Positions 1 through 64,000 of a stretch of 64,000 bases of DNA are shown here, piece after piece (the first letter of the stretch is position 1; the number at the start of each line of letters is the position of its first letter). The notes below the pieces were generated by a model. That model was given only the letters and a program-made list of their open reading frames with translations, had not been told where the DNA came from and searched no databases. This DNA is from Methanocella paludicola SANAE (GTDB lineage: Archaea; Halobacteriota; Methanocellia; Methanocellales; Methanocellaceae): contig NC_013665.1 of NCBI RefSeq assembly GCF_000011005.1, forward strand, positions 2,333,501 through 2,397,500, in the 5' to 3' direction. A program made the translations under genes and the position numbers.

Positions 1-2
1 CG

Positions 3-533
3 CCGCTGGTCTTTTTCATCGGGCGGATGGAGTACCAGAAGGGCCCTGACATGCTCGTCGACGCCATGCCCATGGTGGTCGCCAATAAGTGGGGCGCCCA
101 GTTCATCATGGCCGGGGAGGGCAGCATGAAGCACCAGCTCGAGGAGCAGGCCCGGCGCATGGGCCTGCCGGTAAGGTTTTTAGGCTACATACCTGATTCC
201 GAGTACGTGAGGCTCCTCCACGCGAGCGACGTGATCGTCATACCCAGCAGGAACGAGCCCTTCGGCTTAGTTTTACTGGAGGCGTGGAGCGCGAAGCGCC
301 CGGTGGTGGCCTGCGACGTCGGAGGGCTGGCCGAGAACATCGATAATTTCGTTAACGGCGTAAAGGTACACCAGAACCCGGAGTCGATCGCCTGGGGCAT
401 TAATTATATATTGAACGGGGGCAACGGAGTGGCCGGCTACGGATGGAACGGCTGGAAGAAGATCGACCGCATGTTCAGGTGGGATGTGAGCGCCCGGAAA
501 ATGCTCGACATATATAAAAAGGTGTTACAGTGA
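3..533 (+). CDS. Glycosyltransferase family 4, C-terminal part (5' end outside window)
   Basis: The open frame runs in from the left edge; the residues before the first internal Met (PLVFFIGR) belong to the protein, so the start is upstream. It shows the GT-B C-terminal Rossmann half: an FIGRMEYQKGPD strand-loop, then the nucleotide-sugar-binding EPFGLVLLEAWSAKRPVV segment with the E-x7-E pattern of GT4 retaining enzymes. The stop overlaps the GTG start of the next GT4 gene, so the two are translationally coupled. The likely role is transfer from an activated sugar in glycan or glycogen-like polymer synthesis, given the debranching enzyme two genes on. Donor and acceptor cannot be read from sequence. 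Confidence 0.85.
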   Translation, partial: PLVFFIGRMEYQKGPDMLVDAMPMVVANKWGAQFIMAGEGSMKHQLEEQARRMGLPVRFLGYIPDSEYVRLLHASDVIVIPSRNEPFGLVLLEAWSAKRPVVACDVGGLAENIDNFVNGVKVHQNPESIAWGINYILNGGNGVAGYGWNGWKKIDRMFRWDVSARKMLDIYKKVLQ

Positions 534-1828
534 AGCTTGCATATTTTGTTGATGAGTTCCCGCCCTTTTTCAGGGGCGGGCTTGGCACGTACGCGATGGA
601 GATCACGAAGGAGTACATGAGGACCGGGAACGAGGTCACCGTGTTCTCGAGAAATACGGGCAACGACCCCACCCATGACGAGTGGAACGGCGTGAAGGTG
701 CACCGCCCGAAGCTGATGAACCTGTCAGACGTGCTCTCAGTGGTCAGCCCCGGCGACGTGCAGCGCTGGGACGCCGGCGGCCAGCGGTTCTTCACGGAAA
801 CGCTGCTTTATAACATGCTGTCGGCCTCCAAGCTGGTGAACAGCCTGGTGGCGGTCGAAAAGCAGAGCTTCGATATCCTGGTGTCCCACGACTGGCTGGC
901 CTTTATCGCGGGCATCGTCTCAAAAAGCAACCTTGGCCTGCCTCTTGTCGTCCACTACCACTCGACCGAGCAGGGCCGTACAGGCAGCGGCTCGGCCGCC
1001 GTCAAGGATATCGAGCGCCTGGCCGCGCAGAAGGCCGACCTCATCATCACGGTAAGCTATGCCATGCGTGACGAGCTGGTCAAGCTCGGCTATCCTGAGC
1101 AGAAGATACGGGTCGTATACAATGGCGTGGACGCTAACAAGTACCGCCCGGACCTGTATTCCCCGAAGGAGCTCAAGGCGTTCCGGGAGAAGATCGGCGT
1201 CGGCGACTCGCCCATGATATTCTTCGTCGGCAGGCTCACCTGGGTGAAGGGGGCGGACACGCTCACAATGGCCATGAAGGAGATCGTCAAGGCCGTGCCC
1301 GATGCTAAGCTGGTCATCGTTGGCAAGGGCGAGCAGGAAGATATGCTCAAGCAGATCGTCACCTCGAATAACCTAGAAAAGAACGTCCTGTTCAACTTTA
1401 GCTATGTCCCCGAAGAGGAACGCCTCAAGTATTATGCCGCATGCGATGTCGCCATATTCCCCTCGAAGTACGAGCCCTTCGGCATCGTGAGCCTGGAGGC
1501 CATGTCCATGGGCAAGCCGGTCATCGTGGGCGCGGCCGGTACGTCCGGTTTCAGGGAGCAGGTCATACCGTTCGGCCCCAACATCTGCGGCTTCCACATC
1601 AACCCTCATGATCCGGGAGACGTGGCGAAGTTCACCATCATGCTGCTAAAGGACCCCGAGCTGAGGAAGAGCATGGGCATTAACGCCCGGCGGCGGGTCC
1701 TCGAGAGCTTTACCTGGGACACGGCGGCGAGCAGCACGCTGCGCGTCTATGAGGAGGCCATCGAGCTGTTTAAAAAGAAGCAGCAGGCGCTCTACGATAG
1801 CGTCTGTAAGGTGCCGCCCCCGTCATGA
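530..1828 (+). CDS. Glycosyltransferase family 4 (glycogen-synthase-like)
   Basis: A 432-residue GT-B enzyme starting at GTG inside the stop of the preceding gene. The N-terminal domain has a glycine-rich start (PPFFRGGLGTYAMEI) resembling the GGLG loop of glycogen and starch synthases, and VSHDWLAF further on. The C-terminal domain has VGRLTWVKGADTL and EPFGIVSLEAMSMGKPVI, the E-x7-E donor-binding motif. The 3' end overlaps the debranching-enzyme start by 4 bp (ATGA). Synthase-type GT plus debranching enzyme suggests alpha-glucan metabolism in the cytoplasm (inference). A trehalose or other GT4 specificity cannot be excluded. Confidence 0.85.
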   Translation: MKLAYFVDEFPPFFRGGLGTYAMEITKEYMRTGNEVTVFSRNTGNDPTHDEWNGVKVHRPKLMNLSDVLSVVSPGDVQRWDAGGQRFFTETLLYNMLSASKLVNSLVAVEKQSFDILVSHDWLAFIAGIVSKSNLGLPLVVHYHSTEQGRTGSGSAAVKDIERLAAQKADLIITVSYAMRDELVKLGYPEQKIRVVYNGVDANKYRPDLYSPKELKAFREKIGVGDSPMIFFVGRLTWVKGADTLTMAMKEIVKAVPDAKLVIVGKGEQEDMLKQIVTSNNLEKNVLFNFSYVPEEERLKYYAACDVAIFPSKYEPFGIVSLEAMSMGKPVIVGAAGTSGFREQVIPFGPNICGFHINPHDPGDVAKFTIMLLKDPELRKSMGINARRRVLESFTWDTAASSTLRVYEEAIELFKKKQQALYDSVCKVPPPS

Positions 1829-3516
1829 TCACTTTCGGCGCCGACCTGCACGATCATGCGTTCGCCCGGCGCAAGGAGTTTCTTTTAACCGCCGGGGACG
1901 CCTACTGCTCGTCGTCGCTCGCAGGCAATACCCGTAAGTACCATGGTCTCTTTGTGGCCGGGCGGCGAGTGTATATATCCTGCCTTGAAGAAGAGGCAAA
2001 TGGCGAGCGATTTTCCGTTCACCGGTACTCAGGTGCCCTTCAGGACGAGGGGCTTAGTTCCTTATATGGTTTCGAGCTTTACCCGCCAATATTCTATTAC
2101 ATGGTCGACGGGGCCTCGATAAAAAAGACCATCGAGTTCGATGGAGAGCTTACGATACGCTACGATGTCGAAGGAGAAACGAACCTGCACATCAGGCCGC
2201 TCATCACTGACCGTGGCTATCACGAAACGAAGCGGAATGTCGAGCTAAATGCGGCTTGCACGGTGAACGGCTTCAGCTCGGGGAAGCTTTCAATACGCTC
2301 CGGCCTGCGGTTCAAAGAGGACCCGCAGACTTATTATAACGTTTTCTATGAGCGTGACTCGGAGAGGGGATATGACCACGTCGAGGACCTCTGGTCGCCA
2401 GGGTACTTCGAAGGCCGGGTGAAAGATGCCTCGGTTTCCATATGTGCTGCTGTCGATGGCGTCCGGAAGGCGCCGATAAACAGGATGACGCCTATCGATC
2501 CTGCCGACGCCCTTGAGCTCGCGGCGGACAGCTTCCTGGTCGACGATACGATATACGCCGGGTACCACTGGTTCGCCGAGCCGTGGGGCCGGGACACATT
2601 CGTCAGCGTGCCCGGGCTGCTGCTCGAAAGGGGCAGGTTCGAGGAGGCGAAGCGCGTCTTCCGGCATTTTGCGAGGCACATCAAGAACGGCCTGATACCG
2701 AACAGGATACCGGGTGGCTATAATTCAAGCGATGCACCCCTGTGGTTCATCTATGCGCTGGGCAAATATTTCGAGAAGCGAAATGACACGGCCTTTTATC
2801 GTGAAGCAAATGGCTATGTCGAGAGTATAATGAACGGATACCCTGAGAGCGAAGCGGCTACGCTGGATGGCTCATTGATCTCGACCGCCCCCGAGACGAC
2901 GTGGATGGACACCCGGTACACGGGCAGAAAAGGCAAGGCCGTAGAGGTGAACGCCCTCTGGGTCAACGCCCTTGAGATCGCTGAAGGTATGGGACTTATG
3001 GCGCCCGTTAAGCCAGTTGCAGCACGGCGTGAGATGGACAGGTTCTGGAACGAGAAAAAGGGGTGCCTCTATGATGTTATAGACCCGTACGACGATTCGG
3101 TCAGGCCGAACCAGGCCATCGCCATCGCCCTTGGCGCCATTGATGGGGAAAAAGCAAAACGGGCGATGAGAGTAATTAGAAAAGAGCTGCTCACACCTTA
3201 TGGATTGAGAACGTTGTCGCCCATGGATAGCCGTTACATTGGCCGATATTCTGGCGACCCGTCATACCATAACGGATGTGTATGGCCATGGCTCATGGGC
3301 TTCTACATCGAAGGGGCCCTGAAGGTGAGCGAACCCAAAGAAAAGCTAAGGCCTCTGCTGGAGCCTTTACTGCTGCATACGCACGACGCGGGCCTGGGAA
3401 CGATATCGGAAATATTCGATGGCGACGCGCCACACGAGCCCAACGGGTGCATTTCCCAGGCGTGGAGCGTAGCCGAAGTGATCAGGGCACGACAATTGTT
3501 GAAACATGCGCCGTAG
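1825..3516 (+). CDS. Glycogen debranching enzyme (amylo-alpha-1,6-glucosidase)
   Basis: A 563-residue protein. The N-terminal domain (about residues 10-190) contains the GDE_N signature around LAGNTRKYHGLFVAG. The C-terminal (alpha/alpha)6 barrel of the GH133 type (about 215-560) contains WFAEPWGRDTFVSVPGL, PNRIPGGYNSSDAPLWF, STAPETTWMDTR, EVNALWVNALE and the late DPSYHNGCVWPWLMGFY block. It cleaves alpha-1,6 branches of glycogen. The start overlaps the upstream GT4 stop, giving a three-gene alpha-glucan operon. Length is that of short archaeal/bacterial single-function enzymes rather than the large eukaryotic bifunctional form. Confidence 0.9.
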   Translation: MITFGADLHDHAFARRKEFLLTAGDAYCSSSLAGNTRKYHGLFVAGRRVYISCLEEEANGERFSVHRYSGALQDEGLSSLYGFELYPPIFYYMVDGASIKKTIEFDGELTIRYDVEGETNLHIRPLITDRGYHETKRNVELNAACTVNGFSSGKLSIRSGLRFKEDPQTYYNVFYERDSERGYDHVEDLWSPGYFEGRVKDASVSICAAVDGVRKAPINRMTPIDPADALELAADSFLVDDTIYAGYHWFAEPWGRDTFVSVPGLLLERGRFEEAKRVFRHFARHIKNGLIPNRIPGGYNSSDAPLWFIYALGKYFEKRNDTAFYREANGYVESIMNGYPESEAATLDGSLISTAPETTWMDTRYTGRKGKAVEVNALWVNALEIAEGMGLMAPVKPVAARREMDRFWNEKKGCLYDVIDPYDDSVRPNQAIAIALGAIDGEKAKRAMRVIRKELLTPYGLRTLSPMDSRYIGRYSGDPSYHNGCVWPWLMGFYIEGALKVSEPKEKLRPLLEPLLLHTHDAGLGTISEIFDGDAPHEPNGCISQAWSVAEVIRARQLLKHAP

Positions 3517-3577
3517 CAAGGTTTATCAATTCACTGGCTATTAATTATTTATTCTACAAGCCTCTGGCGGGGGTAGC

Positions 3578-5350
3578 ATGGTCACGAGGGATAATAAATT
3601 ACGGGTGTTCTGGCGTAGCCGGGTTAAGCCTTTCTGGAGAGAATTTGAGATCCCCGTGATGATCGCCATCGGTGTTGCCGCATTCGCCATGGGCGTGATA
3701 GGCTTTGGCGATTATTATAACACGATAAACCAGCCCCGGCCATTCCTGGACTGGGTCTTTCTCACTATTGTGATGTTCCGTGGCATCTTTCTCCAGGCCG
3801 GGCCCCTGCCGCTCGAGCTGGAGATCGCCCGGTGGGCGGCCATATTCATCGTGCTCTATGCGGCCATCCGGGTCCTGACGGCCTTATTTTATGAGCAGGC
3901 GCACATCCTGATCCTCAGGTGGCTAACCTCGGACCACGTGATCATCTGTGGCCTCGGGGAAAGAAGCGGTGGCCTCATCAGCGAGTTTTACAGGATGGGG
4001 TACAGTGTCGCGGTCATCGATAAGAACCTGAGCAGGGAGATGGCCCAGAAATGTAAAGATAAGGGTGCTGTCATCCTGAATGGCGATCCATCCGATGAGG
4101 AGCTCATCCGCCGGGCCCGCATAGATCGCGCTAAGTATATCATTGCTGCCATGGACGATGACAGCGCGAACGCGGCAGTAGCGCTGGCCGCCCGGGAGCT
4201 CGTTAAAGGAAAAGAGGGCCGGCCCCTCACCGGTTATGTCCACATCGTGGATAGGGCGCTGTGTAATCTCCTCAAGGCCGATTACGAGTTCAACCGCAAG
4301 GCAAGCGACCGGCTCCGCCTCGAATTTTTCAATTCATACGACGATGGGGCGCGGGCACTGGTCAGGGAGTACCGGCCCTTCGGCGAAGGCTGCACAAGCA
4401 TAGCCATCGTCGGCCTGGGAAAGTTCGGCGAAAGCCTGGCGATCAGAGTCGCCTCCGAGTGGCTTCTTTACGAAGGCCGTAATGGAAGGCGATTAAGCGT
4501 TATAGTGGTGGACTCCAGGGCCACGAAGACGATATCGAACCTATTAATGCATTATCCGTTCCTTGATAGCGCCTGCGATTTTATGGCCTACGACATGGAG
4601 CCTGTTCACTCGGGAGTGCTTTCCCAAAGAAACCCGGGCATCGTATACGTTTGTCAGGACAATGACAGTGAAACGCTCTCGACTGCCATAGCCCTGCGAA
4701 AGGCGCTGTCCGGCACGACGGTGATCGCCTGCCTCAACCGTAGTTCAGGCCTGGCCAGGCTCGTGGACCGCATCGGAAAGGAACAGGGCCTCCAGGGCCT
4801 GGGATTTTTCAGCCAGCTGGAGGCGGCCTCCCGGCCGGAGATCCTGATGGGAGGCACTCGCGAGGCCATCGCGACGGCCATCCACGAGGAGTACGTACGG
4901 TCTCAGGCGAGCCAGGGCTTCACGCCCGAGAAGAACCCCTCGATGGTCCCATGGGAAAAGCTTCCCGAGACCCTCAGGGAATCGAACCGGCACAACGCGG
5001 ACCACGTGCTCGTAAAGCTCGCCGCCATGGGCTGCGGCATCGAGCTACTGACCGATCCGGCAGCGCTCGACTTCAGGTTCTCCGGCGAGGAAATTGAAAA
5101 GATGGCAGTCATCGAGCATGACCGCTGGTGCGACGAGCGCCTGGGGCAGGGGTGGAAATATGCGCCCGGGCCCAAGGACATCGAAAAGAAGACGAGCCCC
5201 TACCTAGTGCACTGGGATAAGCTGAGCGAGGAGATCCGGGAGTATGACCGGAATGTCATCCGGGGGTTGCCTGTGGCCCTCGCCCGGGCGGGGTTCCAGA
5301 TCTACCGGATCCGTAAGCCGGCAATCACTGACCCCATTAGAGCTATTTAG
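3578..5350 (+). CDS. Membrane-anchored TrkA-N/RCK protein with tandem RyR domains
   Basis: A 590-residue protein. Two hydrophobic segments (about 25-43 and 84-105) flank a hydrophobic loop placed like a channel pore helix but without a recognisable TVGYG filter. Two Rossmann NAD-binding TrkA-N units follow (GLGERSGG near 125 and VGLGKFGES near 278). The C-terminus carries two ryanodine-receptor-type (RyR) units, about 433-490 and 508-578; the second has EHDRWCDERLGQGWKY and the LSEEIREYDRN pattern. RCK domains gate ion channels by ligand, and RyR domains occur in predicted nucleotide-sensing conflict systems. The stop overlaps the end of the opposing TIR-NACHT gene by 8 bp, so an associated role is plausible. 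Ion selectivity and ligand are unknown. Confidence 0.75.
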   Translation: MVTRDNKLRVFWRSRVKPFWREFEIPVMIAIGVAAFAMGVIGFGDYYNTINQPRPFLDWVFLTIVMFRGIFLQAGPLPLELEIARWAAIFIVLYAAIRVLTALFYEQAHILILRWLTSDHVIICGLGERSGGLISEFYRMGYSVAVIDKNLSREMAQKCKDKGAVILNGDPSDEELIRRARIDRAKYIIAAMDDDSANAAVALAARELVKGKEGRPLTGYVHIVDRALCNLLKADYEFNRKASDRLRLEFFNSYDDGARALVREYRPFGEGCTSIAIVGLGKFGESLAIRVASEWLLYEGRNGRRLSVIVVDSRATKTISNLLMHYPFLDSACDFMAYDMEPVHSGVLSQRNPGIVYVCQDNDSETLSTAIALRKALSGTTVIACLNRSSGLARLVDRIGKEQGLQGLGFFSQLEAASRPEILMGGTREAIATAIHEEYVRSQASQGFTPEKNPSMVPWEKLPETLRESNRHNADHVLVKLAAMGCGIELLTDPAALDFRFSGEEIEKMAVIEHDRWCDERLGQGWKYAPGPKDIEKKTSPYLVHWDKLSEEIREYDRNVIRGLPVALARAGFQIYRIRKPAITDPIRAI

Positions 5351-8300
5351 CCCCCTTTTTCGCGCCGGAGAGCTCAAGCTCTTTGACCGGGGCTTTACGG
5401 TCTTCGAGGGCATGAAGGACGCCGCTCATTTGTTCCAGGCACCGTATAAGATCGGGCTTCAGGGCCATATCCTTACAATAGGCCCGTTGCTCCTTCAGCG
5501 CCGTGAGCGCCCCCTCGAAGTCGCCCTTCGCGGATAACGCCATAGCTTTCTCGCCCAGGCACTCCTGCAGGCCGTACTTATAGCCGATCTCCCGGAACGC
5601 CTTCTCTGCCTCGCCATGCAGCGCAAGGGCATCGTCAACGGCGCCCCCCATACGTAAAATAATGGCCTGGTTATTCAGGGACACGGCAAGGTCACGCTTA
5701 TGGCCGATCTCCCGGCAGATACGCTCCTGCTCCCGGTGGACTGCCAGAGCGCCGTCCAGGTCTCCCCGGAGGCGAAGTATGGCGGCCTGCTGGCCCATGC
5801 AAAACTGGATGCCAAAAGGATTGTCGATATCACGGCATATCTGCATAGCTTCCCCGACGATACGCCCGGCTGCATCGAGGTCGCCCTTTTGGCGTAAACA
5901 TAATGACTGCTCATAGAGAACGTCCCACAGGTACCATTTATAATTCAGCTCCCTGCACAACATCTCGGCCTTTTTAAGCGCTTCAAGTGCCCTGTCGTAC
6001 TCTCCACGCCATATGTCTATCGTCGATATGCCTATCATCGATTCACATAAAAGCTTCTTATCGTTCGTTTTTCTGGACAGGGCCTCAACCTCTTTAAAGA
6101 GCTTGACTGCGGCATCCAGTTCGCCTAAGGCTTTCATGACAATGCCCTGATTCGACAGGGATTCCTTAACCCCGTCGATGTTACCGATACTCCGGCAGAT
6201 GCCCTCCTGCTCCTTCAGCAGGGCCATGCCTGCGCCGACGTTGCCCTTCACGCGCTGGATCGTGCTCTGCTCGTTCAGGCAGGCGCAGAGGCCCTCGTAA
6301 TTGTCCGTCTCCCGGCAGATACGCTCCTGCTCCCGGAGTATCGACAGGGCCTCGTCGAACTCGTTGCGCGTCCAGAGGTATTCCGCCCGGGACTGCAGGG
6401 CTTGCTGCAGGCAGCCCAGGTCACCGCTTTCACGGCACTTACGCTCCAGCTCTTCCAGCAGGGGGACCGCGCGCTCATGGTCGGACATCGTCACGAGGAG
6501 CGATACCTGCTTACTAAGGACCTCCCTTAGCTCGTCGTGCCTGCCGGCACTGCGATACCGGTCGGCCAGGTGCTCGTAAATCCTGCAGGATTCCGCGACC
6601 CTGAACGAGCTCATCAGCATACTCGCCGCGACCTCAAGGCGCCTTTCATCATAGCCCGGCGGGTTCTCGATCATCCCCTTTAACATATCGGTCATGTACA
6701 GGCCATCGTGCTCTTCGGCGACGGCCCACCACCGCATGACGTTGAACCTGTCCAGCGACCATTCGCGGCTGACGAAATCCATGTTCCTCAGGACTTCTTC
6801 GGCCTCATAGGCCATATCGGCCAGGCACAGGTGCATGGGCAGATATTTCATCATCGGGCGGTTCCAGGCAGGCTTCCCTTTTTTGTAATGCTCCAGCAAA
6901 TATGTCCCCAGTATCCTGTGGCCCTCGCCGGCACTCACAAAATACCGGTCGTCCTTCTTTTCGTCCGTGAGCCATTCCATGACCGAGGCATGGAACGGCC
7001 GGACGCCGTCACTGTTCGCGATAAAGAGCGATCCCAGGGATAGCTTGAGCTCGCGCTCTTCGTGCACGTTCCACTTGAATATTGCCGCGATCGATCGCAG
7101 GCTCAGGGGCTCGAACGAGGCGGCCATGATCTCGAGCACGGGCCGGATGCGGGCTTCCCACGCCCTGATGTCGGGGAACTGGCGCTCGAAGAACCGAAGG
7201 TAAATTCCCCCGAGCCCCTTCGGGAAGTCGTCGATATTATCAAGCGATAGCCGCCCGTATTTTATTTCTTTTACGACCCATTCGGCATAGATAAAAAGCC
7301 CGTTACACTTAGCTGCGACCTTTTTTATGGTATCGGCCGGCACGCCCTCGCCCAACTCCCGTGCAAGAAACTCTTCTACGTCATCCTCGTTCCGGACATC
7401 GCCCGTTTCGATGGCGAACTGCCTGTACGCCTGCAGCGCCCCCGCGACTTCCGGCTCCGGCCGGCTCGTGACGATGAGCCGGAGCCATTGCGGCGTGCGC
7501 TCCAGCTCTGACGCGATAAATCCGGCGAGGTCGTTCTTCCCGTCGACCGTCGCCTCGTCGAGCGCGTCGATCACGATGACCATAGCCTGCCGTGGCCGGG
7601 GGAAGTCACGGGACAGGGGCTGCACGATGAGCTTATCGAAGAGCGCGCGGGCGTTCAATCCGGAGAGGTCCTCCAGGCTCATCCTCGCAAGGCGCCGCTC
7701 ATATTCGGGAAGCTGTGTGCTGAGCTGGTACGCGAGCGACATGATGCACCTTCGTGGATCGATCTTCTGCACGTTATCGTGGCGGCAGAAGTGGAACGCT
7801 GCGACCTCCCGCCAGTTGGCGCAAAGCCACGCTGATATAGAGGTCTTGCCCACGCCGGGGCGTCCGGTGATCCAGAACACGCGCTGGGCATCACTATCGT
7901 TAAGCCATTCTTCGATGGCTTCCGTGACCCAGGTGCGCCCGATGAAACGATGAAGGTTGTATTTGATCTCCGAATCGAAGGACAGCGGCTTCAGGGCGCC
8001 GGCCAGCCTTGCCTGGGCGCCTGCGACGCTCTCCGTCCCGTGCTCGATCACCTCCAGAAGAGCCTTTAGCTTCTCCTCGTACGGCCCGGGGCTCCGGTCG
8101 ACAGGGAGGCAGTCCTGCATGTCGAGCCACTGGATCCGGCAGATGCTCAGCGGAGGCTCGCACCAGGACAGCATGACCGGTATGACCTTCATGTTCAGCT
8201 GGATGGCCCTCGCCAGCTCGTTAAGGCAAAAGCCGTCCGGGCGGCGGACGGAGTGGGGCGTCATTAGAAGTATGAGCTGCCCATCCGGGGACTCGGAGGC

Positions 8301-8495
8301 CCACGCCAGCCCGTCCTCGATATACTGTTCCCAGTCCGCGCCGGGCTTGATGCGGTCGGCGTCGAACCATACGTCGTACCTCCGGGCGATAAGGTCGTTT
8401 TTCAGGCGGAGGGCGAAAGATACGTGCTCGTCACGGCCGTAGCTCAGGAAGATGCGTTTTTTCGGGGATATGCCCTTGATCCGTTCCTCCGTCAT
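5343..8495 (-). CDS. TIR-NACHT-TPR STAND protein (candidate NADase immune sensor)
   Basis: About 1050 residues. N-terminal TIR domain (about 10-150): RIFLSYGRDEH, DVWFDADRI and GFCLNELARA, whose Glu (about residue 93) sits where TIR NADases have their catalytic Glu. NACHT/STAND ATPase next: Walker A GRPGVGKT near 211-218 and Walker B VIVIDALDEA near 306-315. A winged-helix-like middle precedes TPR-like repeats with a 40-residue period from about 640 to 1040 (repeated EQERICRE units). ATG at 8495 is chosen over the upstream TTG at 8510. It lies 53 bp downstream of the M43 peptidase gene on the same strand and overlaps the RyR gene tail to tail. STAND sensors with TIR effectors are known antiphage and regulated-death proteins; that role here is inferred. 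Confidence 0.85.
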   Translation of the reverse strand: MTEERIKGISPKKRIFLSYGRDEHVSFALRLKNDLIARRYDVWFDADRIKPGADWEQYIEDGLAWASESPDGQLILLMTPHSVRRPDGFCLNELARAIQLNMKVIPVMLSWCEPPLSICRIQWLDMQDCLPVDRSPGPYEEKLKALLEVIEHGTESVAGAQARLAGALKPLSFDSEIKYNLHRFIGRTWVTEAIEEWLNDSDAQRVFWITGRPGVGKTSISAWLCANWREVAAFHFCRHDNVQKIDPRRCIMSLAYQLSTQLPEYERRLARMSLEDLSGLNARALFDKLIVQPLSRDFPRPRQAMVIVIDALDEATVDGKNDLAGFIASELERTPQWLRLIVTSRPEPEVAGALQAYRQFAIETGDVRNEDDVEEFLARELGEGVPADTIKKVAAKCNGLFIYAEWVVKEIKYGRLSLDNIDDFPKGLGGIYLRFFERQFPDIRAWEARIRPVLEIMAASFEPLSLRSIAAIFKWNVHEERELKLSLGSLFIANSDGVRPFHASVMEWLTDEKKDDRYFVSAGEGHRILGTYLLEHYKKGKPAWNRPMMKYLPMHLCLADMAYEAEEVLRNMDFVSREWSLDRFNVMRWWAVAEEHDGLYMTDMLKGMIENPPGYDERRLEVAASMLMSSFRVAESCRIYEHLADRYRSAGRHDELREVLSKQVSLLVTMSDHERAVPLLEELERKCRESGDLGCLQQALQSRAEYLWTRNEFDEALSILREQERICRETDNYEGLCACLNEQSTIQRVKGNVGAGMALLKEQEGICRSIGNIDGVKESLSNQGIVMKALGELDAAVKLFKEVEALSRKTNDKKLLCESMIGISTIDIWRGEYDRALEALKKAEMLCRELNYKWYLWDVLYEQSLCLRQKGDLDAAGRIVGEAMQICRDIDNPFGIQFCMGQQAAILRLRGDLDGALAVHREQERICREIGHKRDLAVSLNNQAIILRMGGAVDDALALHGEAEKAFREIGYKYGLQECLGEKAMALSAKGDFEGALTALKEQRAYCKDMALKPDLIRCLEQMSGVLHALEDRKAPVKELELSGAKKGAK

Positions 8496-8548
8496 ATGGA
8501 TAATGAACAATTGGCGATTCGGGGCTTAAACTCATCGTTCATAAAAAA

Positions 8549-10873
8549 CTACTCCGGAGTCCTTACGACGAACCTCTGGCCTCCGACGGTCTGATATGAC
8601 CCGGAAACAAGTTCCTTCTGGACAATATCGAACGTTAATACACTATGGCGTAAATCCTGGCCCGGCTGGGGAGTAAATGTGAACGATATCGTATAGTACA
8701 TTGCGAGATCGACCGGAAGCTCGATCCATGCGCCGGAATGCAGTATGGTAAATTTGCCGTCGTCGACGATAGTTAGGCCGTCGCTTTTACCGTCATGATC
8801 CTTCCAGTTCTGGAAGATTTCCTTATCGATGTCAAGGCCCACGGTGCCCCATTTAAAGATGGATGCGGGAAAGAGCCCGGATAATGCGATCTGCTCGTTG
8901 ACCGGCGCTATGAAAAATAGCTTGATGGACTCCGGAGGCTTCTTTTTAAATATTATTTTCTCCGGTTTTTTGTGTATCTTTGGCAAGTGTTTTTTAAATA
9001 CCTTGTTAATGGTCACATGCCCGTGCCATATGCCATTGACTTTTTCGGCGATCGTGATATTCCGCATTGCGATGTTATTGTTGTTCCTCAGATTATCCCA
9101 GAGGCTCGAGCCTTCGGGCGTCGTCATGCCGTACGGGTGAACTGTTTCCGTCTCGATGCGCGCGAGCAGGCAGAAATGGGTCCGGTCTGCGCCCATGGCA
9201 CTGTAATCCTGCGGGTTCGGAGGATACCAGTTAAAAGGTATGATAATGGAATGGCCCGGTTCTATAACGCCGATAGGCTTCCCGTCCACGGGCTCGATCC
9301 TGCCGCCCATCAAGGGCGAGGTGACCGATCCGTCCCACGGGGCAGGCCAGCCCAGTCCCGTCGATGCCTTAGCCCAGTAAAGCTTGACAACGCCCCCCTT
9401 CGTCGGCATACAGCCGCGGTTTCGAACGCGGACGTACACGATATTCAACTGCCCATGCACGGGGTTTTCATGGTCCAGGACCATCGGGCGGCCGTCGTCG
9501 GCAAAATATTCTCCGGCGTTGACCCAGATATCCTCGCTCACGTGCAGGAGCTTTGACCTTGAATCCGGCTCATCCCCGATGTCATCCGGTGAATGGCTTA
9601 TGCTGGGGTCCGCGACAGGGCCTGCGCCGGGCGGAGGATATGCGCCGAGCGAGTCCAGGATGGTACCCCTCGTACCTCGCAGCGTCGCCTCCATTGCCTT
9701 AGCCTGGCCGGCGGTGAACATTACGGCACAGCAGTCCTGTGTGGAGTCCATGTAGTTCATGAACATGTCCCCGGTCTCCGGGCTCCCCCCGGGGCAGGAC
9801 CGGTAGGGATATGCGCTGCAGGCCCCGTTCGCCGACTCGGTACACGAGACCCAGTATTCAGGGTCCCGGTATTTCAGGCTGATGGGGCATCGATAGTCGC
9901 CAGCATTAAGGTCACAATTGATACTCGTGAAAAATCTGCACTTCCCATTGATGGACTGGCCGTTGCAGCTTGTGGCCGGGTCGAAGCCGTTAAAAGGGCA
10001 ATAGCTATTCTGGTATTTTTGATTGGGCGTATCGTCCACAAAACTTTCCGCGGCATCGGAATCCTTACAGGGGTCATCATTGTCCAGGAGGTCGCCCGCG
10101 ACATGGTACAGGTTGAGCCAGTGGCCGACCTCGTGCACCAGCCTCCGGCCGCCATTGGTCCGGGGCCGGACCGTGCCGGGCTTGTTACCAAAACTACGGT
10201 AATCCATCACGATGCCATCGCATTCCCGGGGCCACCCGGGAAATGAGCCATAGCCGTAGATCTCAAACCACACGGTCCGGCCGTCGTCCGTATACGGGTA
10301 GGGATTCAGCTTACATACCCATATGTTCAGGTAACTCTCGGGCGGCCATGGGTCATGGCCGCCTGTGGCCGCGTGCTTAACGGTATCCGTATGAGGGTCG
10401 AACTGAGGGTGGTGCGGGTCGTGCGACCAGAAATCGGGAGGCGTGAATCCATCGACGGACGTCTCCGTTCTCGTGACGCCCGTGAGGCCGGACTTCGACG
10501 ACCGGCATTCCGGGTCTCTTTCCGCCAGCCGGAACTCGATGAGAGTATTTGCTGCCAGGTTAAAATAGTCGGGCACGAGGTTCCTCACGTACTGCAGGTC
10601 CGCGTTCAGCTTGTGGAAATCCCGGTTCAAGATCTCGATCTGCTTCCGGATCTGGTCATCCGAAATGTACTGTTCTTCATGGCCTTTTTGATATACCACG
10701 TGGACGACGACGGGTATTTTCATAGTCGTGATGTTCTGGTAACTGGAAAGCTTGGCATAGCTCTTCGCGAAAATATTAATGAGCTGCCTGTTTATCACGT
10801 AGGGCTTATAGATATCCAAAAGCTGCTTATGCATTTTACACGTTATACAGGATGCAAAGTCAAGTCCGGCCAT
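8549..10873 (-). CDS. M43-type (pappalysin/cytophagalysin) zinc metallopeptidase
   Basis: A 774-residue protein. The catalytic domain spans about residues 50-420 and contains the extended zinc motif HEVGHWLNLYH (about 247-257) and a Met-turn segment MFMNYMDSTQD (about 370-380), typical of family M43. Several Cys pairs lie between them. The C-terminal ~340 residues are beta-rich, with a CARDB/Ig-like stretch around VRVRNRGCMPTKGG and NNNIAMRN. No signal peptide is visible (it starts MAGLDFASCITCKMH), unusual for M43 enzymes, which are mostly secreted. The ribosome site GGGGG lies 7 nt before the ATG. It is the first gene of a probable operon with the TIR-NACHT gene. Confidence 0.85.
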   Translation of the reverse strand: MAGLDFASCITCKMHKQLLDIYKPYVINRQLINIFAKSYAKLSSYQNITTMKIPVVVHVVYQKGHEEQYISDDQIRKQIEILNRDFHKLNADLQYVRNLVPDYFNLAANTLIEFRLAERDPECRSSKSGLTGVTRTETSVDGFTPPDFWSHDPHHPQFDPHTDTVKHAATGGHDPWPPESYLNIWVCKLNPYPYTDDGRTVWFEIYGYGSFPGWPRECDGIVMDYRSFGNKPGTVRPRTNGGRRLVHEVGHWLNLYHVAGDLLDNDDPCKDSDAAESFVDDTPNQKYQNSYCPFNGFDPATSCNGQSINGKCRFFTSINCDLNAGDYRCPISLKYRDPEYWVSCTESANGACSAYPYRSCPGGSPETGDMFMNYMDSTQDCCAVMFTAGQAKAMEATLRGTRGTILDSLGAYPPPGAGPVADPSISHSPDDIGDEPDSRSKLLHVSEDIWVNAGEYFADDGRPMVLDHENPVHGQLNIVYVRVRNRGCMPTKGGVVKLYWAKASTGLGWPAPWDGSVTSPLMGGRIEPVDGKPIGVIEPGHSIIIPFNWYPPNPQDYSAMGADRTHFCLLARIETETVHPYGMTTPEGSSLWDNLRNNNNIAMRNITIAEKVNGIWHGHVTINKVFKKHLPKIHKKPEKIIFKKKPPESIKLFFIAPVNEQIALSGLFPASIFKWGTVGLDIDKEIFQNWKDHDGKSDGLTIVDDGKFTILHSGAWIELPVDLAMYYTISFTFTPQPGQDLRHSVLTFDIVQKELVSGSYQTVGGQRFVVRTPE

Positions 10874-11093
10874 GCGTATACCCCCTTAACGGCTGGTAAT
10901 CGGAATATTAAATAATTGCTTATAAAGTAATTAAATGTATTTATGACAGATAAAATTAGTTTAATTTTGAAAAAATAATCTTATAGGGAATATTTATTAA
11001 TTTCAAGCGCTTATTGTCCATTAATTATCTTCGAGTCGTGTATAGAAATCCTGCCATGAACCTGAGATAAGATAAAAGGATTGGTGAAATTGT
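10874..11093. promoter_or_regulatory. AT-rich divergent promoter region
   Basis: 220 bp between the leftward M43 peptidase gene and the rightward small-protein gene. It is strongly AT-rich with several TATA-like stretches (for example TTTATTAATTTC near 10992). A ribosome site GGTGA stands 7 nt before the small gene's ATG. No conserved operator is recognised. Both accessory operons probably start here. Confidence 0.5.
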
Positions 11094-11411
11094 ATGAGTA
11101 TAACTTGCCCACCGATGGATGGTGCCGCATTAGGCTTGCCTAAAGATGTTGCGGTTGGTATCTTTGACTTTTTAGTAGATAACGATAAGTCGCTGGATGA
11201 GGTTATAGAGGCATTGGCCCTATGCCGAAAGGTGAAAGAGCTTGAGACGTCTGAGCCGCTGGTATATAATGCGCTGATGGATATGCTGAATAAATATTTA
11301 GGGTATGTCTCGCTGGCTGTTTCGCCGGCCTCTAAGAAAGGTAGCATTGTAGGTCCAGCCGCGAAGACTAAAATTAATAAAAAGGTAAGCCGGGCAAAGA
11401 AATCTAAATAG
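11094..11411 (+). CDS. Small protein before a PqqD/radical SAM enzyme; candidate RiPP precursor
   Basis: 105 residues, no family recognised. An acidic-hydrophobic helical first two thirds (FDFLVDNDKSLDEVIEALALCRKV) is followed by a small-residue and Lys-rich tail (SPASKKGSIVGPAAKTKINKK). A clear ribosome site GGTGA precedes the ATG. The stop lies about 14 bp before the probable start of a PqqD/SPASM radical SAM protein on the same strand, the usual position of a RiPP precursor. The helical part would be the leader and the tail the modified or protein-binding part. It could equally be an unrelated small regulator. Function is unproven. Confidence 0.6.
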   Translation: MSITCPPMDGAALGLPKDVAVGIFDFLVDNDKSLDEVIEALALCRKVKELETSEPLVYNALMDMLNKYLGYVSLAVSPASKKGSIVGPAAKTKINKKVSRAKKSK

Positions 11412-11424
11412 ACGGACGGGGAGC

Positions 11425-12813
11425 ATTGCGTCACATAAAAAAGAAGTCGACTGCAATAAGCCGTTAGTCTATCCTTTTGTTACGATCCGGCCGGAGGGCA
11501 CTGGAGCCCTCCTTTTTAACTCTTTTTCGGGCATTGAGATCGAGCTAAGTCAGGATGAAACGTTAATCGCTTCATTATGTGACGGCCGTCATACGATAGA
11601 TCAAATAACCAGGGCCGTGATCAAGCATTCCGGGAAGGACGAGGATGACTCCAGAGCCTGTGTCCAGGAGACAATGGATAAGCTTTCCCGGGCGCTGGCC
11701 ATTTCGCCTCCCGGCCATAAGCTTCTATCCTATATCCTGGCCAGGCAGAACCGGGAATTTAATAAAATGGTACCGGCCCTTTCGGCGCCGAGGCAGGTCT
11801 TCTGGGAAGTGACCCATGCCTGCAACCTCCGCTGCCTCCACTGTGTAACATCGTCCGGCAGTAAGGATAATGACGAGCTGGATTCGCAGGAGGCTTTTGC
11901 GCTCATCGACAGGCTGGCAGACATGAAGGTCTTTTATCTAATAATAACGGGCGGCGAGCCGTTCCTTCGCCCGGATATCCTCGAATTGCTCCGCCATATC
12001 TCGACGAAGAACATGATGGTAAAAGTCGATACGAACGGCACGCTGATCGACGATGATGCCGTCGATGAATTATTGTCGTTGAGATTATCCAGCATACAGG
12101 TGAGCATCGACGGTATAGGCGGATCTCATGACCGCTTCAGGGGTAAAAAAGGCACGTATAAAGCAGCCTGCGGCACGATAGAACGTCTCATAAAAAAAGG
12201 TATACCTACTAATATCACGACGACGGTTACGCGCCAGAATTTGAGCGGCCTGAACGCCGTCATCGACCTCGCGGTGAGGCTCCATTGCAATGGTATTACC
12301 ATAAATCCCTTCGTGCCGGTCGGAAGGGGGCTTGATAATCAGGGGCTAAAGCTCGATGGCGAGGATTATTATCGCCTGTATCAAACGATACATACGCGGG
12401 CCCGGGAGCTTGCCGGTATAATAACTATATCCACCGACATCGGATTTACTTTCCTTTTTGAGCCCTCATTGCCGGAGATGAGGCCGGCAAAATATATGGG
12501 ATGCGGCGTGGGCTATGACACGCTGAGCATTGGGGCCGGAGGCACGGTATATCCATGCCCTTTTTTACATGAGTATCCGCTGGGGAATATCAGGGATGTG
12601 TCTTTAGAGGAAATATGGGACGACGCCAGCTTCCTTAAGTCTCTGCGGCCATTACATAAAAGAGATATGGGCGGGGAGTGCAAAAACTGTAAACATGCAT
12701 TAAGAAAGTGCACGGGCGGGTGCAGGGCTCGGGCTTACCACGAATATGGCGATCTAAAAGCGCCTGACCCGGCATGCATTTTTTCAAAAATAAAAAGCGG
12801 GGACCAACGTTAG
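11425..12813 (+). CDS. PqqD-like domain fused to radical SAM/SPASM peptide-modifying enzyme
   Basis: Reading frame 1 is open from 11389. Its first 80 codons encode a PqqD-like peptide-binding domain (YPFVTIRPEGTGALLFN, LCDGRHTIDQI). The radical SAM core follows, with CNLRCLHC (C-x3-C-x2-C), TGGEPFLRPD and QVSIDG, then a C-terminal SPASM domain with about ten Cys (CGVGYDTLSIGAGGTVYPCPF, CKNC, CTGGC). No ATG, GTG or TTG occurs in frame before GTG 11617, which would remove most of PqqD. I annotate from ATT 11425, next to GGGGAG; a frameshift from TTG 11426 is the alternative. It probably modifies the small protein encoded just upstream. The 3' end overlaps the opposing peptidase gene by 4 bp. 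Confidence 0.75.
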   Translation: MASHKKEVDCNKPLVYPFVTIRPEGTGALLFNSFSGIEIELSQDETLIASLCDGRHTIDQITRAVIKHSGKDEDDSRACVQETMDKLSRALAISPPGHKLLSYILARQNREFNKMVPALSAPRQVFWEVTHACNLRCLHCVTSSGSKDNDELDSQEAFALIDRLADMKVFYLIITGGEPFLRPDILELLRHISTKNMMVKVDTNGTLIDDDAVDELLSLRLSSIQVSIDGIGGSHDRFRGKKGTYKAACGTIERLIKKGIPTNITTTVTRQNLSGLNAVIDLAVRLHCNGITINPFVPVGRGLDNQGLKLDGEDYYRLYQTIHTRARELAGIITISTDIGFTFLFEPSLPEMRPAKYMGCGVGYDTLSIGAGGTVYPCPFLHEYPLGNIRDVSLEEIWDDASFLKSLRPLHKRDMGGECKNCKHALRKCTGGCRARAYHEYGDLKAPDPACIFSKIKSGDQR

Positions 12814-13685
12814 ATCTTGAACTCCCCGGTATCGACCCACTTCGAGTCGATGAGCGTCCACCAGTCCTGGGCCAGACCCTTGAGCACGTACTCGTATGGC
12901 AGCCACCCATAGCCTTTATCGCCCCACCCGGTGCCCCAGGAGTTCCGTATCAGGAAGGCGCCGGTCGTCTGCTTGCCGTCGGCCTCGTTCTTAATTTTCA
13001 TGCGGTCATCGTGGCCGACCGCCATGATGGCGTGACCGCCCTCGATCCTCTCGCCCTTCGACGGGTACGGGATCTTGCCGTCCTTATCGGCCTGCGAGAT
13101 GGAGCTGTACACGGTAAAGCCGAACATTGCCGGAAGGCTCGCCGCCAGGCTGGCCTTGATCTGCGAGAGCACGTCCTTTGCCGCCTTGTTGGCCGGGTCC
13201 AGGCGGACGTACTTGAGTGACTGGTAGTTCTGGGCGAACGCATAACAGAACGTAGGCGGCTCGTCGTCGAACTTCTTCACATCATAGGGCCAGTACTCTT
13301 CCGGAGGGGCCCCGAAAAGCGCCAGCGCGCCCATGGTGGTGCGTAAATACGCTCCGGTATCGCCCGACTCATGCATGAGCGTACGAGTCGCCTTATACAG
13401 GAACAGCCGGGAGGCATCGATGTGCTTCCCGAACGCCTTGCGCTCGAAGTATTCGACCATGCCCACGCCGGCGTTCGCCGTGCACGAGCCCAGTTGGCCC
13501 TGGTCCTCGATGGGCGGGCACCATTTTCTCAGGTCTACTGCATCTGGCAGCGTGCTTTCTTCAGCCTTAAGGACGCCCGCCTTGCTATAGATCGGCTTTA
13601 CCTTGTCGGTGGTCAGGGTATAATCCCTGAAGTCAGGATAGTCCGGACGCCACCCCGTCCAGTATTTACCGTTGATCGGCCTCAT
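12810..13685 (-). CDS. Papain-like cysteine peptidase (family C1A)
   Basis: A 291-residue protein. The catalytic Cys lies in EDQGQLGSCTANAG (the Q of the oxyanion hole precedes it), the His in EGGHAIMAVGHDD, and the Asn in IRNSWGTGWGDKGYGWLPY. The order and spacing fit family C1A. No signal peptide and no long inhibitory propeptide: residues 1-45 resemble the short head of archaeal/bacterial C1A proteins, so it looks cytoplasmic. It converges with the radical SAM gene (4-bp overlap). A leader-peptidase role for the neighbouring candidate RiPP is only an inference; general proteolysis is equally possible. Confidence 0.88.
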   Translation of the reverse strand: MRPINGKYWTGWRPDYPDFRDYTLTTDKVKPIYSKAGVLKAEESTLPDAVDLRKWCPPIEDQGQLGSCTANAGVGMVEYFERKAFGKHIDASRLFLYKATRTLMHESGDTGAYLRTTMGALALFGAPPEEYWPYDVKKFDDEPPTFCYAFAQNYQSLKYVRLDPANKAAKDVLSQIKASLAASLPAMFGFTVYSSISQADKDGKIPYPSKGERIEGGHAIMAVGHDDRMKIKNEADGKQTTGAFLIRNSWGTGWGDKGYGWLPYEYVLKGLAQDWWTLIDSKWVDTGEFKI

Positions 13686-13963
13686 CGTATACCTCCCAAA
13701 AGTCGCCGGATGAGCGATGCCCCCGTATGCCCATCCACTGTAAGCTATTATATTTTATTAATTACAATACAAAAAACTTTTTCCTCTACATGCGTTTTTA
13801 CAGCGCGCTCATCGGTCTCCCTCGCACGCCGCTCATTCCATATACGTCCAACCTGTTGCCCATCATTACGAAGCTGTACATTCAGCTTGAGGCGGTATTT
13901 ATGGGTCGAGGTCCTTGTATATGCCCTACGCCCCCCAAACTTTAGGAGGAGTGCCGATAATCG
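13686..13963. other. Intergenic region, no supported gene
   Basis: 278 bp between two leftward genes. The part next to 13686 holds the ribosome site (GGAGG) and an AT-rich stretch that may be the C1A peptidase promoter. A GC-richer stretch at about 13790-13945 is open on the minus strand but has no start codon and no recognisable family. I see nothing else. Confidence 0.4.
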
Positions 13964-14347
13964 TTATTTGAAGGTCTTGATGCCCATCGAGGTGAGGGCT
14001 TCCGCCGCTCTCCACCTGACGTTGAAGTCCGGGTCTTTCAGGGCCTTCTCGAGCGCCGGAGCGGAGCCGGGGTCCTTGATCTTACCGAGTGCGCAGGCGG
14101 CGCACTTCCTGACGTCCGGGCAGCAGTCCTCCAGCGCGCCGGCCAGAAATGCGGCGGCCCGCGGGTCGTTGAGCATGCCGAGCGCCTCTGCGGCACTCGC
14201 CCTTACTTCCTCATCGCCAGTGCGGAGATGCCCGGCGAGGGGTTCGATCACGTTCACATCGCCCGTAAGCCCCAGCATTTCGATGGCGACGAGCTTCAAT
14301 TCCTTGTTCTCATTGTTCGAGTCTTCAAGCCAGTCATTCATATCCAT
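13964..14347 (-). CDS. HEAT-repeat protein
   Basis: 127 residues made of about three HEAT-like alpha-helical repeats with the PBS-lyase-type pattern (GDEEVRASAAEALGMLNDPRAAAFLAGAL, then DVRKCAACALGKIKDPGSAPALEKALKD, then NVRWRAAEAL). Start chosen at 14347 because AGGAGG lies 7 nt upstream; the frame extends upstream to 14425 without a better start. Such small repeats are protein-protein scaffolds. No catalytic residues are visible. It lies alone between two AT-rich gaps, next to the peptidase and DUF5661 genes, and its partner is unknown. Confidence 0.8.
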   Translation of the reverse strand: MDMNDWLEDSNNENKELKLVAIEMLGLTGDVNVIEPLAGHLRTGDEEVRASAAEALGMLNDPRAAAFLAGALEDCCPDVRKCAACALGKIKDPGSAPALEKALKDPDFNVRWRAAEALTSMGIKTFK

Positions 14348-14659
14348 TTCCTTAACCTCCTTTTGCAGGCGATCCTTCTTATTAAGCACTCTCCTGCAAT
14401 TATACATTAAGGGCCATTTATACATATAATTTGCGGTTGTTTGTCCACAAATTTTAATTTTTTATCCTATAAGGGTTAATTAAGTGTACATTCGTATTAT
14501 TCAATTATTTGTAAGATAGCTATTAGCCAGGCAGAATTATAATTCAGGGGAGTATAAGGAATAATTTATAAAATATCGAGTTATATGTGGCTGAAAAGGG
14601 AAATAAAGGTTTATTATACGATAATATAAAATTATTAAAAAATGGCCTGATAAAAAAAG
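14348..14659. other. AT-rich intergenic region
   Basis: 312 bp, strongly AT-rich, between two leftward genes. TATA-like stretches on the minus strand near 14400-14470 probably belong to the HEAT gene promoter. No coding frame, repeat or RNA structure that I can support. Confidence 0.4.
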
Positions 14660-14938
14660 TTACTTCTTACGCCCTGCCCAGTACGCGTCCGCCTCTTCTT
14701 CCATCTTTTCGAGGCGGGTATAATAGTCGGGGAACTCGTTGAGGTGGGCGAGGGCGATCTTGCCTGTGGTCAGCGGGTCGTCGTCAGTGACGTTCGTATG
14801 GGGGTCGCGTTTGCCGTGCTCGAGCTCCACGTCCATACCCATGCGGAACTGCTCGACGTCGTACTTATCCCACTTGATGCCCAGCTTCTCGCCGATCTTT
14901 TTCGCCTGCTCCGTTGTGAACACTCGCTTTTCAGACAT
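14660..14938 (-). CDS. DUF5661 family small protein
   Basis: 92 residues that match what I recall of the DUF5661 pattern: FTTEQAKKIGEKLGIKW, then a GMDVELEHGKRDPHTNVT core and GKIALAHLNEFPDYYTRLEKME. The conserved HG, TNVT and LAHL..PDYY residues suggest a fixed function, but none is established. Soluble and charged. It lies 16 bp downstream of a lipoprotein gene on the same strand, so the two are probably cotranscribed. Confidence 0.75.
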   Translation of the reverse strand: MSEKRVFTTEQAKKIGEKLGIKWDKYDVEQFRMGMDVELEHGKRDPHTNVTDDDPLTTGKIALAHLNEFPDYYTRLEKMEEEADAYWAGRKK

Positions 14939-14954
14939 AATTAAAAATAGGCGA

Positions 14955-15362
14955 TTACCGGTAGAAGAACCCTTCGACTTTCCACACGTCGGTCTTATTC
15001 ATGGTCAGCTGCACGTTCAGCTTTGTCTTCTCGAACTGGCACTGGTACACGAACACGTTATAATCGCCTACCACTGACGCCTGAGGCGTGGGCGACCGGG
15101 ATATGTACCGCCCATACTGGCCGGACATCTGGCCGATCATCTTGTTGAAGTAGCTCTCGTTCATGGCCGCCTTCATGGAGGGGCTGAAGTTCTGCGTGAA
15201 CACGATATATTCGCCGCTGTTGAGCGCCGGGAACATCTTGTCGGCCGTCGCGTTGGCAGCGTCCATGGCGTCCTGGGGGGGCTGCACGGTTTGCGAGATG
15301 CAGCCTGCCCCGGCCGCTACGAGCATTACGATGAGGAGTAAGGCAAAAACATTATAGCGCAT
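14955..15362 (-). CDS. Lipoprotein, DUF3887-like
   Basis: 135 residues from ATG 15362, chosen because it opens with a signal peptide (MRYNVFALLLIVMLVAAGAGC) ending in a lipobox-like LVAAGAGC; the frame is open further upstream but without such a signal. The mature part has the FPALNSGEYIVFTQNFSPSMKAAM and VWKVEGFFYR pattern of DUF3887/DUF4878-like export-linked domains with a cystatin/NTF2-like fold. It probably faces the cell exterior. Transcribed away from the transglutaminase-like lipoprotein across a 71-bp gap, which suggests a shared control region. Confidence 0.75.
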   Translation of the reverse strand: MRYNVFALLLIVMLVAAGAGCISQTVQPPQDAMDAANATADKMFPALNSGEYIVFTQNFSPSMKAAMNESYFNKMIGQMSGQYGRYISRSPTPQASVVGDYNVFVYQCQFEKTKLNVQLTMNKTDVWKVEGFFYR

Positions 15363-15433
15363 GCCTGTATTGTATGGCCGCCGGCATATTAAATGTTGCC
15401 GGAAAATATTTGCCATATGCACGTTAATGGCTT

Positions 15434-16549
15434 TTGGTGGCAACGCTCATGGTATCCTGGACGAAGGCGCTCTCGATCGTTACGATCGTGATCATGTCGG
15501 CCGGCTGTATCAACCCTGGCAACCTCACTTCGGGTTCGCCGACCGTCGTTGCCGTTACGGTCGCCCCGACCGCGCCGTCAGTAACGCCAGGGACTTTGTC
15601 GTCGGGCACGATAGCTGCGTCCGGGCCAGTCCCGGAGAGCGAGGAGTGGCTCCAGAGGCACTATACCTGGGAGTACAAGGACGTCGAATGGAGGCTCGGC
15701 GCGAACATCTCGAAGACCATTTACGAGTTTTACCAGAACAAGCCCCGCGGCACGAGCCAGAACTACGCCGATTATGCGCTGACCGGCGAGGATAGGCCCT
15801 TCCTGGACGACATCACAGCACAGATAAAAAATAACGGCCAGGCGAACGGCTATACAGGGCTGGATGACGTGCAGAACGTGCTCAAGTTCGTACAATCGAT
15901 CGATTACGTGGAAGACACTGGCAGCGATTATACTCGCTATCCCCTCGAAACGCTTGTCGATGAAAAGGGCGACTGTAAAGATAAGGCCATTCTGGGGGCT
16001 GCCATGCTCCACGAGATGGGCTACGACGTAGTGCTCCTGAAGTTCCCGTCCCACATGGCCCTGGGCATTAAAGGCGGCGGAGGCCTTGAGGGCGCATACT
16101 ATGAGTACGGCGGCACGAAGTACTATTATGCGGAGACCTCGGGCCCGAACTGGGATATAGGCGACATCCCGGGTGACCTGGAGGGCCAGACGCCCGTTAT
16201 CCTTCCCATGTCGAAGAGCCCCGCCCTGGAGGCTGCGATGGACGTTATACCGGCCGGCGCCTCGGGCTACGATTCGAACTACCTGGTCTCCCTGAGGCTG
16301 AAAAATAGCGGCCCCGGCACGGCCTCTAACCTGTCCGCCCACTTCTATGCTTTAGCGCTGGACAGGGGCCAGGGCAGGATATGGGCGCATGATAAGGTCA
16401 TTTCCATCGGCGAGTACGGCGCTGGCCATTCGGGCACCGTCAATGCGACGCTTACTGTGTACTCGGGCGAGAGGACGCAGATCTACTGTGTCATCACCGG
16501 CGATAACGTGGATACGTACGAGCGTAAGAGTTCGGTCTTTTACGGATGA
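15434..16549 (+). CDS. Transglutaminase-like lipoprotein
   Basis: A 371-residue secreted protein. A signal peptide ends in the lipobox-like IVIMSAGC, followed by a Thr/Ser/Pro-rich linker to about residue 65. The transglutaminase-like core has catalytic Cys in DEKGDCKDKAILGAAML, His in KFPSHMALGIKG and an acidic residue in YYYAETSG. A C-terminal Ig/CARDB-like domain (SLRLKNSGPGTASNLSAHF) ends the protein. Start is GTG 15434; ATG 15449 is a reasonable alternative giving a shorter signal. The fold is used for proteolysis or amide transfer on surface proteins; the substrate is unknown. Confidence 0.82.
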   Translation: MVATLMVSWTKALSIVTIVIMSAGCINPGNLTSGSPTVVAVTVAPTAPSVTPGTLSSGTIAASGPVPESEEWLQRHYTWEYKDVEWRLGANISKTIYEFYQNKPRGTSQNYADYALTGEDRPFLDDITAQIKNNGQANGYTGLDDVQNVLKFVQSIDYVEDTGSDYTRYPLETLVDEKGDCKDKAILGAAMLHEMGYDVVLLKFPSHMALGIKGGGGLEGAYYEYGGTKYYYAETSGPNWDIGDIPGDLEGQTPVILPMSKSPALEAAMDVIPAGASGYDSNYLVSLRLKNSGPGTASNLSAHFYALALDRGQGRIWAHDKVISIGEYGAGHSGTVNATLTVYSGERTQIYCVITGDNVDTYERKSSVFYG

Positions 16550-16572
16550 TATATAAGCGTTAATTGTTCCGC

Positions 16573-16749
16573 TTGAGGCACTAAGCTAACAGAGTCACTA
16601 TTTTCACCACAATGGCACGGAGTTCACGAAGGCTCACAAAGATTTTTTTAAATGTAAGGGACAGAGGCCACAAAGACCGGTTCATTGGCGATAGGGCACA
16701 AAGGATACAATGGCACAATGAAATGAACAACTCACTTTTTGCCATCGTG
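16573..16749. repeat. Left part of hairpin repeat R1, ends in target duplication
   Basis: Non-coding repeat rich in CACAGAG/CACAAAG words, nearly the same sequence as 41058-41230 (repeat R2). It stops abruptly at GCCATCGTG (16741-16749), which reappears at 18031 on the other side of the insertion sequence. Together with 18031-18180 it rebuilds one full R2-like element. Confidence 0.85.
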
Positions 16750-18030
16750 GGCAGTGTCCCGTATTTTCTGTAATTTTGGTTTTAGCCCTTGTATTCGTTA
16801 TTCTAGTCATTGCGTTCCAGGTCTATATGTTTTTTGTCTACTGCATATTCCTCGTTCACGTCCATCAGGATGTTTACGATGACTCGTAACGCGGATTGGT
16901 TGCTTGGAAATGCTCCGATGGGCCTGGTTCTTCGTTTTATGAGACTGTTCACGTTCTCCAGGGTGTTGGTCGTTCGTAGTTTTATCCATTGGTGTGGGGG
17001 AAATGCCAGGTAGTTATAGAGGCAAGGCAGGTTTTTATCGATCAGGCTGCTGGCCTTGTCAAAACCACGGGCTTCGAGATCTTCGGCCAGGTTGGCCAAA
17101 AGGTTAGGAGATTCCATGTGATCTTTCAGTAATTGGTTGATCTCGCCTCTCTGTTTCGCTGGTACGGTCTTTATCACGCTTCTTCTGAAGTGTACGTGAC
17201 ACAACTGCCAGCTGGCACCCAGAAAACACTGCTCAACAGCCTTTTTAATCCCCTTATGCCCGTCGCTGATAACCATTTTTATGCCTGTGAGCCCCCGTTT
17301 CTTGAGATCATCAAAGAACACGGTCCACCAGTCCTCATCCTCCCGGTCCATGATCCTCGAGTCAAGTATCTCCTTGTACCCATCCTGATTGACGCCCATG
17401 GCGATGAACACGGGCTTCGAGACGTACATCCCATTATCTCTCACCTTGATGTAGGTGGCATCAACGAACAAGTACGGAGTACCTCCAAGAGGCCTCGCGA
17501 GGAAATGTCTCACATCATCATCCAATTCCTCACTTATTCTGCTTACACTGCTTTTACTCACCTCAACACCAAGAGTCTGTAATACCTTCCTCATTTTCCG
17601 CGTGCTGACGCCCTGAAGATAGGATTCGCTAATGACATTCACCACCGCCTTTTCAGCCCTGCTGTACCGGTCGAACAGACAGGTCTCAAAAGGCACCTCA
17701 CGAAGCTGAGGCTTCTCCAACTCCACCTTACCATAACGAGTCACCAATCCACGAGACTTATACCCATTACGACGAGCCCTCCTTCCCTCCGCCCGCTCAT
17801 AATGCATAGCCCCGGCCTGCTCACACGCCTCTTCCTCAAGAATACTATTAAGAAGATCCCTGATAAGATTCTTCATAGCATCCGAGTCTGCCCTAATATA
17901 TTTCAACGCGTACTTCGTATCACTGTATGGCCTTGTATTCCTCATATTTTGTTCTCCAAACAATAAATTGAGAATACAGGGCTAAAAATATTAACCAAAT
18001 AAAAACAAATTACAGCAAAATAGGGACAGA
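16750..18030 (-). mobile_element. IS256-type insertion sequence with 9-bp target duplication
   Basis: A 1281-bp element bounded by direct repeats GCCATCGTG at 16741-16749 and 18031-18039. Its ends are imperfect inverted repeats: one reads GTGTCCCGTATTTTCTGTAA, the other, complemented, CTGTCCCTATTTTGCTGTAA. It carries one full-length transposase. The insertion point is proven by the uninterrupted repeat at 41058-41377, which reads straight through GCCATCGTGTCATTG. IS256-family elements typically duplicate 8-9 bp. Confidence 0.92.
16803..17945 (-). CDS. IS256/Mutator-family transposase
   Basis: 380 residues from ATG 17945 (GGAG 9 nt upstream; an upstream TTG at 17963 is less likely). It shows the Mutator DDE triad: Asp in YLFVDATYIKVR, Asp in MVISDGHKGIKKAV and Glu in TTNTLENVNSLIKRRTRP, plus the W-x-LCHVHFRR block. 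The frame is intact, so the element could still be active. It fills nearly the whole insertion sequence, with no passenger gene. Confidence 0.93.
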   Translation of the reverse strand: MRNTRPYSDTKYALKYIRADSDAMKNLIRDLLNSILEEEACEQAGAMHYERAEGRRARRNGYKSRGLVTRYGKVELEKPQLREVPFETCLFDRYSRAEKAVVNVISESYLQGVSTRKMRKVLQTLGVEVSKSSVSRISEELDDDVRHFLARPLGGTPYLFVDATYIKVRDNGMYVSKPVFIAMGVNQDGYKEILDSRIMDREDEDWWTVFFDDLKKRGLTGIKMVISDGHKGIKKAVEQCFLGASWQLCHVHFRRSVIKTVPAKQRGEINQLLKDHMESPNLLANLAEDLEARGFDKASSLIDKNLPCLYNYLAFPPHQWIKLRTTNTLENVNSLIKRRTRPIGAFPSNQSALRVIVNILMDVNEEYAVDKKHIDLERND

Positions 18031-18180
18031 GCCATCGTGTCATTGTACCCTTTGTGCCTCTTGACCCAAAAAGCATCCTCTGTGGCCTTTGTGACCTCCA
18101 TCTAAAAATAACTCTGTGGTACTCAGTGCACTTCGTGCCATTGTGGTGAAAATAGTGCCTCTGTACACTTAGTGACTTAG
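18031..18180. repeat. Right part of hairpin repeat R1
   Basis: Continues the repeat interrupted by the insertion sequence; it matches 41227-41377. Its outer part (TGCCATTGTGGTGAAAATAG) is the reverse complement of the outer part of the left half (CTATTTTCACCACAATGGCA), so the original element was a long imperfect inverted repeat. Confidence 0.85.
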
Positions 18181-18211
18181 AAACCAGGCAGTTAAGCATA
18201 ATAGCAATAAC

Positions 18212-19165
18212 TCATTTTTTTCGAGAGCCAAGCATTGCATCCAGGTCGTTGATGAAGTCCATGATGCAGGCGGCAGGTATGCGCCCGCCCGCGGCCATGG
18301 GATGGCCGCCGCCGGTCCCGCCGCAGCGCCGGGCGGCCATATCGACGAGCACGTTGAGGTTGCAGTCCCCCTTTGCCCGGATGCTGACGTCATAAACGTC
18401 CTTGCTCTTCAGGTATTCGGCGGCCACGCCCACGCACGTGCCGCCATAAATGTGAGCGTAGATGGCCGCCTTGGAGATGAAGCCATCCATGTCGATGACG
18501 TACGAGACGCTATTCAGCCTCACAACGCTTTTCTCAATGCGCAGCCGAAGCTCCTCCTCCATAAGGGAGGCCTTGATCGCGTTCTTTGCCAGTGACGGTA
18601 TCTGGGAAGGGAGCACGTTCTTCGAGAGTAGCTGAACGATATCCCGCTTGTGGTCGTAGTCCTTGCGGCCTATGGCGATGCCCTGGGCGATCGTGCCCGC
18701 CTCATAGTACAGGCTCCGGCTGTCCCAGGTCTTCAGCAATTCCATGGCGAGCGGGGTCTGGTCCTTGTAGTCGCCGATGGCGCCGTAGATGGCCACCCGG
18801 CTCATGTCCGGGTCGAGCGACTTCCGGAAACGCTCATACGTAAGCTGAGCCGCACACGAGTTCGTGTCATGGACCAGCCAGCTCACGTTAAACCGGGGAG
18901 GCTTAGGATGGTGATCTATATAGATCACTTCCGCCTTTTTTGAGAGCTTTGTGACCTTGTTTTTAATATCCCGCGCGCGGGGCAGGTTGATGGCGATGTC
19001 ACATACGACAATGCGGTCGGCGTCTTTCGCCTCGTCCAGGTCGTCGAGTATCGAGACCGGGTTCGAAAAGAATACGGGCGCGCCCTCGTGGGCGGCCAGG
19101 GCCAGGGCTCCGCTGCAGATGCCGTCGCAATCGCCGTGCGTAAAGATGACTGTCTCAGCCGGCAT
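18212..19165 (-). CDS. DHH/DHHA1 family phosphoesterase
   Basis: A 317-residue protein. DHH motifs: THGDCDGICSGALAL (metal-binding D-x-D-G), VVCDIAIN and the signature VIYIDHHPKPP. The C-terminal DHHA1 substrate domain ends in CGGTGGGHPMAAGGRIP. Family members hydrolyse short RNA/DNA (RecJ, NrnA-type), c-di-AMP or related nucleotides; the archaeal type cannot be assigned to one substrate from sequence. Cytoplasmic, Mn2+/Mg2+ dependent. Transcribed separately from the redox pair at 19.2-20.0 kb. Confidence 0.88.
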   Translation of the reverse strand: MPAETVIFTHGDCDGICSGALALAAHEGAPVFFSNPVSILDDLDEAKDADRIVVCDIAINLPRARDIKNKVTKLSKKAEVIYIDHHPKPPRFNVSWLVHDTNSCAAQLTYERFRKSLDPDMSRVAIYGAIGDYKDQTPLAMELLKTWDSRSLYYEAGTIAQGIAIGRKDYDHKRDIVQLLSKNVLPSQIPSLAKNAIKASLMEEELRLRIEKSVVRLNSVSYVIDMDGFISKAAIYAHIYGGTCVGVAAEYLKSKDVYDVSIRAKGDCNLNVLVDMAARRCGGTGGGHPMAAGGRIPAACIMDFINDLDAMLGSRKK

Positions 19166-19213
19166 ATAAAAAATAATTTATTTTTTATATTATTTAAGAT
19201 AGTGTGCCGGATA

Positions 19214-19699
19214 TCAGCTAAAGCGCTCGAAGCGCTCCTTTCCTACGTTGCAGATGGGGCACTTATCAGGGGGCGAATCCCTTGCACATAGATAACCGCA
19301 TACCTTACACCGCCATACCGGGTACGAGTTGCCGCCAAAGACAGCAGCGCCGCCGCCATCTGCCTTAACGCGCAGCTCGGCGGGAACCCGGCTCTCGGGT
19401 ATGGAACTCAGCGCCTGCTCTCCCTTATAGACCTTTTCAGATACATACAATCCACAATAGCAGGCGCCATAATTGTTAATGTCCGAATCCCGGTAGTCGC
19501 AGGGACAGATGATGTCCAGGTCGGCATCTTTTTTTCCAGCAGCAAGGCGGCAAGGGCACGACTCGTACCCGTATCTCGCAGCGTTAGCGACAAGCCCCTC
19601 GATCAGGGCCTTCACGAAGGCCTCATCCGGGTTCAGCCGGTAGCCCCGGCGCTCCGCATCATGTCTAAGCTTCTCATAAAGCGAGTCCACGTCACTCAT
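19214..19699 (-). CDS. Ferredoxin:thioredoxin reductase catalytic-type domain fused to rubredoxin
   Basis: 161 residues. The N-terminal part has the FTR catalytic-chain Cys pattern (SCPCRLAAG, ICPCDYRD, YGACYCGLYV), which in the family holds a [4Fe-4S] cluster beside a redox disulfide. The C-terminal part is a rubredoxin-like knuckle pair (WRCKVCGY and DKCPICNVG). The start overlaps the stop of the upstream glutaredoxin-like gene by 4 bp, so the pair is coupled. It probably passes electrons from a ferredoxin or rubredoxin site to the small disulfide protein. The fusion makes an electron relay in one chain. Confidence 0.88.
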   Translation of the reverse strand: MSDVDSLYEKLRHDAERRGYRLNPDEAFVKALIEGLVANAARYGYESCPCRLAAGKKDADLDIICPCDYRDSDINNYGACYCGLYVSEKVYKGEQALSSIPESRVPAELRVKADGGGAAVFGGNSYPVWRCKVCGYLCARDSPPDKCPICNVGKERFERFS

Positions 19700-19971
19700 T
19701 TAAGGGCCTCACGGATCTTCGCTTCCTGGTAGCCCACGATGCACTGCCCGTTCACGACGAGCGTCGGGAAAGAGCAGGACGGGTTAACCTTCTTGATCTC
19801 CGCTATGGCCTCTTCCTGCTCGGCGCCCTGGAGCAGGTCGACGAACATATAATCGAAGGCCACGCCCAGCCCGGTGATCAGCTTCTTGGTCATCTTGCAC
19901 CAGACGCAGGTGCTCAGCGCATAAAGCATAACGGTCCCGTTATTCTTTCCATCGACATGTTCCACGTGCAT
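19696..19971 (-). CDS. Glutaredoxin/NrdH-like thiol-redox protein
   Basis: 91 residues with the thioredoxin-fold active site ALSTCVWCKMTKK (C-x2-C) near residue 22, the cis-Pro in CSFPTLVVNGQ and the glutaredoxin-like GYQEAKIREAL end. First gene of a two-gene operon with the FTR/rubredoxin fusion, its likely reductant. Methanogens commonly lack glutathione, so the protein probably works as a thioredoxin-like disulfide reductant (inference). Confidence 0.88.
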   Translation of the reverse strand: MHVEHVDGKNNGTVMLYALSTCVWCKMTKKLITGLGVAFDYMFVDLLQGAEQEEAIAEIKKVNPSCSFPTLVVNGQCIVGYQEAKIREALK

Positions 19972-20038
19972 TAGAATGTTCCTCGGATACTAACAGCTTA
20001 TCCTTATACCTATATCAACTTTATAGAATCGGGGAAAA

Positions 20039-20048
20039 CATTATATAC
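20039..20048 (+). promoter_or_regulatory. Archaeal TATA box of psmB
   Basis: CATTATATAC preceded by a purine-rich BRE-like stretch (GGGGAAAA). It lies about 70 bp before the psmB ATG, which has its own ribosome site AAAGAGGT. Confidence 0.5.
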
Positions 20049-20115
20049 AAAATATGAATAACAGTACATGTCTACTCTTAGCTGATTTTAGTGCTATTCT
20101 TAAAGAGGTATTTAG

Positions 20116-20733
20116 ATGGACGATAAACAGTATAAAGGCACTACCACAGTCGGTATAATTTGCAATAACGGGCTCGTCCTGGCCACCGAGAGAAGGGCCA
20201 CGATGGGCAACCTCATCGCAAGCCGCGATGCCCAGAAGATATACCAGCTGACGGACAACATCGCGATGACCATCGCGGGGTCGGTCGGCGACGGGCAGAG
20301 GCTCGCGAGGATGCTCCAGGCGGAGTCCAAGCTCTTTGAGCTTCGGCGCCACGGGCCCATGTCGATCAACGCGCTTTCAATGCTTCTATCCAACCTGCTC
20401 TGGGAGTACCGGATATTCTATATCCAGGTCCTCGTAGGCGGAGTGGACAAGAGCGGGCCGAAGCTTTTCTCGCTCGACCCGGCCGGCGGGAGGATCACTG
20501 AGGTCAAGTTCTCGTCGACGGGCTCCGGCTCTCCGCTTGCCTATGGTGTCCTGGAGGACCGCTATAAGCAGGACATGAGCGTGGAGCAGGGCGTCGAGCT
20601 CGCCGCCAAGGCGCTCGAGTCCGCGATGAAGAGGGACTCGGCCTCGGGCAACGGAATGCAGTTCTGCGTTATCACGCCCGGGAAAGTTGAGATATTCGAG
20701 CGTGAAGTGGGCAAGCAAGTCTGTAACTCTTAA
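20116..20733 (+). CDS. psmB: Proteasome beta subunit
   Basis: A 205-residue N-terminal hydrolase. A short propeptide (MDDKQYKG) ends at Gly just before TTTVG, so autocleavage would expose the catalytic Thr. The catalytic Asp ([10 protein letters not shown]) and Lys (LATERRAT region) context is that of archaeal beta subunits, as are [13 protein letters not shown] and [12 protein letters not shown]. It forms the 20S core with alpha subunits encoded elsewhere. It stands directly before aCPSF1 on the same strand. Confidence 0.97.
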
Positions 20734-20772
20734 GCTTCCTCACTTTTACTTTCTCCACAGAGGAGAAAAACG

Positions 20773-22683
20773 ATGGGAATCGAAGACGTTTTATCTGACC
20801 TGAAGAAAAAAATTCAGGATAAGCTGCCTAAAGGCATCACGATATCGGACCTCGAGTTCGAGGGGCCCGAGCTGGTCATATACACGGTGGACCCGAAGGC
20901 GTTCGCCGACAACGGGGACATCATAAGGTCGCTCGCGAAGGACCTTCGCATGCGCCTTGTCGTCCGGCCTGACCCCAGGATGCTCGCGGAGCCCGAGCTC
21001 GCGATAAAGAAGATCGCCGAGATCGTGCCCGCCGAATCGGGCGTTACGAACCACTACTTTGACACGGAGACCGGAGAGGTCATCATCGAGGCGGAGAAGC
21101 CGGGGCTGGTCATCGGCCGCCATGGCTCAACGCTGCGCGAAATAACCAAGCACATCGGCTGGACGCCGAAGGTCGTGCGCACCCCGCCAATCGAGTCGAC
21201 CACTGTCCGGGACATCCGGCGCTACTTACGCAACGTAAAGGATGAGAGAAAGGCTATTTTACAGGTCATTGGGAAGAAGATCCACAGGCCCATAACAAGC
21301 AAGGAGCAGTGGATCCGCATCACTACCCTGGGCGGCTGCAAAGAAGTAGGTAGGAGCTCGTTTTTGCTGAGCACGCCAGAAACTCGTATACTGATCGACT
21401 GCGGCGTCAGCACTGGCGCCGAGGCGAATGGCACGCCATACTTATACGTGCCCGAGGTCAGCCCGCTGAGCAACATCGACGCGGTCGTGCTCACGCACGC
21501 GCACCTGGACCACTGCGGCATGATACCCCTGCTCTACAAGTACGGGTATGAGGGGCCGGTCTACATGACCCCGCCCACCAGGGACCTGATGGCGTTATTG
21601 CAGCTGGACTACATCGAGGTGGCCAACCGTGAAGGTAAGAGGCCGCCCTATGAGTCCGCGATGATCCGTGAGACGCTGAAGCACACGATCACCCTGAACT
21701 ACGGGGACGTGACGGATATCGCCCCGGACATACGGCTGACGTTCTACAACTCGGGCCACATCCTGGGAAGCGCTATCGCGCACTTCCACGTGGGCGAAGG
21801 GTTATATAACGTCGCGTTCTCGGGCGACTTCAAGTACGAGAAGACCCGCCTGTTCGACCCGGCCGTGAACCAGTTCCCCCGGATCGAGACCATGGTCATG
21901 GAGTCCACTTACGGAGGCATGCACGACATGCAGCCGTCCCGGCGGGAGGCGGAGATCGACCTGCAGAACATCATCCGCAGGACCCTGCAGCGGGGCGGGA
22001 AGGCGCTTGTCCCCACGTTCGCTGTCGGGCGTTCCCAGGAGGTCATGATCGTCCTGGAGGAGGCCATAAGGAAGGGTATCATCGACAACGTGCCCGTGTA
22101 TCTTGACGGCATGATCTGGGAGGCCACGGCCATCCACACCACGTATCCGGAGTACCTGAACGTGGAGCTGCAGGACATGATCTTCCACAAGGGCCAGAAC
22201 CCGTTCCTGTCGTCTTCGTTCGTGCAGGTGGACTCGCAGCAGAAGAGGCAGTCCATACTGGCGGACCCGTCGCCGTGCATCGTCCTGGCGACGTCGGGCA
22301 TGATGAACGGCGGCCCCGTGATGGAGTACTTCAAGCAGTACGGCGCCGATAAGCGGAACACGCTCATCTTCGTCGGCTACCAGGCCGAGGGCACCATGGG
22401 CCGGCGCATCCAGAAGGGCTGGACGGAGATCCCCATGTCCACCGAAGGCAGGACCGACGTCATGAGAGTGGAGATGGAAGTCGCCACTGTCGATGGCTTC
22501 TCGGGTCACTCGGACCGCCGCCAGCTTATGGAGTGGGTGAAGCGGATGGATCCGCGGCCGGAGCGCATTATCACGAACCATGGCGACGAGAATAAGTGCC
22601 TGGATCTTGCTAGCTCGATCTACAAGAAGTATAAGCACGAGACCAAGTCGCCAATGAACTTGGAGACTATACGTCTTATTTAA
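20773..22683 (+). CDS. Archaeal CPSF1-type KH/beta-CASP ribonuclease (aCPSF1)
   Basis: A 636-residue protein. N-terminal KH-type RNA-binding region (about 1-180, with [20 protein letters not shown]), then a metallo-beta-lactamase core with [16 protein letters not shown] and [12 protein letters not shown]. The beta-CASP insert carries [12 protein letters not shown], and the C-terminal metal ligands lie in VDGFSGHSD and ITNHGDE. In archaea this enzyme performs 3'-end formation and transcription termination with 5'-3' exonuclease or endonuclease activity. Ribosome site GAGGAG precedes the ATG. It is probably cotranscribed with psmB. Confidence 0.96.
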
Positions 22684-22687
22684 ATAT

Positions 22688-22713
22688 GAGGGCTATATTG
22701 CCCTCTTTTTTCT
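22688..22713 (+). terminator. Hairpin plus T-run terminator after aCPSF1
   Basis: GAGGGC (22688-22693) and GCCCTC (22700-22705) form a 6-bp stem with a 6-nt loop, followed directly by a run of T. It begins just after the aCPSF1 stop. Confidence 0.7.
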
Positions 22714-22763
22714 TATTTTGATAGCAATTGGCTTTATTGAATTAGATACACGATCAAATTCCG

Positions 22764-23103
22764 GTTATACCGTCTTGGCGTGTCCTTAACCACCGTCTTG
22801 GCGTGTCCTTAACCACAGAGACGCAGAGCGCACTGAGTTTCACAGAGTTTTTATTAATAATTTGAGGCACGGAGTACACAATGTACGGTTTATTGGCTTA
22901 CCTGAGGCACAGAGATTGTTGAGGCACGGTTGACCAATAAACAATATAGCAGGTTTATCCTCGCCAGTGCCTCTAATGACTCCGTGCCTCAGGATAGTAA
23001 TAAACCCGTCTCTGTGGCCTCTGAGTCCCCATATTTAAAAAATCTCTGTGCGTCTCCCATGTCTCGGTGCCTCTGTGGTTGGACCACGCCGTGACGGCAT
23101 AAC
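22764..23103. repeat. Long imperfect inverted repeat R3 with a 23-bp tandem at its left end
   Basis: A non-coding stretch built of GAGGCACAGAG-like words. The outer ends pair: the left end (from GTTATACCGTC) matches the reverse complement of the right end (GACGGCATAAC). A 23-bp unit is perfectly duplicated at 22769-22791 and 22792-22814. Inner segments also pair imperfectly (for example CTGAGGCAC on the left with GTGCCTCAG on the right), giving a hairpin of about 340 bp. Same style as R1/R2 but a different sequence. Confidence 0.75.
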
Positions 23104-23125
23104 AGTAAATCGCCCTAATACGGAG

Positions 23126-23740
23126 CTATTTTCTTAAATAAATTAGTGCAGCCGCCGCTATGATCAATATGGCGATCATCGCTATAACAAGCCATATATA
23201 AAGATTAGATAGCAATCCATGAACCGGAGTAGGTGTAGGCGTAGGCGTAGGCGCAATAGTTGGCGTGGGAGTGGGCGTGGACGAAGGCCTTGGCACGGGC
23301 GTCACGGTGAACTCGGGAGCCATCGGTATGAACGATGAGCTTTCATTTCTTATGACCATGCCTCCGGGATCATGAGAGGGCGTCGGGGTGACAGTGGGAG
23401 TGGGAGTGGGTGTCGGCGTAGGCGTAGCCGTGGAGATATCGATGTCTATCCGGACTTCGGCGCCGTTCACGACATATGTGCGAGAGGCCGAATGGCCGCT
23501 GTAGGCGGCCGTCACGATGTAGTTGCCCGGGGTGACAACGAACTCGTAATACCCGTTCTCGGCAGTTGTCGCCTGCCCGGAATCGGGGCCTGCCAGCGTC
23601 ACGGTGGCGCCGCCCGCGGGCACGCCGCCATAGCTCACATAGCCATAGATCTTACACGTAGCCTGGGCGGTCGAGCCGGCCGAAGTCAATAATAGGACTG
23701 CGATCATACAAACAGTAAAGAACCACTTGCCCGGCCTCAT
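23126..23740 (-). CDS. Surface protein: signal peptide, carboxypeptidase-regulatory-like domain, Thr-Pro linker, C-terminal anchor
   Basis: About 204 residues from ATG 23740 (an upstream TTG start would add eight residues). A signal peptide (about 1-28) precedes one CarboxypepD_reg-like beta-sandwich (IYGYVSYGGVPAGGATVTL, ENGYYEFVVTPGNYIVTAAYSG). Long Thr-Pro repeats follow at about 108-125 and 150-175, then a C-terminal transmembrane helix (LYIWLVIAMIAILIIAAAALIYL) and RK. This is the layout of archaeal cell-surface proteins. No enzyme motif. It lies between repeat R3 and an oppositely oriented gene. Confidence 0.8.
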   Translation of the reverse strand: MRPGKWFFTVCMIAVLLLTSAGSTAQATCKIYGYVSYGGVPAGGATVTLAGPDSGQATTAENGYYEFVVTPGNYIVTAAYSGHSASRTYVVNGAEVRIDIDISTATPTPTPTPTPTVTPTPSHDPGGMVIRNESSSFIPMAPEFTVTPVPRPSSTPTPTPTIAPTPTPTPTPVHGLLSNLYIWLVIAMIAILIIAAAALIYLRK

Positions 23741-23860
23741 GACGCATCCCATCCAAATAAACAATATCTAACCCTTCAAGTTAGATAAAATTAATCGTTT
23801 AAACTCCTTAGATAAATAATTATAAAATAAGGCCCAAATATATTGACGCAAAAGAGGGCC

Positions 23861-24322
23861 ATGATGCCAGGAACACGATTTTTACCGGAGCTCAACACAG
23901 AGGAAATGCACAGGCTTCTCGACGACGTACGGGTAGGCCGGCTCGGGCTCAACGACGAGCCCCAGCCATATATCGTCCCGACCGATTTTGGGTTCAAGGA
24001 CGGCTTAATTTACATCCATTCGCCCGCAGAAGGGAAGAAGACGGCGCTGGCCCGTAAAGACCCCCACGTCTGCTTTGAAGTAGACAGGTATAACGACGAT
24101 GTTACCGAGTACCAGAGCATCATTATCAGGGGCGATATCGAGGAAGTCCTCGACGTGGCCGAGAAGCGGGAGGCCATGCGCCTGATGGCTAAAAAGGCAG
24201 TGCGCTCGGGCGGGTGGAAGGCCCACGCGAACGGGGGCACCGGCATGGGCTCCATAACGGTCTTCAAGATCCACATAAAAGAGATGACCGGGATCAAGTC
24301 GCCTAACGGCGGCCATCCCTAG
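23861..24322 (+). CDS. Pyridoxamine 5'-phosphate oxidase-like FMN-binding split-barrel protein
   Basis: About 153 residues from ATG 23861; ATG 23864 and TTG 23843 are alternatives, and the GAGGG ribosome site fits 23864 best. It begins with the NimA/PNPOx-like pattern (MHRLLDDVRVGRLGLNDEPQPYIVPTDFGFKDGLIYIHSPAEGKK), then CFEVDRY and SIIIRGDIEEV, and ends with an I-K-E-M-T-G-I-K strand. The fold binds FMN or F420 and reduces small substrates; the substrate cannot be told. It converges with the MTA phosphorylase gene (ends overlap by 4 bp). Confidence 0.85.
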   Translation: MMPGTRFLPELNTEEMHRLLDDVRVGRLGLNDEPQPYIVPTDFGFKDGLIYIHSPAEGKKTALARKDPHVCFEVDRYNDDVTEYQSIIIRGDIEEVLDVAEKREAMRLMAKKAVRSGGWKAHANGGTGMGSITVFKIHIKEMTGIKSPNGGHP

Positions 24323-25086
24323 TGGCAGGCGTCCTTACAGCCGCAGCCCGTCTTTTCGGGGATCGATGGTAAGCATCGAATGACGAAGCCCTGGATCGTC
24401 TTACGCAGTTTTTCCATCTCCTCGAGGACTTCCTCGTGGGACACGGGCTCGTCGCTGATGCCGGCAGCGTAGTTCGTGACCACGGCGATACAGGCATAGC
24501 AAATGCCCAGCTCCCGGGCCAGGACACACTCGGGCACGCCGGTCATCCCCACGACATCCCCGCCCAGGGCGGCGAACATGCGTATCTCGGCCGCCGTCTC
24601 GAACCGGGGGCCCTCCGCACAGACATATGTGCCCTTCTTATGCAGCCTGTGCTTGAGCGGCATCGCTTCGGCAATGCATTCCCGCATCTCGGCACAGTAG
24701 GGCTCGGTGACGTTCGTGTGGACGACGTGGCCCTCCTCGTCGAAAAAGGTCGAGGGCCTCGACTTCGTGAAGTCAAGGAACTGGTCGACGAGCACGAAGT
24801 CGCCTGGCTTGATGTGCTTCCGGAGGCTGCCCACCGAGCAGACTCCGATGATGCGCTCCACGCCCAATTGCTTTAGAGCCATTATGTTAGCCCGGTAATT
24901 CACCGTGTGCGGTGCGCGCGTATGGCCTTCGCTGTGCCTCGGTAGGAAAGCGAACTCCTCGCCGCCAGCCTGATAAATCGAAACGATCACACGGCCGTAC
25001 TTCGTGTCGACGGCCTTCTTTTCCTTAAGCGCGGCCTGCGCCATATCGTAAAATCCAGTGCCGCCGATGACGGCCGTCCGAGGCAT
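24319..25086 (-). CDS. mtnP: S-methyl-5'-thioadenosine (or thioinosine) phosphorylase
   Basis: 255 residues from ATG 25086, where the family N-terminus MPRTAVIGGTGFYD begins. Phosphate and ribose sites: PRHSEGHTRAPHTVNYRAN and YVCAEGPRFETAAEIRMF; the nucleoside-phosphorylase helix GGDVVGMTGVPECVLARELG; and VVTNYAAGISD. It releases the base and methylthioribose-1-phosphate in methionine salvage. In methanogens a related enzyme acts on 5'-methylthioinosine, so the exact substrate is open. The C-terminus ends in a Cys-rich CGCKDACH tail, like the CXC disulfide tails of some archaeal MTA phosphorylases. Confidence 0.9.
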   Translation of the reverse strand: MPRTAVIGGTGFYDMAQAALKEKKAVDTKYGRVIVSIYQAGGEEFAFLPRHSEGHTRAPHTVNYRANIMALKQLGVERIIGVCSVGSLRKHIKPGDFVLVDQFLDFTKSRPSTFFDEEGHVVHTNVTEPYCAEMRECIAEAMPLKHRLHKKGTYVCAEGPRFETAAEIRMFAALGGDVVGMTGVPECVLARELGICYACIAVVTNYAAGISDEPVSHEEVLEEMEKLRKTIQGFVIRCLPSIPEKTGCGCKDACH

Positions 25087-25118
25087 ATGGGCGTCATTGA
25101 TACGGCTTCCATAAATAA

Positions 25119-25922
25119 TTATGCATTCTTGCGGCAAATGAACAAGCCGTAACCGAACTCGCCCATGAACTGCCCCATCTTATTGCCCTCGTCGATGATT
25201 CTTTTTGCATCCGGGTTGGTCATGTAGAGCCACATGGACTTGATGGCGGCGGCGAACGTCTTAAAGCCGTCCTCCCGCCGGGTCTCCATCTCGGTGTTCA
25301 TGTCCATGAGGTAGTGGCTGGCCTTCACGCCGCCGAACTGGCTTTCATAGATCTCTTTCCAGTCCTCGAAAGTGAGCATGCCTTTACTGGTCGTGGAGCC
25401 GAACGCCGTGAAGACCGACTTGAGATCATCCACCCGGTCGCCCATCTTTTCTAGCGCCTCACGGGTCACGCATACCTCGTTATCGCACACGATCCCGCCG
25501 GGCTTTACGACGCGATAATAGCCCTTGATCGCCCGCTCCACGTCGTCCATGAAGACGGTCACCGACTCCACCACGACGGCATCGAAGGTCTCCGGCTCGA
25601 ACGGCAGCGACCGGGCATCGCATTCCACAAAAGTCGTTTTATCGGATACGCCCGTCTGCCAGGCACGGGCCTTCGATTCCTTTATCATCCTCGGCATGAT
25701 GTCCACGCCCACGACCCGGCATCCCATGCCGGCCAGCATACACGACGTCTTGCCCATGCCGCAGCCCACGTCCAGCACGTACGACCCCGGCTTTATGCCC
25801 GCCTCGCCGATCAGCTTCTCCGTGGCCCCCCGCCCGCCGATGTGCTTGGCCGAGCCCAGGGAGGCCAAAAGGTCGAGATATGAAAACTTTTCATTATCCT
25901 GCTTTTGACTGGCATTGCTCAT
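25119..25922 (-). CDS. SAM-dependent methyltransferase (class I)
   Basis: A 267-residue Rossmann methyltransferase. Motif I VLDVGCGMGKTSCMLAGMG (about residues 53-71), acidic ribose-binding Asp in VVGVDIMPRM, motif IV FDAVVVESVTVFMDD. It includes the Methyltransf_11/25 arrangement with a C-terminal helical part that may bind substrate. The ATG at 25922 follows a GGATG-type leader. It lies between the carbonic anhydrase and MTA phosphorylase genes on the same strand, but gaps of about 100 and 32 bp leave cotranscription open. Substrate unknown. Confidence 0.85.
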   Translation of the reverse strand: MSNASQKQDNEKFSYLDLLASLGSAKHIGGRGATEKLIGEAGIKPGSYVLDVGCGMGKTSCMLAGMGCRVVGVDIMPRMIKESKARAWQTGVSDKTTFVECDARSLPFEPETFDAVVVESVTVFMDDVERAIKGYYRVVKPGGIVCDNEVCVTREALEKMGDRVDDLKSVFTAFGSTTSKGMLTFEDWKEIYESQFGGVKASHYLMDMNTEMETRREDGFKTFAAAIKSMWLYMTNPDAKRIIDEGNKMGQFMGEFGYGLFICRKNA

Positions 25923-26022
25923 CCTGCCACATCCTATTGTATAAATATAAAAGACAATTATATAATATTAATCGAGGATAAGGCTCAAAGACGGGGCGAT
26001 AAAAAAAAATAGACGTTTTCTT

Positions 26023-26790
26023 TTAATAGACCAGTAAGCGCTTGATCTGGTTCAGGATGACCCTGCCGTCTCCGCCGAGCGCTTTGAGGGCCTTGAGCTT
26101 AGCAACGTCGGTCTCGCCATTGATGTTGATGACGAACACCGCGCCCCGCTCGGTAGAGTAGATGTCCTTGAAGTCGTAGATCGCGCCGACGATCATGAGC
26201 TTGCCCGAGAAGACGAGCTCCCGGATCTTATCGTCGCCGAGGGCGGTCTCGATCTGCCTATCGACGTTCGCCTCGGTCACCAGCGTCTCGAAGTACGCCT
26301 CTTCGCTGATCGGCTTCACGGTGGGCGGATGCTCGGCCATGTAGGACGCGATGCCGCCTTTCCTGATGAGCAGCTTCTGCACCTCGCCGACGGTAGGCTT
26401 GATGAATTCCAGCGAGCGGATGATACGGTAATGCTCGCCACTCATGTCCTTCGTGGACGCGTGCACCGCGCCGCAGCCGGTGTGCCCCAGGATCATGAGG
26501 ATGGGCGTGTGCAGGTGGCCGACGCCGTACTCGATGCTCCCCAGGTTGGGCTCCACGCGGTTCCCGATGTTCTTGATCGAGAAGACCTTGCCGATCTCGT
26601 CGTCCAGGGACCTCTCGAGCACCCTGGAGTCCGAGCAGGAGACGATCGTGACGTCCGGGTGCTGGCCTTCCTGGATGCTGTCGTACTTGCCGGCCTTCGT
26701 GGCCTTTTCCGCGTACGTCTTGTTATAGCTCAGCTTATCCTGAAGCGTGGCGATACTCTTCTCTACCGATAGATGCTCTGTATGTTCCAT
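26023..26790 (-). CDS. Beta-class carbonic anhydrase
   Basis: 255 residues from ATG 26790; upstream residues in frame are not family-like. Zinc ligands: Cys in VSCSDSRV (C-x-D-x-R) and His/Cys in LGHTGCGAVH (H-x2-C). It interconverts CO2 and bicarbonate. It follows fdhB by 40 bp on the same strand, and in other formate-using methanogens a carbonic anhydrase also sits with fdhC-fdhAB. Supplying or removing CO2 made by formate oxidation is the likely role (inference from context). Confidence 0.94.
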   Translation of the reverse strand: MEHTEHLSVEKSIATLQDKLSYNKTYAEKATKAGKYDSIQEGQHPDVTIVSCSDSRVLERSLDDEIGKVFSIKNIGNRVEPNLGSIEYGVGHLHTPILMILGHTGCGAVHASTKDMSGEHYRIIRSLEFIKPTVGEVQKLLIRKGGIASYMAEHPPTVKPISEEAYFETLVTEANVDRQIETALGDDKIRELVFSGKLMIVGAIYDFKDIYSTERGAVFVININGETDVAKLKALKALGGDGRVILNQIKRLLVY

Positions 26791-26830
26791 TATATTGACC
26801 TCGGATGAAAAAGAAAAAAATGGGAGATCC

Positions 26831-27943
26831 TTAACGGATCTCCGCGCCCAGCCTCTTGGAGATCTCGTGGTGCAGCCTCGAGACCGGTATTTCCATCGGG
26901 CAGACGTCCTCACAGTTACCGCAGTTGATGCAGTCCGTGCCGAGCGCCGCGGCCCTCGCGAAGTGGTATGCCATCGCGGGCGGCAGCAGGCCGGTGCCTT
27001 CGTAGGGCATGATCTTCTGGTCCAGGTCGAAGATGACCGGACAGTGGACCGTGCAGCCTCTGCACTTGATGCACTTGCTATACTGCTTCGCCCAGTAGGA
27101 GGAGTCCATCGCGGCCTGCGTGAACTGCTTCTTCTGGTGCTTCGCGGCCAGCTTCACCATGGCGCCGTCCGTCTTCTCACGGATCTCAAGGCCCTTCGGG
27201 TCCGGTGCCTGGGTGTTGAGCACTTTGGCGTTGATGACGCCGTCCATGAGCTTCGCGCCCTTCTCGCTGCAGACCTCCACGAAGGTGGCCTTGCCGGCGA
27301 GCGGGCCGATGACGCCCCAGTTACCGCATGCCAGGTCCGCCATGCGCGGGATCTTGATGTCGCAGCGCTGGCAGTTCATGCGCCTTCCGACGCCCTGGTC
27401 CTCGAGCTCGTCGATCTTGATCTCCTTGTGCTCGTGGTTCTTGTTGACCACGATGAACTTGCCGGCGGCGATCTCTTCCTTGATGACCTCGTCCGGGTTC
27501 ATGCCGTAGAACTTGGAGATCATCTCGCGGGCCGCCACGGGCCTCATCGTGCCGCCGCAGTTCAGGCCGATCATGAGGATGTTATCCCTGTTGACCTTGC
27601 CCCTCTTCGCGGCCGCCAGGATGGAGCGGGCGTCGCACTGCTTGACCGGGACGGCGATCTTCATGTTCTTCGCGCCCTCCAGGTACTGCACCAGGAACTT
27701 GCCGATGTTGGTCGGGGCGCAGTGTAGCGAGCCGGCGGACTTGATGATGTCCTCGGGCTTCGTGATCAGCGTGGGAACGCCGTCATAGAGGTCGGCTCCG
27801 CGCACGATCGCTAATACTGCATCGACAGTCTTGCTCTCGAGGGCGTACTTCAGCAGGGTAGTGACGGCGCCGCCGCACTCGCCCTTCGCCTTAATGTCCT
27901 CGTTATTCGCCCACGCGTAGAATGTATCCTTGACTTTGACCAT
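26831..27943 (-). CDS. fdhB: Formate dehydrogenase beta subunit (F420-reducing)
   Basis: A 370-residue FrhB/FdhB-family flavoprotein. The N-terminal half has ECGGAVTTLLKYALE and KQCDARSI; the middle has MNCQRCDIKIPRMADLACGNWG. The C-terminal part holds two [4Fe-4S] ferredoxin motifs: CIKCRGCTVHCP and CINCGNCEDVCP. It carries electrons from FdhA to FAD and coenzyme F420. The start is 2 bp from the fdhA stop, so translation is coupled. Confidence 0.96.
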   Translation of the reverse strand: MVKVKDTFYAWANNEDIKAKGECGGAVTTLLKYALESKTVDAVLAIVRGADLYDGVPTLITKPEDIIKSAGSLHCAPTNIGKFLVQYLEGAKNMKIAVPVKQCDARSILAAAKRGKVNRDNILMIGLNCGGTMRPVAAREMISKFYGMNPDEVIKEEIAAGKFIVVNKNHEHKEIKIDELEDQGVGRRMNCQRCDIKIPRMADLACGNWGVIGPLAGKATFVEVCSEKGAKLMDGVINAKVLNTQAPDPKGLEIREKTDGAMVKLAAKHQKKQFTQAAMDSSYWAKQYSKCIKCRGCTVHCPVIFDLDQKIMPYEGTGLLPPAMAYHFARAAALGTDCINCGNCEDVCPMEIPVSRLHHEISKRLGAEIR

Positions 27944-27944
27944 G

Positions 27945-30065
27945 TTAGTACCCCCTCGCCTTGACAGCGGCCTTTATCGGCGCCGCCGGTGCTGCTCCCG
28001 CAGGCTTCTTCTCGACCGGCACGACCTCGACCTTGCACGAGCATACCTTCAGCTCGGGCATCTTCGCGAACGGGTCCAGCGCGTCGATCGTCAGCTTGTT
28101 CGCCGAGCATTCCCAGAAGTGGAACGGCACGAAGACGTGGTTCTTGATGATGTTCGGGGTTACCTTGGCGTTGATCTCGATCTCGCCACGCCTGGTCTTG
28201 ACCTTCACCTTGGCGCCATCCTTGACGCCGAGCTTTGCAGCGTCCTCCGGGTTGATCTCGAGGAACCCGGTGGGCACCTCGGCATCGAGGGTATGCGAAC
28301 GCCTGCTCATGCTGCCCGTATGGTAGTGGTACAGCAACCTGCCCGTGGTAAGCACCAGCGGGTACTCTGCGTCCGGGACTTCCGCGGGCGGCTTGAACGG
28401 CACGCCGAAAAGGATACCAAGCCCGTCCGGGTGGCTGAACTTGGGCACGTGCAGGATCGGGGTTCCGGCGTGATCTGCCGCCGGGCACGGCCAGTGGAGC
28501 GCCTCGGGCTTCTCGAGCCGCTCGTATGACATTCCAGCGTACTGCGGGGTGACCTTTGCGACTTCCTGGAATATTTCCTTTGCTGAGTTGAAGTCGAAGC
28601 CCTTTACGCCCATCTTCTTAGCGATGGAGCAGATGATCTCCCAGTCGGCCTTCGCCTGTCCGGGCGGCTTTACGGCCGGCCTGAGGAGCTGCACGCGGCG
28701 CTCGGTCGACGTGTAGGTGCCCTGCTTCTCGGGCCCTGCCGCGGCCGGCAGCACGACGCTGGCCAGCTCTGCGGTCTCCGTCAGGAATATATCCTGTACG
28801 ACCAGGAACTCGAGCTTCTCGAGGGCGTGCTTGACGTGGTTCACGTTCGGGTCCGATACCATCGGGTTCTCGCCCATGATGTAGAGGCCCTTGACCTTGC
28901 CCTCATCGGCGGCGTTCATCGTCTCGACGATGGTCAGGCCCACCTTGTTGGGCAGGTCGGCGACATTCCATAAGCCGGCGTACTTCTTGCGCAGCTCATC
29001 GTTAATGACAGCCTGGTAGCCCGATACGACGTTGGGCAGGCAGCCCATGTCGCAGGCGCCCTGCACGTTGTTCTGGCCCCTGAGCGGGTTGATGCCCACG
29101 CCCGGCCTTCCGATCATGCCGCAGATCAGCGCAAGGTTCGATACCGATACGACGTTGTCCGTGCCGGTCGCGTGCTGCGTGATGCCCATCGCGAACAGGA
29201 TCGAGGACGCGCCGCTCGTGGCGTACATCCTGGCGATCTTGCGTATGGTGTCCGCGGGCACTCCGGTGATAGGCTCGGCCCATTCGGGCGGGCACTTCAT
29301 GACCTCTTCCTTGAGAGCGTCAAAGCCCTTTGTCCTGTTCTTGATGAATTCCTTGTTCTCGAGGCCTTCCGACAGGATGGTGTACATCATGGCATTGAAC
29401 AGCGCCACGTCCGTGCCGCTCTTGAAGGGCACGTAGATGTCCGCCTGCTTCGCGGTCATGTTAAACCTCGGGTCGCAGACGATGATCTTTGCGCCGCTCT
29501 CCTTTGCCCTGATGACGCTGCGGCCCACCAGCGGGTGGTCCTCGAGCGTGTTAGAGCCAATGATGAAAACGAGCTTAGAGTCCTTGATGTCCGTGATGGT
29601 GTTGGTCATCGCGCCGCTGCCCAGCGTCTTGGCCAGTCCCGCGACGGACGTGCCGTGGCACAGCCTGGCGCAGTGGTCGATGTTCGGGGTGCCGATCGCG
29701 ACACGGGCGAACTTTTGCATCACGAAGTTCTCTTCGTTCGTGGATCTCGCCGAGGCGAAGCACGCCATCGTCTCGGGGCCGTACTTGGCCTTCATTTCCG
29801 TGAACTTCGATGCGATGAGCGATATTGCTTCGTCCCAGGTAGCGGGGACGAACTTTCCGTCCTTTTTGATGAGCGGCGTGGTTAACCGGTCATCACGGTG
29901 GATGAACTCATGTGAGAAGTTACCCTTGGGGCAAAGCTTGCCCTCGTTAAGGGGGTGTCTCTTCCATGGTTCGACTCCAACGATCTTTTCATCTTTAACG
30001 ACGTAATTCAGCCCGCAGCCACAACCACAATACGGGCAAATCGTCGGTACTAGTTTTATGTCCAT
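27945..30065 (-). CDS. fdhA: Formate dehydrogenase alpha subunit (molybdopterin, [4Fe-4S])
   Basis: A 706-residue molybdopterin oxidoreductase. The N-terminal [14 protein letters not shown] cluster motif is followed by the active-site region [14 protein letters not shown]. The residue that would bind Mo/W is Cys (TGC), so this is the Cys form, not the selenocysteine form. The C-terminal molydop-binding domain has [16 protein letters not shown] and [16 protein letters not shown]. It oxidises formate to CO2. A Pro/Ala-rich tail of about 15 residues ends the chain. Middle gene of fdhCAB. Confidence 0.96.
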
Positions 30066-30160
30066 TGTATCCGCACCTTAAAAACTTATTAAATAAGTTA
30101 AGGGGGCTAAAAAAGTAAACCCCCTGTTGATTGTATATTAATTGCTTAATATATGTTCGT

Positions 30161-31093
30161 TTACTTCGATGCCGGAGCAGCCTTCGCGGGTTCGCCGACC
30201 TTGACCTTGACGAGCGGGCTCCTGAGGTAGACCCACCAGTAGATCAGGCTTACGAATATTGCGCCGCCCACGATGTTGCCCAGCGTGACCGGTACCAGGT
30301 TGCCGATGAGGAAGTTCATCCAGCCCTGGGTTCCCATGAGGTTGCTGGTCATAGCAGGCGTAAGGCCGGCCTTCGCGACGATGGTCGGGTCGTTGGCGAC
30401 GAATAAGCCCAGCGGGATGAAGAACATGTTAGCAACGCTGTGCTCGAAGCCGATGGTAACGAAAGCCATGATCGGGAACCAGCACGAGAAGATCTTGCCG
30501 ATTACATCGTCCGCGCTCAGCGCCAGCCAGACGGCAAGGCAAACGAGCCAGTTACAACCGATGCCTCGCAGGAACGCTGTCACGAAGTCCAGGCCGCATT
30601 TCGCGTTGGCGATGTTAGAGGTCGCCCATACTGCCCACGGTGCAGTGTTAAAGAGCCCGGTCTTGTATGCCAAGAAATAAGCGACAAAAATACTTCCGAT
30701 AAAGTTACCGATATATACAACGATCCAGTTGATCGCGAGCCCTGTCCACGATCCTTCTTTATTCAATATTCCTATAGGTAAGAACATGCAGTTCCCGGTG
30801 AAGAGTTCCGAGCCTGCGATGACGACTAGCATCAGGCCCACAGGGAACACCGCACCAGCAGCGAACTTCACGAGACCGCCCGGCAGGGCGAGCTTCGATA
30901 TGGAACCGTCAGCCAATGTGATGGTACCATTCGAGAGACCTCCTGCGACGACCTCAGCTAATAGAGCTCCGAAGGCGATGTATGCGCCCGCCAGGAAGCC
31001 TAAGAGCAATAGCTTGTCTACCCATATACTACATTTTGTACATCCGGCCGTTGAAGCCGCCTTACAAATGTCTAAGGGTGCTTTTAATGCCAT
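30161..31093 (-). CDS. fdhC: Formate transporter
   Basis: 310 residues from ATG 31093, which has GGAGG about 7 nt upstream (the in-frame start at 31111 does not). A FocA/NirC-family channel with six hydrophobic segments and the family pieces GSELFTGNCMFLPIG, NFIGSIFVAY, GIGCNWLVCLAVWLA and GFEHSVANMFFIPLG. It brings formate in for FdhAB. First gene of the leftward fdhC-fdhA-fdhB-carbonic anhydrase run. Confidence 0.95.
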   Translation of the reverse strand: MALKAPLDICKAASTAGCTKCSIWVDKLLLLGFLAGAYIAFGALLAEVVAGGLSNGTITLADGSISKLALPGGLVKFAAGAVFPVGLMLVVIAGSELFTGNCMFLPIGILNKEGSWTGLAINWIVVYIGNFIGSIFVAYFLAYKTGLFNTAPWAVWATSNIANAKCGLDFVTAFLRGIGCNWLVCLAVWLALSADDVIGKIFSCWFPIMAFVTIGFEHSVANMFFIPLGLFVANDPTIVAKAGLTPAMTSNLMGTQGWMNFLIGNLVPVTLGNIVGGAIFVSLIYWWVYLRSPLVKVKVGEPAKAAPASK

Positions 31094-31698
31094 ATTCAAT
31101 CCTCCATTCAAATGTCAGGCCGGCGCCGCACGCCACATTATGCCACATGCGTTGCGGTGTTCCCGGAACTGACCTTAAAAAAAGATTATATTTTTCTGTT
31201 GTTCATCCTATATTAAGATTGCCCATGAGCGATACTAAATTTTAAAAAAAGCGATTTTTAGGCCCTTTTAGCCTATTTTCCGCCCCGGCTAACAAAATAT
31301 GCCGTATATTGCGTGTTATAAAGGGTTTTACGGCTATTTATATGTTACCGGTATCAGTGGTAATAAAGAGTAATCTTTTGATTAAATATAAAAAGGTTAC
31401 TGGAATATCAGCTTTAAAGTAAAATAAGTTAATTATTATTGATGATATTTTTGCACTTTTTTAATTGACATGGGTTGCATCTACGATTCCTGGATCTCAT
31501 GAATAATTTATGCGCATGCGCAACCAAATAAATTAAACGATTGATAAAAAAGCGATATTAAAGCTTTAAAACCGTTAAAATTATAAAATATAATTATTGA
31601 TGTATATAATATAATTAATATATTAGTACAGATTTTAGAAATCAGCCAGAAACGTTATATATTGTCGCATCTGAAAAAGATAGCTAGAGGCGGTATAT
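31094..31698. promoter_or_regulatory. 605-bp AT-rich divergent control region between fdhCAB and frhADGB
   Basis: No coding frame of note. A minus-strand TATA-like AAAAATATAATC lies near 31180-31192, in position to drive fdhC. A plus-strand TTATATATT at 31655-31663 precedes frhA. Between them is a perfect 12-bp palindrome TGCGCATGCGCA (31511-31522), set in a wider inverted pair GGTTGC (31473) and GCAACC (31520). The length is unusual for this compact window and suggests several regulator sites. Confidence 0.6.
31655..31663 (+). promoter_or_regulatory. TATA box of the frhADGB operon
   Basis: TTATATATT preceded by CAGAAACG (BRE-like), about 36 bp before the TTG start of frhA; the ribosome site AGAGGCGG follows at about 31686. 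Confidence 0.55.
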
Positions 31699-32946
31699 TT
31701 GAGTCAAGTAGTAGTATCACCGACAACTCGACATGAAGGACACTCAAAACTCGTCCTTGAAGTTGATGACAGCGGGATCGTGACCCAGGGTAACTACCTG
31801 AGCATAACGCCCGTCAGAGGATTTGAAAAGTTTATTACGGGAAAGCCAATGGAGTTCGCCCCCGTCGCGTCGTCCAGGTTCTGCGGCATCTGCCCCATAA
31901 CCCACTCGACCGCGTCCGTGGAGTGCATTGAGAGAGCTCTCGGCATCATCCCGCCAAAGGACGGCCTTGTCATAAGGCAATTAGCGAACATGGGCAACAA
32001 GCTGCACAGCCACCCGCTCCACCAGCTGCTCATCCTGCCGGACTTCGTCAAGGACCCGAACGCGTCGCTCGCGGCGACCGTCCGCATCCAGAAGATGAGG
32101 AAGATCGGCCAGGGCATCGTCGACATCACCGGAGGAGAGGCAATCCACGCCCCGAACTTCCGGATCGGCGGCATGCAGAAGAACATGTCTGAAGCGGCAA
32201 AGCGCAAGATCATCGAGATGCTGAACCAGTACGAGCCCATCATGAAGGAGCACGTCGACTTCATGGTAAACACGCTCAAGGGTAACACCGAAGTGCCTAA
32301 GAAGCTGGGCGTCCACGACCGTGAGCTCATGGCCACGGACCTCAACTATGGTAACTCCGATCTCTTCGAGACCGAGTACTTCTACAGGTTCAGCGAGATC
32401 ACCCCCAAGTCCTACTACCCCGGAGATATCGGCATGGAGGCATGTACCAGCGTGCCGATGATCGGCGGCAGGACCGTCGAAGGCGGCCCGAGGGCCCGCA
32501 TGATGCGGTTCAAGAGCTTCGGCGCAAAGGACTGCGGCGACTTCGACCCCAGAGGCGCGATGGCGATCAACATCGCCAGGGCGATGGAGATCCCAATAGC
32601 GCTCGCGAGGGCACGTGAACTGATCCAGCAGCTGGACACCACCAAGGAGACCTTAAAGAAGCCACCCGAGTCGGGCGGCGACGGCAAGACGCTGGGCGTC
32701 GGCGCCAACGAGGCACCGAGAGGAGTGAACGTCCACACCGCGAAGGTCAAGGATGGCAAGATCACTTACTACAATTGCCTGGTCGCAACGACCTGGAACA
32801 TCCCGACCATCGGAAAAGCCACTGAAGGACAGCACTACAAGTGGGCAGAGTACGTCGTCAGGGCATACGACCCGTGCGTCTCGTGCGCTACCCACATGAT
32901 CGTCGTCGACGAGGAGGGCAAGCTCGTAGACGAGGCCATGATATGA
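31699..32946 (+). CDS. frhA: Coenzyme F420-reducing [NiFe] hydrogenase alpha subunit
   Basis: A 415-residue large subunit starting at TTG with AGAGGCGG just upstream. N-terminal Ni-Fe ligands RFCGICPITHS and C-terminal ligands DPCVSCATHMIV are complete; both terminal Cys pairs are Cys, not selenocysteine. A short C-terminal extension after the last His (IVVDEEGKLVDEAMI) is the part removed by the maturation protease in this family. The gene overlaps frhD by 4 bp (ATGA). It oxidises H2 to reduce F420. Confidence 0.97.
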   Translation: MSQVVVSPTTRHEGHSKLVLEVDDSGIVTQGNYLSITPVRGFEKFITGKPMEFAPVASSRFCGICPITHSTASVECIERALGIIPPKDGLVIRQLANMGNKLHSHPLHQLLILPDFVKDPNASLAATVRIQKMRKIGQGIVDITGGEAIHAPNFRIGGMQKNMSEAAKRKIIEMLNQYEPIMKEHVDFMVNTLKGNTEVPKKLGVHDRELMATDLNYGNSDLFETEYFYRFSEITPKSYYPGDIGMEACTSVPMIGGRTVEGGPRARMMRFKSFGAKDCGDFDPRGAMAINIARAMEIPIALARARELIQQLDTTKETLKKPPESGGDGKTLGVGANEAPRGVNVHTAKVKDGKITYYNCLVATTWNIPTIGKATEGQHYKWAEYVVRAYDPCVSCATHMIVVDEEGKLVDEAMI

Positions 32947-33461
32947 TCCTTGAGGCGGAAACCCTCGTAGTTGGCTGTGGAAACGTACTATTCCAGGACG
33001 ACGGCTTCGGGCCGCGAGTAGCCCAGGAAATGTCAAAGTTAGAATTACCGCCTGGCATAAGGGTAATAGATGGAGGCACGGGAGCACCCCACCTCATCTT
33101 TACCCTGCTCGACGAGACCTGCAAGAAGCTGATCATACTGGACTGTATTAGCTGGGGAGCGAAACCCGGAACGCTCAGAAAGTTTTCCGTGGACGAGCTG
33201 CCCAAGGGAAAATTCATCGATGCCCACAACTGGACCCTTAGCGAGCCGTTACATGCTCTGAAGGATAAGGTCAGCATCGTGGTCATCGGCTGCCAGCCGG
33301 CGAAGGTTTCTGAACCGGACATCGTATGGGAGCTCACCCCAGAGGTGGAGCGCGCGGTGCCGGAAGCCATTAAGATGGTACTAACAGAACTAGGGATCGA
33401 TTATGGGAATAATGGACAGTCTGAGGAGCATGTTCGGGGGAAAGCCGAAGGCGGCGCCTGA
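32943..33461 (+). CDS. frhD: Hydrogenase maturation endopeptidase
   Basis: 172 residues from ATG 32943, which overlaps the frhA stop. HyaD/HycI-type protease with VVGCGNVLFQDDGFGPRVAQ (metal-sensing Asp), VIDGGTGAPHL, IILDCI and a C-terminal VIGCQPAKVSEP (His replaced by Gln in the usual GCQP context). It clips the C-terminal tail of FrhA after nickel insertion. The last ~19 codons overlap the annotated start of frhG in another frame. Confidence 0.93.
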   Translation: MILEAETLVVGCGNVLFQDDGFGPRVAQEMSKLELPPGIRVIDGGTGAPHLIFTLLDETCKKLIILDCISWGAKPGTLRKFSVDELPKGKFIDAHNWTLSEPLHALKDKVSIVVIGCQPAKVSEPDIVWELTPEVERAVPEAIKMVLTELGIDYGNNGQSEEHVRGKAEGGA

Positions 33462-34254
33462 GGTAAAGCCTGAGGCAAAGCCCGTGCCGAAAGCTCCGGA
33501 AGTAAAAGCTCCAGAAGTGAAGAAGGAAGTTGCACCAAAGAAGGAGGAAGTAAAAGTGACTAAGCCAAAAGTTGCATACGTTCATTTAAGCGGCTGCACG
33601 GGATGTCTGGTATCTCTCGCGGACACCTATGAAAAGCTGCTTGATATCCTGGGCGCGGTGGACATGGTCTACAACCTGACCCTTGCCGACGCCAGGACCT
33701 TGCCCGAGGGTAAGGTCGACATAGCGATCGTCGAAGGAGGCGTCTGTCTCCAGGACGAGGAAAGCGTACACCTGATCAAGGAGACCAGGGAGAAGGCCGG
33801 ACTAGTTGTCGCGTACGGCGGCTGCTCCGCGACCGGCAACGTGCTGAACTTCAGCCGTGGCGGCCAGTGGAACCAGCCCCAGCACGAGTCGTTCGTGCCC
33901 ATCAACCGGCTCATCAAGGTCGACGCGTACATACCCGGCTGCCCGCCTGCTCCGGAAGTTATTTATAACTTCTGCATAGCGGCAGTGACCGGCGACACCG
34001 AATACCTCAAGCCGTTCATGGCCAACGAGGCCGGCGGCTACCACTGCGGCTGCGACCTGAACACCCGGGTCATCGAGAACTCGCTGTGCATGGGCTGTGG
34101 CACCTGCGCCGCCTCGTGCCCGACCAGGGCTATCGAGATGGTCTACGGAAGGCCGAGCTTCAACAACATCCGCTGCATCAAGTGCGGCGCCTGCTCGTTC
34201 GCCTGCCCGAGGACTTTCCTGCCGGTGAACAAGATCAAGACCCTGCTGGTGTGA
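33403..34254 (+). CDS. frhG: Coenzyme F420-reducing hydrogenase gamma subunit with unusual N-terminal extension
   Basis: A 283-residue small subunit. The conserved part starts near residue 52: KVAYVHLSGCTGC (proximal cluster Cys), GGVCLQDEE, YGGCSATGN and IPGCPPAPE, then two [4Fe-4S] motifs CMGCGTCAASCP and CIKCGACSFACP. The first ~51 residues are an amphipathic start (MGIMDSLRSMF) plus a Lys-Pro-Glu-Val-rich linker with repeated APEVK units, overlapping frhD by 59 bp. A second start, GTG 33556, has AGGAGG 8 nt upstream and would give the standard 232-residue form. Both forms could exist. Confidence 0.92.
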   Translation: MGIMDSLRSMFGGKPKAAPEVKPEAKPVPKAPEVKAPEVKKEVAPKKEEVKVTKPKVAYVHLSGCTGCLVSLADTYEKLLDILGAVDMVYNLTLADARTLPEGKVDIAIVEGGVCLQDEESVHLIKETREKAGLVVAYGGCSATGNVLNFSRGGQWNQPQHESFVPINRLIKVDAYIPGCPPAPEVIYNFCIAAVTGDTEYLKPFMANEAGGYHCGCDLNTRVIENSLCMGCGTCAASCPTRAIEMVYGRPSFNNIRCIKCGACSFACPRTFLPVNKIKTLLV

Positions 34255-34267
34255 GGAGGTAACAACA

Positions 34268-35146
34268 ATGTCATTCGGAACTTACAAGGAAGTCATGGCC
34301 CTCAAGGCCAAGGACGGAAAGATCGGCGGCGTCGCCCAGGATGGCGGCGTCGTGACCACGCTGCTCTGCTACGCGCTCGAGAAGGGCGTCATCGACGGCG
34401 CCCTCGTCGCCGGCAAGAGCGAGACCCCCTGGATGCCTAAGCCCACCATCGCGACGACCAAGGAAGAGATCATCGCGGCGGCAGGCACCAAGTACACCAT
34501 CAGCCCGGTCGTGTCCACCATCAAGGACGCAGCCCGCGAGTACGGCCTCGAGAAGATCGCGGTCGTCGGCACCCCGTGCCAGATCTACGCGGTCCAGAAG
34601 ATGAGGCTGTACGGCGTCGGCGCGAGACACATCCCCGACAAGGTAGCCATGACCGTAGGCATCTTCTGTACGGAGAACTTCTCTTATGCCGGCCTCAGGA
34701 CCGTTATCGAGGACCACTGCAAAGTGCCCATCGAATCGGTCACCAAGATGGAGATCGGCAAGGGCAAGTTCTGGGTCAAGGGAGCCAAGGACGTGTCCAT
34801 TCCCATCAAGGAGACCCACAAGTACGAGCAGGACGGCTGCCACGTTTGCTCCGACCTGACCGCCGAGTTCGCGGACATCTCCACGGGCTCTATCGGCACT
34901 CCCGACGGCTGGTCCACCACCTTCGCCCGCTCGACCAGGGGTAAGGACCTCCTGAGCAAGGCCATCGCAGACGGCCTGTTCGAGAAGAAGTCCATGGACG
35001 AGTTCAAGTCCGCTCCGGACGCCAAGATCAAGAGCGGCCTCGACCTCCTGGGCAACCTGGAAAAGGGCAAGAAGGACAAGGCAAAGAAGCATTTCGACGA
35101 GCGCAAGGCTCTCGGCCTCTTCGTAACCCCGGAAATCCTGTACTAA
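34268..35146 (+). CDS. frhB: Coenzyme F420-reducing hydrogenase beta subunit
   Basis: 292 residues of the FrhB family: VAQDGGVVTTLLCYALEKG at the start, VGTPCQIYAVQKMR, GIFCTENFSY and the cluster-binding GCHVCSDLTAEFADISTGSIG. It binds FAD and one [4Fe-4S] cluster and hands electrons to F420. Strong ribosome site (GAGGAGGT) 13 bp after the frhG stop. Last gene of frhADGB, followed by a terminator. Confidence 0.96.
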   Translation: MSFGTYKEVMALKAKDGKIGGVAQDGGVVTTLLCYALEKGVIDGALVAGKSETPWMPKPTIATTKEEIIAAAGTKYTISPVVSTIKDAAREYGLEKIAVVGTPCQIYAVQKMRLYGVGARHIPDKVAMTVGIFCTENFSYAGLRTVIEDHCKVPIESVTKMEIGKGKFWVKGAKDVSIPIKETHKYEQDGCHVCSDLTAEFADISTGSIGTPDGWSTTFARSTRGKDLLSKAIADGLFEKKSMDEFKSAPDAKIKSGLDLLGNLEKGKKDKAKKHFDERKALGLFVTPEILY

Positions 35147-35155
35147 GCGTCAGAA

Positions 35156-35189
35156 GCAAGCCTCCGGGCTTGCCTCTTAATTTTTTTTT
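35156..35189 (+). terminator. Terminator of the frh operon
   Basis: GCAAGCC (35156-35162) pairs with GGCTTGC (35167-35173) around a 4-nt loop; T-rich sequence with an unbroken T9 run follows to 35189. It starts 10 bp after the frhB stop. Confidence 0.75.
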
Positions 35190-35259
35190 GTAAAAATGTT
35201 TTTTTCAAATTATCATAAGATAAATGAAAAGATTTATGCTATGTTACTCAGTGACATAT

Positions 35260-35440
35260 TGTTGTCGTTTAATTAGACCTGACACCCCGGCCGGCGGTTT
35301 AGTAGTAGCGCCGCAGGCCAGAAGAGACGACATGACTTGAAGATCATATACTTATCCGACCCAAGTATATCGCCTCTAAGGGTAACCGGATGGGACATAT
35401 GATGTGTGGCAGGATGCCTGAGGGGGGCCGATGATGGCAT
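35260..35440 (+). ncRNA. Candidate structured RNA in the frhB-35451 gap
   Basis: About 180 nt without a coding frame but with several possible stems: TGTCGT (near 35262) with ACGACA (near 35326); GGCC with inner CGGC paired to GCCG/GGCC (35289-35319); ATACTT with AAGTAT (35347-35368); and an 8-bp perfect stem AGGATGCC/GGCATCCT (35411-35442) at the end. A TATA-like GATTTATGC lies about 27 nt before the first stem. It matches no RNA family I can name; SRP and RNase P landmarks are absent. Strand and boundaries are tentative. Confidence 0.4.
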
Positions 35441-35450
35441 CCTATTCAAC

Positions 35451-35798
35451 TTATTCTTCTAAGGTGCGTACCTCGGTCAGCATTCCCGCCTTGTAATCCT
35501 CGAATGTCTGCTCCAGGTCGCCTATTGCGCCCCGGTATATGCGTAATCCGGCATCCAGGAGCTCCTTGATCATGTGGGGCCCGATGCCGCCGGCCAGCAC
35601 TATGTTCACGCCCTGCTCTGCAAGAAGAGCGGCGGGAGTCTTATGCGCCTTCAATTCCGGGCTGTCGGAGACGAACTCCATCTTCACGATATTGTCGCCT
35701 TCTACGTCCAGTATCGCGAAGTGCTCGCTCATGCCGAAGTGATCGTTCACTTCTGATGCCATGCCGTTGGGCGATATGACGGGGATGCCGAATCTCAT
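35451..35798 (-). CDS. Dinitrogenase iron-molybdenum cofactor family protein (NifX/NifB-C-like)
   Basis: 115 residues of the MTH1175/NifX-like fold: MRFGIPVISPNGMASEVNDHFGMSEHFAILD, then ALLAEQGVNIVLAGGIGPHMIKELLDAGLRIYRG. These small RNase H-like-fold proteins bind metal-cluster fragments or act as metallochaperones; most have no settled role outside nitrogen fixation, and no nif genes are in the window. It follows its paralogue (35800) by 1 bp, so they are cotranscribed and may pair. Confidence 0.88.
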   Translation of the reverse strand: MRFGIPVISPNGMASEVNDHFGMSEHFAILDVEGDNIVKMEFVSDSPELKAHKTPAALLAEQGVNIVLAGGIGPHMIKELLDAGLRIYRGAIGDLEQTFEDYKAGMLTEVRTLEE

Positions 35799-35799
35799 G

Positions 35800-36177
35800 C
35801 TAACAGCACTCGCAGGACCCGTCCTTCTTGCAGTCGGAGCTTTCCGTCAGCCTGCCGTCGCTGTACTGCCCTATGGCATCCCTGACGGTGCCCGATGCCC
35901 CGAGGAAGATCCGGATGTTGTTGCCGACGAGCGCCAGCCGCTCCTTCTCCGGTATCTTGTGGACGATGGCGGCCTGTACGCCCCTGCCGGCCAGCACGAA
36001 GGCGATGGCGCCCTTAACGCCCCTGGCCTCGTCGGGCACAGCGTTGGGCATGGCCTCGAGATGCGTTATCTTATTACCATCAGCTTCCGCTAGCAGGAAG
36101 AACTTACATTTCGAATAATTTTCCGCGACCTGTGAGTTGAGCCCTTTTTCATCATTGGTGGGGATGGCGACCTTCAT
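35800..36177 (-). CDS. Dinitrogenase cofactor family protein with Cys-rich C-terminus
   Basis: 125 residues from ATG 36177, where the family start MKVAIPTNDEKGLNSQVAENYSKCKFFLL lies. Same fold as its downstream neighbour (FVLAGRGVQAAIVHKI..LALVGNNIRIFLGA) but ending in the Cys-rich tail SSDCKKDGSCECC, which could bind a metal or cluster. The ATG abuts the start of an open frame on the other strand, leaving almost no room for a leader. Confidence 0.85.
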   Translation of the reverse strand: MKVAIPTNDEKGLNSQVAENYSKCKFFLLAEADGNKITHLEAMPNAVPDEARGVKGAIAFVLAGRGVQAAIVHKIPEKERLALVGNNIRIFLGASGTVRDAIGQYSDGRLTESSDCKKDGSCECC

Positions 36178-36228
36178 ATGTATCGATATGGCTTGCTTCG
36201 GATAAAAGCTTTCAGCATCATAAATTAT

Positions 36229-36549
36229 ATGTGTGGGTTGGGACATTCTCGCTTTGTGGCCTATAACATCGTCATCACGAAGCCCTGCACCGATGCCCCG
36301 GGGCGTTTCATCGCCGAGTCCTCGTTCGGGCGCCGGTTCGACATGGCCAGGCTTTGCGCTTTTGTTAAGTCCGCCGAGGGAGGCAAGTGCTCAGAGAGCC
36401 TGGGAGTCGCCAGGTTCGACTTTAAGGACAGGACCCTTATCTTATACAGGAGCGGCCGCATCGACCTGAGGAAGATCGTTGACGAGGGCGACGCCCGGGT
36501 TGCCATGGCCGAGCTGGAATCGGTGCTCTCCGGCGCCTTCGAGCAATAG
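36229..36549 (+). CDS. Conserved-looking small protein, function unknown
   Basis: About 106 residues from ATG 36229; GTG 36256 and ATG 36178 are alternatives. The first part has NIVITKPCTDAPGRFIAESSFGRRFDMARLC; the second has VARFDFKDRTLILYRSGRIDLRKIVDEGDA, a strand-turn-strand pattern reminiscent of a TBP-like or ACT-like alpha/beta unit but not assignable. Two Cys (in KPCTD and GGKCSES) could bind a metal. Cytoplasmic. It starts from the same gap as the leftward dinitrogenase-cofactor pair, so it may share their control. Confidence 0.6.
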   Translation: MCGLGHSRFVAYNIVITKPCTDAPGRFIAESSFGRRFDMARLCAFVKSAEGGKCSESLGVARFDFKDRTLILYRSGRIDLRKIVDEGDARVAMAELESVLSGAFEQ

Positions 36550-36597
36550 CCATAGCAAATTATTTGACAGTTCAGCGCACTGGAGGTTATGATTTTC

Positions 36598-37884
36598 ATG
36601 AGGATCAGCATCATTGGGACCGGCTACGTAGGCACGGTCACCGGCGCGTGTTTCGCCAGCCTGGGCAACGACGTCATCTGTGTGGACGTCGACGCCAGGC
36701 GTGTCGAGTCCATGAACGCGGGCGTTCCGCCCATCTACGAAGAGGGCCTGGAAGAGCTGTTAAAGGCCCATGCCGGTAAAAACCTGAGGGCGACCCTGGA
36801 CTACGACGATGCCATCGCCCACTCCGATATTTCTTTCATCTGCGTCCCTACGCCGACCGACGAGGGCGGTAAGATCGACCTGCGCTTCGTCAGGGAGGCA
36901 AGCAGGAGCATCGGGCAGCGCCTGAAGAATAAGTCTTCTTATCATGTGGTCGTCGTAAAGAGCACCGTTGTGCCGCAGACCACCCAGTCCGTCGCCACTC
37001 CCATCCTGGAGGAAGCATCGGGAAAGAAGGCCGGCGTCGATTTCGGCGTGGGCATGAATCCCGAATTCTTAAGGGAAGGCAAAGCCGTTCATGACTTCAT
37101 GCACCCGGACCGCATCGTCATCGGGGGCGACGACCCGAAGGCGCAGGCCGTCATAAAAAGCCTGTATAAAGGCTATAAGTGCCCGATCCTGGAGGTCGAC
37201 ACGAAGACGGCCGAGATGATCAAGTACGTGTCGAACGCTTTTCTCGCAACGAAGATCTCGTTCTCCAACGAGGTCGGCAACATCTGTAAGCGCCTCGGGA
37301 TCGATACCTACAAGGTGATGGAGGGCGTTGGCCTGGATGCCCGCATATCGCCCTTCTTCCTCAACTCGGGCCTTGGGTTCGGCGGGAGCTGCTTCCCCAA
37401 GGATGTAAAGGCGCTCATCGGTAAAGCTGCGGATGTGGACTATGAGCCTCAATTGTTAAAGACCGTACTCCTGGTGAACGACCATCAGCCTCAGATGCTC
37501 CTGAAGCTGTTAAAGATACACGTACCCGACTTGAAGGATAAGCGTATTGCCGTGCTAGGCCTGGCGTTCAAGAACGATACGGACGACATCCGGGAATCCC
37601 GCGCCATACCTGTCATCGGGTCTCTGCTCGCTGAGGGCGCACAGGTGGTCGCATACGACCCCATGGCATCGAGGCATATGAAGAAGGTATACCCTAACAT
37701 CGAGTACGTTAAAACGGCCGACGAGGCCCTTATGGATGCGGATGCATGCATCGTCGCCACAGAGTGGGCCGAGTTCAAGAAGCTCGACAGCTTCGGGAAC
37801 ATGAGGAGACCTGTTGTGATCGACGGCCGCAAGATGATCGACCCGAAGGGCAAGAACATCATCTACGAGGGCATCTGCTGGTAG
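36598..37884 (+). CDS. UDP-glucose/UDP-sugar 6-dehydrogenase
   Basis: 428 residues from ATG 36598 (an in-frame ATG at 36589 is only 2 nt from GGAGG, so the later one fits better). Rossmann start MRISIIGTGYVGTVTGACFA, then VCVPTP-like ICVPTPTDEGG, MNPEFLREGKAVHDFMHPDRIVIG, AEMIKYVSNAFLATKISFSNE and the catalytic Cys in GFGGSCFPKDV; the C-terminal domain has GLAFKNDTDDIRESRAIP. It oxidises UDP-glucose to UDP-glucuronate; UDP-ManNAc dehydrogenase is possible. It supplies acidic sugars for surface glycans, alongside the glycosyltransferases in the window. Confidence 0.92.
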   Translation: MRISIIGTGYVGTVTGACFASLGNDVICVDVDARRVESMNAGVPPIYEEGLEELLKAHAGKNLRATLDYDDAIAHSDISFICVPTPTDEGGKIDLRFVREASRSIGQRLKNKSSYHVVVVKSTVVPQTTQSVATPILEEASGKKAGVDFGVGMNPEFLREGKAVHDFMHPDRIVIGGDDPKAQAVIKSLYKGYKCPILEVDTKTAEMIKYVSNAFLATKISFSNEVGNICKRLGIDTYKVMEGVGLDARISPFFLNSGLGFGGSCFPKDVKALIGKAADVDYEPQLLKTVLLVNDHQPQMLLKLLKIHVPDLKDKRIAVLGLAFKNDTDDIRESRAIPVIGSLLAEGAQVVAYDPMASRHMKKVYPNIEYVKTADEALMDADACIVATEWAEFKKLDSFGNMRRPVVIDGRKMIDPKGKNIIYEGICW

Positions 37885-37888
37885 TCCC

Positions 37889-38440
37889 CTATTCTTTTTC
37901 TACAACGATATCGTTCTCGGGCGGCCCGGGATACGTGACCTTAGTACCGTCTACCTTCGCCCACGGCGTAAGCCGGTGAGGTTTACTGGACCTCTCGCTC
38001 AGGATATCTTCCACGTTAACATTCCGAGCCAGCAGGGCATCGCCTATCAAAGACCTGTGGCATCGCCATGGCACGGCTTCCGCGCACATGATGGCTACCC
38101 GTTTTTCCTTTCCAGTATCGATCAGCCGGTCTATCGCCCGGGCGAACCCGGGGGTCTGCATGTGATCGGCATAGCCGCGAAATGACGCGTTCTTCCACGC
38201 AGTGTTGACGGAGGTTTTCGTCGTATGCCGCAGCCCGCCAAGCTCTTTCATCCAGGCATATCCGATGCCATGCCTGCTTAACTCTACCCGTAGAGCTTCT
38301 TCGTTGAACTGGGGGTTATGGCGAGACCCCGGGATCGTGCGTATATCGACGACCTCCTCGATCCCGTACGCCTTAAGCATTCGGATGAATTCTTCGATCG
38401 GATAGGCCGAATGGCCTATCGTGTAAATCGTTTCCGTCAT
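37889..38440 (-). CDS. DUF488 family protein
   Basis: A 183-residue protein with the DUF488 landmarks TIGHSAYPIEEFIRMLKAYGIEEVVDIRTIPGSRHNPQFNEEAL, GIGYAWMKELGGLR and the C-terminal VAIMCAEAVPWRCHRSLIGDAL, where Cys, Trp-Arg-Cys-His-Arg are typical. The fold is thought to bind nucleic acid or a nucleotide; no activity is established. The start overlaps the stop of the AlkA-like glycosylase gene by 4 bp, hinting at a DNA-repair link (inference). Confidence 0.88.
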   Translation of the reverse strand: MTETIYTIGHSAYPIEEFIRMLKAYGIEEVVDIRTIPGSRHNPQFNEEALRVELSRHGIGYAWMKELGGLRHTTKTSVNTAWKNASFRGYADHMQTPGFARAIDRLIDTGKEKRVAIMCAEAVPWRCHRSLIGDALLARNVNVEDILSERSSKPHRLTPWAKVDGTKVTYPGPPENDIVVEKE

Positions 38441-39348
38441 ATGATACCGTTCAATTGTAATTTATTAAGCAATAAATGGAAGTATACGAGCCCTTCATAT
38501 GGATGCCATCGCGAGGTTAATTCTTTGATCTCTCCATAGCCGGGCTTATGGTCCAGGTGAAACAGCCTCTGGAGATTATTCCGGGCACCAATGTCATCGG
38601 CTGGAAATGAGTCGAGCCTTCCCAGGCCACGCAAGAGCACGTATTCAGCTGACCAGCGCCCGATCCCCCGGAGTGTTGATAGATATTTTATTGCTTCCTG
38701 ATCGGACATCCGGTAAACCCTTTCAAGGCTTGCATTGCCGCTTGCGATGGCCGCAGCCAGCTCTTTAATGGCTCTAGCCTTCTGGTAGCTGAAACCAAGC
38801 TTTTTTATTTCTTCTACCGGGATACTTGCCAGGCCTTCCGGCGCCGGGAACGCAGCCTCGTCATCGAACGCCCGGCCATATCTCTCCGCCAGCCGGTCAA
38901 GCAGGATGATACCGACGTCCAGGCTCACTTGCTGGCAGGCGATCGCGTTAAGTAGCGCCTCGAAGATGGTGGGAAAACGGGGCGGCTTAACACCGCAGAA
39001 CTGCCGGACCAGCCCGCCGATGACAACGTCGTTCTTCGTAAGCGCATAAAATGGGCGCAGGTCTAAGTCAAGCCCCAGCATCTCTTTTACGAGTCGGATC
39101 ATAGGCTCCCTTGCCCGATCAGCGCTCTCCTTGTCACCCTCTAAGGACATGCTCAGTTCGGGAGCCTTCTCGGGACTATCCTGGACGATGGATATCCTGA
39201 CAGGGGCGTTTTTAAAGAGTAAGATGCGCGTGTATCGACGACCATCCCACCGGTCGATAATATTGCTCTTCCTCCTGCGGAGCGCCCAAACGGTCAAATC
39301 CAGTCGGAACGGGAAAGCGGCGGGGAGCGGAATATTCAGGCGGGCCAT
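38437..39348 (-). CDS. DNA-3-methyladenine glycosylase, AlkA-like (HhH-GPD)
   Basis: About 303 residues from ATG 39348 (ATG 39375 is possible). The N-terminal beta domain (about 1-110) is followed by the HhH-GPD fold: LLNAIACQQVSLDVG, FSYQKARAIKELA, then the helix-hairpin-helix LRGIGRWSAEYVLLRGLGRLDSFPADD, with catalytic Asp at the end. It has no C-terminal iron-sulfur Cys cluster, unlike EndoIII. It removes alkylated purines from DNA. The downstream DUF488 gene overlaps its end. Confidence 0.88.
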   Translation of the reverse strand: MARLNIPLPAAFPFRLDLTVWALRRRKSNIIDRWDGRRYTRILLFKNAPVRISIVQDSPEKAPELSMSLEGDKESADRAREPMIRLVKEMLGLDLDLRPFYALTKNDVVIGGLVRQFCGVKPPRFPTIFEALLNAIACQQVSLDVGIILLDRLAERYGRAFDDEAAFPAPEGLASIPVEEIKKLGFSYQKARAIKELAAAIASGNASLERVYRMSDQEAIKYLSTLRGIGRWSAEYVLLRGLGRLDSFPADDIGARNNLQRLFHLDHKPGYGEIKELTSRWHPYEGLVYFHLLLNKLQLNGII

Positions 39349-39464
39349 ATTTCCATCTCGTGCAAGTAAAAACATGCTCTTTCACTTGTTAAATCGTCGT
39401 GACTAAAAATTCGGAAGCCGGGCCTAGCATAAATTATTTCTTATCGGCGGCTTTGTGAGGTACG

Positions 39465-40064
39465 ATGTTCGACGTGTACCACCTGGCCTCCGGCATTCTC
39501 ATCGGGCTCTCGCTGGCCGTGCCCCCGGGCCCGGTCAATGCGGTCATCGCCGCGGAGTCCGTTAAGAAGTCCTACGTCAACGGCATCAAGGTGGGGCTGG
39601 GCGCGCTGACGGCGGACGCCACGTTCCTGGTCATAGCGCTCATCGGCGTGGCCGTCCTGTTCGACAACGATGCCGTGAAGATGGTCGTATCGCTGGTCGG
39701 AGGGCTGATCCTCGCCTACATGGCGCTCGGGATACTGAAAGACTTCAGGAGCCCCCTCAAAGAGAGCGGAAAGAAGGACATCAAGAATTATTATTTGACG
39801 GGCGTGGCCATAGGCTTCACGAACCCGGCGGCCATCCTGTGGTGGATCACTGCCGGCGCGGTCCTGATCGCCAGCACGGACATCGCCGGCATCGCGGGCT
39901 TCTTCATCGGCGTGATCCTCTGGGTCACCTCGTTCTCGATGGCGCTGCATTATGCAAAGTCTAAGGCCCGGTGGATCTATCCCGCGGTCACCCTCGGGAG
40001 CGGGCTAGTGCTGCTGTTCTTCGGCGTGATGCTGGTCTATAACGGCCTGCAGCTCATAATATAA
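39465..40064 (+). CDS. LysE-family transporter
   Basis: A 199-residue membrane protein with about six hydrophobic segments. Family start: GILIGLSLAVPPGPVNAVIAAESVKKSYVNGIKVGLGALTADATF, then LAYMALGILKDF and the TGVAIGFTNPAAILWWITAGA loop of LysE/RhtB exporters. It probably exports an amino acid or similar small molecule; substrate unknown. GAGGT lies 4 nt before the ATG. It converges with prs. Confidence 0.9.
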   Translation: MFDVYHLASGILIGLSLAVPPGPVNAVIAAESVKKSYVNGIKVGLGALTADATFLVIALIGVAVLFDNDAVKMVVSLVGGLILAYMALGILKDFRSPLKESGKKDIKNYYLTGVAIGFTNPAAILWWITAGAVLIASTDIAGIAGFFIGVILWVTSFSMALHYAKSKARWIYPAVTLGSGLVLLFFGVMLVYNGLQLII

Positions 40065-40071
40065 TAAGGGG

Positions 40072-40926
40072 CTACTTTCGGATCGCGTCGGCGATGACCG
40101 GGGCCACGCTCACCTTGCTGATGGCCTTTTCGAGCGTATCGGTCGCCAGGATGTCCCGGACGCCGGCATCGTGCAATTTTAAGTAAGCGTTCTGTACGAA
40201 GACCCCGTGAACGCAGGCCACGTACACGTCCCGGACACCCTGTGCCTTCAGGAGCTTGATGGCCTCGGCGATAGTGCCGCCGGTGCTGATGATGTCGTCC
40301 ATGATCACGACATCCCTGCCCGTGATGTCCAGGTTCTTGGCGGCGATCCTTACCTCTTCGCCCGAGAGCCGGGTCTTCTCGAGGTAATCGTAGTGCAGGC
40401 CCCTGGGCTCCGCCGCGGACCTGACCAGGTGAAGGGCGCCGTCGTCGGGAGCGAGAATGGTCGTGTCCTTTAGCTCCATGCCGTCGATATAGTTGCCCAA
40501 TTCGGGGGCGGCGTTAAGGTCTACCGCCGGGCATGGGAAATATTTCAAAACGGAGCGGTCGTGGATGTTTATCGTAAATACACGGTCGGCCTTGACGCAT
40601 TTGGCCAGCGCCCTGGCCGTGATGGGCTCGCCGGGCTTGAAGCGCTTGTCCTGCCTCGCATACCCGAAGTACGGCGTGACCACGGTAACGCTTTTCGCCT
40701 CATCGCATGCGTCGATCAGCTCTAAAAGATAGATCAGGTCAGAGGCATGGTAGGTGCTCTGGATGATGACGATGTCCTGGCCCTTGATATCGCCCGTCGC
40801 CCGACAATACACTTCCCCGTCCGGGAACAGCTTATATTCCGTCAGGTCGACCGGAACTTTCAGGAGCGATGCCACCCGCGTCGCCAGAAGCTGGGACGCC
40901 GGCCCCGCCACGATCCTAATACCCAT
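40072..40926 (-). CDS. prs: Ribose-phosphate pyrophosphokinase
   Basis: 284 residues, the short archaeal length. ATP/ribose-5-phosphate features: IIQSTYHASDLIYLLELIDACDEA, TPYFGYARQDKRFKPGEPITARALAK (the catalytic flexible region) and the PRPP loop DVVIMDDIISTGGTIAEA. It makes PRPP for purine, pyrimidine, histidine and (in methanogens) methanopterin synthesis. Single gene, with a long repeat-bearing gap upstream. Confidence 0.95.
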   Translation of the reverse strand: MGIRIVAGPASQLLATRVASLLKVPVDLTEYKLFPDGEVYCRATGDIKGQDIVIIQSTYHASDLIYLLELIDACDEAKSVTVVTPYFGYARQDKRFKPGEPITARALAKCVKADRVFTINIHDRSVLKYFPCPAVDLNAAPELGNYIDGMELKDTTILAPDDGALHLVRSAAEPRGLHYDYLEKTRLSGEEVRIAAKNLDITGRDVVIMDDIISTGGTIAEAIKLLKAQGVRDVYVACVHGVFVQNAYLKLHDAGVRDILATDTLEKAISKVSVAPVIADAIRK

Positions 40927-41057
40927 GATAAGTCCTCTGTTCTGCCTTAATCGCTTTTACGGCGCTGATGCATTATAAATGTATGGTGGACAATGTTACC
41001 ATGCGAATATTCTTTGCAGATGCCTTGGAATCGCCTTATGTGAAAAGCTTTAGTTTT

Positions 41058-41377
41058 AAGTCACTGAGCTTACAGAGCCACTATTTCCACCACAATGGCA
41101 CGGAGTTCACGAAGGCTCACAAAGCTTTTTTTATAATTTGAGGCACAGAGGTCACAAAGCCCGGTTCATTGGCGATAGGGCACAAAGGATACAATGGCAC
41201 AACGAATGAACATGCGAACACTTTTTGCCATCGTGTCATTGTCCCCTTCGTGCCTCTTAACCCAAAAAGCCTGCTCTGTGGCCTTAGTGACCCGCATATA
41301 AAAAAGACTTTGTGAAACTCCGTGCGCTTCGTGCCATTGTGGTGAAAATAGTGCCTCTGTACGCTTAGTGCCTCGAG
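41058..41377. repeat. Intact long inverted repeat R2 (uninterrupted relative of R1)
   Basis: A 320-bp non-coding element. Its left arm (ACAGAGCCACTATTTCCACC, ATGGCACGGAGTTCACGAAG) is the reverse complement of its right arm (CTTCGTGCCATTGTGGTGAAAATAG), with mismatches. Inner segments with GAGGCACAGAGGTCACAAAG pair with CTGTGGCC/CTTAGTGAC-type segments. Nearly the same sequence as R1 at 16573-16749 plus 18031-18180, same orientation. No frame of credible protein. The remaining flanks of the 531-bp gap (40927-41057 and 41378-41457) show nothing else. Confidence 0.85.
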
Positions 41378-41457
41378 CGGTAATATGCGATTGTGATAAT
41401 GATACGAAACCATTAACAGAAGATTTAATGAGTATCCGCGCTATATTTTAAGCCGAT

Positions 41458-42267
41458 ATGAAGGTCATTTCCATCGTCGGCTACCATAAGTCGGGTAAGA
41501 CTACGCTTGTTGAGCGCCTTGTGGGAGAGCTCGCTAAGCAGGGGGCGGTCGGGACAGTCAAGCACACCCGGGAGGAGATATTACCGCTCTCGGGAGATAC
41601 GGAGCGCCACCTGAACGCCGGCGCATCGGTCACCATCGGCGTCACGGCGACGAGGAGCGTTGAGATCGTCCGGCAGGTCGACGTGGAAAAAGCTGTTGAA
41701 AGGCTTGCGGACCAGGGCATGGACTTTGCCGTGGTAGAGGGGTTCAAGCAGAGCGCTCTGCCCAAGATAGCCGTCGGCGATGTAGAGGCTAAAAACGTGG
41801 TGGCACGGGTGGACATCAACGTCCCGGCCAAAGAGCTGGTAAAGATCGTAATGGAACAGCCCGAGTACGTGACGCTGGACAGCCTTATAGCAAAGATCAA
41901 GCGAAGCCCCGGGTACAGGGAGGCAGGCGCCATCGGCACATTCACGGGCGTCGTCCGCGAGATGGCCGATAATGAGAGGACGGAAGCCCTGGAATTCGAA
42001 AGCTTCGATGCCGTCGCACAAGAGCGCATAAAGGCCATCGAGGACGATCTAAAAAAGAGAGAGGGCATTTTAGACGTCATCATATATCATAAGACCGGCC
42101 GCATCGAGGCAGGCCAGGACATCGTTTTTATCGTGATATTATCGGGACACAGGCAGGAACTATTCCCCGCCCTAAAAGATGCAATAGAGCGGGTCAAGGC
42201 GGAAGTGCCCATATGGAAGAAAGAAAAGACCGTATCCGGCGATTACTGGGTACACGATATTCACTGA
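41458..42267 (+). CDS. MobB-MoaE fusion protein of molybdopterin cofactor synthesis
   Basis: 269 residues. The N-terminal MobB part (about 1-145) has a P-loop GYHKSGKTTLVERL, VGTVKHT and FAVVEGFKQSALPKI. The C-terminal MoaE part (about 150-269) has GAIGTFTGVVREMADN, ALEFESFDAVAQERIKAI, IIYHKTGRIEAGQDIVFIVILSGHRQELFPAL and the Lys-rich PIWKKEKTVSGDYWV end. MoaE is the large subunit of molybdopterin synthase; MobB assists nucleotide attachment. The fusion joins two steps of the pathway that makes the FdhA cofactor. It is 9 bp before the mutase gene. Confidence 0.92.
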   Translation: MKVISIVGYHKSGKTTLVERLVGELAKQGAVGTVKHTREEILPLSGDTERHLNAGASVTIGVTATRSVEIVRQVDVEKAVERLADQGMDFAVVEGFKQSALPKIAVGDVEAKNVVARVDINVPAKELVKIVMEQPEYVTLDSLIAKIKRSPGYREAGAIGTFTGVVREMADNERTEALEFESFDAVAQERIKAIEDDLKKREGILDVIIYHKTGRIEAGQDIVFIVILSGHRQELFPALKDAIERVKAEVPIWKKEKTVSGDYWVHDIH

Positions 42268-42276
42268 GGTAGTGTT

Positions 42277-43614
42277 ATGGGATTATTCGGGACGAATGGC
42301 GTTAGAGGCATAGCGAATGTGGAATTGACGACCGAGATGGCGATGAACTTAGCGAAGGGTTTCGGCACGTTCAGGCCGGGCACCATTGCCGTGGGGCGGG
42401 ATACGAGGGAGTCGGGAGAGATGATCAAAGCCTCGGTCATCGCCGGGCTCTTATCGACGGGCTGTAAGGTCGTAGACCTTGGCATCGCCCCCATCCCGGC
42501 GGTCCAGAACTACGTGAAGCAGTGTAAGCTGGACGGCGGCATCATGGTCACGGCCTCGCATAACCCTCCCGAGTATAACGGCATCAAGGGCATCGCGAAG
42601 GACGGCACCGAATATTCCCACGAGGACGAGGCCGTCGTCGAGAAGCTTTATTATTCTCACGCGTTCGCCAGGGCGCAGTGGAGCCAGACCGGGGGCCTGA
42701 GCTACGCCGACCCGAAGCCCCTCTACATCGACGGGATCGTCTCTACAGTGGACGCGGAAGCCATCGGGAATAAGAAGTTCAAGGTAGTTGCGGACCCCGG
42801 CAGTGGCGCTGCCAGCCTGACCACGCCCTTCCTCCTGAGAAAGCTGGGCTGTAAGGTCGTCACCCTCAACGCCCAGGTGGACGGAACGTTCCCGGGCAGG
42901 AACCCGGAGCCCACGGGCAACGAGATCAACGACCTGAAGGCGGCCGTCGTCTCGGCCGGCGCAGACCTGGGAGTGGCCCACGACTGCGACGCCGACAGGG
43001 CCGTATTTGTGGATGAGAAGGGCAGGTTCGTCAACGAGGACGTCCTGCTCGCCATCATGACGGAGCACATCCTGAAAAAGAGCCCCGGCGCCACCATCGT
43101 CACGCCGGTCAGCTCTTCCTCGCTTATCCAGGACATCGCCGATAAGTACGACGCGAAGGTCATCTGGACCCAGGTGGGCAGCATCTACGTGGCCCGGACC
43201 ATGATGGCCACCGGCGCCGTGTTCGGGGGAGAAGGCAACGGAGGGCTCATTTTCCCGAAATTCCAGTACTGCCGGGACGGCGGCATGTCCGCTGCGTCGA
43301 TGCTCGAGATGCTGGCGCACACGGGCAAGAAATTATCGGAGATCATCGACTCGATGCCCGCCTACCACAGCGTCAAGGACAAGATCAAGTGCAAGGACAA
43401 GGAGGCCGTCATCCAGGCGATCGAGGCCTACACGAAGGGCGAGAACGTCGATAATACCGATGGCCTTAAAATTTATAGGCCGGAAGGCTGGGTACTCATC
43501 CGGATGTCCGGCACGGAGCCGATCATCAGGGTTTTCGCCGAGTCGAGGAGCGCGGAAGGGGCCAAAAAGCTTGCCGACTATGGCGTGGGCCTGGTAAATC
43601 AATTCAACAAATAA
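42277..43614 (+). CDS. glmM: Phosphoglucosamine mutase / phosphohexomutase (GlmM-type)
   Basis: 445 residues. It begins MGLFGTNGVRGIANVELT, has the phospho-Ser loop VTASHNPPEYNGIKG, the metal site DCDADRAVF, the sugar loop GGEGNGG, and the C-terminal phosphate-binding RMSGTEPIIRVFAE. The FGTNGVRG start and GEGNGG loop fit archaeal phosphoglucosamine mutase, but phosphomannomutase/phosphoglucomutase activity is possible. It feeds UDP-GlcNAc for surface glycans. Nine bp after MobB-MoaE. Confidence 0.88.
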   Translation: MGLFGTNGVRGIANVELTTEMAMNLAKGFGTFRPGTIAVGRDTRESGEMIKASVIAGLLSTGCKVVDLGIAPIPAVQNYVKQCKLDGGIMVTASHNPPEYNGIKGIAKDGTEYSHEDEAVVEKLYYSHAFARAQWSQTGGLSYADPKPLYIDGIVSTVDAEAIGNKKFKVVADPGSGAASLTTPFLLRKLGCKVVTLNAQVDGTFPGRNPEPTGNEINDLKAAVVSAGADLGVAHDCDADRAVFVDEKGRFVNEDVLLAIMTEHILKKSPGATIVTPVSSSSLIQDIADKYDAKVIWTQVGSIYVARTMMATGAVFGGEGNGGLIFPKFQYCRDGGMSAASMLEMLAHTGKKLSEIIDSMPAYHSVKDKIKCKDKEAVIQAIEAYTKGENVDNTDGLKIYRPEGWVLIRMSGTEPIIRVFAESRSAEGAKKLADYGVGLVNQFNK

Positions 43615-43626
43615 AAAGTTAAAGCC

Positions 43627-43645
43627 GGGGCATAACGCCCCATCC
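43627..43645 (+). terminator. Possible weak terminator after glmM
   Basis: GGGGC/GCCCC hairpin with a 5-nt loop, then CATCCGTTTTC, starting 12 bp after the stop. Short T-run, so low confidence. Confidence 0.35.
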
Positions 43646-43675
43646 GTTTTCAGGTGATAAACAGTTTTAAGAGGA

Positions 43676-43948
43676 TTACAAAAACCCTTTACGTTCCAGC
43701 CAGTTAACCTGCGGGCCGGTATACCGCCAGACCACGTCGGCCTTCTCGTCCTGGAACTCCCAGGGGATGACGATGACCACGTCGTTCTCGCGGATCCAGA
43801 TGCGCTTCTTCATCTTCCCCGGGATCCGGCACATTCTCGTCACGCCGTCGACGCACCTGACAACAACGCGGTTGGCGCCGAGCATACTGGTCACGGTGCC
43901 TAACATCTCTCTTTCCTTTTTATTGGGTACTCGTACCCTGGTGACCAT
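43676..43948 (-). CDS. eif1A: Translation initiation factor 1A (aIF1A), N-terminus possibly 16 residues longer
   Basis: 90 residues from the ATG at 43948. S1/OB-fold with [73 protein letters not shown], matching archaeal eIF-1A throughout. In-frame upstream codons read [15 protein letters not shown], which resembles the charged head that other aIF1A proteins carry before VTRVR. There is no ATG/GTG/TTG for it, but CTG 43996 has AGGTGA 4 nt upstream. It assists start-codon selection on the small ribosomal subunit. Downstream of tyrS by 83 bp. Confidence 0.92.
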
Positions 43949-44031
43949 CTCGCCCTCTTCTCCAGGGCGGCCACCCCTGTTATCCGGGATACTCAGTCTA
44001 TCACCTTCAATGCATACGCAGACGGATGATA

Positions 44032-44982
44032 TTATACTTTCTTTCTTACAGGCTCTAAGATCATATTCATATACTTAGCGGCCGCCTTTTTCAGGTCCAT
44101 CGGGTGGACCTTCTTCTCGGCGAACGCGCTCTTCAGGGCCTCGAAGCTGGAGAAATCCATGTTCCCGCCGTGCTTCTCGGGCCGCTCGATCGTTATGGCC
44201 GGATACCTCATGAAGATGTGGTACTTGAACAGGTCCAGCACCGGGTTATTCTCGACGACGCCGATGGGGCAGAATGCCTTATCGATCTTCTTAGTGACGC
44301 TCTCGGCGGGCTCGTCGACGCTGATATTGTTCCCCTTGCTGGAGGACATCTTAGTCCCGTCCAGCCCCAGCAGTATGGGCGTATGCAGACACACGGGGCT
44401 CTTAAAGCCCATGGTGGGGAGCTGCTCCCGGGCGATCATGTGGATCTTCCTCTGGTCGATGCCGCCCGCGGCCACGTCTACGTCCAGCGTAGCGATGTCC
44501 ATCGACTGCATCAGCGGGTAGATCATCTGCGAGACGTGCGGGTCCTCGGCGTCCCTCGACACCTCGTCCATGCTGCGCTTCGCTCGGTTCAGCGTCGTGT
44601 CGCAGGCCATGCGGAGCACGTTCATCTCGTACTCCGGGGATAGCTGGTACGATGAGCCCAGGACGAACCGGGTGTTCTCCTCGCTCAGCCCCAGCGCAAT
44701 GAAGCACCGCTTGTTATATTCGGCGATCTTCTCGATCTCCGCCATCGTGCCCTTGCGGTTAAGATAAGCATGAAGGTCGGCTAACAGCACGGTCACTTTA
44801 AAACCGGCGTTCTGGCAGTCGATCAGCTTGTTGACCGTGATCATGTGGCCGAGATGAACGTTGCCGCTTGGCTCGTAGCCCACATAGACCGACGGGTGCG
44901 CCTTCTCCTCTAGAAGCTTCTTCAGCTCATCCATGGTCACTACCTCTTCGACGTTTCTCGTGACCAGCTCTAACCTATCCAT
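44032..44982 (-). CDS. tyrS: Tyrosyl-tRNA synthetase
   Basis: 316 residues, the archaeal length. Class I signatures [16 protein letters not shown] (HIGH) and [12 protein letters not shown] (KMSKS); tyrosine pocket [28 protein letters not shown]. The C-terminal anticodon-binding region is short as in archaea and ends in PVRKKV. Probably cotranscribed with aIF1A downstream. Confidence 0.96.
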
Positions 44983-45100
44983 TTTGAGACACCACTGCCC
45001 TAATAGATGCCCGGTTGTATATATTATTTCTGTTTTCCGGCAGGCGGGACAACATCTACTTTATTAATGGCCGGCACATTCTTTACATGAGGTCCGTCCG

Positions 45101-45709
45101 ATGATAAATGAAGAGAAACCCGGCTTAATGAACATGCTCTGGAAGTATAAGTTCATAATTGCGCTCGCAGCGACAGCGGCCATACTGGCGGCGACGACGT
45201 ATTATTACTACGACCAGTCGAACGACCGGGCTGCTGACCTGAGCCTTAAGAACACGGAGCTGGACGGCCTCGGCGCTAAATATCTGAACCTTTCTAACGA
45301 GCACACGGCGCTCATCATAAGCAACAACAACCTCACGGAGCGGTACAATAACCTGAGCGACATGTACAATGGCCTTTCCTCGAACGAGTCGTCCCTGAGG
45401 TCGGATTATAACAGCCTTAGATCCAGCGTCGACGGCTTCCAGGAAAACGGCCCCCGGATAGCCCTCTCCTATAACACGTACCTTTCGGGAAGCGGCGACG
45501 GCCAGAAGCGCTACCTCGTGACCAACGCCTATAACGTCGGTGACAACAAGGCGTCCCGGGTCACCATCAAGTGCCGCATAATCTTCGACGGCCAGCCGAA
45601 CCTCAACGAGCAGACCTTTACGAACGTGGCGCCGCTGGACAAGAGGAACTACACGTGGGAGCTCTCCCCGCTGGCGCAGATAGAATCGGTGTGGGTCGAG
45701 TACAACTAA
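45101..45709 (+). CDS. Membrane-anchored coiled-coil surface protein (paralogue A)
   Basis: 202 residues. A cytoplasmic head of about 16 residues, one transmembrane helix (YKFIIALAATAAILAATTYYYY), a coiled coil rich in Asn/Ser/Leu (about 45-115, e.g. LNLSNEHTALIISNNNLTERYNNLS) with many N-x-S/T sites, and a C-terminal beta domain (VTNAYNVGDNKASRVTIKCRIIF..EQTFTNVAPLDKRNYTWEL..ESVWVEYN). No family name known to me. First of three related units (45801, 46040) in a row, probably exposed on the cell surface. Confidence 0.8.
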   Translation: MINEEKPGLMNMLWKYKFIIALAATAAILAATTYYYYDQSNDRAADLSLKNTELDGLGAKYLNLSNEHTALIISNNNLTERYNNLSDMYNGLSSNESSLRSDYNSLRSSVDGFQENGPRIALSYNTYLSGSGDGQKRYLVTNAYNVGDNKASRVTIKCRIIFDGQPNLNEQTFTNVAPLDKRNYTWELSPLAQIESVWVEYN

Positions 45710-45800
45710 AGTCGGTACTCCTGAAGTTCACGGATCGTGAGAGAAGCTTTATTTTAGCCCCCGCCAGACTACGCTAATTAAGGCACATGGAGGCGAAGTG

Positions 45801-45973
45801 ATGGCGGGTAAAGGTAACATAAAATTACCATAAAAGGCGAGATCGTGAACGCCGACAACACGACGAGCGTCAGCGAGCAGACCTTCACCGACGTGGAAGC
45901 CCTCGACAAGAGGCACGTGAAATGGGAGTATTCGACGTCCGTGCGGCTCAACAACGTCTGGTATGAGACCTAG
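45801..45973 (+). pseudogene. Broken copy of the coiled-coil surface-protein family
   Basis: A GGAGG site and ATG at 45801 begin a frame that ends after ten codons. From 45821 another frame encodes KITIKGEIVNADNTTSVSEQ, TFTDVEALDKRHVKWEYSTS and NNVWYET then stop. This lines up with the C-terminal end of the 45101 protein (VTIKCRIIF.., EQTFTNVAPLDKRNYTWELS, ESVWVEYN). The anchor and coiled coil are gone, so this is a deleted, frame-broken paralogue. Confidence 0.75.
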
Positions 45974-46039
45974 AACGGATAAGCACTAACCTTTTATATT
46001 ATATGCCGATAATAATCATGTACTAAAGGGGATGGTTGT

Positions 46040-46669
46040 TTGAGTAATGGAAGGTCACTTGGTAGTGGCGGCTTTAAACCTAACGGCTCATTGTCGAACA
46101 TTATTGTCGTTGTCCTGGTCGTCGTAGTGCTGATATTATGTGCGGGCGTTTTCCTGATGTATAACAACGAGAAGGGCGCCAACAACGACGCAGCGGCCGC
46201 AAAGCAGGCGTTCGGCGCCTTGAACGATTCGTATAACGACCTTTCGGGCAAGTACACGGCCCTCGTCGCCAACAACGCGGACCTGAAAGAGCGGTTTGAT
46301 CAGCTCGAGACGAAGTACGATAACGTCTCGACGGATTACGCTTCCCTGAAGAACCAGAGCGACACGATGACCGTCAAGGTCGGGGAGTTCCTCGAGAGCG
46401 AGCCGACGGTGGCGTATAACTACCGCATAACATCGAGCCTGGGCGCGAACAATACCTCGGACATGAAATTGACCGTGAACGTCTTTAACGTGGGCAATTC
46501 TGACGTGAGCAGCGTCCTGGTGAAGGTCACGATCCAGTCGCTGGCGGATAATTCCACGGGCGAGCTCGTCAGGACCATCTCGTCGATACCGTCGCTGTCC
46601 AGCCGCAGCATCGACTTTACGCTGGATAACTCCACGAGAGTCCAGAGCGTGTGGGTGAACATCAACTAA
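46040..46669 (+). CDS. Membrane-anchored coiled-coil surface protein (paralogue B)
   Basis: 209 residues from TTG 46040 (GGGGATGG upstream). Same layout as paralogue A: Gly/Ser-rich head, transmembrane helix (IIVVVLVVVVLILCAGVFLMY), coiled coil (about 45-120, ALNDSYNDLSGKYTALVANNADLKERFDQL), then a beta domain with VFNVGNSDVSSVLVKVTIQ and STRVQSVWVNIN. The endings QSVWVNIN and ESVWVEYN mark the family. Overall similarity to A is moderate, so the duplication is not recent. Function unknown. Confidence 0.8.
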   Translation: MSNGRSLGSGGFKPNGSLSNIIVVVLVVVVLILCAGVFLMYNNEKGANNDAAAAKQAFGALNDSYNDLSGKYTALVANNADLKERFDQLETKYDNVSTDYASLKNQSDTMTVKVGEFLESEPTVAYNYRITSSLGANNTSDMKLTVNVFNVGNSDVSSVLVKVTIQSLADNSTGELVRTISSIPSLSSRSIDFTLDNSTRVQSVWVNIN

Positions 46670-46742
46670 GATCCTTCACCCGCTTTTCTTTTACGGCATT
46701 ATTTTAGTGAAAATCTATAAGCGCGAGAGTAGAGCCTTTTTC

Positions 46743-47447
46743 ATGTACCAGATCGTCGGCCATCGCGGAGCCCCGCGGCAGGCGCCCGAGAACACCATGC
46801 TGTCATTCAAGCGTGCCATCGACATCGGCGTGGACTGGATCGAGTTCGACCTCCGCAAGACGAAGGACGGCGTGCTCGTGGTCATCCATGATGAAAAAGT
46901 GGACCGGACGACGAACGGCGAAGGGATGATCCGGGACATGACCTTAGAGGGGCTTCAGGGCCTGGACGCTGGCGACGGGCAGCGGATCCCATCATTAGCT
47001 GAGGTAATCGCGCTGGCGAAAGGCCGCGTCGGCATGGACATGGAGATCAAGGAGGCGGGCACCGAGGAGGACGTGGTCGATGCCATCCTGAGAAGCGATA
47101 TCAAGTCTAGCTGCATGGTCTCGTCGTTTATTCTTGATTCCGTCAAGCTCGTAAAGGAAATGGACTCTGGGATTACGACGGCCGCCATCATGGATAAGAT
47201 GCCCGACGACCCCCGGCACTGCCTGGATATGCTTTCCGGCATGCGGGCGGACGCCGTCATGCTCAGTAAGAAGATCGCGACGCCCCCATTCGTGGGACAG
47301 ATACGCCGCCAGGGCCTGAAGGTCGGCATATGGAACGCCGACACGCTGGATGAGATCGAGAAGTTTGCCGCTATGGACCCTTATTATTTATGCAGCAATT
47401 ACCCTGAGAGACTTGTCGAGTTCCGGCAGGTACACGCCGTCATATGA
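46743..47447 (+). CDS. Glycerophosphodiester phosphodiesterase
   Basis: 234 residues from ATG 46743. GDPD TIM-barrel landmarks: VGHRGAPRQAPENTMLSFKRA (catalytic His and R-G), WIEFDLRKTKDGVLVVIHDEKVDRTTNGEG (metal Glu/Asp and second His), MDMEIKE, and VGIWNADTLDEI near the end. No signal peptide, so it is cytoplasmic. It hydrolyses glycerophosphodiesters to glycerol phosphate and an alcohol, in lipid turnover. Confidence 0.92.
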   Translation: MYQIVGHRGAPRQAPENTMLSFKRAIDIGVDWIEFDLRKTKDGVLVVIHDEKVDRTTNGEGMIRDMTLEGLQGLDAGDGQRIPSLAEVIALAKGRVGMDMEIKEAGTEEDVVDAILRSDIKSSCMVSSFILDSVKLVKEMDSGITTAAIMDKMPDDPRHCLDMLSGMRADAVMLSKKIATPPFVGQIRRQGLKVGIWNADTLDEIEKFAAMDPYYLCSNYPERLVEFRQVHAVI

Positions 47448-47528
47448 CGTGAAAGGGATATTATTTTAAAGGCGACATCTATAGGTATTTCGAGGCTAAT
47501 TCGTATACGATTAATGGACTGATACGCG

Positions 47529-48866
47529 ATGGCGATACATCCCATAGAGTTCCGGTACGGCACGCCCGAGATGAAGGCCGTGTGGACCGAGGAATCGAAA
47601 TTACTGAAGCTGCTCATGGTGGAGGCGGCGCTGGCGAAGGCGGAGGCCGAGGTGGGCCTTGTCTCGAGGAGCGATGCGGAGACCATCGCCTCGTGCATGA
47701 ATAAGGTCAATGTAGAGAGGGTCAGGCAGATCGAGGACGAGATAAGCCACGATATGATGGCGGTTGTGCTCGCCTACGCGGAGCAGTGCGGCGAGGCCGG
47801 CAAGTGGATCCACTACGGGGCCACTTCAAACGATATTCTGGATACCGGGCTGGCGCTGCAGCTTAAGGACGCCATGGAGATCATCGACGATAAGCTGGAG
47901 AAGCTTAAGCAGGCGCTTTTAAAGAAGGCGGACGAGACGAAGACGCTGGTAACGGCGGGTCGTACGCATGGCCAGCTTGCTGTGCCCACGACCTACGGGC
48001 TGAGGTTTGCCATATGGGCCATGGAGGTCGCAAGGCACCAGGAACGCCTGAGACAGATGAAGCCCCGCGTGGCCGTAGGCCAGATGAGCGGCGCCGTGGG
48101 GACGCAGGCGGCCTTCGGAAAGGACGGCATCCGCATCAAGGAGCTTACGATGAGGGAGCTCGGCATACCCGCCGTCACAGTATCGAGCCAAATCATCCAG
48201 AGGGACAGGCATGCTGAATACATGGAGTTCCTGGCGCTGGTGGCCAGCACTCTGGATAAGATCTGCCTGGAGATCAGGCTCATGCAGCGGAGCGAGATCG
48301 GCGAGCTCGCGGAGGGCTTCGGCAAGAAGCAGGTCGGCTCGTCGACGATGCCCCATAAAAGGAATCCCATCAATTCGGAGCAGGTATGCGGACTGGCACG
48401 GGTCGTTCGGGCCTACGTGGAGCCAGCCCTGGAGAATAACGCCCTGTGGGACGAGAGGGACCTCACGAACTCGTCCTGTGAGCGTGTCATAATCCCCGAG
48501 GCGTCCATTTTGCTGGACCACATCCTGAGGAAGACCATCAACGTGATCAGCGGCCTGACGTTCTACCCGGAGAACATCAAGCGCAACCTCAACGTGCTCA
48601 AGGGCGTGCAGATGAGCGAGGCCGTCATGATAGCGCTGGCGAACCGCGGGTTCGGGCGCCAGAAGGCCCACGAGATCGTCCGGAGCGCGTCCATGAAGGC
48701 GTTCGAGCACAATATGCCCTTCAGGCAGGCCCTCATGGAAGACACTGAGATCTCCGGCAAGCTGACGCCCGCCGAGATCGACGAGATCACCGACCCGGCG
48801 AAGTACATCGGAACGGCCATGGAGCAGGTCGAGGAAGTTTTAAGGAAAGAAGGCTACGTACATTAA
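47529..48866 (+). CDS. purB: Adenylosuccinate lyase
   Basis: 445 residues of the fumarase/aspartase superfamily. Substrate His in TAGRTHGQLAVPTTYG; general-base Ser loop VGSSTMPHKRNPINSE; also WIHYGATSNDILDTGLALQL and ERVIIPEASILLDHIL. It acts twice in purine synthesis, on SAICAR and adenylosuccinate. Twelve bp before the GT2 gene. Confidence 0.96.
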   Translation: MAIHPIEFRYGTPEMKAVWTEESKLLKLLMVEAALAKAEAEVGLVSRSDAETIASCMNKVNVERVRQIEDEISHDMMAVVLAYAEQCGEAGKWIHYGATSNDILDTGLALQLKDAMEIIDDKLEKLKQALLKKADETKTLVTAGRTHGQLAVPTTYGLRFAIWAMEVARHQERLRQMKPRVAVGQMSGAVGTQAAFGKDGIRIKELTMRELGIPAVTVSSQIIQRDRHAEYMEFLALVASTLDKICLEIRLMQRSEIGELAEGFGKKQVGSSTMPHKRNPINSEQVCGLARVVRAYVEPALENNALWDERDLTNSSCERVIIPEASILLDHILRKTINVISGLTFYPENIKRNLNVLKGVQMSEAVMIALANRGFGRQKAHEIVRSASMKAFEHNMPFRQALMEDTEISGKLTPAEIDEITDPAKYIGTAMEQVEEVLRKEGYVH

Positions 48867-48877
48867 TAAGCTGTACT

Positions 48878-49597
48878 ATGAGCGATTTCCTGCTGATGCT
48901 CCCCACGCTGAACGAGGAAGAGGCGCTGGGAGCGCTCGCCCCCGAGATCCCGAAGTGGATGGACGTTCTGGTAGTGGACGGCGGCTCCACCGATAAGACA
49001 AAAGAGGTCGCCGAAAGTCTCGGCTACGGCTTTTTACCCCAGAAGTTCGGCAAGGGGAAAGGCTGCGGCGTCAGGTCTGCCATGGAGTACTTCCTGGGTA
49101 AGGAGTACTTGTATATGGGCATGATCGACGCCGACTATACGAATCCGCCGTCGGAGATCAGCCGCATGTTCGACGCGATGAAGGCCGGCGGCCACGATAT
49201 GGTGCTGGGCGCCAGGGACCGTAAGGTGCAGCATGACATGCTTGGGTGGTTCTCACTTTTTATTAATTCGTCCACGTCCGGCCTGACTTCCTTCGCTTAC
49301 CGGATGGACCTGCCCGACATCCAGACCAGCTACTGGCTGTTTAGCCGTAAGTCCGTCGAGACCCTCTATCCTTACCTGGTCGCCCGGGGCTTTGAGATCG
49401 AGTACGACATGGTCTATAATGCCTGGAAGGCGGGCCTCCGCATCGGGACCGTCCCCGTGACGATCCGGGGGCGGCTCGGGGAGACGAAGTTCACGAACTA
49501 CCTGCGGCTGAAGCAGATCTACCACGGGCTGCGTTATGTGGGTAAGAGCCTGTATGTGATAGCGACCGGTCAGAGATCGAATGGCCGCCGCCCGTAG
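48878..49597 (+). CDS. Glycosyltransferase family 2 (dolichyl-phosphate sugar synthase-like)
   Basis: 239 residues, GT-A fold. It opens LLMLPTLNEEEALGALAPEI, has VLVVDGGSTDKTKEVAESLG, the metal-binding MIDADYTNPPSEISRM (D-x-D) and DMVLGARDRK. It has no C-terminal transmembrane tail, so it resembles the soluble DPM1-like type that loads a sugar onto a polyprenyl phosphate. Linked to purB by spacing only. Substrate not determined. Confidence 0.87.
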   Translation: MSDFLLMLPTLNEEEALGALAPEIPKWMDVLVVDGGSTDKTKEVAESLGYGFLPQKFGKGKGCGVRSAMEYFLGKEYLYMGMIDADYTNPPSEISRMFDAMKAGGHDMVLGARDRKVQHDMLGWFSLFINSSTSGLTSFAYRMDLPDIQTSYWLFSRKSVETLYPYLVARGFEIEYDMVYNAWKAGLRIGTVPVTIRGRLGETKFTNYLRLKQIYHGLRYVGKSLYVIATGQRSNGRRP

Positions 49598-49624
49598 CTT
49601 ATTCTTATCATTTAAACGCTGTTT

Positions 49625-50122
49625 TGTTTGGTCGGTATCACGAACCTCTCCAAAGGAATTAAAGCACGAATTTTTCTTTAAGATTTTTCTCACGAAGCCT
49701 CGAATGCTCTAGCTCACCGTCAACGCACGAACTCTCTAATCCACAGGGCAGTGCTCTAAGCCTCTAACGCGCTAACCCGAAAAGAATGCTCTAAGGCTCT
49801 AAAACACGTTTGAAACGCTAAAAGGTGGAGCACGAACACACGAAGGCACGGCTAAACCGCCAATGCCACAAAACACCCAAAATGCGGGGGAACGACCGGG
49901 CTCTTAGAGTGTTCGTGCTCCACTGTTTAGCGTTTCAAACGTGTATTCGAGCTTTAGAGACTTCTTTTCGGGTTTGGGGCTTCGGGCGTTCGTGCAATGC
50001 CCAGAGTATTAGAGAGTTCGGGCGTTGACGGTGTTTTAGAGATTTAAGTTTTAGTGAGTAAAATCTTAAAGAAAGATTTGTGGTTTAATTCCTTTGGAGA
50101 GGTTCGTGATACCGACCAAACA
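49625..50122. repeat. Long palindromic element R4 (about 500 bp) with 69-bp terminal inverted repeats
   Basis: The first 69 bp (49625-49693) and last 69 bp (50054-50122) are inverted copies with only four mismatches, beginning TGTTTGGTCGG. A second inner pair (49805-49839 and 49909-49943) matches nearly perfectly, and CTCTAA/CGCTAA-type words between also pair roughly. The whole stretch could fold as one hairpin centred near 49874. There is no transposase and no credible gene; the two short frames over the ends look alike only because the ends are inverted copies. It fills almost all of the gap 49598-50157. Confidence 0.85.
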
Positions 50123-50157
50123 AATCAACATCACGGGCAACATGGCATATGCCAGTT

Positions 50158-51084
50158 TCAGAGAACGAATGCGACTGTAAGCACTATGGTCGCCAGAATA
50201 TACGAGTCGCTCGCCGACTTCATGTACGGCACCAGCGATCGAGGCCGGTCGAAATACTTGAGCAGCCCCTGGCAGGCAAAAGCGCTCAGCGGCAGGGCGA
50301 CGAAGGCGATAGCGGCAAAGTACGGGAGCATGCCCGACAGGATACCCGCGAAAAACGCCAGGTAGGCAAGAGCGCTCAATAATATGAACACGTAGACGGC
50401 ATTTTTTCGTCCCAGCCGCACGACCAGGTTCTTCTTCCCGACGGCCGAGTCCGCCTCATAGTCGGGGAACTGGAAGATGTACATGGCGGCCGTGTTAAGG
50501 AAAGCCACGGGCAGCGACGATACGAACACGACCGCGAGGGGCACGAGAAAGTCGTTAAAGTTCGCAGGGGACAGGGGCACCTGCACCACGAAGGCGCCAA
50601 GCACCATCAGAGGGGTGGCGATGAGCCGGGCAGTCTCGCCCAGGCCTCGGTAGGCCAGCTTAAAGGGCGGGGCCGTGTAGAAGAAGCCGATGACGGCGCC
50701 GATGAAGCCGACGGCGAGCACGGCCGGGCTCCGGGTAATGACAATGAAAATGCCGAGCACGGCGCTGAGCCCGAAGCTCAGGAGGCCCGCGATAAGCACG
50801 CTCATGGGGCTCAGCTTTCCCTCGGGCAGGAGCCCGCTGCCGCCGCTGTATGGGGTGCGCTCCTTGTTCAGTACGTCGGTGCCGCTTTTGAAGTCAAAAT
50901 AGTCGTTCACGATGACGGTACCCGCGTGAAGCGCCATCATGGCCACGACCGCGAGCACGCCGTAGAGAAGGCTAAATGACTCTGGCACATATGCGTAAGC
51001 AACGGCCGAGCCCATTACGACGGGCAGCGCCACGAAGATCAGGAAAAGCACGCGAAATTCCTTAAGCCAGGCCTGTATGTTCAT
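50158..51084 (-). CDS. UbiA-family prenyltransferase (MenA-like)
   Basis: 308 residues from ATG 51084, with about eight or nine hydrophobic segments. First Asp-rich motif NDYFDFKSGTD followed by NKERTPYSGGSGLLPEGKLSP, which is close to 1,4-dihydroxy-2-naphthoate prenyltransferases; the second motif lies in FQFPDYEADSAVGKKNLVVRLG. It joins a polyprenyl chain to an aromatic acceptor. In a methanogen the product could be methanophenazine or another prenyl carrier (inference). Six bp from the upstream beta-propeller gene's end, so a shared transcript is likely. Confidence 0.88.
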   Translation of the reverse strand: MNIQAWLKEFRVLFLIFVALPVVMGSAVAYAYVPESFSLLYGVLAVVAMMALHAGTVIVNDYFDFKSGTDVLNKERTPYSGGSGLLPEGKLSPMSVLIAGLLSFGLSAVLGIFIVITRSPAVLAVGFIGAVIGFFYTAPPFKLAYRGLGETARLIATPLMVLGAFVVQVPLSPANFNDFLVPLAVVFVSSLPVAFLNTAAMYIFQFPDYEADSAVGKKNLVVRLGRKNAVYVFILLSALAYLAFFAGILSGMLPYFAAIAFVALPLSAFACQGLLKYFDRPRSLVPYMKSASDSYILATIVLTVAFVL

Positions 51085-51095
51085 GGGCACGACCT

Positions 51096-52253
51096 TTACT
51101 GTATGGACATAGTGTAGATGGCCGAATAGCCGTCCCTGTTGTCCAGATAGGCAATGCGGCTGCCGTATAGTACCGGCGCCCTCTGGTCGTTCGGCTCGTT
51201 CGTGATGCGGCGCTCAACGTGGGTGTTCAGGTCGTAGGCGTAAATATCCCAGTTGCCGTTACGGTTGTCGTCGTAGACCAGGGTGTTGTCATAAATATCG
51301 GCGTTCCACTGCTGGCCCTCGTGCGTCGGGCAGTTGGTAGTCCCGGTGTTTATGTCGTAGATGTAGATGTGGTCCTTGCCTTCCATGTCCGAGTGGTAGA
51401 CGACAGTGTGGTCGTATATGCGGGCGTGGTTGTTGTTGCCCGTGCCCGAGGATATCTTCCGGGCCGCCGGGGTCTTCCACGACAGGTCGAGCAGGTAGAT
51501 GTCGCTCCCCGTGCCGCTCACGACCGTGTAAACCAGCTTATCGCCGTAGATCCGTATGTCCAGCGGCTTGGGAAGGTCGGACATGACGTCGGAGGCACAA
51601 CCCTGTATCATGTCGAAGACGTAGATATGGTAGCTGGGCACCCAGTTGCCTTCAGAGTTATAGTGGCCCACGTCCTGGTAGTATGCCAGCCTGTCGCCGA
51701 ACATGGTGATGCTGTTGCGGTTGCTGTTGTCGTCCGTACAGGTGAGGAGCGATTCCCTCGTCTTGATATCATATAAGTAGATCTTGTTACCGCTGTTAGG
51801 GTAGAACAGCATGACCTTACCCATGCTTATCGTGCCGAACGAGAATACCGTACCGTCGGCGATCTGGGTCCGGTCGCCTGTGCTGGTATCGTAAAGGAAC
51901 GTATAGTTCTTCGTCCCGTCGAACATGTCGTACACGATGTAGCGCTCCCAGATGCCGGGATAGGAGAACTCGAAGTTGCCGACGGTGATTTTCGTGTCCT
52001 GCTGGTAGACCCCCGTATCTATCGTGGGCGTGGGCCCCGTGCTGGCCTGAGGGGTAGGCGTCGCCGTGGGCCGGGGCGTCGATGTGGGCGTCGGAGTAGG
52101 CGTTGGCGTAGGCACCGGCGTGGGAGTGGCGTCAGGCGTAACGTAATCATATATGTAAAAGGCACTGGCTCCCAGGATGATAATGAGAACTGATAAAGCG
52201 CCGAGAAATATGAGCTCGGACGTGAGGCTTCGTTTTGGCGGCTGAGGGGTCAT
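51096..52253 (-). CDS. Membrane-anchored TolB-like beta-propeller protein
   Basis: 385 residues. One N-terminal transmembrane helix (LIFLGALSVLIIILGASAFYIYDYV), a long Thr-Pro linker (about 40-75), then repeated beta-propeller blades (e.g. YDHTVVYHSDMEGKDHIYIYDINTG, YDNTLVYDDNRNGNWDIYAYDLNT, YGSRIAYLDNRDGYSAIYTM). Exposed outside the membrane. No enzyme motif; such propellers bind proteins or carbohydrates. The Thr-Pro linker is like that of the surface protein at 23.1-23.7 kb. Confidence 0.85.
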   Translation of the reverse strand: MTPQPPKRSLTSELIFLGALSVLIIILGASAFYIYDYVTPDATPTPVPTPTPTPTPTSTPRPTATPTPQASTGPTPTIDTGVYQQDTKITVGNFEFSYPGIWERYIVYDMFDGTKNYTFLYDTSTGDRTQIADGTVFSFGTISMGKVMLFYPNSGNKIYLYDIKTRESLLTCTDDNSNRNSITMFGDRLAYYQDVGHYNSEGNWVPSYHIYVFDMIQGCASDVMSDLPKPLDIRIYGDKLVYTVVSGTGSDIYLLDLSWKTPAARKISSGTGNNNHARIYDHTVVYHSDMEGKDHIYIYDINTGTTNCPTHEGQQWNADIYDNTLVYDDNRNGNWDIYAYDLNTHVERRITNEPNDQRAPVLYGSRIAYLDNRDGYSAIYTMSIQ

Positions 52254-52335
52254 AAGATGGGCTCTTTAGCACTTTAGCGACTTCAATCGGATAATGACAA
52301 CAAGTATTAAGTCTTTTTCGGTTACTGAGCGGGGG

Positions 52336-53442
52336 TCAACCAGTAAGGATGGGCGTCTTAACATCCATGAGCGCCTCGGGCGGGGAGTCGATCATGCCCA
52401 GGGATGCCACAGCGCCGATGATGCCGCGTTCCCCGGTGATCTCGTACGTTCGGACCCGGGACTTCCGGGCGGCAGCCTGCGCCTCATCGATAGTGACAAC
52501 GCCGTTCCTCGCCCTGCAGGCAAAGCTCAGCAGCTCCGGGCAGGCCTTGAGCCCTATCTTTACGGCCATGCCGGTATCCTTCGAATGGGTCTGCTCCCGG
52601 AGGTAATCGGCCGCACGCTGGATGAGCGATTCGACAAGCTCCTTCTTGACCGCCAGCTCGATATAGCTCACGGCGTTCCCGGCGGTCTTGCCGGGCACGT
52701 CCGGGTAGAGGAAGCCCACGTTATGGGATATCCTCCGCACGCCCTCGATGGAGGATAAGAGGTCGAGCATGGAGAGCGTGAGGGCGAAGGTGGCGCCCGA
52801 GTCGGCGTCGTCCGTGTCGTCCACGCCGATGGCCATGTGGGTCAGCGCCTCCGTCACGACGATGCCCTCGACGTAGTCGCCCTTTTTCGAGTATTTGATG
52901 TCCAGCACGCCGTCGGCGCTCTCCATCATCTCGGTGAGCGAGTACGCCGGGCCGCCGAACGTGCGAATATGCTGGTAGACCAGGCCATTGCTCACTGTCA
53001 CTTTTTCCAGGTCGAGTGATTCGTTGGCCACGCTGGCCACCGGCCCCGTCTTAACCTTCTGGCGCAGTATGAGCCCGTTCTTACGCACCCTGGGGTTCCC
53101 GATCGCGTACATGTACTCGCAGAAGGCGATGCATCCCTCGCTCCGGCACTCGTGGAAGATCTCGACGATGTCGCCGTCTACCGTGGTGAAGATACGCCTG
53201 CAGGCCGACGCGGGGAGGCTCCTTATCCGGCGCATGGCGTACTTTGCCCGCTTTCGGCCGGAGCGCTCCTCGAGGACGCTGATGCACCCGTCGTCCACGA
53301 ACCGGTTAACCCAGTCCTGCACGGTGCTCCGGGGCATGCCCGAGGCTCCCGACAGGTCGTAGACGTCAAAAAAGCCCTTATCCCGGGCGATCTTCTCGAT
53401 GAGGCCTAGCAGCTCCTTGCGCTTTTCGAGGGACTTGAGCAT
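52336..53442 (-). CDS. Methanogenesis marker protein 11-type protein with N-terminal winged helix
   Basis: 368 residues. The first ~75 form a winged-helix/HTH (KGFFDVYDLSGASGMPRSTVQDWVNRFVDDGCISVLEE). The rest matches what I recall of methanogenesis marker 11: FGGPAYSLTEMM, THMAIGVDDTDDADSGATFALTLSMLDLL (a TiaS-like DDTD site), LYPDVPGKTAGNAVSYIELAV, THSKDTGMAVKIGL and GERGIIGAVASLGM. The DDTD/GATF region resembles ATP-using tRNA-agmatidine synthases, so nucleotide binding is likely; the actual role is unknown. The HTH suggests gene regulation or DNA/RNA binding. Confidence 0.7.
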   Translation of the reverse strand: MLKSLEKRKELLGLIEKIARDKGFFDVYDLSGASGMPRSTVQDWVNRFVDDGCISVLEERSGRKRAKYAMRRIRSLPASACRRIFTTVDGDIVEIFHECRSEGCIAFCEYMYAIGNPRVRKNGLILRQKVKTGPVASVANESLDLEKVTVSNGLVYQHIRTFGGPAYSLTEMMESADGVLDIKYSKKGDYVEGIVVTEALTHMAIGVDDTDDADSGATFALTLSMLDLLSSIEGVRRISHNVGFLYPDVPGKTAGNAVSYIELAVKKELVESLIQRAADYLREQTHSKDTGMAVKIGLKACPELLSFACRARNGVVTIDEAQAAARKSRVRTYEITGERGIIGAVASLGMIDSPPEALMDVKTPILTG

Positions 53443-53485
53443 GGTCGATGCACGCTATTTAGTTGCATGTAAGAGATGAAATAGC

Positions 53486-54667
53486 TTATGTGAGTGTCTT
53501 CGCGATCATTTCTACGGAGGATGCCAGTGTGTCAACTTCTTCCTTCGTGTTGTAGCAGCCGAACGAGGCCCTCACTGCGCCCGTTATGCATAGCCTCGCA
53601 AGGGCGGTCTGGGCGCATAATGCGCCGCTCCGGACGCAGACCCTCTTCGTCTCGTCAAGTATCATGGCGACGTCGTGGGAGTTGAGGTTCTTCACGTTGA
53701 ACGAGACCAGGGAGCCCCGGTCCTCCGGGCCGTATATCTCTATGCCCGGTATCTCCGAAAGGCGCTTCGCACAGTACTGTGAAAGCTCCTTCAGGTGGGC
53801 CTCGATGTTGCCGACGCCGAGCTCCTCCACGTATTTTACGGCACGACCGAGGCCGATCACGCCCGGGATGTTCGGCGTGCCGTACTCGAACCGGGAGGGG
53901 ATGTCATCGAAGCTGAAGCTCTTTATGGTCACGGTATTCACGGTACCGCCGCCGACGAAGACCGGCGTCAGCTCTTCCGGATTTTTCACGCACAGGATGC
54001 CCGTTCCCTGGGGGCCGAGCAAACCCTTGTGGCCGGGCGCGCATATGAAATCGATGTCGGACGCTTTGAAATCGTACTTCATCTCTCCGAGGGACTGGGC
54101 GGCATCGAGCAGGAGCTTAACGCCATGCTTTTTTGCGATCCTCACGATGGCGGGCACATCCTGGACGGCGCCGAAGAAGTTGGAGATGTGGCCGACGGCG
54201 ATGAGCTTCGTTTTATCGGTGATGGCGGCCTCGATCGACCCGGCGGCGATGACGCCCTTCTCGTCCGTATCGATTGCCGTCATGGTGACGCCCCGGTCGC
54301 CAAGCCTCTGCCAGGGCAGTAAGTTACTGTGATGCTCGGAGATCGACGTGATGACGTGGTCGCCCTTCTTCCAGGGCATGCCGTAGGCGACCATGTTGAT
54401 GCTCTCCGTCGTGTTACGGGTAAAAATGGTGTTGCGAGGGGGCACGCCGAGGAACGACGCTACGGCCTCGCGGGCGTCCTCGTACTTCCCGGTGGTTTCC
54501 CGGGAGAGCCGGTGAGCTCCCCTTCCGTAAGGGCCGCAGTACTCGAGGAAGTACTCGTCCATGGCCCGGACTATTTGCACGGGCTTCTGGCTCGTGGCCG
54601 CGCTGTCGAGGTAGATGACCTTTTTCAGGACGGGAAAATCCTCCCGGATCTTATGGACGTCGTACAT
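53486..54667 (-). CDS. Cysteine desulfurase (SufS/CsdA-like)
   Basis: A 393-residue PLP enzyme. Features: YLDSAATSQKP, NTTESINMVAYGM, SISEHHSNLLPW, LLLDAAQSLGEM (Asp to PLP), the PLP Lys in ICAPGHKGLLGPQGTG and the catalytic Cys in VCVRSGALCAQ. It takes sulfur from cysteine. The next gene upstream on the strand encodes a ThiS/MoaD-like carrier 47 bp away, the expected partner for thiocarboxylate formation. The loop RSGALCAQ differs slightly from the usual R-x-G-H-H-C. Confidence 0.9.
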   Translation of the reverse strand: MYDVHKIREDFPVLKKVIYLDSAATSQKPVQIVRAMDEYFLEYCGPYGRGAHRLSRETTGKYEDAREAVASFLGVPPRNTIFTRNTTESINMVAYGMPWKKGDHVITSISEHHSNLLPWQRLGDRGVTMTAIDTDEKGVIAAGSIEAAITDKTKLIAVGHISNFFGAVQDVPAIVRIAKKHGVKLLLDAAQSLGEMKYDFKASDIDFICAPGHKGLLGPQGTGILCVKNPEELTPVFVGGGTVNTVTIKSFSFDDIPSRFEYGTPNIPGVIGLGRAVKYVEELGVGNIEAHLKELSQYCAKRLSEIPGIEIYGPEDRGSLVSFNVKNLNSHDVAMILDETKRVCVRSGALCAQTALARLCITGAVRASFGCYNTKEEVDTLASSVEMIAKTLT

Positions 54668-54714
54668 GGCCGCTCCTTCGCTAGCTTATGGCCGGGCAAT
54701 ATATTAAAGCTTGT

Positions 54715-54921
54715 TTAGCCGCCCGATACGACACGCATAACATCTATATGATCCCCTGATACGCGGGAATCGAAGGCGACGGGCACCCCGCCCCTGAAGA
54801 CGACCACTGTCTCCGGGTTGACCTTTAAAAATGATAAAAGGTCGAAGTAAGTCGCGCCGTCGGGTAATTCCAGCTCACGGCTGCTTACCTCGCCCACAAA
54901 TAGCTTAACAGTGACCTTCAA
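54715..54921 (-). CDS. ThiS/MoaD-like sulfur carrier protein
   Basis: 68 residues of ubiquitin-like fold: MKVTVKLFVGEVSSRELELPDGATYFDLLSFLKVN.., ending in the required Gly-Gly (VVSGG). The terminal Gly would be thiocarboxylated. It could serve thiamine, molybdopterin (with MoaE of the 41.5-kb fusion) or tRNA thiolation. Three bp downstream of the small charged protein gene and just upstream of the cysteine desulfurase on the same strand. Confidence 0.85.
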   Translation of the reverse strand: MKVTVKLFVGEVSSRELELPDGATYFDLLSFLKVNPETVVVFRGGVPVAFDSRVSGDHIDVMRVVSGG

Positions 54922-54924
54922 GCC

Positions 54925-55125
54925 TTAAACGCCCTCTTTGGGCCCGATAATGCGGGACTCGACCTCGCCCTCTTCCACGGGCGCGGTCTCTTTTTCGTAT
55001 TCCTTGTTCAATTCTTCCATGTCAGTAAGCCCGGTCACGTTCTTACCAAGGAGCTTCCTGTCCTTTTCCTGCTCTTTCTTGGTGCCTTTCCTTTCGATGT
55101 TCCGCTTTCTGAACTTGTTAGGCAT
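54925..55125 (-). CDS. Small charged protein, unknown
   Basis: 66 residues from ATG 55125. A very basic first half (MPNKFRKRNIERKGTKKEQEKDRKLLGKN) is followed by an acidic half (LTDMEELNKEYEKETAPVEEGEVESRI). No family recognised. It precedes the ThiS/MoaD-like gene by 3 bp, so they are cotranscribed. Possibly a ribosome- or RNA-associated protein from its charge, but this is only a guess. Confidence 0.6.
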   Translation of the reverse strand: MPNKFRKRNIERKGTKKEQEKDRKLLGKNVTGLTDMEELNKEYEKETAPVEEGEVESRIIGPKEGV

Positions 55126-55236
55126 CAGTATCACTATGATGATATTGGATGCACAAGATATAAATACTCCCGGCATATAAATTGGGGAGCGTGTCGGGCG
55201 TCCTGTATGACAGGACGGTTGACGTTTTCCGCGGAT

Positions 55237-55321
55237 GCCGAGGTACTCTAACGGTAAGGGACTGGTCTCGAAAACCAGCGGTCGCAAGGCCTTAGGAGTT
55301 CAAGTCTCCTCCTCGGCGCCA
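55237..55321 (+). tRNA. tRNA-Ser (CGA)
   Basis: 85 nt including an encoded CCA. Acceptor stem GCCGAGG/CCTCGGC with discriminator G; anticodon stem CTGGT/ACCAG with loop CTCGAAA gives anticodon CGA. Long variable arm (GGTC-GCAA-GGCC) of the serine class; T-arm AGGAG-TTCAAGT-CTCCT. No intron. A 7-bp hairpin (CGTCCTG/CAGGACG, 55199-55217) lies 19 nt before the mature 5' end, and a TATA-like CATATAAAT lies upstream at about 55174. Confidence 0.95.
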
Positions 55322-55377
55322 TTTCGCATTTTCAGGATATTGCCTATTTTAGCAAGCTGCACATATACCATGATCGT

Positions 55378-56148
55378 ATGAACTCCGCGGAAAGCTTACA
55401 CCGCTTCTACTCCGGCTTCGCCGGCAAATATGACCTATTCATGCCGTGGGATCAGCGCATACGGAGAGAGAGGCGATTTTTCAAGTACGTGCTGGACGCG
55501 AACAATGTAAGCTCCGTACTGGACTGCTTTTGCGGAACGGGGTTCCATGTGGACATGCTGTCCGACATGGGGTATGACGTTGAGGGCATCGATATATCGC
55601 CCGACATGGTCGGGAAGGCGAAGGAGAACCTGAAGACAAAGGGATACGACTCGAGAGTCCAGCAGGGCGACGTGAAGGCGCTTGAAAATAAAAAGAAGTA
55701 CGACTGCGTACTCTCCATGGGCAACTCGCTGCCACACGAGTTCGGCGACGATAACATATTGAGGGCGCTGAAAGGCATGTACGGGGCGCTCAACGAGGGC
55801 GGGACATGCGTCATACACATGGAGAACTTCGACCGCCTCTACGAGGACCGCGAGCCGTTCATACCGTCGATGCACAGGCGGGACGGGCGCGGCACGGACA
55901 CGTTCATCTTCGCCATCGAATACTATGAAAAGAAGGTCGTCTTCAACATACTTTCCGTCATCGAAAGAGGGGGCCTGCCGGAATTCGCCGTCGATACCGT
56001 AGAATATTATCCCTTAAAGACAGGACGTCTCAGGGAGCTGCTGGCAGAGGCAGGATTCCAGGATATCAGGAGCTACGAGGACTTTAAGATGTCGCCACAG
56101 GGAAAGGAAGGGACATACGACATCATCATGGTGGCAAAAAAGCAATAA
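55378..56148 (+). CDS. SAM-dependent methyltransferase (class I)
   Basis: 256 residues. Motif I VLDCFCGTGFHVDMLSDMG, ribose Asp in VEGIDISPDMV, and CVLSMGNSLPHEF at motif IV. The GNSLPH and the C-terminal GRLRELLAEAGF pattern resemble glycine/sarcosine-type N-methyltransferases and related small-molecule enzymes, but the substrate is not fixed. It stands between tRNA-Ser and the polyprenyl synthase gene, each gap 60-80 bp. Confidence 0.87.
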   Translation: MNSAESLHRFYSGFAGKYDLFMPWDQRIRRERRFFKYVLDANNVSSVLDCFCGTGFHVDMLSDMGYDVEGIDISPDMVGKAKENLKTKGYDSRVQQGDVKALENKKKYDCVLSMGNSLPHEFGDDNILRALKGMYGALNEGGTCVIHMENFDRLYEDREPFIPSMHRRDGRGTDTFIFAIEYYEKKVVFNILSVIERGGLPEFAVDTVEYYPLKTGRLRELLAEAGFQDIRSYEDFKMSPQGKEGTYDIIMVAKKQ

Positions 56149-56230
56149 TTATTTTTCTCTAAGCGACCTCCTGTCAGGCCTGCACAAGCAAACAATTATA
56201 TCTTGTTGCGGAATCTAAAGGATAGATAAT

Positions 56231-57172
56231 ATGGAGAGTTCCCTCAAGGACATCGAAGCCCTGATGGAGAAGCGGGCTTCTATTATAGACAGCAGACTGA
56301 ACGCGCTCGCCTACGCCATAGAGCCGATGTTGCTGTCCGAGGTGGTCAGGTACGCTCTTTCGCTGAAAGGAAAGCGGATACGCACGACGGTACTTACGCT
56401 ATCGTGCGAGGCCGCGGGCGGCGACATGGAAAGGGCGATGGCTCCGGCCATGGCAGTGGAGATGCTCCACAACACGTCCCTCGTACTGGACGATATCATC
56501 GATAAGTCCGACATCCGGCGGGGAAAGGCGACGATCAATAACCGGTGGGGGAACGAGATGGCGCTCATCGCCTGCGACGTGATGCTCTCCCTCGCCATAC
56601 GCGAGATAACCCGCAGTGACCTGGGGCTCACGAAGCAGATGATCGATTGCGTCGCCGACTCCATGCTGAGGCTGGCCGAGGGCGAAGCGCTCGAGCTTGA
56701 GAAGAAGAAGTTCACCATCGACGATTACTATAAGATCGCGGATAAAAAGACGGCGTCCCTCTTTAGCGCTTCCGCGGAATCCGGGGCGCTGGTCGGCAAC
56801 GCCGACCAGAAGTACGTGAAGGCCCTGCAACAGTACGGCAGGAGCCTGGGCCTGGCGTTCCAGGCGAGGGACGATATCCTGGATTTTACCGGGACAGAGC
56901 AGATCGGGAAGACCGCGTTCCTGGACCTGAAGATGAACCGTCCCACGCTGGTCATGATCCTGGCCGCGGACGACGGCTTTTCCAGGGAAGATATGCTCGG
57001 GATGGGCAGGGACAGGCTGCTCGGAGAGCTCGAGCCTTACATTGAGAAAGCCGGCTCCATTTCCCGGGAGAAGGCTGAAGAGGCGAAACGCTATCTCGAC
57101 GTCATCCCCGAAAGCCTCGCGAGGGACAGGCTCGAAATACTCTGCGAGTATGTGGTGTCAAGGAAAAAATAG
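56231..57172 (+). CDS. Polyprenyl synthase (geranylgeranyl-diphosphate synthase-type)
   Basis: 313 residues of the trans-prenyltransferase family. Allylic motif LVLDDIIDKSDIRRGKATIN (first Asp-rich, D-D-x2-D) and second motif FQARDDILDFTG; GKRIRTTVLTLSCEA is the IPP-binding start. It makes C15-C30 chains; archaeal lipid needs GGPP. The residues before the first Asp-rich motif (HNTSLV) are small, so longer chains, as needed for methanophenazine, are possible. A ribosome site is weak. Confidence 0.88.
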   Translation: MESSLKDIEALMEKRASIIDSRLNALAYAIEPMLLSEVVRYALSLKGKRIRTTVLTLSCEAAGGDMERAMAPAMAVEMLHNTSLVLDDIIDKSDIRRGKATINNRWGNEMALIACDVMLSLAIREITRSDLGLTKQMIDCVADSMLRLAEGEALELEKKKFTIDDYYKIADKKTASLFSASAESGALVGNADQKYVKALQQYGRSLGLAFQARDDILDFTGTEQIGKTAFLDLKMNRPTLVMILAADDGFSREDMLGMGRDRLLGELEPYIEKAGSISREKAEEAKRYLDVIPESLARDRLEILCEYVVSRKK

Positions 57173-57258
57173 CCTGCTTTTTTTCTTCAGCATGAAAAAT
57201 TACTTTTACTGTACCCAAAAGAAAGCTTTTTAAAAAGCGCAGATAATTGCATACGACG

Positions 57259-58617
57259 ATGTGCGGCATTGGCGGGTTTTCGGGAGCTGAAGCGGGGCCT
57301 AAGACGGCGGAGATCATGCGGCTCATCCGGCACAGGGGGCCGGATGGAGAGCGCGTATGGGAGCACGGCACCGTATGCATGGGCCACGTCCACCTGAAGG
57401 TCACCGGCGACGCCCGTCAGCCCGTTGCTTTAGGGGACAGGGCGTTCACATATAATGGAGAGATCTATAACTTCAGGGAGTTCATAACGGGAGAATCCGA
57501 TACGATGGCGCTGGCAGGGATCCTGAGGGATGGCATGGAGGGCTTCATGAAGGCGGCACCGGACATCGACGGCGAGTACGCCTTCGCGTATTATGACGGC
57601 TCCCGGCTGGCGCTGGCACGGGACCCCGTTGGCATCAAGCCCCTCTACTACGGTAAGAGCGAGCAGGGCTTCGGGTTCGCCTCGGAAAGAAAGGCGCTGG
57701 TACATACGGGAATTAAAGACATACGCACTCTTGCGCCCGGCCACATATATTATGACGGCGAGGAGCGCCCGGCCGCTGGCCTGCCCCGGCATTATCCGGT
57801 CATAAAGGACGAAGATGAGGCCATTAATGCGCTTGACGGGGCGCTGGCGAAGTCGATAGAACAGCGGCGGCACAGCGACGCTGCGGTCGCGTTCTCGGGC
57901 GGGGTCGACTGCGCTCTCGTGGGCGCAATTTCCGGGCTGCCCCTGTGCACCGTGGGCCTGAAGGGCTCATACGATGTCAGGGCGGCAAAAAAGGCCGCTG
58001 AGCTAATGGGCGCTGAGAAGAGACACGTCGTCTACGAGTACGACGAGCGGGACGTGGAAGAAGCGCTGCCCCGGGTGGTGTACGCGGTCGAGAGCGCCGA
58101 CCCTGTGAAGATCTCCATAGCGCTGCCGCTGTTCATACTTGCCGAGAGGGCGAGGCATGATGGGTACAGGGTGCTGCTGTCGGGGCAGGGCGCCGACGAG
58201 CTCTTCGGCGGCTACGCCCGCCACGAGGCCGCGGCAAAAAAAGGCCGGCTGGCAGAAGCGCTGGAGCATGACCTGGAGCACATTGCCGAAGTGAACCTCG
58301 AAAGGGACGATGCCGCCACGATGGCCCACGGCGTAGAGCTTAGAGTGCCGTACCTGGGCCTGAGCGTCATACGGGCGGCACAGAAAATGGATACGTCACT
58401 TAAGGTACATTTCGATGGTAAGGATTATATACGCAAATATGTTCTTAGAAAAATGTCCGAGAAGTATCTTTCCCGGGAAGTCGCATATGCGCCTAAAAAG
58501 GCCATACAATACGGCACCGGCACGCAAAAAACGCTAGAGAGGCTGGCGTCGAAAAGAAACTTTAAGGGCATTCGTGATCATCTACAGTCACTATACGGAG
58601 AAAAATTATGGCCATAA
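57259..58617 (+). CDS. asnB: Asparagine synthase (glutamine-hydrolysing)
   Basis: 452 residues from ATG 57259, giving the N-terminal catalytic Cys (MCGIGGFSG) of class II glutaminases; GPDGERVW, HVHLKVTGD and YNGEIYNF follow. The C-terminal synthetase has the ATP loop AFSGGVDCALVGAI, and GQGADELFGGY. Shorter than bacterial AsnB (about 500-550), mainly in the first domain. It makes asparagine from aspartate and glutamine. Overlaps gatC by 10 bp. Confidence 0.92.
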   Translation: MCGIGGFSGAEAGPKTAEIMRLIRHRGPDGERVWEHGTVCMGHVHLKVTGDARQPVALGDRAFTYNGEIYNFREFITGESDTMALAGILRDGMEGFMKAAPDIDGEYAFAYYDGSRLALARDPVGIKPLYYGKSEQGFGFASERKALVHTGIKDIRTLAPGHIYYDGEERPAAGLPRHYPVIKDEDEAINALDGALAKSIEQRRHSDAAVAFSGGVDCALVGAISGLPLCTVGLKGSYDVRAAKKAAELMGAEKRHVVYEYDERDVEEALPRVVYAVESADPVKISIALPLFILAERARHDGYRVLLSGQGADELFGGYARHEAAAKKGRLAEALEHDLEHIAEVNLERDDAATMAHGVELRVPYLGLSVIRAAQKMDTSLKVHFDGKDYIRKYVLRKMSEKYLSREVAYAPKKAIQYGTGTQKTLERLASKRNFKGIRDHLQSLYGEKLWP

Positions 58618-58892
58618 GCGTGAAAGACGTCCAACATATCGCGAGCCTGGCCTGCGTGGACCTTAACGAGACCGAGCAGGAGCGCTTTGCGAAGCAGTTC
58701 AACTCTATTCTGGAATATTTCAAAGAGCTCGACGGCCTCAATACCGAGGGAGTAGAGCCGACGTACCACGTTATCGGCCTTAATAACGTCTTCCGGGAGG
58801 ACGATGCATACGAGCCGCTCCCGCAGGAAGAGGCGCTGAAGAACGCCCCGAGACATGAGAAAGGCTACTTCAAGGGCCCCAGGATCGTGTAA
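58608..58892 (+). CDS. gatC: Asp-tRNA(Asn)/Glu-tRNA(Gln) amidotransferase subunit C
   Basis: 94 residues: VKDVQHIASLACVDLNETEQERFAKQFNSILEYFKELDGLNTEGVEPTYHV and a C-terminal RHEKGYFKGPRIV, the standard GatC pattern. It clamps GatA to GatB. It overlaps the end of asnB and is 2 bp before gatA. Confidence 0.95.
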   Translation: MAISVKDVQHIASLACVDLNETEQERFAKQFNSILEYFKELDGLNTEGVEPTYHVIGLNNVFREDDAYEPLPQEEALKNAPRHEKGYFKGPRIV

Positions 58893-58894
58893 TA

Positions 58895-60277
58895 ATGGCC
58901 CTCTACGAAGAGTCTGTCCACAAGGCGTTCGATCGTATTAAGCATAGTAAGCTGAACGCCTACATTACCCTCGATAAGGAGGGCGCGCTCGAGACGGCGG
59001 GGAAGGTGGACGATGGAAAGGTCTCCGGCCGCCTGGCCGGCATGACGGTCGCGGTCAAGGACTGTATTACGACGAAAGGCTTGCTGACGACATGCGGCTC
59101 GAAGATCCTTTCTGGATATGTGCCTCCTTTTGATGCTGAGGTCGTCGCACGCCTCAGGAAAGAGGGCGCCGTCATTACAGGAAAGACCAACATGGACGAG
59201 TTCGCCATGGGCACCTCGACGGAGTCTAGCTATTACGGGCCTACGAAGAACCCCTGGGACCTCACGAGGGTGCCCGGCGGCTCCTCGGGCGGCAGCGGCG
59301 CTGCCGTGGCAGGCCTTGAGTGCCGGATGGCATTGGGCACGGACACTGGCGGGTCGGTCAGATGCCCCGCGTCCTTCTGCGGCGTCGTGGGGATCAAGCC
59401 CACGTACGGCCTCGTATCCCGGTATGGCGTGATCGCCTATGCAAATTCGCTCGAGCAGGTGGGGCCGATGGCCCGGAACGTGAGCGACGCTGCCCTGCTA
59501 CTGGACGTCATCGCGGGCCACGACCCGAAGGATTCCACGTCCGTCCCGCATGACGCCTGCTATACCGATCACCTCGTCGAGGACGTCAAAGGCCTGACTA
59601 TCGGCGTCCCGAAGGAGTACTTTGGAGAAGGCACGGACAAAAAGGTAGATAATGCCGTGTGGAGCGCCATCATGAAGCTGGACAAGCTGGGCGCCGACTA
59701 TAAAGAGGTCTCTCTGCCCCATACGAAGTACGCGCTATCCGCATACTATATCATCGCGATGTGCGAGGCGTCGTCGAACCTGGCCCGGTTCGACGGGCTG
59801 CGCTACGGCCTGCGCATCGGTAAGGACGAGAACTGGCATACGACCTTCTCCCGCATTCGGGCAGAGGGATTCGGCGAAGAGGTCAAGCGCCGCATCATGC
59901 TGGGCACCTACGCGCTCTCCGAAGGCTACTATGGTAAATACTACCTTAAAGCGCTCAAGGTAAGGACTCTCATCAAGCAGGACTTCGAAAAGGTCTTCAA
60001 GGGCGTGGACGTGCTCGCGGCCCCGACGATGCCCACGACCGCCTTCAAGATCGGCGAGCATGCGGATGACCCGCTGTCCATGTATATGGCCGATATCGAT
60101 ACCGTGCCCGTGAATTTAGCGGGCGTGCCGTCGATCTCGGTGCCCTGCGGGTTCGCAGGAAAGCTCCCCATAGGCATCCAGTTCATCGGAGGCTTCTTCG
60201 ACGAGCCAAAAATAATAAGGACGGCCCACACTTACGAGCTCAACACCGACTTCCAGAAGCTCCCGGAGGGATTTTAA
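58895..60277 (+). CDS. gatA: Amidotransferase subunit A
   Basis: 460 residues of the amidase signature family: catalytic Lys in MTVAVKDCI, cis-Ser/Ser in VPGGSSGGSGAAVAG and GTDTGGSVRCPASFCG, giving the Lys-Ser-Ser triad. It releases ammonia from glutamine and passes it to GatB. Second gene of gatCAB, directly adjoining gatB. Confidence 0.97.
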   Translation: MALYEESVHKAFDRIKHSKLNAYITLDKEGALETAGKVDDGKVSGRLAGMTVAVKDCITTKGLLTTCGSKILSGYVPPFDAEVVARLRKEGAVITGKTNMDEFAMGTSTESSYYGPTKNPWDLTRVPGGSSGGSGAAVAGLECRMALGTDTGGSVRCPASFCGVVGIKPTYGLVSRYGVIAYANSLEQVGPMARNVSDAALLLDVIAGHDPKDSTSVPHDACYTDHLVEDVKGLTIGVPKEYFGEGTDKKVDNAVWSAIMKLDKLGADYKEVSLPHTKYALSAYYIIAMCEASSNLARFDGLRYGLRIGKDENWHTTFSRIRAEGFGEEVKRRIMLGTYALSEGYYGKYYLKALKVRTLIKQDFEKVFKGVDVLAAPTMPTTAFKIGEHADDPLSMYMADIDTVPVNLAGVPSISVPCGFAGKLPIGIQFIGGFFDEPKIIRTAHTYELNTDFQKLPEGF

Positions 60278-61708
60278 ATGGACGGCGACGGACTTGAAGG
60301 CAGCGTCATCATAGGCCTCGAGATACACTGCCAGCTGAATAAGCTGAACAGCAAGCTGTTCTGCGGCTGCTCCACGAAGCAGCAGGGGCTGGAGCCGAAC
60401 ACGATGACATGCCCGGTGTGCCTGGGCCTGCCCGGGGCGCTGCCCGTCATCAACAAAAAGGCCGTGGAATACTCCATCATGGTGGGCCTGGCGCTAAGCT
60501 GCGAGATCGCCGAGCACACCCAGTTCTACCGTAAGAATTACTATTACCCGGACCTGCCGAGGGGGTTCCAGATCACCCAGTATGACTGGCCCATCGCCTC
60601 GAACGGCATCCTCACGGTCGAGGCTGACGGCGAGGAAAGGACCGTGCGCATTCGCAGGGTCCACATGGAAGAGGACCCGGGCCGTCTCGTCCACCAGGGC
60701 TCGATCGAGACGAGCAAGTTCGTGCTCGTTGACTACAACCGGAGCGGCATGCCGCTGCTCGAGGTCGTAACGGAGCCCGACCTCCGGTCGCCCAAAGAAG
60801 CACGACGCTTTATCAACAAGCTGCGCAACATTTTAGAGTACCTCGACGTCTTCGACGGCTCGCTGGAAGGGGCGCTGAGGGTCGACGCCAACGTGTCACT
60901 GAGGGGCGGCGCACGCGTAGAGATCAAGAACATCTCGTCGTACAAGGGCGTGGAGCGCGCCCTGCTGTTCGAGATATCCAGGCAGCAGAACATGAAGAGG
61001 CGGGGCGTCAAGGTTACCCAGGAGACGAGGCACTACGACGACGAGCGGAACTGCACGATCACGCTGCGTACGAAGGAGCAGGCGGAAGAGTACCGCTATT
61101 ATCCCGAGCCCGACCTGGTCCCGCTGTCAGTGAAAAGCTGGGAGCCCCGGCTGAAGGCGACGCTTCCCGAGCTTCCGGACGCCAGGCGCGAGCGCTTCAA
61201 AAAACAATATAGCATCTCGGACGACCACGCGAAAGTGATCACGTCCGAAATCAGGGTCGCGAACTATTACGAGTGCGTGGCCGGAAAGTGCGAGCCCCGG
61301 CTGGCGGCGACGTGGGTGGCCGACTACCTGAAGGGCGAGCTCAACTACCGGGACCGGGATATCAAGGATGCCTTCGAGCCGGAAAAGATGATCTACATCC
61401 TGGAGCAGCTCAAGACGGGCATCATCACGGATAAGGGCGCCGTCGAGGTAATGCGAGCCCTGCTCGACGAGGGCGGCGACCCGAAGGATATTATACTTTC
61501 GAGAAACCTTGCTAAGGTCGAGACGGACATTACTAAGGCCGCCGTCAAAGACGTCATCAAGGAAAACCTGGAGGCCATCCGGGACTATAAGGATGGGAAG
61601 CCCCAGGCTTTGAACTATCTTGTGGGGAAAGTCATGAAGAAGACGAACGGGCGGGCCGACCCGGCCGAAGTGAACCTGTTGTTGAGGGAGTTACTCGAAT
61701 GCACCTGA
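60278..61708 (+). CDS. gatB: Amidotransferase subunit B
   Basis: 476 residues. GatB start VIIGLEIHCQLN, Zn-binding FCGCSTKQQ and MTCPVCLGLPGALP, YYYPDLPRGFQITQYDWPI, and VHMEEDPGRLVH; C-terminal YqeY-like tail domain with LNYLVGKVMKKTNGRADPAEVN. It phosphorylates and amidates the misacylated tRNA. With separate GatD/E usually present in archaea, this GatCAB most likely works on Asp-tRNA(Asn). It overlaps topA by 10 bp. Confidence 0.97.
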   Translation: MDGDGLEGSVIIGLEIHCQLNKLNSKLFCGCSTKQQGLEPNTMTCPVCLGLPGALPVINKKAVEYSIMVGLALSCEIAEHTQFYRKNYYYPDLPRGFQITQYDWPIASNGILTVEADGEERTVRIRRVHMEEDPGRLVHQGSIETSKFVLVDYNRSGMPLLEVVTEPDLRSPKEARRFINKLRNILEYLDVFDGSLEGALRVDANVSLRGGARVEIKNISSYKGVERALLFEISRQQNMKRRGVKVTQETRHYDDERNCTITLRTKEQAEEYRYYPEPDLVPLSVKSWEPRLKATLPELPDARRERFKKQYSISDDHAKVITSEIRVANYYECVAGKCEPRLAATWVADYLKGELNYRDRDIKDAFEPEKMIYILEQLKTGIITDKGAVEVMRALLDEGGDPKDIILSRNLAKVETDITKAAVKDVIKENLEAIRDYKDGKPQALNYLVGKVMKKTNGRADPAEVNLLLRELLECT

Positions 61709-63813
61709 TCGTGACGGAGAAGAACATCACCGCCCGGAAGATCGCGCAGCTGCTACTCGGCAGCGCGAAGGAGAGAAAGGTCGACGGCGTCAGCGTCTAC
61801 GAAGGCGATGACACGGCCGTCGTGGGCCTGTCCGGGCATATAGTGAATATCGACTTCCCCGACGAATATAATAACTGGCAGAGCACTGCGCCAAAAGACC
61901 TGATCTGGGCAAATACCGAGATGAGGTACACCCAGAAAAAGATAGCTACGGCCTTAAAAAAGCTTGCGAAGGAAGCGACCCATGTCACTATCGCGACCGA
62001 CTTTGACCGTGAGGGAGAGCTCATCGGCGTCGAGGCGTATCATATCATCAAGGACGCTGCGCCGGCCGCGAAGTTCGACAGGGCCCGCTATAGCGCCATC
62101 ACCAGGCAGGAGATCGAGCACGCCTTCGCGAACACCGTGCCCATCGACTTCGACCTTGCGGCCGCCGGCGAGGCCAGGCAGAAGATCGACCTCGTCTGGG
62201 GCGCCGCCCTGACCAGATATATCTCGCTTACATGCGGCCGTTTAGGGAATAGCTTCCTGTCCGTGGGCAGGGTCCAGACGCCGCTACTGGCGCTCATCGT
62301 GGACCGGGAGAAGGATATCAAGGCCTTCACCCCCACGCCTTACTGGGAGATCTACGCCACGTTCACTAACGGCGAGGAGTTCGTCGCCGGCCACACCGGC
62401 AACCGGTTCACGGAAAAAGCGAAGGCTGAGGGCATCATGGCCCGCCTTGGCAGGACCGGAAAGGTCGCCGACTATAAGAAGGAGCCCCGGGTCGAATACC
62501 CGCCCATACCGTTCTCCACAACAGAGTTCATACGGGCCGCAGCGAGCATAGGCTTCAGCGCCGCCAACGCCATGCGCATCGCCGAGAACCTGTACGTCAA
62601 CGGCTGGATCTCGTACCCGCGTACAGATAATACCGTTTATCCCGCGAGCCTGAACCTGAAAGAGATCGTCGCCCAGTTCGCTGGCGGCGAGTTCGGCAAA
62701 TACGCACAAAGATTACTGGAGCAGAGCAGTTTCAAGCCCACCAGGGGCAAAAAAGAGACCACTGACCACCCGCCCATATACCCGGTCGCCAGCGCCCGCA
62801 AGTCGGAGATAAAGGCGGACGAGTGGCGCGTTTATGAGCTGGTCGTGAGCCGGTTCTTCGCCACGCTCGCGCCCCCGGCCGAGTACGAGGTCCGCAACGT
62901 CTGCGTGGACGTGAACGGCGAGCGTTTCAAAGCCACCGGCTCCATGCTGTCGACTCCGGGATACAGGCTATACTATCCTTATGGTATGGCAAAGGAAGAG
63001 CTGCTCCCCGAGCTGTCCGTCGGCCAGGAACTGGCCGTTAAGAATGCTGCGATGGACGAAAAGCTCACGAAGCCGCCCGTACGCTACGGCCAGGGCAAGC
63101 TCGTCAAGATGATGGAAGACCTGGGACTGGGCACGAAATCCACCAGGCACGAGGCCATCCAGAAGCTATATGCCAGGAACTACGTCCACGGCAACCCGCC
63201 CGTGCCCACGAACACGGCGTTCGCCGTCGTGGGCGCCCTGGAGAAGTACGCGGACCTCATCACCAAGCCGGACATGACCAGCCGGCTCGAGTCGGACATG
63301 GACAGTATCGCGGAAGGCAAGATAAAAGAGGAGGCCGTCGTGCAGGAATCCCAGGGCATGCTCGAGACCATCTTCGACGACCTTGACAAGAACCATAACG
63401 ATATCAGGGAGGTCCTTTACGAGGGCCTGCGCGAGGACAGGCGCATCGGCAAATGCCCGAGCTGCGGCAAGGACCTTTACGTGAGGAAGAGCAAGAAGGG
63501 AGGCCGGTTCATCGGCTGTGAAGGCTATCCGGAATGTAATTTCATACTGCCCCTGCCCCGCATGGGCACTATAATAGTGACCGAGAAGAACTGCGATAAG
63601 CACGGCATCAGCCACATCCGTATCGTCAACGGAGGCTCGAAGCCGTGGGACCTGGGGTGCCCGCAGTGCAACTACGAGGAGTGGCAGAAGAAGAACGCCG
63701 CCGAGAAGGTCACGCCCGTCCGGAAGTCATCCGAGCCGGCGAAGAAGCCCGCCCGTAAGACCACTAAAAAGAAGGCCGCCGACGATAAGGGCGCCCCGTT
63801 AGTTAAAAGTTAA
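61699..63813 (+). CDS. topA: DNA topoisomerase I (type IA)
   Basis: 704 residues. Toprim MHLIVTEKNITARKIAQLLLG, with VTIATDFDREGELIG (acidic D-x-D) ; catalytic Tyr in WISYPRTDNTVYP; GLGTKSTRHEAIQKLYARNYV. The C-terminal zinc ribbon is CPSCGKDLYVRKSKKGGRFIGCEGYPECNF, and a second Cys pair CPQC follows. A Lys/Pro-rich basic tail ends the chain. It relaxes negative supercoils. Cotranscribed with gatCAB. Confidence 0.96.
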   Translation: MHLIVTEKNITARKIAQLLLGSAKERKVDGVSVYEGDDTAVVGLSGHIVNIDFPDEYNNWQSTAPKDLIWANTEMRYTQKKIATALKKLAKEATHVTIATDFDREGELIGVEAYHIIKDAAPAAKFDRARYSAITRQEIEHAFANTVPIDFDLAAAGEARQKIDLVWGAALTRYISLTCGRLGNSFLSVGRVQTPLLALIVDREKDIKAFTPTPYWEIYATFTNGEEFVAGHTGNRFTEKAKAEGIMARLGRTGKVADYKKEPRVEYPPIPFSTTEFIRAAASIGFSAANAMRIAENLYVNGWISYPRTDNTVYPASLNLKEIVAQFAGGEFGKYAQRLLEQSSFKPTRGKKETTDHPPIYPVASARKSEIKADEWRVYELVVSRFFATLAPPAEYEVRNVCVDVNGERFKATGSMLSTPGYRLYYPYGMAKEELLPELSVGQELAVKNAAMDEKLTKPPVRYGQGKLVKMMEDLGLGTKSTRHEAIQKLYARNYVHGNPPVPTNTAFAVVGALEKYADLITKPDMTSRLESDMDSIAEGKIKEEAVVQESQGMLETIFDDLDKNHNDIREVLYEGLREDRRIGKCPSCGKDLYVRKSKKGGRFIGCEGYPECNFILPLPRMGTIIVTEKNCDKHGISHIRIVNGGSKPWDLGCPQCNYEEWQKKNAAEKVTPVRKSSEPAKKPARKTTKKKAADDKGAPLVKS

Positions 63814-63831
63814 AAAATTTTTTTTAAATGT

Positions 63832-64000
63832 TTATACGCCGAAGGCGTTCTTGAGCGGTGTCGGTGCTGCGATAGTAGCCGACCCGTGCTCCAGGCGCTC
63901 CTCGGCCCACGCGTAAGCCAGCGTGTAGAACGACGTGCGCACGAACATGTTCAGCGTGTTCACGAAGGAGATGGCCATGAAGGCGAACACGACTGCGACT
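63832..64000 (-). CDS. C-terminal end of a membrane protein (continues past window)
   Basis: Only the last ~56 codons are inside. They encode VVFAFMAISFVNTLNMFVRT, SFYTLAYAWAEERLEHG and ATIAAPTPLKNAFGV then stop, i.e. a membrane helix followed by a short cytosolic tail with EERLEHG. It may belong to a multi-pass family (a DUF6159-like layout is possible). Faces topA tail to tail, with a T-rich stretch (63814-63831) between that could end both transcripts. Confidence 0.6.
   Translation of the reverse strand, partial: VAVVFAFMAISFVNTLNMFVRTSFYTLAYAWAEERLEHGSATIAAPTPLKNAFGV

What the first reader, a model, noticed from the sequence alone, without database searches (positions are those of the whole stretch)
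3578..8495. RyR-domain TrkA-N membrane protein overlapping the TIR-NACHT gene tail to tail
Seen: two membrane segments, two TrkA-N domains and two RyR modules in one chain, and an 8-bp 3' overlap with a TIR gene. Known: TIR enzymes make ADP-ribose-type signals, and RyR and RCK domains have been placed in predicted nucleotide-sensing conflict systems. Inference: the TIR product could gate this channel-like protein, so the locus would link detection, nucleotide signal and membrane ion flux. The pore lacks a standard K+ filter.
Basis: partly seen in the sequence, partly recalled or inferred. Interest (0 to 1): 0.8.

Follow-up and report, generated by a model that had tools for sequence, protein, structure and literature searches.

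The report
TIR-paired RyR-domain channel-like membrane protein
A methane-making archaeon carries a potassium-channel-like membrane protein ending in the nucleotide-binding domain of animal ryanodine receptors, tail to tail with an immune-type TIR gene; relatives in other bacteria and archaea often show the same pairing, which suggests a defence system in which a TIR-made signal switches a membrane channel.

Summary
ORF 3578-5350 (+, 590 aa) has TM1, a pore helix, TM2, two RCK (TrkA-N) domains and a tandem RyR module; its end overlaps by 8 bp that of a convergent TIR-STAND-TPR gene (5343-8510, -). The structure model (pLDDT 88.7) matches GsuK-type RCK channels, then human RyR3 Repeat12. The K+ filter is missing here, but three distinct relatives keep TVGYGD.

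The pairing looks selected: of 45 distinct RyR-TrkA loci, 29 hold a TIR gene (17 within 300 bp, in all orientations) and 16 do not; TrkA-only controls 0 of 19. In G251 (another archaeal family) a 42%-identical TIR-STAND, with WD40 for TPR, also meets RyR-TrkA tail to tail. Other RyR architectures also sit beside TIR genes. Phage RyR proteins bind or cleave 2'/3'cADPR (PMC13232231); three of four ligand residues discussed there are kept here (H514, W517, D557; the fourth is S540).

Best reading: a Thoeris-like pair in which a TIR-made ADP-ribose signal acts on an RCK channel through RyR. Binding, gating and defence are untested. A 2025 preprint surveying TIR systems could not be read, so priority is open.

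The parts
3578..5350 (+). RyR-TrkA gene: 2TM pore, tandem RCK, tandem RyR; 590 aa
3587..3724 (+). TM1 helix (aa 4-49 of the model; hydropathy peak 25-43)
3743..3778 (+). pore helix (aa 56-67)
3779..3811 (+). pore loop without K+ signature (aa 68-78); TVGYGD stands in this region in L052, L056, L037
3812..3886 (+). TM2 helix (aa 79-103)
3929..4297 (+). RCK1 / TrkA-N (about aa 118-240; GLGERS, third Gly replaced by Ser130)
4391..4822 (+). RCK2 (about aa 272-415; GLGKFG intact, Asp312); seen in the model, not named by Pfam
4847..5068 (+). RyR repeat 1 (aa 424-497; His436, Tyr439, Asn470)
5069..5323 (+). RyR repeat 2 (aa 498-582; His514, Trp517, Ser540, Asp557 at the RyDEP H75/W78/H100/D117 positions)
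5343..5350 (.). 8-bp tail-to-tail overlap of the two genes
5343..8510 (-). TIR-STAND(NACHT/NPHP3_N)-TPR gene, 1055 aa
8115..8453 (-). TIR domain (aa 20-132); Glu98 in the FCLNEL motif, in a column that is Glu in nearly all aligned TIRs
7461..7922 (-). STAND NTPase (NPHP3_N/NACHT, aa 197-350)
5391..6551 (-). TPR region, probable sensor part (aa 654-1040)

Best explanation
This is a two-gene, Thoeris-like signalling pair. The TIR-STAND-TPR protein is the sensor: its TPR part recognises an infection cue, the STAND module oligomerises, and the TIR domain turns NAD+ into an ADP-ribose-type signal such as 2'cADPR, 3'cADPR or ADPR. The signal binds the cleft of the tandem RyR module (a Repeat12-like clamshell) of the neighbouring membrane protein; the movement is passed through the RCK ring to a 2TM K+-channel-type pore, changing membrane conductance and halting or killing the cell. 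Shown here: the architecture, the non-random pairing, the conserved pocket residues, the Glu at the conserved TIR column. Shown by others: phage RyR domains bind 2'/3'cADPR; human RyR3 Repeat12 closes on drug plus nucleotide; the dual-RCK channel GsuK is nucleotide-gated. Inferred: which signal, the gating direction, ion flux, the sensing cue and the antiviral role.
For: Pairing: 29 of 45 distinct RyR-TrkA loci hold a TIR ORF, 17 within 300 bp (8 co-directional, 5 convergent, 4 divergent), against 0 of 19 TrkA-only controls. Under uniform placement 0.44 of 31 genomes would be expected, against 19 seen. Chloroflexota: RyR in 9 of 301 genomes, a TIR near it on the same contig in 6 of 9 (5 of 8 without the centre genome G397, already known to have the pair). 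The TIR label is spread over the tree, at least 7 changes forced by starred branches. G251: TIR-STAND 42% identical over 593 columns, WD40 in place of TPR, again tail to tail with RyR-TrkA. RyR with PAS/HisKA-like, SLOG or TPR-S-cyclase parts, or standing alone, also lies beside TIR. Fold: GsuK and TrkA rings (Z about 21-23) and RyR Repeat12 (Z about 15). Pocket: H 40/40, W 39/40, D 32/40; aromatic at 439 in 40/40. PMC13232231, PMC12627627 passages, PMC3510474 abstract.
Against: 16 of 45 RyR-TrkA loci show no TIR in the stretch held. L054, L059, L078 and L106 are contigs under 6 kb, but the other 12 (L036, L055, L057, L060, L062, L063, L066, L075, L077, L087, L093, L109) are longer. The genomes of L057, L063 and L075 have no TIR_2 match at all. 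The H100 equivalent is Ser540 here and His in only 14 of 40. RCK1 lacks the third glycine. The pore has no known filter, so conduction is unproven. I know of no binding, channel or phage assay for a member. Convergent genes cannot be one operon.
Confidence: 0.6

Rival explanations
1. The RyR module is an off-switch: like phage RyDEP it cleaves or soaks up the TIR product, and the RCK channel part reports or relieves the signal rather than executing cell death.
For: The RyDEP catalytic dyad H75/D117 is H514/D557 here. RyDEP is a glycosidase; the eight other homologues tested in that paper did not cleave, six of them bound.
Against: A membrane channel would be an odd carrier for a hydrolase. D is lost in 8 of 40, so hydrolysis cannot be general. 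RyR is also joined to cyclase-like and PAS/HisKA-like parts.
Confidence: 0.12
2. The channel senses NAD+ loss, not a TIR-made signal: the RCK domains bind NAD+ or ADP as in GsuK, and TIR-driven NAD+ depletion changes its gating.
For: The gating ring matches GsuK, which ADP and NAD+ activate (PMC3510474 abstract). RCK2 keeps GxGxxG and Asp312.
Against: It does not explain why RyR proteins without RCK also lie beside TIR. The RCK1 glycine motif is broken here. TrkA-only proteins show no TIR neighbours, 0 of 19.
Confidence: 0.13
3. The membrane part does not conduct; signal binding makes RyR-TrkA cluster and breach the membrane, as proposed for TM-macro ThsA.
For: No K+ filter in most members, and L038, L053 and L054 (same record as L049) have shortened, different N-termini. 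TM-macro ThsA is proposed to act by nucleotide-driven oligomerisation (PMC11204291 passages).
Against: Pore helix and TM2 are conserved in most members, and L052, L056 and L037 keep TVGYGD.
Confidence: 0.2
4. The two genes are neighbours only because defence and mobile genes cluster; there is no functional coupling.
For: L107 has an SMC-like ATPase with a mad3 match beside the pair. TIR genes are common, in 162 of 392 genomes of the phylum. One AAA-RyR gene (G345) also lies 8 kb from a TIR, in the same locus as RyR-TrkA. My TrkA-only controls are probably housekeeping genes, a mild control.
Against: 17 of 45 are within 300 bp, with recurring stop-codon overlaps. The same TIR-STAND/RyR-TrkA arrangement recurs in G251. 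The AAA-RyR genes of G308 and G196 have no TIR near.
Confidence: 0.08

Closest known systems
Thoeris with TM-macro ThsA
   Same: TIR enzyme gene beside a membrane protein carrying an ADP-ribose-type sensor domain (PMC11204291, passages)
   Different: Sensor is RyR, not macro; the membrane part is a 2TM pore plus RCK ring; here the TIR is fused to STAND and TPR
Phage RyDEP and sponge RyR proteins
   Same: PF02026 fold and H/W/D pocket residues
   Different: RyDEP is an anti-defence protein of phages; this is a cellular membrane protein beside a TIR gene; H100 is Ser here
GsuK / MthK RCK channels
   Same: 2TM pore and RCK gating ring, tandem as in GsuK
   Different: No TVGYGD filter and an added RyR module
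Animal ryanodine receptor Repeat12
   Same: Tandem RyR clamshell that binds adenine nucleotides, within an ion channel (PMC12627627 passages)
   Different: The rest of the animal channel is far larger and built differently (recalled); no calcium release shown here
SLOG/RyR/TPR-S nucleotide conflict systems (recalled: Burroughs and Aravind; paper not held)
   Same: RyR, SLOG, SLATT and TPR-S genes share neighbourhoods
   Different: I could not check whether RyR-RCK/TIR-STAND pairs are listed there

Membership tests
Pfam RyR (PF02026) | profile match above gathering score | tested here: met
   61.4 bits against 27.4
Pfam RyR (PF02026) | ligand residues H75/W78/H100/D117 of RyDEP | tested here: inconclusive
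   H514, W517, D557 kept; H100 is Ser540
RCK K+ channel | TrkA-N domain(s) with gating-ring fold | tested here: met
   fold match to TrkA, KtrA, GsuK
RCK K+ channel | TVGYGD-type selectivity filter | tested here: not met
   absent in window; present in L052, L056, L037
Thoeris | TIR gene paired with a nucleotide-sensing effector gene | tested here: met
   TIR beside a protein with a nucleotide-binding type of domain; sensing itself not tested
Thoeris | effector of a named type (SIR2-SLOG or TM-macro) | tested here: not met
   no such Pfam match at E 0.01; no Thoeris NCBIfam model above cut-off; no PADLOC match at E 0.1 to the RyR-TrkA protein
Thoeris | TIR makes a signal that activates the effector; phage protection | not testable with these tools
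   needs biochemistry and plaque assays
TIR NADase | TIR domain with catalytic Glu (motif recalled) | tested here: met
   TIR_2 59.9 bits against 28; Glu98 in the conserved Glu column; activity not tested
STAND sensor (TIR-NLR-like) | P-loop STAND NTPase plus superstructure repeats | tested here: met
   NPHP3_N, NACHT and TPR_12 above cut-off

The most novel reading that the evidence does not exclude
A prokaryotic immune circuit in which a TIR-made cyclic ADP-ribose gates an ion channel through a ryanodine-receptor repeat: a cellular, channel-coupled counterpart of cADPR action on animal ryanodine receptors, making the disputed cADPR-RyR link testable in a 590-residue protein.
Probability: 0.35. 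Interest if true: 0.93.

Novelty: new variant of a known kind. Interest (0 to 1): 0.75.

Why it matters
RyR domains were recently shown to bind TIR-made cyclic ADP-riboses, but in phage proteins that oppose defence. The loci here are candidates for cellular receptors: RyR joined to a channel-like protein and placed beside TIR genes in several phyla. If right, this adds a membrane-channel branch to TIR immunity and gives a small model for the long-open question of whether and where cADPR acts on ryanodine receptors. It also gives a simple rule for finding more systems: an RyR gene beside a TIR gene.

Tried and rejected
Literature on the pairing. Searches RyR domain+TrkA+bacteri, RyR+TIR+conflict systems+nucleotide (8), ryanodine receptor+bacterial+RyR repeat (12), TrkA-N+RyR (13), RyR+Thoeris (24), RyR domain+TIR domain (25), Thoeris+effector+transmembrane+cADPR (32), TIR+ryanodine receptor+operon+phage defense (56) and SLOG+RyR (60) listed no title on cellular RyR-TrkA/TIR pairs; the hit I judged relevant is PMC13232231, of which I read parts 1-5 of 6. 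Other listed papers were seen as listings, except passages of PMC11204291 and PMC12627627 and the abstract of PMC3510474 (found). [quoted passage not shown] title seen in a reference list), PMC13243611. So 'not in print' is not claimed.

Island test. I looked for an empty site in relatives, but the left-flank debranching-enzyme gene, the only flank gene tried, has no match at E 1e-50 in the 3 other genomes of the family. GC of the pair (0.56-0.62 in 1-kb windows) is near that of the left flank. No conclusion.

Phage and plasmid copies. tblastn of the RyR part against phages gave one record, E 4e-6. Plasmids gave 14 records, none covering 80% of the query, two of them RyR proteins.

Operon idea. 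Rejected as the general basis: among the 17 closest pairs 8 are co-directional, 5 convergent, 4 divergent.

TIR calling. The first local profile missed L068, L092 and L094; a second round found them. Pfam finds TIR_2 in L092 and, at the matching place, in L094's genome. L057's next gene scores E 0.0075 and was not counted. L067's adjacent TIR is a 61-residue fragment, counted among the 17; a longer TIR ORF lies in the same locus. L072's TIR frame appears to hold one TAG.

Rows dropped. L051 is the same contig as L037, and L054 the same as L049 (by length and sequence); each pair was counted once. L094, very like L092, was left out with L051 and L049 from the residue counts but kept among the 45. 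L075, L078, L087, L094 and L097, and the archaeal rows L033-L039, were left out of the structure alignment (the latter because the tool takes loci of other searches only). The tree used 40 rows, without L094 and L106-L109. L051, L054 and L100 were left out, and L070 was not held there. The chance estimate assumes uniform, independent placement and is not a true probability. The Mycobacteriaceae rows are close kin, not independent. Controls: TIR_2 is in 28 of 31 genomes of RyR rows but 6 of 18 genomes of control rows, so part of the contrast is at genome level; several control contigs are short.

Not used: the second structure job, the remaining fold-search jobs, viral scans.
Full report
What is there. 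ORF 3578-5350 (+) encodes 590 aa and overlaps by 8 bp the end of the convergent ORF 5343-8510 (-), 1055 aa. Pfam finds TrkA_N and two RyR stretches in the first, and TIR_2, NPHP3_N/NACHT and TPR in the second. At E 0.001 no other RyR match is found in this genome.

Structure. A model of the first protein from 30 sequences has mean pLDDT 88.7 and pTM 0.81, with TM1, a pore helix, TM2, two alternating strand-helix (RCK) parts and a helical RyR part. Foldseek's best matches are the TrkA gating ring and the GsuK channel (E 1e-11 to 1e-10), then human RyR3 Repeat12 with AMP-PCP or ADP (E 4e-8, 8e-8). VIA-align gives Z 22.6 to TrkA (268 aligned, 3.3 A), 21.1 to GsuK over 20..426 (342 aligned, 8.9 A, so domain placement differs), 15.2 to the Bacteroides/human RyR chimera (149 aligned, 2.7 A) and 14.8 to RyR3 Repeat12 (159 aligned, 3.1 A).

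Pore. In most of the family the pore helix and TM2 are conserved but the K+ signature is absent. Three distinct relatives, L052, L056 and L037 (same contig as L051), keep TVGYGD, and L052 and L056 match K+ channel models over the pore, below their cut-offs. I infer a K+-channel ancestry with the filter changed or lost. L038, L053 and L054 (=L049) have a shorter, different N-terminus.

Pocket. The preprint PMC13232231 (parts 1-5 of 6 read) shows a phage RyR protein cleaving 2'/3'cADPR, and six of eight homologues binding without cleaving, with ligand contacts H75, W78, H100 and D117. Aligned to that protein (L104), the window has H514, W517, S540 and D557; a fifth residue mutated there, Q54, I did not compare. 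Over 40 sequences the columns hold H 40; W 39; D 32; and for H100, H 14, S 13, D 6, N 4, T 2, R 1. In repeat 1 the matching aromatic is Tyr439, with Y, W or F in 40 of 40. In human RyR3 two tryptophans stack on the adenine ring and on the drug, and binding closes the clamshell (PMC12627627, passages). That Tyr439 and Trp517 play these two parts is my inference.

TIR gene. The window TIR has Glu98 in a column that is Glu in nearly all aligned TIRs; one TIR beside L035 has Gln there. That this is the catalytic residue is recalled. NADase activity is not tested.

Pairing with TIR. In 392 genomes of the phylum, relatives spanning TrkA-N to RyR occur at 9 places in 8 genomes, own included. A genome-contig scan gave 53 loci; 34 carry RyR in the matched frame and 19 do not. 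With the archaeal rows and four more from Chloroflexota, and the two duplicates removed, 45 distinct RyR-TrkA loci were scored: 29 have a TIR ORF (local profile E 1e-3) in the stretch held and 16 have none; 17 are within 300 bp, of these 8 co-directional, 5 convergent, 4 divergent; TrkA-only controls 0 of 19. Stretches reach mostly 10 kb or less on each side; L037's TIR is 10.1 kb off. From TIR counts and genome sizes, uniform placement would give 0.44 of 31 genomes against 19 seen. TIR_2 is present in 28 of 31 RyR genomes and 6 of 18 control genomes.

Sampling by domain. RyR (PF02026) occurs in 21 of 392 genomes of the phylum and TIR_2 in 162 of 392. 18 of the 21 have TIR, against 144 of 371 others (Fisher p 3e-5; own genome included). 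By coordinates, 14 of 28 RyR frames lie within about 12 kb of a TIR on the same contig (counted by hand). In the phylum of G397 (Chloroflexota) RyR occurs in 9 of 301 genomes; in 6 of 9 (G397, G456, G522, G536, G585, G625) a TIR lies within about 3 kb on the same contig. G397 was the centre and known beforehand, so 5 of 8 are new. G451, G617 and G697 do not show it; G451's contig is 5.8 kb.

The closest counterpart. In G251, of another archaeal family, RyR-TrkA (31% identical) meets tail to tail, with a 4-bp overlap, a 1865-aa protein whose TIR-STAND part is 42% identical to the window's over 593 columns, but which carries WD40 repeats instead of TPR. Another TIR gene lies upstream, and further TIR genes and a 102-aa RyR frame follow within 15 kb. 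A kept pair with a swapped sensor part is what one expects of an immune receptor and its effector; this is inference. L061 (TIR-nSTAND1-WD40) and L107 show the same 4-bp convergent overlap.

Other RyR proteins. Beside TIR genes also lie a PAS-RyR protein with a HisKA match just under cut-off (L040; three more of like size, L041-L043, not scanned), SLOG-RyR (L045), RyR-TPR-S-cyclase (L111, L112) and a stand-alone RyR (L110). AAA-RyR genes of G308 and G196 have no TIR near, nor has the like-sized G329 gene (not scanned); that of G345 lies 8 kb from a TIR in the RyR-TrkA locus. Some TIR-less loci hold RelA/SpoT-RyR or SLATT genes (L055, L087). So RyR probably serves more than one signal. TIR partners carry varied other parts: TPR (L038), PKD (L034), PknH_C (L069), kinase-like (L056, below cut-off), WD40 (L108).

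Tree. On 40 rows the TIR label needs 11 changes, at least 7 forced by starred branches, about as many as shuffled labels (mean 11.7). So TIR linkage is not one inherited neighbourhood. The window's four nearest rows are bacterial, the closest 40% identical, which suggests lateral transfer; no starred set holds it, and several rows have long branches.

Mechanism and naming. The closest working analogue is Thoeris with TM-macro ThsA (PMC11204291, passages). It works like Thoeris, but I do not file it as a known Thoeris type: RyR-TrkA matches no PADLOC model at E 0.1, and neither window protein matches a Thoeris NCBIfam model above cut-off (five further pairs gave no Thoeris match either). GsuK being activated by ADP and NAD+ (PMC3510474, abstract) keeps the NAD+-sensing rival alive.

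Limits. No oligomer model, ligand docking or assay was made. The survey preprint on TIR systems cited in PMC13232231 was not readable and may already list RyR effectors; novelty is stated with that caveat.

Noticed in passing
L111:9788-11869 and L112:2838-5687: RyR joined to TPR-S and a guanylate-cyclase-like domain, next to TIR genes in Chloroflexota: a TIR-to-cyclase relay is conceivable.
   Followed up: partly
L055:2455-10403: Cluster of three RyR genes: AAA-RyR (AAA below cut-off), RyR-TrkA and RelA/SpoT-TPR-SLOG-RyR, with no TIR called in the contig; RyR may read a RelA/SpoT-type nucleotide there.
   Followed up: partly
L112:1617-2816: TIR domain joined to a BioY-like membrane domain beside an RyR-cyclase gene.
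   Followed up: no
L034:12283-14613: TIR domain joined to PKD repeats near RyR-TrkA.
   Followed up: no
L035:7751-8821: TIR beside RyR-TrkA with Gln at the usual Glu column, while the other two TIR ORFs of the stretch keep Glu; possibly inactive or regulatory.
   Followed up: no
window 8549-10873 (-): 774-aa protein with an M43 pappalysin-like metalloprotease match just above cut-off, next to the TIR gene.
   Followed up: no
window 12810-13685 (-): Papain-family (C1) protease gene near the TIR locus in an archaeon.
   Followed up: no
window 16803-17963 (-): Mutator-family transposase about 8 kb beyond the TIR gene, hinting at a mobile neighbourhood.
   Followed up: no
L067:12515-12700: A 61-residue TIR fragment directly after RyR-TrkA, probably a decayed partner.
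   Followed up: no

What the first reader, a model, noticed from the sequence alone, without database searches (positions are those of the whole stretch)
11094..13685. Candidate RiPP locus: small protein, PqqD-radical SAM-SPASM enzyme, papain-like peptidase
Seen: a 105-aa protein about 14 bp before a PqqD-domain SPASM enzyme, with a C1A peptidase converging on its end. Known: PqqD domains bind RiPP leader peptides and SPASM enzymes modify peptides. Inference: the small protein is the substrate and the peptidase may mature it. The tail SPASKKGSIVGPAAKTKINKK has few obvious modification residues, so the product type is unclear.
Basis: partly seen in the sequence, partly recalled or inferred. Interest (0 to 1): 0.65.

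Follow-up and report, generated by a model that had tools for sequence, protein, structure and literature searches.

The report
Archaeal peptide-modifying enzyme with small partner
A methane-making archaeon carries a two-gene cassette, an unusual small protein followed by an iron-sulphur enzyme of the kind that chemically remodels peptides; related enzymes in other methanogens sit next to proteins with cysteine-proline-rich tails, which hints at what this enzyme modifies, but the neighbouring peptidase is unrelated.

Summary
The genes described are real: a 105-aa protein (11094-11411), 13 nt later a PqqD(RRE)-radical SAM-SPASM enzyme (11425-12813), and a convergent C1A peptidase (12810-13685). 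The RRE is below the Pfam cut-off by sequence, but the model shows the PqqD fold, and SuiB, SkfB, CteB and PqqE are the nearest solved structures. Small protein and enzyme share atypical base composition (GC3 0.46/0.59 against 0.78) and have no close relative in other Methanocellales, so they look like one acquired cassette. The peptidase does not belong: GC3 0.81, 53-68% identical homologues in six genomes, none beside such an enzyme. Relatives of the enzyme give indirect support: in Methanolobus, Methanosarcina, Methanoperedens and another methanogen it directly follows a protein with a Cys-Pro-repeat tail (CPPSP, CPPAP, CPAGQP, CRTGLP). M4 peptidases with the tail have the enzyme adjacent (9/9); M4 peptidases without it do not (0/9). 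Best reading: a RiPP-like enzyme-substrate pair, chemistry unknown. The RRE also lacks a canonical in-frame start codon.

The parts
11094..11411 (+). Small orphan protein P0002, 105 aa, proposed substrate of the enzyme
   Evidence: ORF; no Pfam or NCBIfam match; no homologue in 394 phylum genomes, plasmids, phages or viral contigs
11106..11120 (+). CPPMD, residues 5-9 in the disordered N-terminus: candidate modification site
   Evidence: Sequence; CPP also begins the repeats beside related enzymes. Weak: 4 CPP among 342 Cys in 61 window proteins
11142..11297 (+). Predicted three-helix region, residues 17-68: candidate leader or carrier domain
   Evidence: AlphaFold2 without homologues, pLDDT about 60 here, 51 overall; no PDB fold match
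11301..11408 (+). Disordered basic tail, residues 70-105, no Cys
11425..12813 (+). RRE-radical SAM-SPASM enzyme, 462 aa if read from ATT 11425
11479..11691 (+). PqqD-like RRE domain, residues 19-89
   Evidence: Model with b-b-b-a-a-a order; Pfam PqqD E 0.04, below cut-off; aligns with relatives' N-termini
11821..11844 (+). CX3CX2C motif (CNLRCLHC) for the radical SAM cluster
   Evidence: Invariant in the 13-sequence alignment
12502..12777 (+). SPASM region with seven Cys invariant among relatives (360, 378, 419, 422, 429, 433, 451)
11425..11443 (+). Possible starts: ATT 11425 in frame; TTG 11426 one frame off, with A_AAA_AAG heptamer 11437-11443 where a -1 slip would enter the enzyme frame
   Evidence: Direct reading; the 7-mer AAAAAAG occurs 17 times on this strand of the window, so it is not rare
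11493..11517 (+). Terminator-like hairpin plus T5 inside the RRE coding sequence; possible attenuator between the two genes
   Evidence: 7 bp stem, -15.3 kcal/mol, z -1.87; 4 such sites found in 4 kb against 4.1 in shuffles, so not above chance

Best explanation
P0002 and the enzyme form a two-gene cassette in which the RRE (PqqD-like) domain binds P0002 and the radical SAM-SPASM enzyme modifies it, as in RiPP and protein maturation systems. By analogy with relatives that follow Cys-Pro-repeat proteins, the likeliest site is Cys5 in the disordered N-terminal CPPMD stretch, with the helical middle acting as the recognised part; a Cys thioether is the likeliest chemistry. The C1A peptidase is a chance neighbour. 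Shown by sequence or model: gene order, enzyme anatomy, shared composition, the tail association in relatives. Inferred: binding, P0002 as substrate, site, chemistry, product role.
For: RRE fold and SPASM maturase anatomy. Thirteen nt between genes, no other ORF between the divergent M43 gene and the enzyme, and a convergent gene after it, so P0002 is the only adjacent candidate. Shared AT-rich composition. P0002 is absent from the three other Methanocellaceae genomes, where the best enzyme match is only E 4.9e-38. Relatives directly follow Cys-Pro-repeat proteins in Methanolobus, Methanosarcina G369, Methanoperedens L094 and G191. M4 peptidases: tail and adjacent enzyme 9/9, neither 9/9. No tandem CP-repeat protein beyond chance elsewhere in the own genome.
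Against: P0002 has no homologue and no repeats; a single CPP in a 2-Cys protein is expected in roughly 2% of cases, and the C1A neighbour has one too. No similarity of P0002 to any relative's tail. In the tree the enzyme is a long branch beside a mycofactocin MftC, outside the CPP-repeat clade. The RRE lacks a canonical start, so decay is possible. The Methanolobus cases are one lineage, not independent. No binding or activity data.
Confidence: 0.5

Rival explanations
1. The enzyme modifies another substrate encoded elsewhere, and P0002 is an unrelated orphan ORF.
For: P0002 has no homologue, weak codon bias, few Cys and no resemblance to known precursors.
Against: Adjacency, shared composition, and the relatives' habit of following their candidate substrate; no Cys-Pro-repeat protein found elsewhere in the genome.
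Confidence: 0.25
2. The cassette is decaying: the enzyme has lost its start codon and only a truncated product from GTG 11617 is made.
For: No ATG, GTG or TTG in frame before the RRE; sparse distribution; atypical composition.
Against: The whole 470-codon frame is free of stops, and all radical SAM and SPASM Cys are kept. ATT start, a -1 slip or a homopolymer sequencing error explain the start equally well.
Confidence: 0.12
3. A mycofactocin- or PQQ-like redox cofactor system: P0002 is a carrier from which a small cofactor is excised.
For: Best NCBIfam score is the mycofactocin MftC model (204 bits), and the tree neighbour L062 is an authentic MftA-MftB-MftC set.
Against: Score below the MftC cut-off of 265; P0002 lacks the mycofactocin C-terminus and matches neither MftA model; none of the other Mft genes is in the window.
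Confidence: 0.08
4. One reading: a three-gene RiPP locus with the C1A peptidase as leader protease.
For: The peptidase converges on the enzyme's 3' end with a 4-nt overlap.
Against: Opposite strand; GC3 0.81 against 0.46 and 0.59; C1A homologues in six genomes have no such enzyme within 1.5 kb.
Confidence: 0.05

Closest known systems
SuiB, SkfB and CteB: RRE-bearing radical SAM-SPASM RiPP maturases
   Same: N-terminal PqqD-like RRE fused to radical SAM and SPASM; best PDB fold matches over the full length
   Different: Only 18-24% identity; their substrates are short precursor peptides with a C-terminal core, whereas P0002 is 105 aa with its CPP at the N-terminus; no product known
Mycofactocin MftC with MftA and MftB
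   Same: Closest NCBIfam model and tree neighbour
   Different: Below cut-off; RRE fused rather than separate MftB; no MftA, no nicotinoprotein partners
Methanolobus CPP-tail M4 peptidase plus RRE-SPASM pair (found here, no name found)
   Same: RRE-SPASM enzyme directly after a protein with CPP motifs
   Different: Many CPPSP repeats on a 700-aa protease rather than one CPP on a small protein; 29-32% enzyme identity

Membership tests
Radical SAM-SPASM peptide-modifying enzymes | CX3CX2C motif and radical SAM domain | tested here: met
   Pfam E 1.7e-26; motif invariant
Radical SAM-SPASM peptide-modifying enzymes | SPASM domain with auxiliary-cluster Cys | tested here: met
   Pfam E 2e-12; seven invariant Cys
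Radical SAM-SPASM peptide-modifying enzymes | PqqD-like RRE | tested here: met
   Fold in model; sequence score below Pfam cut-off
RiPP biosynthetic locus | Conserved precursor gene linked to the enzyme | tested here: inconclusive
   P0002 is adjacent but has no homologue
RiPP biosynthetic locus | Enzyme modifies the precursor | not testable with these tools
   Needs co-expression and mass spectrometry
RiPP biosynthetic locus | Linked leader protease or exporter | tested here: not met
   C1A not linked in other genomes; no exporter adjacent. Not obligatory in all RiPP loci
Mycofactocin MftC | TIGR03962 score above 265 | tested here: not met
   204 bits
Cys-Pro-tail RRE-SPASM clade | Tandem Cys-Pro repeats in the upstream protein | tested here: not met
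   P0002 has a single CPP
Cys-Pro-tail RRE-SPASM clade | Enzyme inside the clade | tested here: inconclusive
   Long branch outside the clade in the core tree; the N-terminal profile that finds it was partly built from it

The most novel reading that the evidence does not exclude
Methanogens hold a family of RRE-SPASM enzymes that modify Cys-Pro segments in whole proteins rather than short precursor peptides: CPPSP tails of thermolysin-like peptidases in Methanolobus, Cys-Pro tails of other large proteins in Methanosarcina and Methanoperedens, and a minimal single-site substrate, P0002, in Methanocella.
Probability: 0.3. Interest if true: 0.7.

Novelty: new variant of a known kind. Interest (0 to 1): 0.42.

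Why it matters
Very few radical SAM peptide-modifying systems are known from archaea. The M. paludicola pair alone is one more orphan. The comparison gives a testable rule that I did not find described in the papers searched: in several methanogens an RRE-SPASM enzyme gene directly follows a protein with Cys-Pro-repeat segments, and peptidases lacking the tail lack the enzyme. If the tails are modified, it would be enzyme-directed modification of long protein tails, and Methanolobus species are cultivable for mass spectrometry.

Tried and rejected
Homology of P0002 to the DUF4332-like end of the Methanolobus M4 proteins: rejected (hhalign probability under 1%; pairwise scores within shuffles). 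P0002 in PDB by sequence: only designed armadillo repeats at E 0.003, read as helical-composition matches; by fold: nothing. First genome-contig scan with the enzyme: nothing. Own-genome search for tandem CP repeats: three matches against one in the control; a 141-aa ORF hit is a short simple repeat in an intergenic stretch. Programmed frameshifting: kept only as a possibility, since the 7-mer AAAAAAG is common in the window. The hairpin in the RRE coding region is not above chance for the region. Literature searches found no description of this locus or of the Methanolobus pair; subscription papers are not held.

Full report
Setting. The window is positions 2333501-2397500 of a single-contig genome of 2,957,635 bases. 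The rest of the window looks like ordinary chromosomal genes by their translations.

The enzyme has Radical_SAM and SPASM domains well above Pfam cut-offs. PqqD scores below cut-off by sequence, but a model built on an alignment of 13 sequences (mean pLDDT 78) shows three strands then three helices at residues 19-89, and the best PDB matches over the length are SuiB with and without its precursor, SkfB, CteB, PqqE and TigE. All three radical SAM Cys and the seven SPASM Cys are invariant among relatives. No NCBIfam model reaches its cut-off; mycofactocin MftC is nearest at 204 bits against 265.

Start-codon anomaly. The frame is open from before 11401, yet the first ATG, GTG or TTG in it is GTG 11617, after most of the RRE. 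The RRE aligns with relatives, so it is probably translated. Candidates are a rare ATT start at 11425, or TTG 11426 in the neighbouring frame with a -1 slip at A_AAA_AAG 11437-11443, or a one-base error in that A run. Nothing here decides between them.

Small protein. P0002 gave no match in 394 genomes of the phylum beyond itself below E 0.004, nor in plasmids, phages or viral contigs. It was not searched for separately in genome contigs. The single-sequence model is poor (pLDDT 51) but consistent: disordered 1-14, three helices 17-68, disordered basic tail 70-105. The two Cys are at 5 and 44; Cys5 lies in CPPMD.

Cassette. P0002 and the enzyme have GC 0.45 and 0.51, GC3 0.46 and 0.59, against window means of 0.58 and 0.78; C1A has 0.60 and 0.81. 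The three other genomes of the family lack P0002, and their best matches to the enzyme are E 4.9e-38, 1.3e-28 and 5.3e-21, in the range of other radical SAM proteins. I read the pair as one horizontally acquired unit. C1A homologues at 53-68% identity in six other genomes have no such enzyme within 1.5 kb.

Relatives. In each Methanolobus locus read, the enzyme gene overlaps by 4 nt the end of a 700-aa M4 peptidase whose C-terminus carries 7-9 CPPSP or CPPAP units followed by a DUF4332-like end (output was cut, but one search lists the tails). Methanosarcina G369 has CPPAP units on a protein cut by the contig end, Methanoperedens L094 a 1395-aa carboxypeptidase-regulatory-like protein with CPAGQP units overlapping the enzyme start, and G191 a 318-aa protein with LHCRTGLPDMT units. 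A search for the M4 catalytic part in 295 genomes gave nine M4 proteins with the tail, all with the enzyme beside them, and nine without the tail, none with it. All nine positives are Methanolobus, so they count as one event; the other three lineages add independence. In a second set (L166, L168, L171, L169) the enzyme follows 225-340-aa proteins without Cys repeats, so the rule is not universal.

Where the present enzyme falls. In the core tree the CPP-repeat enzymes form a clade (100/94), while the M. paludicola enzyme is a long branch beside the MftC of a deltaproteobacterial mycofactocin cluster (96/90), a join between two long branches. So the analogy to the Cys-Pro clade rests on architecture and gene order more than on close kinship; the nearest full-length relative by profile score is the G191 enzyme at 32%.

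Interpretation. I think it most likely that the RRE binds P0002 and the enzyme modifies it, probably at Cys5, and that the peptidase is a bystander. Gene order, anatomy, composition and the tail rule in relatives are shown. Binding, substrate, site and chemistry are inferred. The CPP in P0002 is weak evidence alone: four CPP among 342 Cys in 61 window proteins, one of them in C1A. P0002 shows no similarity to any relative's substrate. Confidence 0.5.

Limits. The genome contigs and whole-genome searches sample species, not metagenomes. Composition means rest on window genes only. The 9/9 against 0/9 contrast looked 1.5 kb either side of the matched part only.

Noticed in passing
L183-L191, L053-L055, L157-L165 (Methanolobus): M4 thermolysin-like peptidases with 7-9 CPPSP or CPPAP units and a DUF4332-like C-terminus, each followed with a 4-nt overlap by an RRE-SPASM enzyme; M4 proteins without the tail lack the enzyme.
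   Followed up: partly
L094:1823-6010 and 5860-7368 (Candidatus Methanoperedens): 1395-aa carboxypeptidase-regulatory-like protein with CPAGQP-type repeats overlapping an RRE-SPASM enzyme gene; the next gene looks like a DUF4157 (eCIS-core-like) protein by eye.
   Followed up: partly
L166, L168, L171, L169: RRE-SPASM enzymes directly after 225-340-aa proteins with repeated LRDRIIKDEKLLRDLSETIS-like segments, which resemble NHLP leaders by eye, and conserved ends such as PIDGIPAPELLYALDKLRF.
   Followed up: no
L052:6109-7065: 318-aa protein with tandem LHCRTGLPDMT units directly before an RRE-SPASM enzyme (G191).
   Followed up: partly
window 11493-11517: Strong terminator-like hairpin with T5 inside the RRE coding sequence, possibly an attenuator, though not above chance for the region.
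   Followed up: partly
window 5343-8510: 1055-aa protein whose N-terminus matches TIR models of defence systems weakly (PADLOC E about 1e-7), with NACHT-like and TPR parts by eye.
   Followed up: no
window 8549-10873: 774-aa M43 (pappalysin-type) metallopeptidase divergent from P0002, GC3 0.69, between the cassette and normal genes; link to the cassette not tested in other genomes.
   Followed up: no
window 17942-18199 and 41117-41413: Similar translated repeat (SVQRHYFHHNGTK...RGTKGTMTRW) in two places, one beside a transposase-like ORF (16803-17963): probably a repeat element.
   Followed up: no
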